Assembly (NCBI GenBank): GCA_903881565.1
Contig: CAIRTR010000308.1
Span: 1-33,960, forward strand
Length of the DNA: 33,960 bases
DNA from: Oligoflexia bacterium
GTDB lineage: Bacteria > Bdellovibrionota > UBA1018
Direction of reading: 5' to 3'
The notes beneath the pieces are model-generated. The model saw nothing but the letters and a program-made list of their open reading frames with translations. It did not search any database and was not told the origin of the DNA. Positions 1-33,960 of the stretch are shown here, piece after piece; within the stretch, counting starts at the first letter, position 1, and every line of letters begins with the position of its first letter. The position numbers and the translations under genes were made by a program.

Positions 1-1168
1 GTATCAGGGATTCGGTTCCGCCGAGTGAGACGGCCAAGTGACAAATTCTGACGGCATCCAAAAATCGGAAGGCGGAAGCTCGATCGTTTTTCTTAAGATA
101 GAAACTCATCACCGCGCCAGTCCCCGTGCACTGTCTGTGGTAAGTTTTCCAATTGCTGCCGTCGGATTTTGTAAGAAGTCCCGGGAAAATGACCTTGGAT
201 ACCTTGGGGTGGTGTGAAAGGGCGGTCGCGACTTTCATCGCTTTTTCAGCCTGTCTTGCCATACGAACCCAGACCGTTTCGATGGAGCGGGCGAGCAGCC
301 ATGCCGTATCGGGTGCAACGGTGGCTCCTAGAATGGTTCGGTAATCACGAATCGGACCGATATGTTCTTTACTTCGCGTGAGCACGGCTCCTGCGATAAT
401 ATCGCTGTGGCCGCCTAGGAACTTAGTCGCTGAATAGAGCACGATGTCTGCGCCCAGGCGAAAGGGGCTTTGGAACACCGGTCCCAAGAAAGTGTTATCC
501 ACCGCAATGAGCGTTTTTGGGCCCGAAAACTGGCGAGCAAAACCCGTCACCGTCTCAATGTCGGTCATGGTGAGCGTGGGGTTGGCGGGCGTTTCGATGA
601 AGACCATGTCAAACGGCCCTTCTTTGCGAAGGATGTCTTTGACGTTGGCGAGATCACTCATGTCCACCCCGTGGGCCGTGATCCCAAAACGTTTAGGACA
701 AAACTCTTTGAAAAAGAGATACGAGCCGCCGTAAACAGGCGAAGAGTAGAGAATCTTTCCGCCCTTGGGTACCAGCGCGAGAATCGTCGTGGTGATGGCG
801 CTCATCCCGGACGGAAAAAGGGCGGCAGCCGTTGCCCCGATTTCTGCAGCGACCAGCTTGTCTTCGGTAATTTCAATATTGGGGTTATTAATTCGAGAGT
901 AGACTAGGCCGGGTTCTTTGCCGTCGTTGCCCGGTAAGTGGTAGGCTCGCTCGAAAAACTTGGCGCCATCGGCGGCGCTCGCAAATTCAAAGGTTGAGGT
1001 TCGAAAGACGGGGGCCTTTACGGCGCCTTCGGAAAGGCGAGAACGGTAACCCGCCAAGATGACCGAAGTCGCGGGGTGGTACTCGCGTAGAGGGTCTTTA
1101 TAATGATGAGTGTAATGGGGTTTTGGAGAGGCAGATTGGCTCGGTTTTTTTTTCTTGGTGGGCGGCAT
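1..1168 (-). CDS. Cys/Met-metabolism PLP-dependent enzyme (cystathionine gamma-synthase family), C-terminus cut by window edge
   Basis: A fold-type I PLP enzyme of the cystathionine gamma-synthase / methionine gamma-lyase family, acting in cytoplasmic sulfur amino-acid metabolism. I translated it from the ATG at 1168; 389 codons lie in the window with no stop. Visible signatures are the substrate/PLP region LVYSRINNPNIE, the glycine-rich FPSGMSAI, the VDNTF segment, and the PLP-lysine motif SATKFLGGHSD with Lys249. The last residues visible, SLGGTESLI, match the conserved C-terminal SLGG.ESL motif, so only the end is missing. A lysine-rich leader of about 20 residues precedes the conserved fold. 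Gamma-synthase, gamma-lyase and beta-lyase cannot be separated by eye. It is divergent from the permease genes, with 78 bp between starts. Confidence 0.88.
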   Translation of the reverse strand, partial: MPPTKKKKPSQSASPKPHYTHHYKDPLREYHPATSVILAGYRSRLSEGAVKAPVFRTSTFEFASAADGAKFFERAYHLPGNDGKEPGLVYSRINNPNIEITEDKLVAAEIGATAAALFPSGMSAITTTILALVPKGGKILYSSPVYGGSYLFFKEFCPKRFGITAHGVDMSDLANVKDILRKEGPFDMVFIETPANPTLTMTDIETVTGFARQFSGPKTLIAVDNTFLGPVFQSPFRLGADIVLYSATKFLGGHSDIIAGAVLTRSKEHIGPIRDYRTILGATVAPDTAWLLARSIETVWVRMARQAEKAMKVATALSHHPKVSKVIFPGLLTKSDGSNWKTYHRQCTGTGAVMSFYLKKNDRASAFRFLDAVRICHLAVSLGGTESLI

Positions 1169-1246
1169 AATTGATTAAAATGCTAGCACAGGCTTAGGTC
1201 TTTTGTTAGATTTTTTCGGATCGAAGACTTTGACTAGGGGGATCTC

Positions 1247-2764
1247 ATGAAGCAGCTTTTCGTACGTAAACCTGTGGGGAGTTTGGGTGCCCATGAGGGC
1301 GGATTGCACCGAGTCTTGGATGCGTTTAATCTTACAACGCTTGGCATTGGCGGCATCATTGGGGCAGGAATTTTCGTGCTTACCGGCCAGGCCGCCGCCG
1401 AGTACGCAGGCCCAGCCATAGTCCTGTCGTTTGTGTTCTCCGCTGGAGCGAGTGCGTTAGCGGGCCTTTGCTATGCGGAATTCGCGTCGATGATTCCGGT
1501 TGCGGGGAGCGCTTATACTTATGCCTACTCCGCGTTAGGGGAGTTGTTCGCGTGGATTATTGGTTGGGACTTGGTGCTGGAGTACCTCTTTGGTGCCGCA
1601 AGCGTTGCGGTGGGATGGTCGGGGTATGTCACGAGTTTTCTAAAAGATTGGGGTATTTTTATTCCCCCTTCTTTGACGGCGGCAGCGGGAACGGATTTGG
1701 TGAAACTCCCTGACTTAGGTTGGGTTTCGGCAAGTCAGGGTCTGCTCTCGGAACTTACGCAAAAAGGAGTCGCGGTTGACAGTTTGCCGCATGTAACCGC
1801 TTTGATGAATTTGCCCGCGATGCTCATCATACTTGTGATGTCGATATTGCTGATTGTCGGCATCAAGAAGTCTGCCAATTTTAACAACGTGATTGTCGTT
1901 CTTAAAGTGGCGGTCATTCTTCTGTTTATCGGTTTTGGCATGGCTTACGTCAAAATTGAAAATCTAACGCCTTTCATGCCTGCCAATACCGGCGAATTCG
2001 GACATTTTGGTTGGAGTGGGGTTGTGCGCGGGGCGGGGGTCGTGTTTTTTGCCTATATCGGCTTTGATGCGGTTTCGACGGCCGCACTTGAAGCGAAAAA
2101 TCCGCAACGAGATATGCCGATTGGAATCTTGGGGTCTTTGGCGATCTGTGCCGTTCTCTACGTTTTAGTTGCGATCGTCATGACGGGCATGGTGAGCTAC
2201 ACCCACCTTGCCGTGGCTGATCCGATTGCGGTTGCAGTGGATGCGGCGGGGCCAGGACTTTTTTGGCTAAGACCTCTTATCAAGCTGGGCGCGATTGCCG
2301 GTTTGAGTTCGGTCGTCTTGGTGCTGCTCATGGGGCAGGCGCGTATCTTTTTTTCAATGGCGCAAGATGGGTTGTTGCCTCAGGTGCTTACCAAAGTTCA
2401 TCCGAAGTACAAGACCCCATGGGTTCCCTCGGTGATGATTTGCGGGGTGGCGATGGCGTTGGCGGGGATTTTCCCAATTGGAATCTTAGGTGAAATGGTT
2501 TCAATCGGAACGCTGCTCGCTTTTGTGATCGTAAGCCTGGGCGTATTGGTGTTGCGCAAAACAGATCCTGATCTGCCACGAAGTTTCAAAACTCCTTGGA
2601 TGCCTTGGATTCCGATTCTTGGGGTGGCGACCTCACTTTTCGAGATGGTTTTTCTACCACTGGCAACGTGGATTAGGCTCATCGTCTGGCTCGCGTTGGG
2701 GATGGGAATCTACTTTACTTATGGGGTTCGCCACAGCCGGCTCAGAAAGAGTGCGTTAAAATGA
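1247..2764 (+). CDS. APC-family amino acid permease (YfnA/CAT-like), first of a tandem pair
   Basis: A 505-residue inner-membrane amino-acid transporter of the APC superfamily, cationic amino acid transporter/YfnA group, with about 12 hydrophobic segments. Family hallmarks are the TM1 region GIGGIIGAGIFVLTG, the TM3 region YAEFASMIPVAGSAYTYAY, and FFAYIGFDAVST followed by KNPQRDMPIGI. Length is normal for the family. The ATG at 1247 has an AGGGGG ribosome-binding site about 6 bases upstream. Its stop overlaps the next start as ATGA (2761-2764), so the two permeases are probably translationally coupled. Substrate cannot be told from sequence; family members carry cationic or branched-chain amino acids, probably by proton symport. 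Confidence 0.92.
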   Translation: MKQLFVRKPVGSLGAHEGGLHRVLDAFNLTTLGIGGIIGAGIFVLTGQAAAEYAGPAIVLSFVFSAGASALAGLCYAEFASMIPVAGSAYTYAYSALGELFAWIIGWDLVLEYLFGAASVAVGWSGYVTSFLKDWGIFIPPSLTAAAGTDLVKLPDLGWVSASQGLLSELTQKGVAVDSLPHVTALMNLPAMLIILVMSILLIVGIKKSANFNNVIVVLKVAVILLFIGFGMAYVKIENLTPFMPANTGEFGHFGWSGVVRGAGVVFFAYIGFDAVSTAALEAKNPQRDMPIGILGSLAICAVLYVLVAIVMTGMVSYTHLAVADPIAVAVDAAGPGLFWLRPLIKLGAIAGLSSVVLVLLMGQARIFFSMAQDGLLPQVLTKVHPKYKTPWVPSVMICGVAMALAGIFPIGILGEMVSIGTLLAFVIVSLGVLVLRKTDPDLPRSFKTPWMPWIPILGVATSLFEMVFLPLATWIRLIVWLALGMGIYFTYGVRHSRLRKSALK

Positions 2765-4815
2765 TTGCTTCATTATTGCGTAAAAAATCCATTCAGTCGC
2801 TGACCGCAGACGTGGCCGCAGGCTTTGGTGACGAAGGGCATGCGGGAGGAATTAAACTCGCAAAAGAGTTGGGTGCGCTCGATCTGACCGCACTCGGGGT
2901 CGCCGCCATTATTGGGGCTGGAATATTTTCCACCATCGGAAATGCCGCAGCGGCTGGGGGACCTGCCGTCGTGTTTCTTTTTCTCTTTACTGCGGTGGCA
3001 TGCGGTTTTTCAGCCCTTTGCTATGCAGAGTTTGCGTCGCGAATCCCGGTTGCCGGTTCAGCCTACACCTATTCGTATGCGACGTTTGGTGAATTGATCG
3101 CCTGGATCATCGGTTGGGATCTGTTGATGGAGTATGCCATTGGCAATATCGCGGTGGCGATTTCGTGGAGCGAGTATTTTACGGGTCTGCTTTCGGGTTA
3201 CGGAATTATTATTCCGAAATTTCTGACGATGGATTATTTGTCCGCCTCGCGGGCTGCCTCGAAAGTTGCAGAATTGATCGCCCAGGGGCAAACGATGGCG
3301 CAACTTCAAGCGCTGCCCGATATGAGTGCAGTGCTGTCCGCTTTTTCGGCATGGACGGGCGCGCCCGCGGTTTTCGGGGTAAGGATTATCTGTAATTTGC
3401 CTGCACTTCTAATTACGGTTCTCATCACTGCATTAGTTTATATTGGGATTAGGGAAAGCAAGCGCGCCTCGAACTTCATGGTGGCGCTCAAAATTATCGT
3501 CATCTTGTTTGTCATTGCTGCGGGATCCTTTTATGTCCAACCCGGCAATTGGAGCCCCTTTGCTCCGCATGGTGTGGGAGGCGTTCTCAAAGGGGTGTCG
3601 GGAGTGTTTTTTGCCTATATCGGTTTTGATGCGATCTCGACAACGGCAGAGGAGTGTAAGGATCCTCAGCGGGATCTGCCCATCGGGATGATGGCCTCTT
3701 TGGTCATTTGTACTGTTCTTTACGTGGCCGTGGCGCTCGTGCTGACGGGGATGGTGAACTACACCAAGCTTGGGGTTGGAGATCCTCTGGCTTTTGTTTT
3801 TGGTCCAGAGGGTGCCAACATTCCCTGGATTTCGGGCGTCATAGCCGCTAGTGCGGTCGTGGCGATGGCCACCGTCCTTCTTGTTTTTCAGCTGGGCCAG
3901 CCGCGAATTTGGATGGCGATGAGTCGCGATGGACTTTTGCCTCCGATTTTTTCAGCGATTCACCCGAAGTTCAGGACCCCCTGGTTCTCAACCCTGCTGA
4001 CCGGGGTTGCAGTTGCAGTACCGTCTCTGTTTTTGAATCTGACCGAAGTAACAGATTTGACAAGCATCGGAACCTTGTTTGCATTTGTACTGGTGTGTGG
4101 TGGCGTGCTTTTGCTTGATAAGCGGGAAGATGATCAATCGGGACGTTTTAGGATACCCTATTATAGCAGCAAATTTGTCGTCCCGGCGATTCTGGTGTTG
4201 AGTGCCGTCAGCGTGTTCGTGTTTGCCCCAGAAGCGGCGCGCAGTTTTTTGAGTTTCGATTCGCCTTTTTTGCCGAAACTTCCGCTGTGGGTCTTTCTCA
4301 TTTTTGCCACACTTATCGGGATCTTTTCGTTTTTGAGAGAGCTTTCCTTGATCCCGGTTCTTGGGCTTTTGTCTTGCGGCTATCTCATGACCGAACTTGG
4401 GATCACGAATTGGATTCGGTTCGGTGCGTGGTTACTCGTGGGCCTTGTCTGTTATTTTGTTTATGGGCATCGGCATAGCAAATTGGCCCCCAAGGTGGTC
4501 GTTCTACTCATTGCCGGGGTATCTTCTGGTCTCTTTGCGTGTGAGAATTGTCGGAAAAGTCTAGCGGGTGTTGAAAAGACTGAAAAATCGATAAAAAGGC
4601 TAGTGTCAATTGTTCAAGTGAACGAAGAGTTCATTGCAGGACTTGATACGGGTGATGAATCTGAACGAATCAAGGCTCGTTCTAACTTGAGCGTGGCTGG
4701 CAAAAGGATGGCCGCGTTGACGGTTGAGGCAAAGACCTTGCGAGGCGAAGTAGGCTCGCCGGAGTGCAAGAAGTGCTTTTTAGAAGAGCAGTTGGAAGGA
4801 AATAAAGATGGGTAA
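2761..4815 (+). CDS. APC-family amino acid permease with a C-terminal lipobox/CxxC extension
   Basis: Residues 1-578 are a second APC amino-acid permease, clearly paralogous to the upstream gene: YAEFASRIPVAGSAYTYSY, FFAYIGFDAISTTAEECKDP, and a last membrane segment ending YGHRHSK where the paralogue ends YGVRHSR. The remaining 106 residues are not permease-like. They begin with a hydrophobic stretch ending in a lipobox-like LFAC (Cys594), continue as a charged helical region, and carry two CxxC pairs, CENC and CKKC. The reading frame is continuous. An in-frame GTG at 4495 has no convincing ribosome-binding site, so a fusion is favoured over a separate gene. The end overlaps the HAMP gene by 8 bases. 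Confident for the permease; the tail's role is unknown. Confidence 0.9.
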   Translation: MIASLLRKKSIQSLTADVAAGFGDEGHAGGIKLAKELGALDLTALGVAAIIGAGIFSTIGNAAAAGGPAVVFLFLFTAVACGFSALCYAEFASRIPVAGSAYTYSYATFGELIAWIIGWDLLMEYAIGNIAVAISWSEYFTGLLSGYGIIIPKFLTMDYLSASRAASKVAELIAQGQTMAQLQALPDMSAVLSAFSAWTGAPAVFGVRIICNLPALLITVLITALVYIGIRESKRASNFMVALKIIVILFVIAAGSFYVQPGNWSPFAPHGVGGVLKGVSGVFFAYIGFDAISTTAEECKDPQRDLPIGMMASLVICTVLYVAVALVLTGMVNYTKLGVGDPLAFVFGPEGANIPWISGVIAASAVVAMATVLLVFQLGQPRIWMAMSRDGLLPPIFSAIHPKFRTPWFSTLLTGVAVAVPSLFLNLTEVTDLTSIGTLFAFVLVCGGVLLLDKREDDQSGRFRIPYYSSKFVVPAILVLSAVSVFVFAPEAARSFLSFDSPFLPKLPLWVFLIFATLIGIFSFLRELSLIPVLGLLSCGYLMTELGITNWIRFGAWLLVGLVCYFVYGHRHSKLAPKVVVLLIAGVSSGLFACENCRKSLAGVEKTEKSIKRLVSIVQVNEEFIAGLDTGDESERIKARSNLSVAGKRMAALTVEAKTLRGEVGSPECKKCFLEEQLEGNKDG

Positions 4816-5278
4816 GGCGATGGACAATAAAAAATCCGGCAGTTCCCAGCGTAAATTTAGAAACCTGCTCATCAATCCTCGCTATCAGGTCAAATATATC
4901 TTTTGGACCACCTTTACGGGACTGTTTCTTATTTTTATAAATGCGATGGTTTTTTATGTTTTCATCCGTGAGAATTATAGAATTCTCGTTGATATGAGTC
5001 CGATGGAGGACGAGGCGAAGGTTCAGCTTTATCATGAACTACATCAAATCGTCTGGTTGCTTGGGGGCTTTTCTGTGGTTTTCTTGGTAGCAGTGTCTAT
5101 TTTTGGGCTTGTGTTATCCCATCGGACGGCGGGACCGATGTATCATTTTAAGCGGGTTTTTAAGGCGATCCGGACCGGTAAGCATGAGCTGAGAATTCGG
5201 TTGCGGCCCAAAGATGATTTTGCCGATGTCGCAAAAGAATGCAATGAGATGATCGAGTACCTTCTCAAAAAGAAGTAA
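4808..5278 (+). CDS. Two-TM membrane protein with C-terminal HAMP domain
   Basis: A 156-residue protein with TM1 at about residues 28-53, a short periplasmic loop rich in acidic residues (54-78), TM2 at about 80-104, then a HAMP domain starting SHRTAGPMYHFKRVFK and ending near residue 150 with DFADVAKECNEMIEYL. Nothing follows the HAMP: there is no kinase, cyclase or methyl-accepting domain. It therefore either works as a small membrane relay or partners another protein. The ATG at 4808 has AAGGA about 8 bases upstream, better than the in-frame ATG at 4820. It overlaps the permease gene by 8 bases, which suggests it functions with that protein's CxxC tail rather than with transport. Such stand-alone HAMP proteins are often annotated simply as HAMP domain-containing. 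Confidence 0.8.
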   Translation: MGKAMDNKKSGSSQRKFRNLLINPRYQVKYIFWTTFTGLFLIFINAMVFYVFIRENYRILVDMSPMEDEAKVQLYHELHQIVWLLGGFSVVFLVAVSIFGLVLSHRTAGPMYHFKRVFKAIRTGKHELRIRLRPKDDFADVAKECNEMIEYLLKKK

Positions 5279-5299
5279 CCGCTGGGGCTCCACCGGTTA
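5276..5299. terminator. Shared hairpin between convergent genes
   Basis: TAACCG and CGGTTA flank an inner TGG/CCA stem around a GGCT loop, with one C-C mismatch: 9 pairs in all. It covers the stop codons of both convergent genes. On the minus strand it is followed by a short T run (CTTCTTTTTG), so it suits termination of the barrel-gene transcript better than of the HAMP transcript. Confidence 0.45.
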
Positions 5300-6457
5300 C
5301 CTCAAATCCTCCTTTAGATCTTTCCAGTCTTTTGAAAAACCAGCGCCTTCTTCTTCAATCGCTTTGGGTTGATCTTTGATGATTTGATCAAAGTTTCCAA
5401 TTCGTTTGATAATGCGTTCGGGGGAGGGGCCGATTTCTTGAAAAGAATTTTCGGGATCGTCCTGAAGGCGGGGCGGAAACCAATCGTCGCTAGGTTCAAA
5501 AGGATTGGGACCCAGTCCGCCCGGCGGTGCCGGAAGCGTTGACGGAGCAACTTTGAACTTCTTAAGAGTCCTGCCTACATCAATGCCGAGCGCGAAAAGC
5601 GTATTGCGATAACCCGAGGCCACATCAATGGAGGCGCCCAACGCGAAAATCCAGGGATCGGTGCCCAGGCCAAAGGTGGCGTGAATCCGCGAATTCTCGA
5701 CGTAACTGCCGCTGTAAAGGCGCAATTGAAGTTGTCGGAAACTGAAGAACTCGTATTCAATTCCCGCATGGGGCTGAAAGCTTAATGCGCTGGATTGCGG
5801 TAAGGTGGGGCCTTTTAGGCTGATTCCAATTTCAGTTTTGAAAAACCGATTGGGTATTTTCCCAACGCCAAGGCCTAAGCTCCAGGGGTGGGAGAATGAA
5901 GTGCCGTCCGGGGCCGTGTATTCAAGAGGCGTTCGAAAACTGATCCCATAAATAAGTCTCTCAGGTCTGCGATATTGAGCGCCGATTGTGGTGCCCCAGG
6001 CTTGCTTGGTCGGGGATTTGCCGTAGTTAAGAGCTGCACCGAGTGAAAGATGGTCGTTGAGAAACAGGTGAGAAGCACTGATGGAGGTTTCGCGAACAAG
6101 GGCAGCCTGATTGCTTTCGGATACGCCGGCGGCAAAACCCCAAGGAGTTTCCGGAGCAACGCCGCCGGCTGAGTACATGTTCAAATTCTGATCAGGACTG
6201 AGTAACTTTTGGTCATGGATGGTGTTTTTAGAAAATTGAAACTGCGTGCCTGGAACCGTGAGGGCACTGCCGGCAGGGTTTTCAAATACCCCCCACAGGT
6301 CATCGGATAAGACAATCCCGGTTCCGCCCCGCCCCACGCTTCTAGGATCCCCCTGAAGTCCCGTGTGCCAGCCCTCGCTTGAAAATGCGGATACTGAATT
6401 GAGAAGCAGAAGCAGCGGGAAAATGGCAAGTTTTCTTTGGATCTTAGAGTGCTGCAT
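5297..6457 (-). CDS. Outer-membrane beta-barrel protein of unknown function (PorV/UPF0164-like N-terminus)
   Basis: I place the start at the ATG at 6457, which gives a 387-residue protein beginning with a signal peptide (basic MQHSKIQRK, then a leucine-rich core, cleavage near VSA). Upstream in-frame codons only read through the end of pgm. The mature N-terminus [26 protein letters not shown] resembles the 'NPAG' entry region of PorV/FadL-type barrels. Alternating aromatic/polar beta strands run to about residue 300, ending near [14 protein letters not shown] proline-rich, then charged, periplasmic-type tail of about 85 residues follows. The start overlaps the pgm stop by 14 bases and no clear ribosome-binding site is seen, so translation is probably coupled to pgm. 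The exact function is unknown. Confidence 0.72.
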
Positions 6458-8090
6458 GTACAATGGCTTTTGCTTCTTCCTGAATCTGTTGGAGGTGGGC
6501 GGCGCCTTTGAAACTCTCCGCATAGATCTTGTAAATGTCTTCGGTGCCTGAAGGCCGCGCGGCAAACCATCCGTTCTCGGTGACGACTTTGAGCCCGCCA
6601 ATTGAGGCGTTGCCGTGAGGGGATTTCGTGAGCTTTTGCAGAATGGGTTCGCCCGCGAGTTCTTGTGCTTTTACCTGTTCTGGCGAAAGAGCAGAAAGTC
6701 TCTTTTTTTGCTCGGATGTCGCAGGCGCATCGATACGTTCATAAATGGGCGCGCCAAATTTACGCGTGAGCTCAGTGTAGATTTCCCCTGGATCTTTTTT
6801 TGTCTTCGCCAGGATCTCAGCGGCAAGTAGGTTTAGAATGATCCCATCTTTGTCGGTAGTCCAAACTTGGCCATTTTTCCTGAGGAAAGAAGCGCCTGCA
6901 CTTTCTTCTCCCCCAAAACCCATCGTGCCGGTTTCCAGTCCCTCGACAAACCATTTGAAACCCACTGGGACTTCGGCGAGGTTGCGGCCCAGGTGTTTGG
7001 CAATGCGATCAATCATGGAGCTTGAAACAAGCGTTTTGCCGATCGAAGCCGAAGGCTGCCAGCCCGGGCGATTCTGGAAAAGATACCAGATGGCGACTGA
7101 AAGGTAATGGTTGGGATTCATGAGGCCCGAGGATTTTGTAACGATCCCGTGGCGATCGGTATCGGGGTCATTGCCAAAGCTGAGATCAAAACGGTCTTTG
7201 TTTTGGATTAGCCCCGCCATGGCAAATGATGAAGAGCAGTCCATTCGAATTTTTCCATCCCGATCCACGCACATAAAAGAAAAAGTGGGGTCCACGGATT
7301 TATTAACCACAGCTAGTTTGATTTTGTATTTTTCGGCAATGGGTTCCCAATAATGAACAGCGGCTCCGCCCAGGGGATCAACGCCTAGCTGGATTCCGGA
7401 GTCGCTGATCGCTTTGAGGTCTACAACGTTCTCAAGATCCGTGACATAGGGGGAAATAAAATCCGCTTCATGTGTGGTGGACGCTTTGAGAGCTTTTTGC
7501 AGGGGAAAGCGCTTAAGTCCTTTAAGGCCGTTTGCTAGAAGTTCATTGGCACGTCGTTCGATGATTTGGGTGACGCTGGTGTCTGCGGGTCCGCCATGAG
7601 GAGGGTTGTATTTGATGCCGCCATCGTGAGGAGGATTGTGAGAAGGCGTTATGACAATGCCATCTGCTAGGCCCGTATTTTTACCCTTGTTATGGCACAG
7701 AATCAAATGGGAGATCACGGGAGTAGGGGTGTATCCCCTTTTTTGGTGAATGAAGGTTTCCACCTCGTTTGCGGCAAGAACTTCAAGAGCGGTATCCATT
7801 GCAGGTTCTGACAGTGCGTGAGTGTCCATACCGAGAAACAGAGGGCCCGTTATGTTATTTGAAACGCGATATTCGCAAATGGCTTGGGTGATGGCGAGAA
7901 TGTGCGCTTCATTGAAGCTGGGTGTGTTCAAGCTGACTGAAGTGCCTCGATGCCCGGAAGTTCCAAAGGCCACACGCTGTGCTGGGTCCTCAGGATTGGG
8001 ATGGCCCGTGTAGTAATGTGAAATAATTCGAGGCACGTTGATGAGCATTTCTCGAGGGGCGGGTTTTCCAGCTAAGGGGTGATTGGCCAT
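6444..8090 (-). CDS. pgm: Phosphoglucomutase (alpha-D-glucose specific)
   Basis: Interconverts glucose 1-phosphate and glucose 6-phosphate in the cytoplasm, linking glycogen and envelope sugar synthesis to glycolysis. At 548 residues it matches the length of the E. coli-type Pgm. All four hexomutase loops are visible: the phosphoserine loop [15 protein letters not shown] (Ser150), the metal loop DPDTDRHG, the sugar-specificity loop [10 protein letters not shown], and the phosphate-binding loop [16 protein letters not shown]. The N-terminal FGTSGHRG is also typical. No frame defect is seen. It is the first gene of a two-gene minus-strand unit with the barrel protein and is divergent from mepA. 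The ATG at 8090 has no strong Shine-Dalgarno sequence. Confidence 0.97.
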
Positions 8091-8189
8091 AACCAGAAGT
8101 TAAGCAAAACGGGCCAAAGGTGTCATTAGATTTTCAAAATGACTTGCTGCAAACTTGACAATCATCGCATATTTTGAAAACTTTAAATC

Positions 8190-8954
8190 ATGAAACCTTA
8201 CGTTGCATGGATCGCGATGGGGATAGTGCAGTTCGTCGTTTTGGCTAACGCTCCGGCGATTGCCGCAACCGCTCAGGCCGTTGGCTATTATAGCAAGGGC
8301 AGCTTGATGGCGCCTAGTGACTTCCCTCTGCAGGGAAAGGGGTTTATCGAGCTTTTTCCCGGTCGAAATCGTTATTATGGGACACAAGCTCTGGTGGATC
8401 TCATTACGGATGTCGCGTCAAATATGGTTGACCTTTTTCCGGGGCTTGAGCGGCTTCAAGTCGCGGATCTTTCGGCTCCTCATGGGGGGGCGATAGCGCC
8501 ACATAATAGCCACCAAAATGGTTTAGATGCTGATCTTGTTTATTATCGTGTTGATCATCAGGAGCAGGATCCTTCTCACACTCAAGGCCTAGAAGAAGTT
8601 TTTGTGAAGAAGGGAAAGCTCACCGCAAATTTTGACATCCCCCGCAATTGGGCTTTGATGAAAGCCTTTGCGGCTTCGGGGCGAGTCGAGCGGGTTTTTG
8701 TTGATGGCGTGATTAAGCAGACTTTGTGTAATGAGGCGAAACGTGTCGGAGAGTTCCAGACTCAAGAGGAGTCATTGAGAATGCTAAGGCCGCTTGAGCA
8801 GCATGACAATCATCTTCATTTGAGAATTCGTTGCCCAGAAGGAAATCCCGAGTGTATCGCGCAAGAAGAAGTGGGCGGGGATAGTGGCTGTCAGAGTCTG
8901 AATCCTAACGAAATTCCACCCACAATCCCTTTGAGATCCAGTTCGGAGTTCTGA
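8190..8954 (+). CDS. mepA: MepA-like penicillin-insensitive murein endopeptidase (peptidase M74)
   Basis: A periplasmic zinc endopeptidase expected to cut peptidoglycan cross-links. It has a signal peptide (about residues 1-26, cleavage near AIA). The M74 motif SHQNGLDAD (His108, Asp115) and the second cluster HDNHLHLRIRC (His205, His208, His210) correspond to the LAS-type zinc and catalytic residues of E. coli MepA. At 254 residues it is slightly short of the E. coli protein. The last ~30 residues, after the RIRCP core, look family-unrelated and overlap the opposing gene by 64 bases. No Shine-Dalgarno sequence is seen before the ATG at 8190, although TTGACA lies at 8155-8160; a short-leader transcript is possible but unproven. 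Confidence 0.9.
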   Translation: MKPYVAWIAMGIVQFVVLANAPAIAATAQAVGYYSKGSLMAPSDFPLQGKGFIELFPGRNRYYGTQALVDLITDVASNMVDLFPGLERLQVADLSAPHGGAIAPHNSHQNGLDADLVYYRVDHQEQDPSHTQGLEEVFVKKGKLTANFDIPRNWALMKAFAASGRVERVFVDGVIKQTLCNEAKRVGEFQTQEESLRMLRPLEQHDNHLHLRIRCPEGNPECIAQEEVGGDSGCQSLNPNEIPPTIPLRSSSEF

Positions 8955-9628
8955 CGGGTGTAGCCCCCAGTGAATCCTGTGGCCTCAAGCTTAAAGAGCA
9001 GGGACTCGGCATCGTATTGATACTGGAGGTGCCCCCCAAAAACCGTTCCTGATCCTGCGATCGAGCTCGGACCTGAGAGAGTCGCATAGCGCGCCGAAGG
9101 TCCCCCTGAAAACAGATGATGGTCCCATAAACGATATCCGCCCAGAAATGCCCCCGAAAACGTAAGGAGTGTCGTGGACTCTGTTTGAGAAGTCGATTGG
9201 ACGACGTTTCCCAAAAGTAGACCCGCTCCAGCGACGAAAGCCGCTGAAAAGTTTCCCCTCATCGCTTGCTCCTGGGGCGCGCCCGCGAGTTGGACCTTTA
9301 TCCGGGCCTGATTGGGCGAAAACGGCGCGAGCCGTACGCCAATATCGATTCGATCGGAGACCGGAACATAAAATCCAAAATAGGGATTGGTGTAATTGTT
9401 TTGAAGTCTTGGTTTGGGAGTCGTGGCCTGGGGGTCGCTCGCGTCTTTCGCCGGTTGCACGGACAACGCGATAAGATCTGGACCCCCCAGCATGCCGACG
9501 AGATCCATCGATGCGGTCTGACCTTTTCCGAGTGCTTCGGGAGATTCGAGTTCACCCACAGGAATACTGTAATGAGCGCAACCCGAAGTTCCTAATGCCG
9601 TCAAGAGTAGCGCGAGAGTAAACCGCAT
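8891..9628 (-). CDS. Putative outer-membrane lipoprotein / small beta-barrel, last gene of chemotaxis cluster
   Basis: A 245-residue exported protein whose signal peptide ends in a lipobox-like TSGC (Cys17). The rest is beta-rich, with alternating strands such as YFGFYVPVSDRIDIGVRLAP, glycine-rich turns, and a C-terminus GGISLGFRL that suits a small outer-membrane barrel. I do not recognise a family. Its ATG overlaps the cheB stop by one base (TAATG), so it should be co-translated with cheB, although no known chemotaxis protein looks like this. Its last 64 bases are antisense to the end of mepA. A plain periplasmic lipoprotein is the alternative reading. Confidence 0.7.
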   Translation of the reverse strand: MRFTLALLLTALGTSGCAHYSIPVGELESPEALGKGQTASMDLVGMLGGPDLIALSVQPAKDASDPQATTPKPRLQNNYTNPYFGFYVPVSDRIDIGVRLAPFSPNQARIKVQLAGAPQEQAMRGNFSAAFVAGAGLLLGNVVQSTSQTESTTLLTFSGAFLGGYRLWDHHLFSGGPSARYATLSGPSSIAGSGTVFGGHLQYQYDAESLLFKLEATGFTGGYTRQNSELDLKGIVGGISLGFRL

Positions 9629-11070
9629 TATTTCTTCTGAAGAAGATTCAAAAGGGCTTCTGCCACCAGTGGGAGGGGTTTTATGAATTCCGCACCTCCA
9701 ATTTTAATCGCCTCTCGGGGCATCCCAAATACGACGCAGGTCTCTTCATCTTGCGCAATGGTGTGGGCTCCGGTGTTTTTCATCTCCAAGAGTCCCTTTG
9801 CTCCGTCGGACCCCATTCCAGTTAGAATAATGCCGATGCTCTTTTTCCCCACTTCCTGGGCCACTGAATGAAAAAGAACATCCACTGAAGGTTTGTGCCG
9901 GTTGACTTTTTCTCCATCCTGAACAACGACAACAGGATTTCCATTGCGATTGGCTTTGTACCACATCTGCAATCCGCCAGGCGCGATGAGGACGCGGCCG
10001 GGTTTGACAAGGTCACCATCTTCAGCTTCTTTGACTTCAAATTCACAAAGACTGTTGAGACGATTTGCAAAGGCGGTAGAAAAAACAGGGGGAATGTGTT
10101 GGACGATGAGAATGGCAGGAATCTCCTTGGGGAGTCTGATCAGGACTTCGCGAAGCGCTTCTGTTCCACCGGTGGAGGCGCCGATCGCAACCAGCGTTGT
10201 TAAATTAGTTTTCCCAGTGGACTTCAGACGCTCGGGATTGGAGGAGTAGCGTGAGCTACCCGGCACGTGAGCCGCGCGTGCGGCCAGTTTGATGGCAGCA
10301 GCCATTTTTACTTTTTCAACAATCAGCGGCGCTACCGTGGCAATTTCCTCAAGCGAAGGTTTTTGTATATAGTCGACAGCGCCATGTTCCAGGGCATCAA
10401 AGACGGCGGAACTCTCGTCTTTGCTGATCGAGCTGATCATAACGGTGGGGATTGGATGAAGCGGGAGAAACTTCTTGAGGAAACTCACTCCATCCATTTC
10501 AGGCATATTAATATCGAGCGTAATGACATCGGGTTTTAGCTCGATAATCATGCGTTCCGCAACCGAGGGGCGATCTGCGACGCCTACGATCTCAAGATCC
10601 TCATCAGAACCCAAAACCCGAGTGAGAAGCTGTTGAATGGTTTTCGAATCATCGACAATGAGAACGCGCTTCTTCTTAGAGGGAGTTTCCATTCGAGGCG
10701 CTGACTCTGCCTCTGCGATTCTGAGTCTCCCTGATTCGACATAAAAGTAGGCTTCAAGTGGAAAGTGTTTTTCTTCTTTTTCGCCTGCTATCTTGATTCT
10801 CGCAAGCAGGAGAGTTTTTCTAACCCGAGATAGAATCCGAGGATCACCGGCAATTTTGGCTTGCAGGGGAGTGCTGCTCTCGCCAATCTCTGTGAGGAGT
10901 TTTTCAATCAGCACGTCTGCCTGGTCGGCGCCCAGGTCGGGGAGGCAAAGCATGCCTCCTCGTTTTCGTTCAAGATCAAACACGACGATAACGGCACCAC
11001 TGGAGACGACGGCGTGAATGATTTCGGTTGATTCGGAAATAATCGGGATAAGTGCCTGAGCTAGAATCAT
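9628..11070 (-). CDS. cheB: Chemotaxis methylesterase CheB with N-terminal degenerate CheD-like domain
   Basis: A 480-residue adaptation enzyme. Residues 134-245 are a receiver with Asp140/141, phospho-acceptor Asp186 and Lys237. Residues 290-478 are the methylesterase, with the triad intact: Ser299 in IGASTGG, His325 in VQHIPP, Asp422 in TGMGSDG. It should demethylate chemoreceptors when phosphorylated by CheA. The first ~120 residues are not part of normal CheB. They align without gaps to the CheD core (VVSSGAVIVVFDLERKRGGM, and later EAYFYVESGRLRI), but the CheD triad Thr/Cys/His is replaced by His19/Gly25/Cys42, so this part is probably a non-catalytic binding module. Start: ATG at 11070 with AAGG 7 bases upstream. 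It follows the cheR hybrid by 15 bases. Confidence 0.93.
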   Translation of the reverse strand: MILAQALIPIISESTEIIHAVVSSGAVIVVFDLERKRGGMLCLPDLGADQADVLIEKLLTEIGESSTPLQAKIAGDPRILSRVRKTLLLARIKIAGEKEEKHFPLEAYFYVESGRLRIAEAESAPRMETPSKKKRVLIVDDSKTIQQLLTRVLGSDEDLEIVGVADRPSVAERMIIELKPDVITLDINMPEMDGVSFLKKFLPLHPIPTVMISSISKDESSAVFDALEHGAVDYIQKPSLEEIATVAPLIVEKVKMAAAIKLAARAAHVPGSSRYSSNPERLKSTGKTNLTTLVAIGASTGGTEALREVLIRLPKEIPAILIVQHIPPVFSTAFANRLNSLCEFEVKEAEDGDLVKPGRVLIAPGGLQMWYKANRNGNPVVVVQDGEKVNRHKPSVDVLFHSVAQEVGKKSIGIILTGMGSDGAKGLLEMKNTGAHTIAQDEETCVVFGMPREAIKIGGAEFIKPLPLVAEALLNLLQKK

Positions 11071-11085
11071 GGTGTGCCTTTGAGG

Positions 11086-12957
11086 TTAGCTTACTTCAGA
11101 TAAGAACTCATCGGAATGATAAATAAAGCTCGTGTGCGGAATGATTCGACTGCAGCGTCCAGGAAGCGGAATGCCTAGAGTCGTCGGTCCGTCTTCAAGC
11201 ATGAACGACGCATGGTTCCAGGTCGTTAATCGCGAGATGGCCTTCTTTGAAACGTCTCTGAAGATCATCACCGATGTTGATCGCGAAGACAGAGTTGAGC
11301 GGAAGCCGTCAAAGTTTTTCGCAAAGTCGGCGATATAGATTTTGTAAGGAACCAGTTGGTCTTTGGTTGGCACAGTTTCAAGGAGGTCGGGTCGAAAGCC
11401 GAGTGTGCCTTCAAAGTGAGTCACGAGCGCCTCAATCGCGTTCCCTGAGCCGGGAACTAGAATGAGTACCGGAGGTTTCTCGCCAAGAGATTCGGTGTTA
11501 ATCTGTCTCAGGAGTGCGACTATTTTCGCGCGGTCTGCGAGGCCCCCCACGATGACTCGAAGTTTCTTTTCGGGGTCTTTGATCGTGAATTTTTTACTGA
11601 AGGATTTGTCGACGGTTGAAGGGCCCTTGTTTTCTTGCAGGGTGGCGGAAAGTGCAGCGCAACGGAGTTTGGTCCGAATTTCATCGGCTCGTTCCGCAAG
11701 ATCGGCCATGCCAGGCTTTTCCACATAGTCTACAGCACCTAACTCCAGTGTTTTGAGTCCGAGTGCGGAATCTTCGCGTGAGACGGAACTGACCACCACG
11801 ACCGGCGGATGCTTGGGGTGCATGTTTTTTTGCAGATATTCGACCCCGTTTTGCTCCGGCATGTGAATGTCAAGCGTGACGACGTCCACGGTATGTTGCT
11901 TGAGCATCAGGGCTGCTTCAATTCCATTTTTTGCGGTGGCAACGACTTCGAAGCCGTCTTCTTTTTGGAGCAGTCTCTTCAATAGGGTGAGCACGGTGGG
12001 GGAGTCGTCAACGCAAAGCACTCGCAAGATCTGGGGTTGGACAGACGAAGTGGGCTCTGGCTGCCAAGCGCGAGGGGGTTGCGTCGCCTTGGTGGCGCTG
12101 GCCATGGGTTGAGGCGCGACCTTTGGCAGTTCTTGAACATGTTGATAAACCGAAGGCGCTAGTGAGCTCACAGGGAGTTTGAGCCCCGTAAGACTCTCGG
12201 AGAGTCCGATGATAAAGTACCCGTGCGGGTTGATGTGTTTCAATAGATTCGTCGTGATAGAAGCAATTTGCTGCTGATTAAAATAGATGAAGACGTTTCG
12301 GCAGAAAACGACGTCAAACATGCGCCCCTTCATCGGGGTTTCAAGCTCAAGAAGATTCACGGTTTCAAAGGAGCAGGGCAAGCGAATCGCAGTCTTGGCT
12401 TTGACAAAGTCTGCGATCTCCCCGGTTCCGCGAACCCAGTGATCCGCAGCGTAAATTGCAGGTATGCTCTTAATCTCATCATAGCGATAGACGCCATTTT
12501 TCGCAATCGTGACCGATTCGCTATCGACGTCACTCCCGAAAAGCTCATATTTGAAATCGGGCGCGAGCTTTTTAAGCTGCGTGTGAAGAAACATGGAGAG
12601 AGAATAGACCTCTTGCCCACGGCTGCTGGCGGCAGACCAGATACGGATGGTGTTTCTACCCTCTTTTCGGAGGGCGGCAATTATCGCGGGAAGTCCCTTT
12701 TTTTCCAAGAATTCAAAATGCAAAAACTCTCTGAAAAAATGAGTGTGGTGGGTGGTGAGCAGTGAAACGAGCGCTTGGGTTTCAGAAGTTGCGTTATTTT
12801 TGAGGTGGGTGAGGTAAACCTCCGCATCCCCAATGCCGAGTTGAAGCATCCGTCTGACCATTCGAGATTCGATCATTGCGGCTTGCTTGGGCCCCAGTTG
12901 GATTCCTGTGGCTTTGGTTACGATGGTGGAGACTGCCTCTATCAGTGCTGTGTTCAT
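11086..12957 (-). CDS. cheR: CheR methyltransferase - receiver - degenerate CheB-like fusion
   Basis: A 623-residue three-part protein. Residues 1-275 are CheR: THHTHFFREFLHFEFL, the SAM-binding IRIWSAASSRGQEVYSL, LFGSDVDSESVTIAKNGVYRYD and FDVVFCRNVFIYF. It should methylate receptor glutamates. A Pro/Ala/Gln linker leads to a complete receiver at 311-432 (Asp317/318, phospho-acceptor Asp363, Lys414). Residues 465-610 follow the CheB methylesterase fold, but the catalytic positions are Leu473, Pro502 and Lys571 in place of Ser, His and Asp. I use the ATG at 12957, which has GGAG 6 bases upstream, rather than the TTG at 12969. It lies 15 bases after the MCP stop. The phosphorylated receiver could regulate methylation directly; that is inference. 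Confidence 0.92.
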   Translation of the reverse strand: MNTALIEAVSTIVTKATGIQLGPKQAAMIESRMVRRMLQLGIGDAEVYLTHLKNNATSETQALVSLLTTHHTHFFREFLHFEFLEKKGLPAIIAALRKEGRNTIRIWSAASSRGQEVYSLSMFLHTQLKKLAPDFKYELFGSDVDSESVTIAKNGVYRYDEIKSIPAIYAADHWVRGTGEIADFVKAKTAIRLPCSFETVNLLELETPMKGRMFDVVFCRNVFIYFNQQQIASITTNLLKHINPHGYFIIGLSESLTGLKLPVSSLAPSVYQHVQELPKVAPQPMASATKATQPPRAWQPEPTSSVQPQILRVLCVDDSPTVLTLLKRLLQKEDGFEVVATAKNGIEAALMLKQHTVDVVTLDIHMPEQNGVEYLQKNMHPKHPPVVVVSSVSREDSALGLKTLELGAVDYVEKPGMADLAERADEIRTKLRCAALSATLQENKGPSTVDKSFSKKFTIKDPEKKLRVIVGGLADRAKIVALLRQINTESLGEKPPVLILVPGSGNAIEALVTHFEGTLGFRPDLLETVPTKDQLVPYKIYIADFAKNFDGFRSTLSSRSTSVMIFRDVSKKAISRLTTWNHASFMLEDGPTTLGIPLPGRCSRIIPHTSFIYHSDEFLSEVS

Positions 12958-12972
12958 CTGTTGCTCCAAATC

Positions 12973-14388
12973 TTAAACTTCTTTGAATCTCGGGTCATTC
13001 TCGGATGGCACTTGCTCACTGCCTCCGGCTAATTGATTGGCGGGCTGCGCGGGGGTCTTGACCTGAGGTGCGGGTTCATGCATTTTTTCGGGTTGCTTAA
13101 AGGGGATTACATTGGCGGGCAGTGCCTTTTTTACTTCAACCTTTTTAGCTTCGAATCTTTTGGCTTTAACAGGCTTAACAGCTTTAACTTTTTGCGGTTT
13201 CTGCACCTTCACCATCGGTGCCGGCTTCACTTTTTCTTTTTCGCTGCCATTTACTATTTGTTGAAGCGTGAAGAAGAGAGCTCGCAAAGATTGTGACTGG
13301 GAAGAAAGCTGTACAGCTGAAGCTGCGATTTGTTGGGAAATCCCTGAATTTTGTTGGGTGACCTGGTCCATTTGCCCCATAGCGGCGGTGATTTCGTTGA
13401 TTCCTTGGGATTGTTCACGGGTGGCGCTCGTGATCTCGCCCACCATTGAATTGACCTCATTGACCTTCTCCACGATTTCATCCAGGACTTTCCCGCTCTG
13501 TATGGCTGTTGCGGTTCCGGCTTCAACTTTGGCTTTGCCGTCCGCAATGAGAACCCCTACTTTTGATTTGGTGTCTGTGACAATTGATTCGACTTTTTCA
13601 ATGCTCCCATTGAGCATATCGGCAATTTCGCGGGCGGCAATACCGCTCATTTGGGCCAGGTTTCCTACTTCTTCAGCCACGACGGCAAAACCTTTGCCGT
13701 GCTCCCCTGCGCGCGCCGCCTCGACCGAGGCATTAAATGATAGGAGTTTAGTTTGGAAGACGATGTCGTTGATGACTTTTGTTTTGTTGCCGATTTCTGC
13801 AATGACGTGGGTAATCTCCGTGATGCGAGAGTTACTTTCCTCAATCTGCTGCATGATGTTTTGATTGCTGACGTTGATGTCTTTGATAGCATCAATCATC
13901 TGGCTGACGGCTTGTTTGCCGCGAGTTGCGACATCCGCACTAGTATTTGAAACTTCGGATGCGTGCTGTGCATTGTCTGCACTTTTGGAAACCATGGCGA
14001 ACATCTCTTCTACCGATGCCGCGGTCTCCTGAAGGGCTGCTGCCTGTTGCGTTGAGGATTGGGCAAGATTGGTTGAAGCGGAACTGACACTTGTCGCAGC
14101 GGTTTGAGTCTGATGAGTTTCCCCGTCGAGAAGTTTGAGCGTGGCATTCAGGGCCGTGCTGATATTAGTCGCAAGATAGCGAGTGAGAAAAAGTCCAATG
14201 CCTGAGCCCACGAGAATTGCGGACCCGAGAATGAGCGTCGACCAGAAGATGTATTGGCTTTGCAGCTCTCCTTGCGCGCCGACGATGAGCTTCATGGAGG
14301 CCAGATAGAAGGCCAGAATTCCGGTTCCTCCCACAACGAGAGAGATCCCAAATCTTTGAAGTTTCTTCTTAAGTGACCAGTTTTTCAT
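12973..14388 (-). CDS. Minimal methyl-accepting chemotaxis protein without a sensor domain
   Basis: A 471-residue inner-membrane receptor. Two TM segments (about 14-37 and 46-69) enclose a periplasmic loop of under 10 residues, so there is no external ligand domain. I also see no standard HAMP before the helical signalling region (about 75-380). The hairpin tip at 211-240 (FQTKLLSFNASVEAARAGEH, then GKGFAVVAEE) is the conserved CheA/CheW contact, with Lys214 where E. coli receptors have Asn. A Lys/Pro/Val-rich tail (382-424) leads to the terminus DPRFKEV; no NWETF-type tether is present. The ATG at 14388 has GGAGG 6 bases upstream, better than the upstream in-frame start at 14451. It heads the MCP-cheR-cheB unit. 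Confidence 0.93.
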   Translation of the reverse strand: MKNWSLKKKLQRFGISLVVGGTGILAFYLASMKLIVGAQGELQSQYIFWSTLILGSAILVGSGIGLFLTRYLATNISTALNATLKLLDGETHQTQTAATSVSSASTNLAQSSTQQAAALQETAASVEEMFAMVSKSADNAQHASEVSNTSADVATRGKQAVSQMIDAIKDINVSNQNIMQQIEESNSRITEITHVIAEIGNKTKVINDIVFQTKLLSFNASVEAARAGEHGKGFAVVAEEVGNLAQMSGIAAREIADMLNGSIEKVESIVTDTKSKVGVLIADGKAKVEAGTATAIQSGKVLDEIVEKVNEVNSMVGEITSATREQSQGINEITAAMGQMDQVTQQNSGISQQIAASAVQLSSQSQSLRALFFTLQQIVNGSEKEKVKPAPMVKVQKPQKVKAVKPVKAKRFEAKKVEVKKALPANVIPFKQPEKMHEPAPQVKTPAQPANQLAGGSEQVPSENDPRFKEV

Positions 14389-14450
14389 TCGATCCTCCAG
14401 CTTAACCAGACTCATTGCGGACCCAAATAGGGCGTTTCCATTAGTACGCA

Positions 14451-14475
14451 TCGGTAGAACTGCAGGGTTTATTTA
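14451..14475 (-). promoter_or_regulatory. Sigma-28-like promoter upstream of the MCP gene
   Basis: Read on the minus strand, TAAA (14475-14472) is followed after 17 bases by CCGA (14454-14451). This resembles the flagellar sigma factor consensus TAAA-N15-GCCGATAA with one extra base of spacing, and the same TAAA-N17-CCGA arrangement occurs before cheA. It lies in the 105-base gap between the SDR stop and the MCP start. It is a motif match only. Confidence 0.35.
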
Positions 14476-14493
14476 GGAGGAAATCGTAGATTT

Positions 14494-15435
14494 TTAGGAG
14501 CCCGAAGGCCTGAGGCTGCGCAGCGCGTCAACTGTTGTAATGCTGGGCTCAAAACCGAAGTCTTTGCGGAATGCGTTATCAGAGACAATAGTAGGATATC
14601 TAAAGTAATCAATGAGATGCTCTGGGAAACTGAGTCGCAGCTTCGAGAGCGCGCCCACAAGGGGATAGGCCAGGAAAGAAGGGACCGGAATAGGGATCGA
14701 GCCCGCTTGGAGAATGGCTTTCGACCAGGGGATCGCTCCTTCGCCTGTGATATTATAGACTCCCGATTTATCGCCTTTGAGGCACAAATAGAGGGCGCGC
14801 GCGATATCTTGTTCGTGCACGAACTGTTGCAGCGGGTCATAACCCAGAAGGGTGGGGCAAAAATTGGCGCGAAGCATCTCTGAAATCGTGTTGTTGATGC
14901 GCCTTCCGATTACGTTTACGGGGCGAAGAACTACGGTTCTGACATCGCGATACTGCCACATGAAGGTGGTGGCCACATGATCTAACTCGATGGCGTCGAC
15001 GAGTTCAGGAAAAAGCTGAGAGGCCCGAAGGGGCGCGTCTTCGGCGATATGCACATGGTTGGCTTGGTGAGCGCCGTAAACGTGAAAAGTGCTGAAGACA
15101 ATGAGATTCTGCAGACCGTATTTGCGTGCCAGGCGAAGCAGGTTTCCCGTCCCCAGGACGTTCACCCGATACCGGAAACTTTTTGTCGTATGTCCATCGG
15201 CCCGAACGCGGCCCAGATGAAGCAGGGCAAAGAAGCGATTCTGCCTGAAAATCTCGGACATCTTGCGATGAGAATAATCAATCTGGTGAAACTCGCCTGG
15301 GAAATTTCGCCCCATGGGCATGGGCCTGGGATCCACGCCAATGAGGCGATAATCCTGCGTGAGGATATCAACCACAATACTGGCTAATCCCCCAGAAGCG
15401 CCCGTGATGAGAATGGTGGGGCGTTGATCGCTCAT
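14494..15435 (-). CDS. Extended-SDR NAD-dependent epimerase/dehydratase-like protein
   Basis: A 313-residue cytoplasmic protein of the NAD(P)-dependent epimerase/dehydratase group. It opens with a Rossmann fold (ILITGASGGLASIVV, acidic Asp at the end of the second strand in LIGVDPRP) and has the family's FSTFHVYG and RPVNVIGRRI segments. The usual catalytic YxxxK is not evident: the corresponding region reads ELVDAIELDHVATTF. It may therefore bind a nucleotide-sugar or act on an atypical substrate. The ATG at 15435 has AAGGA 7 bases upstream and sits 13 bases after the acyltransferase stop. The pairing suggests a shared lipid or envelope-sugar role. Substrate unknown. Confidence 0.82.
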   Translation of the reverse strand: MSDQRPTILITGASGGLASIVVDILTQDYRLIGVDPRPMPMGRNFPGEFHQIDYSHRKMSEIFRQNRFFALLHLGRVRADGHTTKSFRYRVNVLGTGNLLRLARKYGLQNLIVFSTFHVYGAHQANHVHIAEDAPLRASQLFPELVDAIELDHVATTFMWQYRDVRTVVLRPVNVIGRRINNTISEMLRANFCPTLLGYDPLQQFVHEQDIARALYLCLKGDKSGVYNITGEGAIPWSKAILQAGSIPIPVPSFLAYPLVGALSKLRLSFPEHLIDYFRYPTIVSDNAFRKDFGFEPSITTVDALRSLRPSGS

Positions 15436-15448
15436 GTTATTTTCCTTA

Positions 15449-16315
15449 TCACTTTCCAGGCTGCGTGAAAATTTGCCGGCCTCTCATCGCTAGGCCGACG
15501 CTGAGTTCACTTCGAATGGCGCTCTTGACTTGATCTACTTTGAGCTGGATATCGCGATCCGAAGCATCGGGATCACCTTCGAATTTAAGTGGTTCTCCAA
15601 AACGTAGTGTGACTTTGGTCGGCATAGGGAGCGCTCCCAACGGACCGAGGAAAGGAAAAAGAGGCGTAAAAGGAAAATAAGGCGCGCCAAACTTCTTGGC
15701 GATTTTCCTTAAGTGAAAAAAGGCGGGATAAGTTTCTTCACAGCCGATAATTCCAACAGGGACGATAGGCGTATTTGTTTCCAGCGCCAGGCGAATGAAG
15801 CCGGTGCCGAAACGTTGAAGCTCATAGCGCTTGAAAATACTTTTCCCTGAGCCTCTAGTTCCCTCGGGAAAAACAAGAACGCATTCGTCTTGATTGAGAA
15901 GTTCGACGCAATTTTGCGGATCACCCACGACCGTTCCACAGCGGGCAAAAAGAGTGCTGATGAAGGGGAGGGTCGGAACCCATCGCTCGGCCATCGCTCT
16001 GACAATCCGAGGCGGAGTCGCCTCAAGAACTAGGGCAAGCGCCAAGAGCAAACCATCAAACGGGATTTGGCCGCTGTGATTGGCAACGAGTAGCACGCGT
16101 CCTTTAGGAAGGCGCTCAATTCCCGTCGTTTCGACTCGAAAATAATGAGAATAAAACCAACGAAGTAATCCGGTCGCAATCTTTACGGTTTTGGGATCCA
16201 GGCCCCAAGGATCGAAACCGGCAGAATTAAGGCGAAGAGGAGCTTGATCCACCCGATCGCGCACGGGTTTCGGCAAAGTAAGCTCAATGAGGCGGTTTTT
16301 CAGAGCCTCAATCAT
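15449..16315 (-). CDS. PlsC-like lysophospholipid acyltransferase family protein
   Basis: A 288-residue acyltransferase of the glycerolphosphate acyltransferase family, likely peripheral to the inner membrane and transferring an acyl chain to a lysophospholipid or similar acceptor. Motif I is LVANHSGQIPFDG, a spaced variant of NHx4D seen in a subfamily of these enzymes. Motif III is FPEGTRGSGKS, and IVPVGIIG fits motif IV. No strong transmembrane helix is evident. The ATG at 16315 has GAGG 6 bases upstream and lies 11 bases after the cheY stop, so it is transcribed with the chemotaxis genes although its chemistry is unrelated. Acceptor specificity cannot be read. Confidence 0.85.
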   Translation of the reverse strand: MIEALKNRLIELTLPKPVRDRVDQAPLRLNSAGFDPWGLDPKTVKIATGLLRWFYSHYFRVETTGIERLPKGRVLLVANHSGQIPFDGLLLALALVLEATPPRIVRAMAERWVPTLPFISTLFARCGTVVGDPQNCVELLNQDECVLVFPEGTRGSGKSIFKRYELQRFGTGFIRLALETNTPIVPVGIIGCEETYPAFFHLRKIAKKFGAPYFPFTPLFPFLGPLGALPMPTKVTLRFGEPLKFEGDPDASDRDIQLKVDQVKSAIRSELSVGLAMRGRQIFTQPGK

Positions 16316-16326
16316 TATTGCCTCGG

Positions 16327-16728
16327 TTATTTTCCTGCAAGGATCTTCTTATGAACAGCTTCTAACTTTTCTTTTAAGGTGTCTGCCGTGAACGGTTTGA
16401 TGATGTAGTTGCTAACGCCCGCTTTGATCGCATCAATCACTTGCGAATTCTCAGATTCAGCGGTTACCATGACAAAGGGGAGTTCCTTAAATCGTTGGTC
16501 CCCTCGCACGCGCTTCAGCAAATCAAAACCTGTGCAGTTGGGCATGTTCCAATCGGAGATGACGAGGCCAATGGGGGGCTTCGCGTTTGCGAGCGCTTCC
16601 CATCCTAGAGCACCATCGGAGGCTTCGGTAAGATCCATGAAGCCCAGTTCTTTGCAAACTTTGCTGACAAGTTTACGCATGGTCATCATGTCGTCAATTA
16701 CGAGAATACGTGTTGAAGGATCAAACAT
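16327..16728 (-). CDS. cheY: Single-domain response regulator CheY
   Basis: A 133-residue stand-alone receiver, the flagellar-motor response regulator type. It has the acidic pair in VIDDMMTMRKLV, phospho-acceptor Asp in ISDWNMPNCTG, the switch Thr in VMVTAES, and the conserved Lys in YIIKPFTADTL. CheA would phosphorylate it; CheX (28687-29172) is the likely phosphatase. Length is standard with no output domain. The ATG at 16728 has AGAGGA about 11 bases upstream, within a repeated purine-rich leader. It lies 77 bases after cheW and 11 before the acyltransferase. Confidence 0.95.
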   Translation of the reverse strand: MFDPSTRILVIDDMMTMRKLVSKVCKELGFMDLTEASDGALGWEALANAKPPIGLVISDWNMPNCTGFDLLKRVRGDQRFKELPFVMVTAESENSQVIDAIKAGVSNYIIKPFTADTLKEKLEAVHKKILAGK

Positions 16729-16745
16729 GGCTGGTGGTGTCCTCT

Positions 16746-16769
16746 TTCTCTTTCTAGTTCTCTTTCTAG
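16746..16769. repeat. Perfect 12-bp tandem duplication in the cheY leader
   Basis: The unit TTCTCTTTCTAG occurs twice head to tail (16746-16757 and 16758-16769). Read on the minus strand it makes a purine-rich leader just upstream of the cheY Shine-Dalgarno region. It may simply be slippage, or it may affect translation of cheY. Confidence 0.7.
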
Positions 16770-16805
16770 AATTCTACCTTGATCTGGAGAGATGACAAAG
16801 ACTTT

Positions 16806-17315
16806 TTATGCAGCCTTGGCCGGGGCTGCCTGCGTGATTGCTGCGTAGTCAGTCACGTTAAGAACTTTGCCAATGTCCAAAAGCAAAACAAGCTGGTTGT
16901 CCTTGCGCGTCACTCCGGTGATGTACGCCGTGTTGATGCTGCTTTCGATTCCGGGTTTTTCAGATATATCTTGGCTCGTTAAAGCGAGAACGCTGTTGAC
17001 TGAATTGACGACAACGCCAAGCGAAAGGCTCCCTATGTTGCAAATGATGATCGCAGTTTCAGGGGTATGAGTCGCCGCTTGCTTCATGTTGAATTTAAGT
17101 CTCAAGTCGATGACGGAAATTACCTGACCGCGCAGATTCATCATGCCCAGAAAATGCGGCGGCGTGTAGGGGATCGGCGTGATCTCAGGTACCGCAATGA
17201 CTTCGCGCACAGCGAGAAGTGGCATTGCGTAAACCTCTGCTCCTAGCGAAAATTCAAGATACCGTTCTACTGAGGTAGCACCGACAACTGATTTCGAGGT
17301 TTTTTGGTTTTCCAT
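16806..17315 (-). CDS. cheW: Chemotaxis coupling protein CheW
   Basis: A 169-residue scaffold that links receptors to CheA. The CheW fold starts after a short polar leader: YLEFSLGAEVYAMPLLAVRE, then FLGMMNLRGQVISVIDLRLK, the receptor/CheA-contacting core, and VVNSVNSVLALTSQDISEKP. Length is typical. It starts one base after the cheA stop (TAA-T-ATG), with its GGAG ribosome-binding site inside the end of cheA, so the two are co-translated. It ends in an Ala-rich tail. Confidence 0.95.
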   Translation of the reverse strand: MENQKTSKSVVGATSVERYLEFSLGAEVYAMPLLAVREVIAVPEITPIPYTPPHFLGMMNLRGQVISVIDLRLKFNMKQAATHTPETAIIICNIGSLSLGVVVNSVNSVLALTSQDISEKPGIESSINTAYITGVTRKDNQLVLLLDIGKVLNVTDYAAITQAAPAKAA

Positions 17316-17316
17316 A

Positions 17317-19125
17317 TTAGGCTACTCCTCTTAAATGGGAAGTTTTGGCTTGGCTTGGTTTTGTTTTTGAAACCAGTTCTCCCATGTCTAAAATCAAAGC
17401 CGCACGTCCATCACCCAAGATGGCTCCTCCACTAAATCCTCGGATATGCTGGAGCTCTGCTCCGAGTCGTTTGATCACAACTTGTTGTTGTCCTATGATT
17501 TCGTCTACAAGCACTGCAAAGGGCTTTTCAGAGGTTCTAACAACGATTGCGATCGTGTCGGACGCAGGTTTTGGCGTTAATTTTCGACTTAAAAGAGTGG
17601 GAAGCCGATAGACTTGGATATTTTCCTCTCGCAAGGTAAGAACTTCACCCACGCCTGTCACAAAGTGTACGTCCTTGTCCTGAGGTCGGATGGATTCAAA
17701 AACCTGGGCCAGCGGAATCACATAGCGTTCATCTTCAGAAGTGATGAGCATGCCATCAATAATTGCCAAGGTGAGGGGGAGTAAGATTTTAAAGCAGGTC
17801 CCGCCACCGAGGGTCGTGGTAAGTTGCACTTCTCCTGAGAGACGTTCGATATTTGTCCTCACGACATCCATCCCCACGCCGCGACCCGAGACATCTGTGA
17901 CAACGGCTTTAGTCGAAAAGCCGGGCGCAAAAATGAGGTGATAGGCCTCTTGGTCTGTAAGGGTCTGACCGGGTCTTAATAGACCTTTTTCAAGGGCTTT
18001 AGCTGTCAATTTTTTGGCATCAAGACCTTTTCCATCGTCTTTTATCTCAATGACGATGTGATCGCCCTGATGATAGGCTTTGAGATAAACGTTTCCCACA
18101 GGATCCTTGCCGGCCGCCGCGCGTTCCTTAGGATCTTCAATGCCGTGGTCAACCGCGTTTCGAATCAAATGGACCAAAGGATCGCCGAGGTTTTCAAGAA
18201 CAGTCTTGTCAAGTTCGGTTTCTTCACCGCTGATGTGAAGCTCGATGCTTTTTCCAAGTGTCTTGGAGGTATCACGAACGATTCGCTGCATTTTTTGGAA
18301 GGTTTGCTTAAGGGGAATCATTCGCAGGCTCATCGAGATATCCTGAATATTTTTGGATATTTTTGAGAGCTGTGTGATGGTTTTTTGAAGCAGGGCCGAT
18401 TGCACTTTGTTTTTGTGCTGATTGAGGACGGTCTGCAAAATAACCATTTCACCCACGTTGTTTACGAGCTGATCGAGTTTGCCCAGGCTGACACGAATGC
18501 TTTCATCTGAAGCCGCAACTTTAGCAGTCGTCGCAGGCGGAGCCGGTGCTTTGGGCGAAACTTGAGCGACGGGTGCAACTGGAAGCGGAATGACTTGAGC
18601 TTCAACCGAATTTTGGACGACGGCTTCTAGAGCTTCAAAGGGGTCTTGTGTTGACGGGATTGGAATGGGACTCGCTGCGACTGCGGCCTCCTCAGGAAAA
18701 GCATCTGCCGAAGGGATCACCACAGCTTTTGCGGGTGCCTGACCATTCAGAATCGCGCCGATCGCGCTTAGAAGCTGGGTGCTGTCGAATTTTGCGTCAA
18801 TATCTGCTTTAAGTCCATCGACCATCAAACGGAGGTGATCGTTGCAAAGAAGAAGAAGGCTTACAATCTCACTATCGATATTCAGCTCCCCCTTTTTCAA
18901 CTTCAGGAGGAGGGATTCGAGTTGATGGGTGAACTCCGAAAGTTCGGTAAACCCGACGGCTTTTCCGCTTCCCTTGAGGTTGTGAGCGAGGCGGAATATT
19001 TTCTCAAGAACACTCGGGTCGTCTTTGCTGGACTCAAGATTGAGAAAACACTGCTCTGCATCTGTGATGAGCTGGCTTGCTTCATCAAGAAAACCTACTT
19101 TGAGTTCTTTTTCAAAATCATCCAT
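17317..19125 (-). CDS. cheA: Chemotaxis histidine kinase CheA (no P2 domain)
   Basis: A 602-residue cytoplasmic sensor kinase. P1 (1-110) carries the phosphorylated His48 in LAHNLKGSGKAVGF. A Pro/Ala/Val-rich linker (about 130-205) stands where P2 would be, so no CheY-docking domain is seen. P3 (about 208-295) is the dimerisation helix pair. P4 (about 295-450) has the N box RNAVDHG (322-328), DDGKGLD (363-369) and GRGVGMD (414-420). P5 (about 455-600) is CheW-like. I choose the ATG at 19125 because residues from there begin the Hpt helix; the longer TTG start at 19254 would add an unrelated leader and run through the promoter-like region. It is the first gene of the chemotaxis cluster. Confidence 0.95.
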   Translation of the reverse strand: MDDFEKELKVGFLDEASQLITDAEQCFLNLESSKDDPSVLEKIFRLAHNLKGSGKAVGFTELSEFTHQLESLLLKLKKGELNIDSEIVSLLLLCNDHLRLMVDGLKADIDAKFDSTQLLSAIGAILNGQAPAKAVVIPSADAFPEEAAVAASPIPIPSTQDPFEALEAVVQNSVEAQVIPLPVAPVAQVSPKAPAPPATTAKVAASDESIRVSLGKLDQLVNNVGEMVILQTVLNQHKNKVQSALLQKTITQLSKISKNIQDISMSLRMIPLKQTFQKMQRIVRDTSKTLGKSIELHISGEETELDKTVLENLGDPLVHLIRNAVDHGIEDPKERAAAGKDPVGNVYLKAYHQGDHIVIEIKDDGKGLDAKKLTAKALEKGLLRPGQTLTDQEAYHLIFAPGFSTKAVVTDVSGRGVGMDVVRTNIERLSGEVQLTTTLGGGTCFKILLPLTLAIIDGMLITSEDERYVIPLAQVFESIRPQDKDVHFVTGVGEVLTLREENIQVYRLPTLLSRKLTPKPASDTIAIVVRTSEKPFAVLVDEIIGQQQVVIKRLGAELQHIRGFSGGAILGDGRAALILDMGELVSKTKPSQAKTSHLRGVA

Positions 19126-19165
19126 AAGGGTATCCAATCTGGAAAATGTTTTTGTCCCTAAGGTG

Positions 19166-19193
19166 TTTTCGGAGGATATCTGACGAAACTTTA
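19166..19193 (-). promoter_or_regulatory. Sigma-28-like promoter upstream of cheA
   Basis: On the minus strand TAAAGTTT (19193-19186) is followed after 12 bases by TCCGAAAA (19173-19166). TAAAGTTT equals the extended -35 of enteric FliA promoters, and TCCGAAAA matches GCCGATAA at 6 of 8 positions, with spacing one base longer than the enteric norm. Transcription would start about 35 bases before the cheA ATG. It fits flagellar-class control of chemotaxis genes, by inference from motif only. Confidence 0.45.
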
Positions 19194-19278
19194 GCGGGAA
19201 TTTTTGAGAGATCTCAAGATCGGCTGGTATGCGTGTTTTTGCTTGAAATAACAAGATCTTATTTGTAACTTGGATCCA

Positions 19279-20763
19279 GTGAAACTATGTTCTTTTTCGC
19301 ACTTTTCTGAACGTCTGAGGGGGGCTGTCTGGACACTGCTTGCAATTGTGAGTCTCAGTGTGCCCGTTTGGGCTGGGAGTTCTCCTGCCACGCCAGCAGC
19401 CGTTTGGCTGAAAAGCTCATCGGCTCAGTTTCCCGATCCCAAGATCTCATGGGTGGATTGGCGGGGACAGAAAATCACTCCCAAATGGCGGACCAGGAGT
19501 CGTTGGTTTTTTGATACCGCGGCCGAAGAATCACCGGTGGGACATCCCGTTCTTCGAACTTGGGTGGAGCTTCCCGCGTCTCATCAGGCGATCTCACTTA
19601 AGGGCGGCACTTCTTTTAAGTCCAAAATAGATCCTGAGGATCAACCCTTCGGCGAACTAGGGAAAAGAAAGGGAAGTGTTCTGCGTTTCGATCTCGATAC
19701 GCGTCTGTCATCGGCTACGCTTGAGTTTTTGGATGCCAAGGGAAAGCTTCAAGACGTGGGATTTTGGGTGGAACTTGAATACGACGAGCCCGTTTTCTGG
19801 CTTGATCGAAGTTGTTGGCAAAATGAAGTGTCTGTGAAAAAAGAAAAACTTCAAAGCAAGTTCCTGTATGCGGGGGTTGTTTGCGAAGATGCAGGGGATG
19901 CCATGAAAATGGTTTTTCTTTTTTCTCCTGATGCGCAGTGGCGAGGATCCTCCTGGGGATCCCATCCGGAGTCGCGCCCGGAGGCGCGCCATTCGGGGCC
20001 AGGCTGGGTGGAGTATTCAGTCGAAAAATCGTCTAAGCATTTCGAAGGCGTTCAAGCCTTGGGGAGTTTTTCAATCGCTAACAAAGGGGATAAGCCTTCC
20101 GAAGTGTCAGAATACCAGGTGCTTTATCGGGTAAAAAAGAGAAATTCATTATGGAGCTTTAATGTGAACTTGGGCCCGACCGCCCTGATTTATGCTGAGG
20201 CGGCGACGAAAACCAGCGGCGCAATTGACGTCAGCGAGCTAGGCTTGACACTTAAGGCGGGTGCAGGCTTCAAGGTGATTCCAAAGAAAATTGAGGTTTC
20301 TGCGAGCGGTTATTTCACGTTATTTCCTATTCTTGTATCGCCCTCGACGTTGCCAAGCGCTCGTTATTTTGGTGCGAATGGGCGCTTAGGGTATTTATTT
20401 AATTCCTCGCCTCAAAGCCCGGAGTGGAGTTTTTGGTCAGGGTGGTATGTTTGGGGGATGCTCGTTTCTGCAGGCAACCCCTACGGGGTGAAGTTTTTGA
20501 GCGGTCCCCAGATTTTTGTTCAAATCAAAGACTCTCGGCCCGGCGGCCGCTTCAAGCTCGCCTATTTGAAGCTCGCTCCGATTGCCTCCGGGGCGCGCTT
20601 GCCTTCGCTAGCTGATCGCGAGGTCGCCCTAGGCGGCAGTCTGCAGTTTAACTCCCCCGAGTCACGCTTTCCGCTTCTTGCGACGCTTGATGTCGCGCAC
20701 ACCGCGATTGGAGCGAGCATGCATTTGCTGTCAGTTTCGGGAGGCGTTCAAGTAAATTGGTAA
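19279..20763 (+). CDS. Exported beta-rich protein with barrel-like C-terminus, unknown function
   Basis: About 494 residues, starting with a signal peptide (basic SERLRG then a hydrophobic core, cleavage near VWA-GS). No ATG is available. I favour the GTG at 19279, with GGA 5 bases upstream, over the TTG at 19270. The first ~280 residues look like beta-sandwich material with many tryptophans (ISWVDWRGQ, FWVELEYDEPVFWLDRSCW). From about residue 290 amphipathic strands alternate in barrel fashion (SLWSFNVNLGPTALIYAEAA, later GYLFNSS and FKLAYLKLAPIAS). The chain ends GGVQVNW, an aromatic terminus typical of outer-membrane barrels. No family recognised. It is divergent from cheA and 34 bases ahead of the next gene, with which it may be co-transcribed. 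Confidence 0.72.
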   Translation: MKLCSFSHFSERLRGAVWTLLAIVSLSVPVWAGSSPATPAAVWLKSSSAQFPDPKISWVDWRGQKITPKWRTRSRWFFDTAAEESPVGHPVLRTWVELPASHQAISLKGGTSFKSKIDPEDQPFGELGKRKGSVLRFDLDTRLSSATLEFLDAKGKLQDVGFWVELEYDEPVFWLDRSCWQNEVSVKKEKLQSKFLYAGVVCEDAGDAMKMVFLFSPDAQWRGSSWGSHPESRPEARHSGPGWVEYSVEKSSKHFEGVQALGSFSIANKGDKPSEVSEYQVLYRVKKRNSLWSFNVNLGPTALIYAEAATKTSGAIDVSELGLTLKAGAGFKVIPKKIEVSASGYFTLFPILVSPSTLPSARYFGANGRLGYLFNSSPQSPEWSFWSGWYVWGMLVSAGNPYGVKFLSGPQIFVQIKDSRPGGRFKLAYLKLAPIASGARLPSLADREVALGGSLQFNSPESRFPLLATLDVAHTAIGASMHLLSVSGGVQVNW

Positions 20764-20797
20764 TTTTCCGATACGTCATGCGGAGGATTGTCTCACC

Positions 20798-22198
20798 TTG
20801 TCGAATCTCGCTTTTCTGATTGATGACCGCGATGATCGGGCTAGCGCTGCAGAGCGGTCGCAGCTCATGCGCTTTATTCAGATTTTGCGTCCAAAATTTG
20901 ACGTCGAGATATTTTCAATTCAAATAGGCGAAGAAGCGTTCTTAGCGGAACTCACCAAAAAAGAATATGTGTTGATTTTGGCCCCTTGGGATTGTTATTT
21001 CAGTTGGTCGCGGGTCGAAGCCTTTTATGGAATCACGCGGACCAGCGGTCCTACGTTTGCGGGCTATTTTTGCTCCCCTTTGAATTCGGTGGATTCGAAG
21101 AACTCGAAAAACATTCAACCGCCTTCGAACGCCCATCGAGTGATTTTGTTGGACCTGACACAGGATATGCCTGAAATGCAGGCTCATTGGATTTGGCTTT
21201 TGTCTAAGGACATCACACGTGCCGGCCTCATCCCGCTTTTTCAGGGCAAGACTCCTCCGTGTTATTCGGAGAATTGGATGGCACAAGAGGAACTCGGGGC
21301 TCGCTTTGAGAACCTTTTGCGTTTGCCGGAAATTGCCGAAAATCATTGGAAGTCACTTTCCGGTGCCATTCGAGTTTGTCTAGGTGCCGTCTGGGGATGG
21401 ATCTTTGATGAGTCTGGCGCCACCGTGCCATCCGCTCCTAAAGTTTTTTTTCAGTTCGCTGCCTCGGCTGATTTGCTGGTTTTTCGGTTTTTTATTTCGG
21501 TTCAAAGACTCAAGCCTTCTCAAGTTGTTCAGTCCTTCTGGCCCTCGAGTCATGCGGTAGATTCTCTGCCCGTTCTGCTTGCAACTCACGGGGATTTTGT
21601 GAGGATTCATTCTTTTGGGGAAAGTCCATTTATGGAGTTGACCGTGGGCTTCTTTCCTAAAACGCAGCGAGATATTTTGCGGGGTATTTGTCGCAATTTT
21701 TGGATAGAGCCACTCGATCCTCTTCTTTTGCGGGAGCCGCAGTTTGTACCCCTTGAGGCATTAAGCAAGTTTCCTCATCTCAAACCTTTCCCTCTGAATG
21801 CTGGCAAGGTTCATCAGTTGGGACTGTTGCAGAATCAGGTCCAAGGCTTAAATCAGAAACTGTCGGAGCGAGAGTTTCTGATTCGGGAGCTTCGTTCAGG
21901 CGGCGTGGGGACCCCGACGCAGCTGCCTCCGCCGGATGCAGAAGGAATGCTGGAAGCGTTTCGGGGGCATTATTTTCAAATAGAAAATGAGCTTCGGGAG
22001 CTTGAGCTAGAGGCGCAGAATCTGCAGCAGTCAGCTTCTCAGTCGTCGTCAAACGAAATTGTGAATTTGCAGCGAAGGATTTTGGTTTTAACCCAGAAAG
22101 AGGCCGGATTATTACGCTCTTTGGCTGAGACCATGGAACTTTTTCACAGGCGTTTTTCGAAAGGCGGTAAAACCGGTGCGGGAGGCCGACATGGATAA
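20798..22198 (+). CDS. Unknown protein with C-terminal coiled coil, upstream of HD-GYP gene
   Basis: A 466-residue, apparently cytoplasmic protein that I do not recognise. The start is a TTG at 20798 with GGAGG about 11 bases upstream; no ATG lies nearby. The N-terminus (FLIDDRDDRASAAERSQLMR, later YVLILAPWDCYFSW) looks like an alpha/beta domain. The middle is rich in Trp and Phe. After about residue 345 heptad-like Leu/Gln/Glu repeats (KVHQLGLLQNQVQGLNQKL; NELRELELEAQNLQQ) predict a long coiled coil, so it probably oligomerises or scaffolds. It overlaps the HD-GYP start by 8 bases (ATGGATAA), so translation is coupled and a signalling partnership with that enzyme is a fair guess. Confidence 0.75.
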   Translation: MSNLAFLIDDRDDRASAAERSQLMRFIQILRPKFDVEIFSIQIGEEAFLAELTKKEYVLILAPWDCYFSWSRVEAFYGITRTSGPTFAGYFCSPLNSVDSKNSKNIQPPSNAHRVILLDLTQDMPEMQAHWIWLLSKDITRAGLIPLFQGKTPPCYSENWMAQEELGARFENLLRLPEIAENHWKSLSGAIRVCLGAVWGWIFDESGATVPSAPKVFFQFAASADLLVFRFFISVQRLKPSQVVQSFWPSSHAVDSLPVLLATHGDFVRIHSFGESPFMELTVGFFPKTQRDILRGICRNFWIEPLDPLLLREPQFVPLEALSKFPHLKPFPLNAGKVHQLGLLQNQVQGLNQKLSEREFLIRELRSGGVGTPTQLPPPDAEGMLEAFRGHYFQIENELRELELEAQNLQQSASQSSSNEIVNLQRRILVLTQKEAGLLRSLAETMELFHRRFSKGGKTGAGGRHG

Positions 22199-23360
22199 AG
22201 CCGGGGTTATTCCCAAGGTTTCCCAACGGCTGGATGAATATTTCTCCGCTTCTTTGGATGCACTCCCGATGGAGAAGGTGTTGCCGTGTCCTATTTTTCA
22301 ATATTCTTCCAGGCTTCGACGGATGATAGTTTGGAAAAGTAAGGGATGCGTTTTAGGCGGTGAGTTTCTCGCGCTCTTTCGCGATCGTGGGGTCTACCGT
22401 TTCTGGGTGCGGAAATCGGATCTAGAGGCGTTTCAGATGTATTTTCAGGCGGAGCGACATCTGGAAGAGTTAGAATTGTCGGGTGAACAGAAGCAGGTTC
22501 GTCCCTATACGGAAAGCGGCGACAAAATCGCGTCACTCCTTCTCGCTGACGGGGTGGATCCCCGTTACAAAAAAGGGGGAGCGGCCTCCGAGGCGCGCAA
22601 GATTGTGGAGCAGTTAACTTGCCCGAATTCGGTGGAGGAGCAGAAGCCAGTTACCGCAAAAGCACGAGAGGTGGTGCAAGACGTGCTTCAGGGGCTTAAT
22701 TGCGAGGTGGCAACGCTTGCTTCAGAAATTTGGAAAATTGCGGAACTCGAGCCGGAGCTCGGCCATGGTGTGAATGTGGCGACATATACGGTATTGTTCG
22801 CCTTAGCCTTTGGCAGAATTGATCCTGCACTTTTGTCTGATCTGGCTTTGGCCGGTTTGCTTCACGATATCGGAATGTCACAGATCCCTTATGAAACGGC
22901 CTCTACCTCTTGGATGGAGCACACCCCGGAGAGTCGGGAAGAGTATGTGCATCATGTTGATTTTAGCGTGAGTCTCATTCGCCATCTGGATCCTCGAATT
23001 TCGGAGCGCGTGCTGCGCTTGGTACAGCAGCATCACGAAAAATTTGATGGCACGGGATATCCTCAGAAACTTAAAGGTTTTAAATTCGAAAGCGTTGCGC
23101 AGATTCTAGGGATGGCGGACCTCTTGGACACAGTTGCCTCCGGACATTGGGATGGCTCTGCTCATCCCCTGCGAGAAACCTTTGAGATCTTGGAACGTCT
23201 GGAGAAGTTGAGAACTTTTCCAGAATTTTTTAATCCCGAGATTTTTGAGGCTGTTTTGAAGTGGATTCATCACCCTGACTTCCTGGATGCGAAAAAGGCG
23301 GCGGAAAAGATGATTAAGCAAGAGACGGCGAAGTTGGTCAAAGGGGTTGAAACGCGCTGA
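22191..23360 (+). CDS. HD-GYP domain protein, probable cyclic-di-GMP phosphodiesterase
   Basis: A 389-residue cytoplasmic protein. The C-terminal half (about 180-350) is an HD-GYP domain: conserved His192, the HD pair in LLHDIGMSQIP (His225-Asp226), then HHEKFDGTGYP (His281, His282, Glu283, Asp286, Gly-Tyr-Pro 289-291) and ILGMADLLD. All signature residues for hydrolysis of cyclic di-GMP are present. The N-terminal ~100 residues (PCPIFQYSSRLRRMIVWKSK, then GVYRFWVRKSDLEAF) resemble the small beta-rich sensory domain often preceding HD-GYP in this kind of bacteria, not identified further. The ATG at 22191 has GGGAGG 6 bases upstream, so the GTG at 22176 is not needed. It ends 11 bases from the opposing gene. 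Confidence 0.9.
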   Translation: MDKAGVIPKVSQRLDEYFSASLDALPMEKVLPCPIFQYSSRLRRMIVWKSKGCVLGGEFLALFRDRGVYRFWVRKSDLEAFQMYFQAERHLEELELSGEQKQVRPYTESGDKIASLLLADGVDPRYKKGGAASEARKIVEQLTCPNSVEEQKPVTAKAREVVQDVLQGLNCEVATLASEIWKIAELEPELGHGVNVATYTVLFALAFGRIDPALLSDLALAGLLHDIGMSQIPYETASTSWMEHTPESREEYVHHVDFSVSLIRHLDPRISERVLRLVQQHHEKFDGTGYPQKLKGFKFESVAQILGMADLLDTVASGHWDGSAHPLRETFEILERLEKLRTFPEFFNPEIFEAVLKWIHHPDFLDAKKAAEKMIKQETAKLVKGVETR

Positions 23361-23371
23361 AAACGCGTCCC

Positions 23372-25312
23372 TCAAGGCGGGCCAGTTTTAGCCTGGTTAT
23401 AGGCAGAGACGAGTAACCCCCCTGCAATCTGCCCCACTCCCGAGAGCCAGTTTGCTGGCGCGTCTTGGTTATCTGGACCAAAGATGATGAGCGCTCCCGT
23501 GATTTTTTCGGGATGAAGTGGGGAGTGTAAAGCAATCGCCATCTGTGCTCCCGTTTTGACAAGGCGGTGAGATGAAATTTCAGAAAGAATCGCTTCGCTT
23601 GCTGCTCTCAGTTGCGCGCTTGAGATCGCCTCCATGTGGGTACTTTCGGCATAGGCAAGTCGGGACCATTTGGTTTCGCGATAAGACCATAGTTCCACTC
23701 TCGGATCTCCCAGGGCGGTAGCGAGATACGCGCAATACCTTCTCGAAATTTCGGCAAGTCCTCGGTCACGACGAGAGATCATTTCGGAGACGAGGAAGGC
23801 GAGAGCAAGTGGAGACATTTTTGACCAGCGCCCGGGATCTTTGGCTTGGACCGGAGGAGGTAGTTCCGGCTCGGAGGGCGACTCGGCCACGGAGTCGTTG
23901 CTGAGGGGCTCAGGTGCGCTCAAAGAGGAATTCAAGATCGGAGGAACAGGTAACGGGTTTTGCGGCGCTAAATCAGCAAGTGTTGGAGTTGGGACAGATC
24001 TAGTTTCAAGTTCCGGGTCCTTATTTTCAGGCAGGGAATTGAGAGGGGGCGCAAGAGGGACTGCTGATTCCTCATTCTTTTTTTCAAATGCAGGCATCAG
24101 TTGCGGCTTCTGAGTTACCTGGGGAACTTTATTTTTAGCAGGTGCGATCAATGAGGGAGCCGAGGGGGAGGCTGAGGATGCAGTGGGAACTGAGGCGGCC
24201 GCGACATTTGGAGGATTGACAGAGGGGCTAGTGGCAGGCTTGATCTCAGTCTTGGTCTTGGGTGTGAGCATCGGGGGAGGAGTCTCGGGAGCTGTTCTTC
24301 TCAGGGGGGGGGTAACTTTATTTTGGGTATGCACACGAATAGCGTGAGGGAGGGTTGCATCGATCGTAGGAATTTGAGTGAGGCCCTGATCGGAGTCTTG
24401 AGCAATCAGAAGATCCCCGTTAGGTGCAGATTTTAACTTTGAGCCAAAGCAGCGTCCCTCGTAAAAAAAGCTGAGATCAAGACTAACGCCCATAAAGAGC
24501 CAGATGTCAGTCATGAATTCAGGCTTTTGACCGCGAAATATCCACGCGCCTTCTTCTTTAATAAAAGAATCCTGAGTGGGGTTCGCTGGAGTCCATTGCC
24601 AGTGGGAATCCGTTTGATTTTCGATCACCAGGGGTTCCCACGTTCCAATGCTGGGACCCGGCCCGAGCAGCCGGACGATCCAGCGGCCTGCCACATGTTT
24701 CGCGCTTCCGCGAGTGAGTAGCCAGCAGTCACTTTCCAGGTGGAGCGGGTCCACGAGTTTTGTCAGAAACTCCGCCAAAGGGGGAGCCTTTTTCTTTTTA
24801 CTGCCAATTTGGCTCAATTGGGGGCGGGTTTTTGCCGCGTGTTCGAATTTTGCGGCAGGTTCGTTTTGGGTTTTGCTTGATTTTGCTTCTTGAATGAACT
24901 CCAGCACTCTCACATGTCGTGCAATCTTGAATTGTAGGCTTTTTTCGAGCACAGGTTCTTCGAGGATTTCGATGATTCCCGTATTTTCGAGTTTCGAGAA
25001 AAGTTGCCCGAGTCTTAACTTGGAGGTGAGGATGAGGCGCACTGTTTTCTTCTGAATTTCGTTCTGTAGCGAGCGAGTCATTGCGAAGAATATTCGAATA
25101 TGTTCGGCATCCAAGGCATGGGCCAGGAGAATTCCGCCTCTGGCATTGATCAGGGTCGCGACGGCTTCAGCAGCAGTATCGCATTGGAAGAGTTCGACTT
25201 TGTCGTCATTGGAAAGCTTCTCGATAAGGGATTCAAAAGTTACGGAAAAGGGTCTGATAAAGACCACGGTGACGCGAGACGCAGTTTGCGATGATGCGGT
25301 TCGGGCAGACAT
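23372..25312 (-). CDS. Pseudo-receiver plus GAF-like multidomain protein, unknown function
   Basis: A 646-residue cytoplasmic protein. Residues 13-140 have the pattern of a response-regulator receiver (VTVVFIRPFSVTFESLIEKL; later IIEILEEPVLEKSLQFKIAR) but lack the acidic pair, phospho-Asp and Lys. A second globular region (about 170-325) contains many tryptophans. A Pro/Ala/Ser-rich linker (about 330-520) separates a C-terminal domain (about 525-646) with GAF-like features (LAEISRRYCAYLATALGDPR, then GALIIFGPDN). No catalytic domain is visible, so a regulatory or scaffolding role is most likely. ATG at 25312; ribosome-binding site weak. It converges on the HD-GYP gene. Confidence 0.7.
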   Translation of the reverse strand: MSARTASSQTASRVTVVFIRPFSVTFESLIEKLSNDDKVELFQCDTAAEAVATLINARGGILLAHALDAEHIRIFFAMTRSLQNEIQKKTVRLILTSKLRLGQLFSKLENTGIIEILEEPVLEKSLQFKIARHVRVLEFIQEAKSSKTQNEPAAKFEHAAKTRPQLSQIGSKKKKAPPLAEFLTKLVDPLHLESDCWLLTRGSAKHVAGRWIVRLLGPGPSIGTWEPLVIENQTDSHWQWTPANPTQDSFIKEEGAWIFRGQKPEFMTDIWLFMGVSLDLSFFYEGRCFGSKLKSAPNGDLLIAQDSDQGLTQIPTIDATLPHAIRVHTQNKVTPPLRRTAPETPPPMLTPKTKTEIKPATSPSVNPPNVAAASVPTASSASPSAPSLIAPAKNKVPQVTQKPQLMPAFEKKNEESAVPLAPPLNSLPENKDPELETRSVPTPTLADLAPQNPLPVPPILNSSLSAPEPLSNDSVAESPSEPELPPPVQAKDPGRWSKMSPLALAFLVSEMISRRDRGLAEISRRYCAYLATALGDPRVELWSYRETKWSRLAYAESTHMEAISSAQLRAASEAILSEISSHRLVKTGAQMAIALHSPLHPEKITGALIIFGPDNQDAPANWLSGVGQIAGGLLVSAYNQAKTGPP

Positions 25313-25352
25313 TTCAAGAGACTTTTCGTCTGAATGCGGACGAGGCTTAAAT

Positions 25353-26462
25353 TTACTTAGGGTTGGGCTGCGTCAAAGATAGGGTGCGGCAAGTATCTTC
25401 AATGAGGGTGATTCGGAGGGCTGAGTCCTTGGAGACGAAGGTGTCGTCAGCGATCTCCAGCTTTAACACGCGTTTAGAGACGGGGAGATTCGAGGGCAAT
25501 CCCGAATAAGTGAAGTCCAGAACATCATGAAAAGATGAGCCGGAAATCAAATCGGAAAGTTTGAGGGTCAATGTTGCTGAATAAAGTTTGTCTTTATCCA
25601 AGGAGCCTACTTGGTGATCTAGAAACTGTTGTGCGAAGAAATTATTTACAGGGGGTTTTCCACCAAAAAAGGCTGGGTTTATATTTTTCTTCCAGAACTT
25701 ATCTTCGAAAAGTTCGCCTGAACATACCCGCTCGTCCAGGAAGCAGAGCAACTCAGTTGAAGTCGAAGAGTCATGCGAAATTTTTGTGAGCCCTAGAACA
25801 AGCTCTGCCTTTTCGAGGCTGATAATCGCTTCTTTAGGTGGAAGATCTGTGAGATCGAAGGCAAAAAGGACTTGGGAATCTCTTACATAGGGAATGGCGT
25901 TCGAGGTGATGCCGGTTCTTCCGGCCAACGGAAGGATCGGGAGCGCGTGGCGAAAATGGCGATCAGGATCCTTTTCAGTTGAGCGGTAAGGCAGGGTTGG
26001 AAGATTAGAGGTTTCAGTAGGTGAAAATGGCCTTGCCACGAATTCTTTTTGTACTTGTCTCAAACCGCAGGTTTTTTCAGAAGGTTGCGTCTGATTGGGA
26101 AGTGGAAGAAGCCCAGGGTCTTGCGCATTCGCAGGATTAGCGGGATTGGATGGATTAGGAATCGATCCGTCTTCAAGGGGCGGCGTAGGAGCAGGCGGCG
26201 AACCTTGCGGTAAAGAGTCTGGGGTCGACTTTTCCTGCGTTTTTGGCGCATTACCGCCATCTTTTGCTGGATCAGCGGGCGTGGACTGTGTGCTGATCGC
26301 TGTAGTGGGCGAGAGATCTGGTTTGCTCCCGCAGCCGATTCCTGCGGTAAAAGTGAGGGCAATGCCCAAGCCAATGCCCAAGCCAATGCAAAGAAACCCA
26401 CTCCCGAAAGAGCGGGTGAGCTGGCTTTTTTTCAAACTAAGAGAGTCTTGTTTTTTCCCCAT
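25353..26462 (-). CDS. Proline-rich putative lipoprotein, unknown function
   Basis: A 369-residue exported protein. A basic N-terminus and a glycine-rich hydrophobic core (GLGIGLGIALTFTA) end in GIGC (Cys44), a weak lipobox. Residues 45-130 are a low-complexity Pro/Ser/Asn/Thr linker. The remaining ~230 residues form a beta-rich domain (VLFAFDLTDL, AELVLGLTKI, LYSATLTLKLSDLI) with a few cysteines that could pair. The C-terminal domain hints at a cell-surface beta-sandwich but I cannot name it. ATG at 26462 with GGGAG about 10 bases upstream. It is divergent from the heptad-repeat lipoprotein and lies 40 bases upstream of the pseudo-receiver gene on the same strand, possibly co-transcribed. 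Confidence 0.72.
   Translation of the reverse strand: MGKKQDSLSLKKSQLTRSFGSGFLCIGLGIGLGIALTFTAGIGCGSKPDLSPTTAISTQSTPADPAKDGGNAPKTQEKSTPDSLPQGSPPAPTPPLEDGSIPNPSNPANPANAQDPGLLPLPNQTQPSEKTCGLRQVQKEFVARPFSPTETSNLPTLPYRSTEKDPDRHFRHALPILPLAGRTGITSNAIPYVRDSQVLFAFDLTDLPPKEAIISLEKAELVLGLTKISHDSSTSTELLCFLDERVCSGELFEDKFWKKNINPAFFGGKPPVNNFFAQQFLDHQVGSLDKDKLYSATLTLKLSDLISGSSFHDVLDFTYSGLPSNLPVSKRVLKLEIADDTFVSKDSALRITLIEDTCRTLSLTQPNPK
26360..26389. repeat. 12-bp tandem repeat inside a lipoprotein signal peptide
   Basis: The unit CAATGCCCAAGC is present two and a half times (26360-26371, 26372-26383, partial to 26389). It encodes the alternating Ile-Gly-Leu-Gly core of the signal peptide of the minus-strand lipoprotein. 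Gain or loss of units would keep frame and only lengthen the hydrophobic core. Confidence 0.75.
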
Positions 26463-26692
26463 AATGAATCAGCTCCCGGTTCATCCCATAAAATACGCGA
26501 TGAGTCAAAAACAATCTTTCCACAGTGACGGATGAAAAAGTTTGACACGCTGCATTAAGTGAGTTAATCCGTTCCGTGCTATCCCAAGGTATCTAGCTAC
26601 GGCGCCAGGGTGCGTTGAAGTCAGTTTATGGGGTGTGCGTGAAAAACACTAGTAAAATCGTGTGAACGACCAATGGTAGAAGGAATGAGACA
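26463..26692. other. Divergent intergenic region
   Basis: A 230-base gap between two divergent lipoprotein genes, expected to hold both promoters. A perfect TTGACA stands at 26542-26547 facing the plus-strand gene, but the best -10 at normal spacing (TTAATC, 26564-26569) is poor. No gene or stable repeat was seen. The plus-strand gene has GAAGGA ahead of its ATG. Confidence 0.4.
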
Positions 26693-28021
26693 ATGAAAAA
26701 GAATTTGAAAAAAACTAATTTTATAATGTGTGGTGCATCGATGCTCGCCCTTAGTTTGAGTGCGTGCTCCCTGAAATCCAATCTCGATGAGATGCATGAC
26801 TCGACAAAGGATATGGCCAAGACGACTGTGGAGATGGCCAACACCACGACGGATATGGCTAAGACCACCGGAGGGATGGCAAAGACGACGACCGATATGG
26901 CGGGAACCACCAAGGGCATGGCCAAAACCACCGAGCATATGGATGAGACGACGACAGACATGGCGGTGACGACGAAGGACATGTCTGAAACAACGAAGGG
27001 TATGGCTAAGACGACCGAAGGTTTGGCAACCGACACGAAAGAAGTGTTGGCCACGAGCAAGGAACTGGCTGTTGATACAAAGGAAGTCTTAAATACAAGT
27101 AAGGGTTTAGCTGTTGATTCGCGTGATATGAAAAAGAACACGATCAACATGTACACCGACGGACGCCAAGGCGGCGGAGTTACCATTCGGCACGATAGTC
27201 TTGCTGCAATGAAAGCTGCTTCTACGGTGGAATCGAAGCTCGTTCAGGCGGGGCTCTACATGATGGCAATGGAGTTTCAGCTGGCTAAAGAAGAAGTCTC
27301 CCCTCAAAGACTTCAGCATCTTTGCCAAGAGGGGCTTCAGGAATTTTTTCTTACGGTCATGGACTTCGCAGACAAAGGCATGCAGCCTAATCCGGCTTCG
27401 AGCGCGGATAAGGACATGAATCTAAACGCTTTTGTTGTTGCGCTTGATCAAGTGAATCCCAATGCACAAATTACCGCGGATATCATGAAGCGGCCCCAAA
27501 TTTCGATGCTCTCGCTCATTGAAGACGCACTTCGAGATCGCAAGACCCCTTTCGCTGCACTGACTCCTGATGAAGGTGCTCGTTCAGAAGTGCTTAAAAA
27601 TGAGAAGCTGGCGATTTACCTTCTTCAGTCCCGGGCAAACTTCATGGCCGCAATGACTCTTTCTAAAATCTCAAACATTAACCACGATGGGTTTCTCGGG
27701 ATCCCTGGCTTCTTTACCAAAATTGGCATGCTGCTCTTTAAGTGGAACGCGATCCTTGATGGCGTGAATGCGGATCAGGCCTTGGAGTACACGGAGTTTC
27801 TTCAAAAATCCAATTCTACTCGGTCTTTCCTAACCAGCATCGGCGAAGATTCAAAGATCGATAGCAAATTGGCCAAAATCTATCGTCACATGCAGATTAA
27901 AGCGCCAGCTGCGGAACCCGCTCAGGCGGCAGAATTAACGTCTGCCCAGAAGTTAACAAAGGAGCGCAACGCCGCTCTTCGTGAACTAGTAAGCGAGATC
28001 GATCGTTTCAGAGCCAAATAA
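26693..28021 (+). CDS. Lipoprotein with 16 threonine/methionine heptad repeats
   Basis: A 442-residue lipoprotein: signal peptide ending LSAC, lipid Cys25. Residues 33-144 are 16 consecutive seven-residue repeats of the type DMAKTTx, drifting to ELAVDTK towards the end. A hydrophobic Met/Leu/Val begins each repeat and Thr often fills the fourth position, as in a coiled-coil stalk. The remaining ~290 residues are a mainly helical domain (AAMKAASTVESKLVQAGLYM; LIEDALRDRKTPFAAL) with no recognised family, ending in a charged helix. Inferred layout: membrane anchor, rod, then a periplasmic or surface head. ATG at 26693, GAAGGA upstream. The long antisense ORF over the repeats is a shadow. Monocistronic as far as seen. 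Confidence 0.82.
   Translation: MKKNLKKTNFIMCGASMLALSLSACSLKSNLDEMHDSTKDMAKTTVEMANTTTDMAKTTGGMAKTTTDMAGTTKGMAKTTEHMDETTTDMAVTTKDMSETTKGMAKTTEGLATDTKEVLATSKELAVDTKEVLNTSKGLAVDSRDMKKNTINMYTDGRQGGGVTIRHDSLAAMKAASTVESKLVQAGLYMMAMEFQLAKEEVSPQRLQHLCQEGLQEFFLTVMDFADKGMQPNPASSADKDMNLNAFVVALDQVNPNAQITADIMKRPQISMLSLIEDALRDRKTPFAALTPDEGARSEVLKNEKLAIYLLQSRANFMAAMTLSKISNINHDGFLGIPGFFTKIGMLLFKWNAILDGVNADQALEYTEFLQKSNSTRSFLTSIGEDSKIDSKLAKIYRHMQIKAPAAEPAQAAELTSAQKLTKERNAALRELVSEIDRFRAK
26789..27124 (+). repeat. Array of 21-bp (seven-codon) degenerate repeats
   Basis: Sixteen consecutive seven-codon units encode the heptads of the lipoprotein stalk. The early units (to about 27020) are close copies around ATGGCNAAGACNACN, while the last five diverge to Leu/Val heads. 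Codon choice differs between copies, so it is not a very recent expansion. Confidence 0.85.
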
Positions 28022-28035
28022 GCAGTTATTTGCTC
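28011..28035. terminator. Possible hairpin between convergent genes
   Basis: GAGC-C-AAATA (28011-28020) pairs with TATTT-GCTC (28027-28035) with one bulged base and a six-base loop. It covers the stop codons of both converging genes. No clear T run follows on either strand, so it may only be weakly active. Confidence 0.3.
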
Positions 28036-28598
28036 AACATTCCGTCTTTAAGTTCGTCGTTCGGAGGGTTCGGTCCAAGCCATGTCGTTAGAAGTGTTTT
28101 CGACAGGGCCGCACCCTCCAACTTATCTTTCTTCTGACCTTTAACCGTGACTTCAACGCCGTCGGCAAAGAACGTGAAGCTCATTGAATCGCCTTCTTTC
28201 ATGTCAGCCATGTAGCCATTGAGTTTGTCAAAACCAGGCTTCAAAGCGGCGCAATCTGTTTTGCAATTCTTCTCCAGGCTTTCGTTCCAGGCGCCCACCA
28301 ATTTTGCAGCGCCCACGTCGCGCAAAAACTTCATTTCGATGTGTTTGATCTGGGGAGAAGCGAGAATTTCATCGCCGTTCTTAGACGGTGTCTCGAGATA
28401 GAGTCCGCCCACATAGACCTTCACTTTAATGAAAAGAGCCAAACGTAAGCCCATCCCGTTGAGGGTAAGATTTTTTCCCGCCACGCTGATCTGATCAGCC
28501 ATCGTGACGCCTTTGAGTTCTTTGGCAAAAACGGGGGCGTTCAGGGCAAGAGCAGACACCAACAAAACAAGAAGAGAGACGCAGTTTTTCATTTTCAT
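28026..28598 (-). CDS. Periplasmic chalcone-isomerase-like protein
   Basis: A 190-residue exported protein of the bacterial chalcone-isomerase-like family. A signal peptide runs to about residue 25 (VFA-KE). Family features are KGVTMADQISVAGKNLTLNG, GLRLALFIKVKVYVGGLYLE, and the C-terminal TTWLGPNPPNDELKDGML. These bacterial homologues bind small hydrophobic or aromatic ligands at most; isomerase activity is not established and no catalytic claim is made here. The ATG at 28598 has AAGGA 5 bases upstream. It follows cheX by 88 bases but a terminator-like hairpin stands between them, so it probably has its own promoter. Confidence 0.85.
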   Translation of the reverse strand: MKMKNCVSLLVLLVSALALNAPVFAKELKGVTMADQISVAGKNLTLNGMGLRLALFIKVKVYVGGLYLETPSKNGDEILASPQIKHIEMKFLRDVGAAKLVGAWNESLEKNCKTDCAALKPGFDKLNGYMADMKEGDSMSFTFFADGVEVTVKGQKKDKLEGAALSKTLLTTWLGPNPPNDELKDGMLSK

Positions 28599-28661
28599 TA
28601 TTCCTTACTTTGGATCGAGATAAATCAAATCTCGGAGTCTCTAGCAAGAAAATTCGAAATC

Positions 28662-28681
28662 CGCTTTTAGAGATAAAAGCG
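28662..28681 (-). terminator. Hairpin terminator after cheX
   Basis: CGCTTTTA and TAAAAGCG form a perfect 8-bp stem around a four-base loop, just past the cheX stop on the minus strand. The following transcript (GATTTCGAATTTTC) is moderately T-rich. It would separate cheX from the chalcone-isomerase-like gene. Confidence 0.5.
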
Positions 28682-28686
28682 CGCCC

Positions 28687-29172
28687 CTACTTCATCGTGG
28701 CTTCAGTGCAAATTTCGATGTGAATCTCTCCGGCAGGAGTTGCAAAGGGGAGTACGATTGTGGGGCCGGCCCCAAGCTGGGTGGTCTGCAGATTAGTCCC
28801 GCGCACGACCGTTGGAATCGCTTTTTGAATCGTATAACCTTGTTGATTCAGAACTGTTTTGGCGTGCCCAAATATGATGTTTAGAAACTCTGCCGCGCCA
28901 TCCTGCAGGTCCTTGGTGATAGTGGTGAAGGTTTCTCCCAGCATATTGCTCATCATGGCAAGGTAGACTTTTTCAGGAAAACAAATCGTAATCGATCCGG
29001 TAAACGCTGAAGAGGTGAGTCCGATGACGCCGGCGATCTCGAACGGGGGTTGTTCCTTTTGTCCCTTTACGAAGGGTTTGTCATGTTTGGCTTCTAGTGA
29101 GCATTGAATTTTCAGAGTGTTGATGGTGCCGTCGACAAAGGGTTTGAAGAACTTAACATCAAGTTGAGACAT
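28687..29172 (-). CDS. cheX: CheX-like chemotaxis phosphatase
   Basis: A 161-residue CheC/CheX/FliY-family protein, single-domain like CheX. The active-site helix LQDGAAEFLNIIFGHAKTVL keeps the paired Glu and Asn that act on phosphorylated CheY in CheX. The remaining fold (IAGVIGLTSSAFTGSITICF; TIVLPFATPAGEIHIEI) is typical. It would dephosphorylate the CheY encoded at 16327-16728 and so terminate signalling. The ATG at 29172 has AGGA 6 bases upstream and is only two bases after the stop of the tandem-UDG-like lipoprotein, so the two are one transcription unit, an odd pairing. Separated from the main chemotaxis cluster by about 9.5 kb. Confidence 0.9.
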   Translation of the reverse strand: MSQLDVKFFKPFVDGTINTLKIQCSLEAKHDKPFVKGQKEQPPFEIAGVIGLTSSAFTGSITICFPEKVYLAMMSNMLGETFTTITKDLQDGAAEFLNIIFGHAKTVLNQQGYTIQKAIPTVVRGTNLQTTQLGAGPTIVLPFATPAGEIHIEICTEATMK

Positions 29173-29174
29173 GC

Positions 29175-31343
29175 TTATTCCTTTTGCGTTGCGCTGGATT
29201 CTTCGGTGTTTTGTTTTTCAGCATCTTCATGAAGATTCTCATTTAAGACCTCACTTGCGCTAGTGCGAAAGAGATCCAGAGAAGTTTTTTCTGCGGCACC
29301 CAGGGCATCTGCAGGTGCCGGATAGTTTCTGGAGTTCACCCAAGATGGGGCGTCAAATTTATAATAATCCCCATTCCAGACAGTGTTTTTCCCCTCCTGC
29401 AGATAAGCGCGCGAGGCTCGGGTTCCGCTCGTGCCCATCCACCAGCGCGTGTGAGCCGGTAGGTCTTCCCTGGGGATGGATGTGAGTTGGCCGGTGTATT
29501 TTCCAGCGACTTTGATGCCCGCAATCTTCAGCGTGGCGATTTTGTCTAGCGCTTTTTGCCATTGGGCCACATGAGTTTTGGAGCTCGGATGCTCAAGATT
29601 GATCACCGAAATTTTTGAGTGCTGTGCCGCCATGACTTCAGCTGCGGCATCTCCTACGGTCAAAATCAGGGTGGTGCTTGCTTGCTTGAGGACTGAATCA
29701 ATAATTCGATTGCGCGTGCGCGTGACTTCCGGATTGAGTGCAACCTTTTTAACTTGTTCCGCCGAAAGATCTGACGTGTCCACGGGGAGCGTGCGGATGA
29801 TGGCGTAGTTATCTTTTGCGCCCAATGCGCCCAAGAAGGTTTGCAGTTGTTGGCCTCCGGTGCCGGTGTAGGCACGGGTGGAGAAGAGGTCGTCGTTGGA
29901 TTCCTGGTCGGCCAGGATCAGAATCTTAGGATTCTTCAAATTGCCACGATAGATGGCGCCCGTTCCAAAGGAGGGGTGCTGCGTGACTCCGAGAGCGCCG
30001 AAATCAGGCCAGTTATCGCCGGCTGTGCCCATGAGTTCGTCGGCAAACTCGCCAGGGCCTTCATCGTAGAGGCGTCGGCCTTGGGTGCTTTTGGGGCTTT
30101 CATAGGGCACGTCATCTGCAGCAAGTTTGAAAGCGCAGGCAACATCTTTGGGTTCCTGATAAAGGACTTTGGTCGTTTTTGGTTTATCGATAGTTCGGTC
30201 GCACTTGCCGTCATCCAAGCGGGCGACGTTGTTGTAGCAGCCAGCATCGGAGTAGATTTGGATTCCGTCTGCACCACGGCGATTGGTGGTGGTGCCGTCT
30301 TTACCCATGCGCCAGTTGGTTCCGAAGGCAAAATCCCGGTAGGGAATTGCAGCGTCCTTGTAAAAATAGCCGCGTGAAAAATCAGTGCGCATTCCGGGAT
30401 CGGCTTTGAGCCAATAAGGATTTAACTCAATCATGTGTGCCACTGTGGCGGCTTTCTTGTTGAATTCTCCGCGTAATCCCCCAGCGGCATCTGCGCCGCC
30501 GTTACGTGCGCTTGCTGCCCCAGGATGCATCACACCGATGGCCATGACACCTTTGCCTAAGACGCTTGCGTCGCAAAAAGAGCGGCTGAGTTGAGAGGCC
30601 GTACATTTTCCGCCATGAGAGGTGATCCAAGTCGCAAGGCTGTCTTTTCCTGCGGAGCCCACGCCAATGACCAGAGACAGCGTGCCCGAGTTTTGTTTGA
30701 GCATATAATCAAACATGCGATGGCGGTGCTGCACGATGATGCTTGCGGGGTTTTGGGCTAACCAAAACAGCGCTTTTGAGCGGACTTGTTTTTCTTTTAC
30801 AATTTCGGGGCTGTCCTCAGGCAGGGGTCTTTCGCCGTATTGGCCGGTGATGGTGTAGATGAAGGTGTTCATGAAAAGGTAGCTTCGATCGATTCCAAAG
30901 TAATTGATGAAGTTTTGCATCTTCGTGCCCGTGGAGCCCGTGAACGTCCGGTTGGAGGTGTTCTCGTCTTGAGCGCCTTCTTGACCGATCACAAATACTT
31001 TTACGCTATTGGGAGCGAGGCGGCCGCGGTACCACATGGGGCCGACTTTCCAGCGGAATTTCTCTTGCCCATCGTCTTTGATCTTCGCTGCCGCTGCGGC
31101 GGCTACGTAAACAGCCTTGCCATAGGCGCGGTAATTGGGAGTTTCTGCAAAGATGTCTGGCCAGTCAGAATCTTTGGGAGGGCCGGGATCATATTCAGCG
31201 GGTGTGCCGCGATTTTCTTTTGCGAATGCGGCCGGTTCGCGCGCCGAATCGCTTGCCATGGGCTTGATCGGATTCTGGGTGCAGGCACCGAGGATCATCG
31301 CCGTGAACGTGGGGAGGAGGAGTGTTTTTAGAATTGGTTTCAT
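29175..31343 (-). CDS. Lipoprotein with two tandem uracil-DNA-glycosylase-like domains
   Basis: A 722-residue predicted lipoprotein: signal peptide ending LGAC, lipid Cys21. Two copies of a UDG-superfamily-like fold follow. Copy 1 (about 98-315): motif I VIGQEGAQDE, then RTFTGSTGTKMQNFINYFGI, the LVIGVGSAGKDSL strand-loop, and motif II VMHPGAA (His273). Copy 2 (about 461-605): LILADQESNDD, YTGTGGQQLQTFLGALGA, LILTVGDAAAEVM and LEHPSSKTH (His585). Each copy is preceded by a YRG segment and followed by a Trp/Gly/Thr-rich motif (FGTNWRMGKDG; HTRWWMGTSG), so the unit is duplicated. Motif I lacks the exact GExPG or GQDPY residues, so catalysis is uncertain. Export of such a fold is unexpected. Function unknown; co-transcribed with cheX. 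Confidence 0.78.
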   Translation of the reverse strand: MKPILKTLLLPTFTAMILGACTQNPIKPMASDSAREPAAFAKENRGTPAEYDPGPPKDSDWPDIFAETPNYRAYGKAVYVAAAAAAKIKDDGQEKFRWKVGPMWYRGRLAPNSVKVFVIGQEGAQDENTSNRTFTGSTGTKMQNFINYFGIDRSYLFMNTFIYTITGQYGERPLPEDSPEIVKEKQVRSKALFWLAQNPASIIVQHRHRMFDYMLKQNSGTLSLVIGVGSAGKDSLATWITSHGGKCTASQLSRSFCDASVLGKGVMAIGVMHPGAASARNGGADAAGGLRGEFNKKAATVAHMIELNPYWLKADPGMRTDFSRGYFYKDAAIPYRDFAFGTNWRMGKDGTTTNRRGADGIQIYSDAGCYNNVARLDDGKCDRTIDKPKTTKVLYQEPKDVACAFKLAADDVPYESPKSTQGRRLYDEGPGEFADELMGTAGDNWPDFGALGVTQHPSFGTGAIYRGNLKNPKILILADQESNDDLFSTRAYTGTGGQQLQTFLGALGAKDNYAIIRTLPVDTSDLSAEQVKKVALNPEVTRTRNRIIDSVLKQASTTLILTVGDAAAEVMAAQHSKISVINLEHPSSKTHVAQWQKALDKIATLKIAGIKVAGKYTGQLTSIPREDLPAHTRWWMGTSGTRASRAYLQEGKNTVWNGDYYKFDAPSWVNSRNYPAPADALGAAEKTSLDLFRTSASEVLNENLHEDAEKQNTEESSATQKE

Positions 31344-31532
31344 AGGGTGAGTTCCTTCACTTTATTGATTTTGGCAGTAACTTGGGGGGTTGGCAACGCG
31401 TTTTGTGGTCGGAATTTTGACGGAAAATCGATTCGCCATGTAGGCCCTTCTGGGGCGCGCCACGAGCAGGTCTTCGAGGCCTAAACAGGAGGATGAACGA
31501 GATTGGTTAGGGCGTTTTCAGACTGCTTTGGT

Positions 31533-31562
31533 TTGAAATTAATTTAAACAATAACATATAGT
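31533..31562 (+). promoter_or_regulatory. Sigma-70-like promoter for the exported paralogue pair
   Basis: TTGAAA (31533-31538) and TATAGT (31557-31562) each match the consensus at five of six positions, separated by 18 bases in an A+T-rich stretch. Transcription would begin near 31569, giving a leader of about 95 bases that contains the hairpin at 31627-31654. Confidence 0.45.
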
Positions 31563-31626
31563 TACGGCGGTAATGTAATTTTTATAGGAATAGATATTGA
31601 CCAAATCGCTCAACTAATGTAAAACT

Positions 31627-31654
31627 CTCCGGCGCAGGATGTTCTGCGTCGGAG
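31627..31654 (+). promoter_or_regulatory. Leader hairpin that buries the Shine-Dalgarno site
   Basis: CTCCGGCGCAG pairs with CTGCGTCGGAG over 11 positions (10 Watson-Crick, one G-U) with a six-base loop GATGTT. The right arm includes GGAG of the GGAGG (31651-31655) that serves the ATG at 31663. The fold would block ribosome binding unless opened by heat, a ligand, a protein or an upstream ribosome. No T run follows, so it is not a terminator. Confidence 0.6.
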
Positions 31655-31662
31655 GTTACAGC

Positions 31663-33336
31663 ATGCGAGCGATTCTAGCAGGTGCACTTCTTCTTAGCCT
31701 AACAACAGCGGTTTCATGGGCGGCTATCCCCGACGACGGATTCAATTTGATGGACTCTGTGATCGTTTCGCTCACCCCCCGAGGGCAGGCGGCCATCCAG
31801 AACCAAATCTTTGAAATGCTGTCCAACAAAGACCTTCATCTTTTGGAGCGCGATCTGCCGGATTTCAAATATCGCGCTGATAGCCCGATCAATCTCGAAA
31901 AGCTTCCGCCCGGCTATGAACAATTCAGCAAAGCCGTGAGGCAGGTCCGGCAGGCGATTAAAAAATGGATTGTGGGATTTCGCTTAAACGACCCGCAACC
32001 TTTAGTTGAAGCCGCCGGAATCAGTTACCAGGTCGGGCTTGAGGATTTTCAACTTCAAGCGGATTACGAAATCGAAAAGACCGGAAGTTCCAGGCCTTCA
32101 GAAAAATCTGTTCTCATGCGCCTTAAAGTCAAGATCCCGAATTTTAAATTCAAGATTTCCCGCCTGCGGGCCAAGGATTTGAATAACCCAATTTTAGGGG
32201 TCATTGGCGCAAACGCCCTCTGGCTGGGGCTGGCCGATTCGAGCGAAGCATTGAGCGTGGAGATTCCGGTTCGCATCGGAGTTAAAGACGATGGACGCTT
32301 TCAGGTTGAAGTGCTCCAGGTGCTTACTAATATTGCACGTCTCAAAATGACCTCAGGCTTTGATGCGCCACTGGTTTTGCCGAAAATTCAAGTGAGGATC
32401 GGAAATCAGGTTTCCACTCTTTCGCTGGATAAAGTGCGCAAGCTTGTCGAATCAAAACAGCCGCAAATGGCTGCAGCATTGGTTCGCTACTTTGATGACT
32501 TCGCTCAAACTAAACTCCCGGCGCAAATGAATCTGCTGCTGAAGCTTGCCGTGGCGAAGGGCTTTGAATTTTCAGGAGAGATGAGGGCTGCCGGCGAAAA
32601 TCCGCTGGGGACCCCCGGTGCCAAGATCAAGTACTTCATGCGGCCTCAAGATTTGAGTATGCGAGATGGCTTTTTGGATCTTTCGTTTGTCGGCAAACTC
32701 CATGATCCTCAGGCGACTCGTGAATATTTTGGTTTCAATCCTGCGGATCACCGGCCTTATCTGACTCATGCCCCCGAGCGCTACGATTTTGCTTTGGCCA
32801 TTAGTATTAACTACATTAATCGTTTCGTCCGGTTGGGCTTTGATCGCGGAAATTTTGCGAACATGCCCAATGACGATGGAACGTATCTTCATTTTGATGA
32901 GTCTCCACGGTTCATGGCGGATGATGGAAGACTTAAATATATGGATTTGAAGATTGATTTGAAGATGGACCCCGTCGGAATCGCGCAAAATCTGGTTCTG
33001 ACAACTCCGTATCGTGTGCAACTCGAAGCGACCAGCCGTGTGCGGGTGGCAGACGGTTCGGTCCAGTTGGTCATGGATGAGCTTAACGAAAGTTGGGTTC
33101 ATATCGCGGATCAATACATCAAGGAAAACAGTGACGTCGTTCGCAATATTGTCCGGTTTGAAGCGTTGAAGGTTTTGAAGTCCAAGAATCTTAAGTATCA
33201 CATGCTCAAGGGATTAATGCTTGCGGATAAGCTTCCGATCCCCCCACAGATCATGGGTATCCCACTGGAAATCGAAGATGTGCAGATTGATCCAGCAGGC
33301 TTTATCGTAACCTACGTCAACTTCGTGAGGCCGTAA
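31663..33336 (+). CDS. Exported protein of unknown family, first of a tandem paralogue pair
   Basis: A 557-residue protein with a clear signal peptide (MRAILAGALLLSLTTAVSWA). I use the ATG at 31663, 7 bases after GGAGG, not the in-frame ATG at 31639, which sits in the hairpin loop and would spoil the signal peptide. The mature part is mixed alpha/beta, rich in long beta strands (VLMRLKVKIPNFKFKISRLR; DLKIDLKMDPVG). Segments shared with the next gene include LTPRGQ, LEKLPPGYEQFSK, WIVGFRLNDP and AKDLNNPILGVIG. No lipobox or barrel terminus. Probably periplasmic or lipid-binding by its strand pattern, but that is only a guess. Next gene starts 2 bases after its stop. Confidence 0.8.
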   Translation: MRAILAGALLLSLTTAVSWAAIPDDGFNLMDSVIVSLTPRGQAAIQNQIFEMLSNKDLHLLERDLPDFKYRADSPINLEKLPPGYEQFSKAVRQVRQAIKKWIVGFRLNDPQPLVEAAGISYQVGLEDFQLQADYEIEKTGSSRPSEKSVLMRLKVKIPNFKFKISRLRAKDLNNPILGVIGANALWLGLADSSEALSVEIPVRIGVKDDGRFQVEVLQVLTNIARLKMTSGFDAPLVLPKIQVRIGNQVSTLSLDKVRKLVESKQPQMAAALVRYFDDFAQTKLPAQMNLLLKLAVAKGFEFSGEMRAAGENPLGTPGAKIKYFMRPQDLSMRDGFLDLSFVGKLHDPQATREYFGFNPADHRPYLTHAPERYDFALAISINYINRFVRLGFDRGNFANMPNDDGTYLHFDESPRFMADDGRLKYMDLKIDLKMDPVGIAQNLVLTTPYRVQLEATSRVRVADGSVQLVMDELNESWVHIADQYIKENSDVVRNIVRFEALKVLKSKNLKYHMLKGLMLADKLPIPPQIMGIPLEIEDVQIDPAGFIVTYVNFVRP

Positions 33337-33338
33337 TC

Positions 33339-33960
33339 ATGAAAAAAAGAATAGGTTCAAAACGTGCCTCTCAGTCGTTGCGTGCTGGTTTGTTGGCAAT
33401 AGGCTTGGTGACGACGGTTTGCGCAACCTCTCATGCAACTCTTGCAAACGGAAAGTCCTCCTGCGGAATCGGGCGCGCCGTCGGTGTGAATCTCACTGAG
33501 CGAGGGCAAAAGTATTTCGTCGATCATTTTGACGACATTCTTTTTGCCAATGGAGTTTCCTTAAGTGAACGCTCTTTTGATCCGATCGTGCTTGATTCGA
33601 AGGCTCCGCTTGAACTGAATAAACTTCCGATTCATTTTCAAAAATTTGCGGGGACCTTTGGGAAAGTGCGAACAATTCTCAAATCCTGGCTAATGGGCTT
33701 CTCGTTTAATGATCCCCTGATTCGGGTTGAAGTGAAGGATTTACGTTATTCTGCCGAAATTGAACGCTTAGGGTTTCGCGTGGATTCGAATCCTGCAAAA
33801 GAATTTGCAGAGGGCAATGCGGTCGTTTTTGTACTGGAAGCCAAGGTGCCTCACCTGCGTATTTCGGCCGCCAACGTGTCAGCAAAGGATTTGAATAATC
33901 CGTTTTTGAAGACCCTTGGGGTGGATGGATTTTATGCGGAACTTGCAAAAGACAGTAAAC
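33339..33960 (+). CDS. Second exported paralogue, truncated by window edge
   Basis: Translated from the ATG at 33339 to the window end: 207 codons without a stop. A basic start (MKKRIGSKRASQ) and a hydrophobic core ending near SHA form a signal peptide. It then matches the preceding gene in order: NLTERGQKYF, LNKLPIHFQKF, WLMGFSFNDPLIRVEV, VPHLRISAANVSAKDLNNPF and a following Gly-rich segment. GAGG lies 8 bases upstream, inside the end of the first gene, so the pair is co-translated. The family is not recognised; the rest of the gene lies outside the window. Confidence 0.82.
   Translation, partial: MKKRIGSKRASQSLRAGLLAIGLVTTVCATSHATLANGKSSCGIGRAVGVNLTERGQKYFVDHFDDILFANGVSLSERSFDPIVLDSKAPLELNKLPIHFQKFAGTFGKVRTILKSWLMGFSFNDPLIRVEVKDLRYSAEIERLGFRVDSNPAKEFAEGNAVVFVLEAKVPHLRISAANVSAKDLNNPFLKTLGVDGFYAELAKDSK

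Follow-up and report, generated by a model that had tools for sequence, protein, structure and literature searches.

An exported lipoprotein with two uracil-DNA-glycosylase-superfamily domains and its linkage to exported partner families in Bdellovibrionota

Glycosylases of the uracil-DNA-glycosylase (UDG) type are known as intracellular repair enzymes. One of them, BdiUNG of Bradyrhizobium diazoefficiens, forms dimers and has a preference for single-stranded DNA; a fused tandem of two such domains would accordingly amount to a covalent version of this dimer. The same enzyme (Blr0248; PDB 5gn2, 5gn3, 5gnw and 5grk) is the closest solved relative of both domains of a lipoprotein encoded in the stretch of DNA analysed here, a contig of 33,960 nucleotides from an Oligoflexia bacterium of the phylum Bdellovibrionota (hereafter the window). 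BdiUNG-like enzymes are described as having wider substrate specificity (PMC8307549). Two further described systems are relevant to the genes that recur beside the lipoprotein gene in related genomes: known NADARs, which reverse ADP-ribosylation of guanine bases (PMC11543638, PMC11125620), and the secreted nucleases with which Bdellovibrio bacteriovorus degrades prey DNA (PMC7925074). Bd0934 and Bd3507 of the latter study are likewise exported, belong to the same phylum and act on prey DNA, but they are nucleases, and the word glycosylase is absent from that paper. No paper on exported UDGs or on Bdellovibrio UDGs was found in the literature searched, which covered few subscription journals; the exported tandem UDG family and its exported module are apparently undescribed.

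The gene lies on the minus strand and encodes a protein of 722 residues with the N-terminus MKPILKTLLLPTFTAMILGAC, which reads by inspection as a lipoprotein signal and places the protein among the lipoproteins. The initial annotation had proposed an LGAC lipobox, and this is indeed present, with Cys21 (codon 31281-31283) as the expected lipidated residue from the sequence reading. The features to which we refer below are as follows.

29175..31343, minus strand: gene for the exported tandem UDG-like lipoprotein, 722 aa (open reading frame with ATG start; Pfam UDG match; homologues in the phylum)
31353..31358, minus strand: ribosome-binding-site-like GAAGGA, 9-10 bases upstream of the ATG (read from the sequence)
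31281..31343, minus strand: signal peptide with lipobox LGAC (sequence; export signal in all complete homologues)
30390..31070, minus strand: UDG-like domain 1, residues 92-318 (profile against PDB, BdiUNG at E=1.9e-20)
30963..30986, minus strand: motif A of domain 1, GQEGAQDE, residues 120-127 (Gly 66/66, Gln 65/66, Asp/Glu 65/66)
30867..30869, minus strand: invariant Asn159 of domain 1 (66/66)
30510..30527, minus strand: motif B of domain 1, HPGAAS, residues 273-278 (HP in 65/66)
29316..30074, minus strand: UDG-like domain 2, residues 424-676 (profile against PDB and Foldseek search of a model)
29889..29912, minus strand: motif A position of domain 2, degenerate ADQESNDD, residues 478-485, with invariant Asp479 (family alignment)
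29424..29477, minus strand: family-specific C-terminal motif IPREDLPAHTRWWMGTSG, residues 623-640 (family alignment; domain-2 profile against PDB)

Assignment of both halves of the lipoprotein to the UDG superfamily is well supported computationally. The whole protein matches Pfam PF03167 (UDG) in two stretches with E=7.1e-9 and 36.3 bits (cut-off 24.3), while the single domains score 22.6 and 19 bits, both under that cut-off, and BdiUNG (5gn2) was matched by the whole protein in a phmmer search of the PDB (E=5.2e-13). Profiles built separately for each domain from 66 distinct homologues (residues 92-318 and 424-676) gave BdiUNG as the sole significant match among PDB sequences, with the E-value listed above for domain 1 and E=3.5e-12 for domain 2, and the two profiles also match each other (hhalign, probability 96.6, E=6e-10). 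Foldseek searches with predicted structures of modest confidence, namely the full-length model (pLDDT 49) and a model of domain 2 (pLDDT 65, pTM 0.68), returned exclusively UDG-superfamily structures among the 50 matches listed for each, with BdiUNG first in both cases (E=6.1e-9 for domain 2). A UDG alpha/beta fold is accordingly predicted by these models in each domain. The initial annotation had recognized an exported tandem UDG-superfamily protein from paired motifs in the two halves, all of which are present (GQEGAQDE/ADQESNDD, TGSTGTKMQNF/TGTGGQQLQTF, VGSA/VGDA and HPGAAS/HPSS), and its proposal is borne out by the profile and structure searches and by the consistent signal peptides of homologues.

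Domain 1 resembles BdiUNG in its GQ-acid motif A and in the RGRL and NTF.Y...GQ segments, and domain 2 in a common C-terminal DI..DLP...W element; specifically, the start of the IPREDLPAHTRWWMGTSG motif aligns with DIIAKDLPAGLPAWM of BdiUNG. The latter differs from the family in being a chain of 272 residues with a single UDG domain and no export signal. Moreover, the GQDPA form of motif A seen in BdiUNG-like enzymes is absent, its place being taken by GQEGA in the clade of the window's protein and by GQDGT or GQDAT in the other clade. Family 4 UDG and UdgX share the fold of the lipoprotein domains according to Foldseek, but their motif A is GE[A/G/Q]PG as opposed to GQ[D/E] in the exported family, and no Cys corresponding to their four Fe-S cysteines occurs among the columns at least 75% conserved in that family. 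The corresponding models TIGR00758 and TIGR03914 score 17.8 and 18.7 bits against cut-offs of 125.3 and 189.95, and identity with UdgX was rejected on the grounds of a score far under cut-off and the lack of a UdgX-type motif A. With family 1 Ung (GQDPY/HPSPLS) the protein has in common an acid as third residue of motif A and the HP of motif B, but TIGR00628 gives 14 bits against a cut-off of 185.75 and the lipoprotein contains no GQDPY. The two-domain architecture, export and motif set thus place it outside each characterized UDG family tested.

The 66 homologues diverge down to about 25% identity, yet almost all of them retain the active-site residues of domain 1: Gly120 in 66/66, Gln121 in 65/66, Asp or Glu at residue 122 in 65/66, Asn159 in 66/66 and His273-Pro274 in 65/66. 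These are the positions of UDG motif A, of the base-recognizing Asn and of motif B, respectively. Two main sequence clades are distinguished by their motifs, GQEGAQDE and HPGAAS-type in the clade of the window's protein and GQD[G/A]THIAE and HP[S/T]xLS in the other, the catalytic Asp having changed to Glu in the former. Domain 2 presents a different picture. Position 480, which would hold the motif A acid, is P or Q across the 66 homologues, and the family alignment contains no conserved HP at motif B; the HPSS of the window's protein is not conserved and thus provides no evidence for another canonical active site, which was rejected for domain 2. Domain 2 nevertheless possesses invariant residues of its own (Arg466, Gly467, Asp479, Ala491, Gly494, Gln498 and Pro520) and a conserved motif I-P-R-x-x-L-P...W-x-G-T-S-G, part of which aligns with the C-terminal DIIAKDLP segment of BdiUNG. 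The retention of motifs in domain 1, together with the loss of motifs A and B but presence of invariant residues in domain 2, suggests an enzyme fused to a non-canonical partner. Domain 1 is thus a plausible enzyme, its catalysis being predicted from conserved residues, and domain 2 looks like a catalytically degenerate but conserved partner. The initial annotation had read the divergent motif I as a sign that the protein may bind rather than cut, a view that is not favoured given that each of the acid, Asn and HP of domain 1 is missing from at most one of the 66 homologues and that BdiUNG, the nearest relative with a solved structure, is described as an active glycosylase of wider substrate specificity (PMC8307549).

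A profile search of the phylum, which named members of the tree identify as Bdellovibrionota, detected the UDG-like family in 80 of 369 genomes, spread over 51 of 182 genera, as proteins of about 640-950 aa that combine a pair of fused domains with a linker and motifs specific to the family. From these, 66 distinct long sequences were analysed, 65 of them with a complete N-terminus, and by inspection every one of the 65 shows an export signal at its start (of lipobox type in about 19, of signal-peptidase-I type in the rest); apart from these signals of two kinds, the N-termini are unrelated. An automatic signal rule was positive for 60/66 homologues, the misses being open reading frames that were over-extended or cut, versus 171/382 neighbouring genes. 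Localization of the family outside the cytoplasm, as predicted from these signals, is well supported computationally. The window's genome additionally encodes a separate UDG of ordinary type, SMUG1-like in its motifs by eye, so that the exported protein is not its sole UDG. Host families f1 and f11 each contain members of both clades in the tree, and the gene has therefore probably been transferred between lineages or differentially lost. The protein found no match in phage and plasmid collections, PADLOC or PHROG, and a search of viral contigs with the domain-1 profile likewise gave none.

To identify recurring neighbours, all genes within five positions of the UDG gene were clustered across 66 loci of the phylum. 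Exported proteins of three kinds recurred: an amidohydrolase (17/66 loci), an EEP nuclease (8/66) and a NADAR/YbiA-like protein (8/66). The amidohydrolases retain a nucleobase-deaminase-type active site, comprising HxH, HxxE, H and D, and their best models are guanine, 8-oxoguanine and 5'-deoxyadenosine deaminase, although these matches are weak and far under the equivalog cut-offs. The NADAR-like partner has sequence similar to the NADAR/YbiA/gp30.3 N-glycosidases but differs in being exported, and its matches fall under the Pfam cut-off. Phylum-wide searches were then compared with random gene placement, with a pair distance limit of 10 kb. UDG and amidohydrolase genes lie within this distance in 20 of the 35 genomes that have both (0.25 expected), with 10 UDG-NADAR pairs (0.53 expected), 7 UDG-EEP pairs (0.22 expected) and 15 NADAR-EEP pairs (0.29 expected) also observed; the NADAR family occurs in 72 of 80 UDG genomes (24 expected) and the UDG family in 35 of 41 amidohydrolase genomes (8.9 expected), the significance of both clustering and co-occurrence being inflated by genome relatedness. 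Because 11 of the 15 NADAR-EEP pairs are located away from the UDG gene, this linkage is independent of how the families were chosen, and the UDG-amidohydrolase pairs were drawn from seven or more families, with both UDG clades represented. Linkage of the UDG gene with the exported partner families is well supported computationally. In the window itself the partner genes are not adjacent to the UDG gene; the same genome carries an exported NADAR (L109:2761-3510) and an amidohydrolase (L110:2825-4978) on other contigs, each with a signal peptide by eye, and yielded no EEP match at the threshold used.

The partner families have features of their own. The exported NADAR/gp30.3-like N-glycosidase family, which includes the L109 protein, occurs in 111 genomes of the phylum and is apparently undescribed as an exported protein; it is also found in a genus (g89) with many complete genomes and no UDG gene. 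The exported amidohydrolase, present in 41 genomes (e.g. L058:7698-9809 and the L110 protein), has an additional C-terminal region. The stretch separating the UDG gene from the amidohydrolase gene also holds members of two recurrent exported families without a Pfam match, represented by a lipoprotein of some 290 aa (L056:8090-8980) and a small one of some 180 aa (L058:6235-6801) that is simply exported. Finally, staphylococcal-nuclease-type genes occur near the UDG gene in two genomes (L016:10466-11164 and L015:8754-9581), and a gene of phospholipase-D type, by eye, in a third (L014:3553-4770).

Insofar as proximity to exported nucleases and base-processing enzymes suggests removal of bases outside the cytoplasm, we infer that the lipoprotein is an extracytoplasmic base-removing enzyme within an exported nucleic-acid-digesting set, a reading of catalysis, substrate and digestive role to which we assign a probability of about 0.5. 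The protein would be anchored outside the cytoplasm with two BdiUNG-type UDG domains in tandem, of which domain 1 would probably act as a functional N-glycosidase, flipping a base out of nucleic acid and removing it, this base being uracil-like, deaminated or otherwise modified, and domain 2 would probably contribute to substrate binding or stand in for the partner of a UDG dimer. Within this set, the EEP nuclease may cut, the glycosidases may strip bases, modified ones included, and the deaminase may process the freed bases, such that the exported set would break down prey or environmental nucleic acids, with their modified or damaged bases, for uptake. More tentatively, the UDG, NADAR, deaminase and EEP proteins could form a base-stripping module of Bdellovibrionota, performing an extracytoplasmic, base-excision-like digestion of modified or damaged prey nucleic acids. 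The initial annotation had entertained a role towards foreign DNA; indirect support for such a role now comes from the exported enzymes whose genes cluster with this one, namely nucleases, the deaminase-type amidohydrolase and the NADAR-like N-glycosidase, and the role itself is still one that we infer. If active, these would be glycosylases serving digestion or attack instead of repair. A consistently exported, phylum-wide family with retained motifs would place UDG chemistry beyond the cytoplasm and connect it with the consumption or disarming of nucleic acids by predatory-type bacteria, and the clustering unites four otherwise unannotated or vaguely annotated genes into one concrete, testable module.

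Some of these observations could also be accommodated by a non-catalytic lipoprotein that binds nucleic acid through two UDG domains acting as binding modules, for instance in DNA capture, biofilm DNA or DNA uptake, as the missing motifs A and B of domain 2, the Asp-to-Glu change in the clade of the window's protein and the membrane anchoring of about 19 of 65 members would allow. However, binding alone would not obviously need motif A, Asn and motif B of domain 1 to be kept down to ~25% identity, and most members carry signal-peptidase-I signals and are thus not lipid-anchored; we regard this reading as unlikely, if credible. Alternatively, the substrate might be a non-polymeric N-glycoside outside the cytoplasm (a nucleotide, nucleoside, NAD/ADP-ribose or glycosylated metabolite), with nucleotide salvage carried out alongside the NADAR and amidohydrolase proteins. 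The known families of these partners act on N-glycosides and free bases, and NADAR presence tracks the UDG family, but the solved relatives are DNA enzymes and EEP and staphylococcal-nuclease genes lie nearby, making such a substrate improbable.

An envelope barrier that strips bases from incoming phage or plasmid DNA would be in keeping with the patchy distribution and the presence of both clades in single host families, which is common for defence genes. Yet the protein lacks a PADLOC or PHROG match and is flanked by genes for exported enzymes, not by known defence genes, and we consider a barrier function distinctly improbable. The view that the export signal is false and that the lipoprotein does ordinary repair in the cytoplasm, as the intracellular location of known UDGs would lead one to expect, is hard to reconcile with two kinds of export signal at the starts of all complete homologues, whose N-termini are otherwise unrelated, and with the presence of another UDG in the genome; this explanation appears very improbable. 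Base removal from nucleic acid outside the cytoplasm is the reading that we prefer.

Within the window, a CheX-family gene (28687-29172, minus strand) starts 2 bases past the stop of the UDG gene and is possibly co-transcribed with it, and is followed by a gene for a chalcone-isomerase-like exported protein. Neither of these, nor a divergent pair of exported proteins, recurs in conserved neighbour clusters elsewhere, and they were rejected as functional partners. The divergent pair is encoded by two consecutive genes (31639-33336, plus strand, without a Pfam match, and 33339 onward); in each product an LT.RGQ segment follows a leader, and the two look like tandem paralogues.
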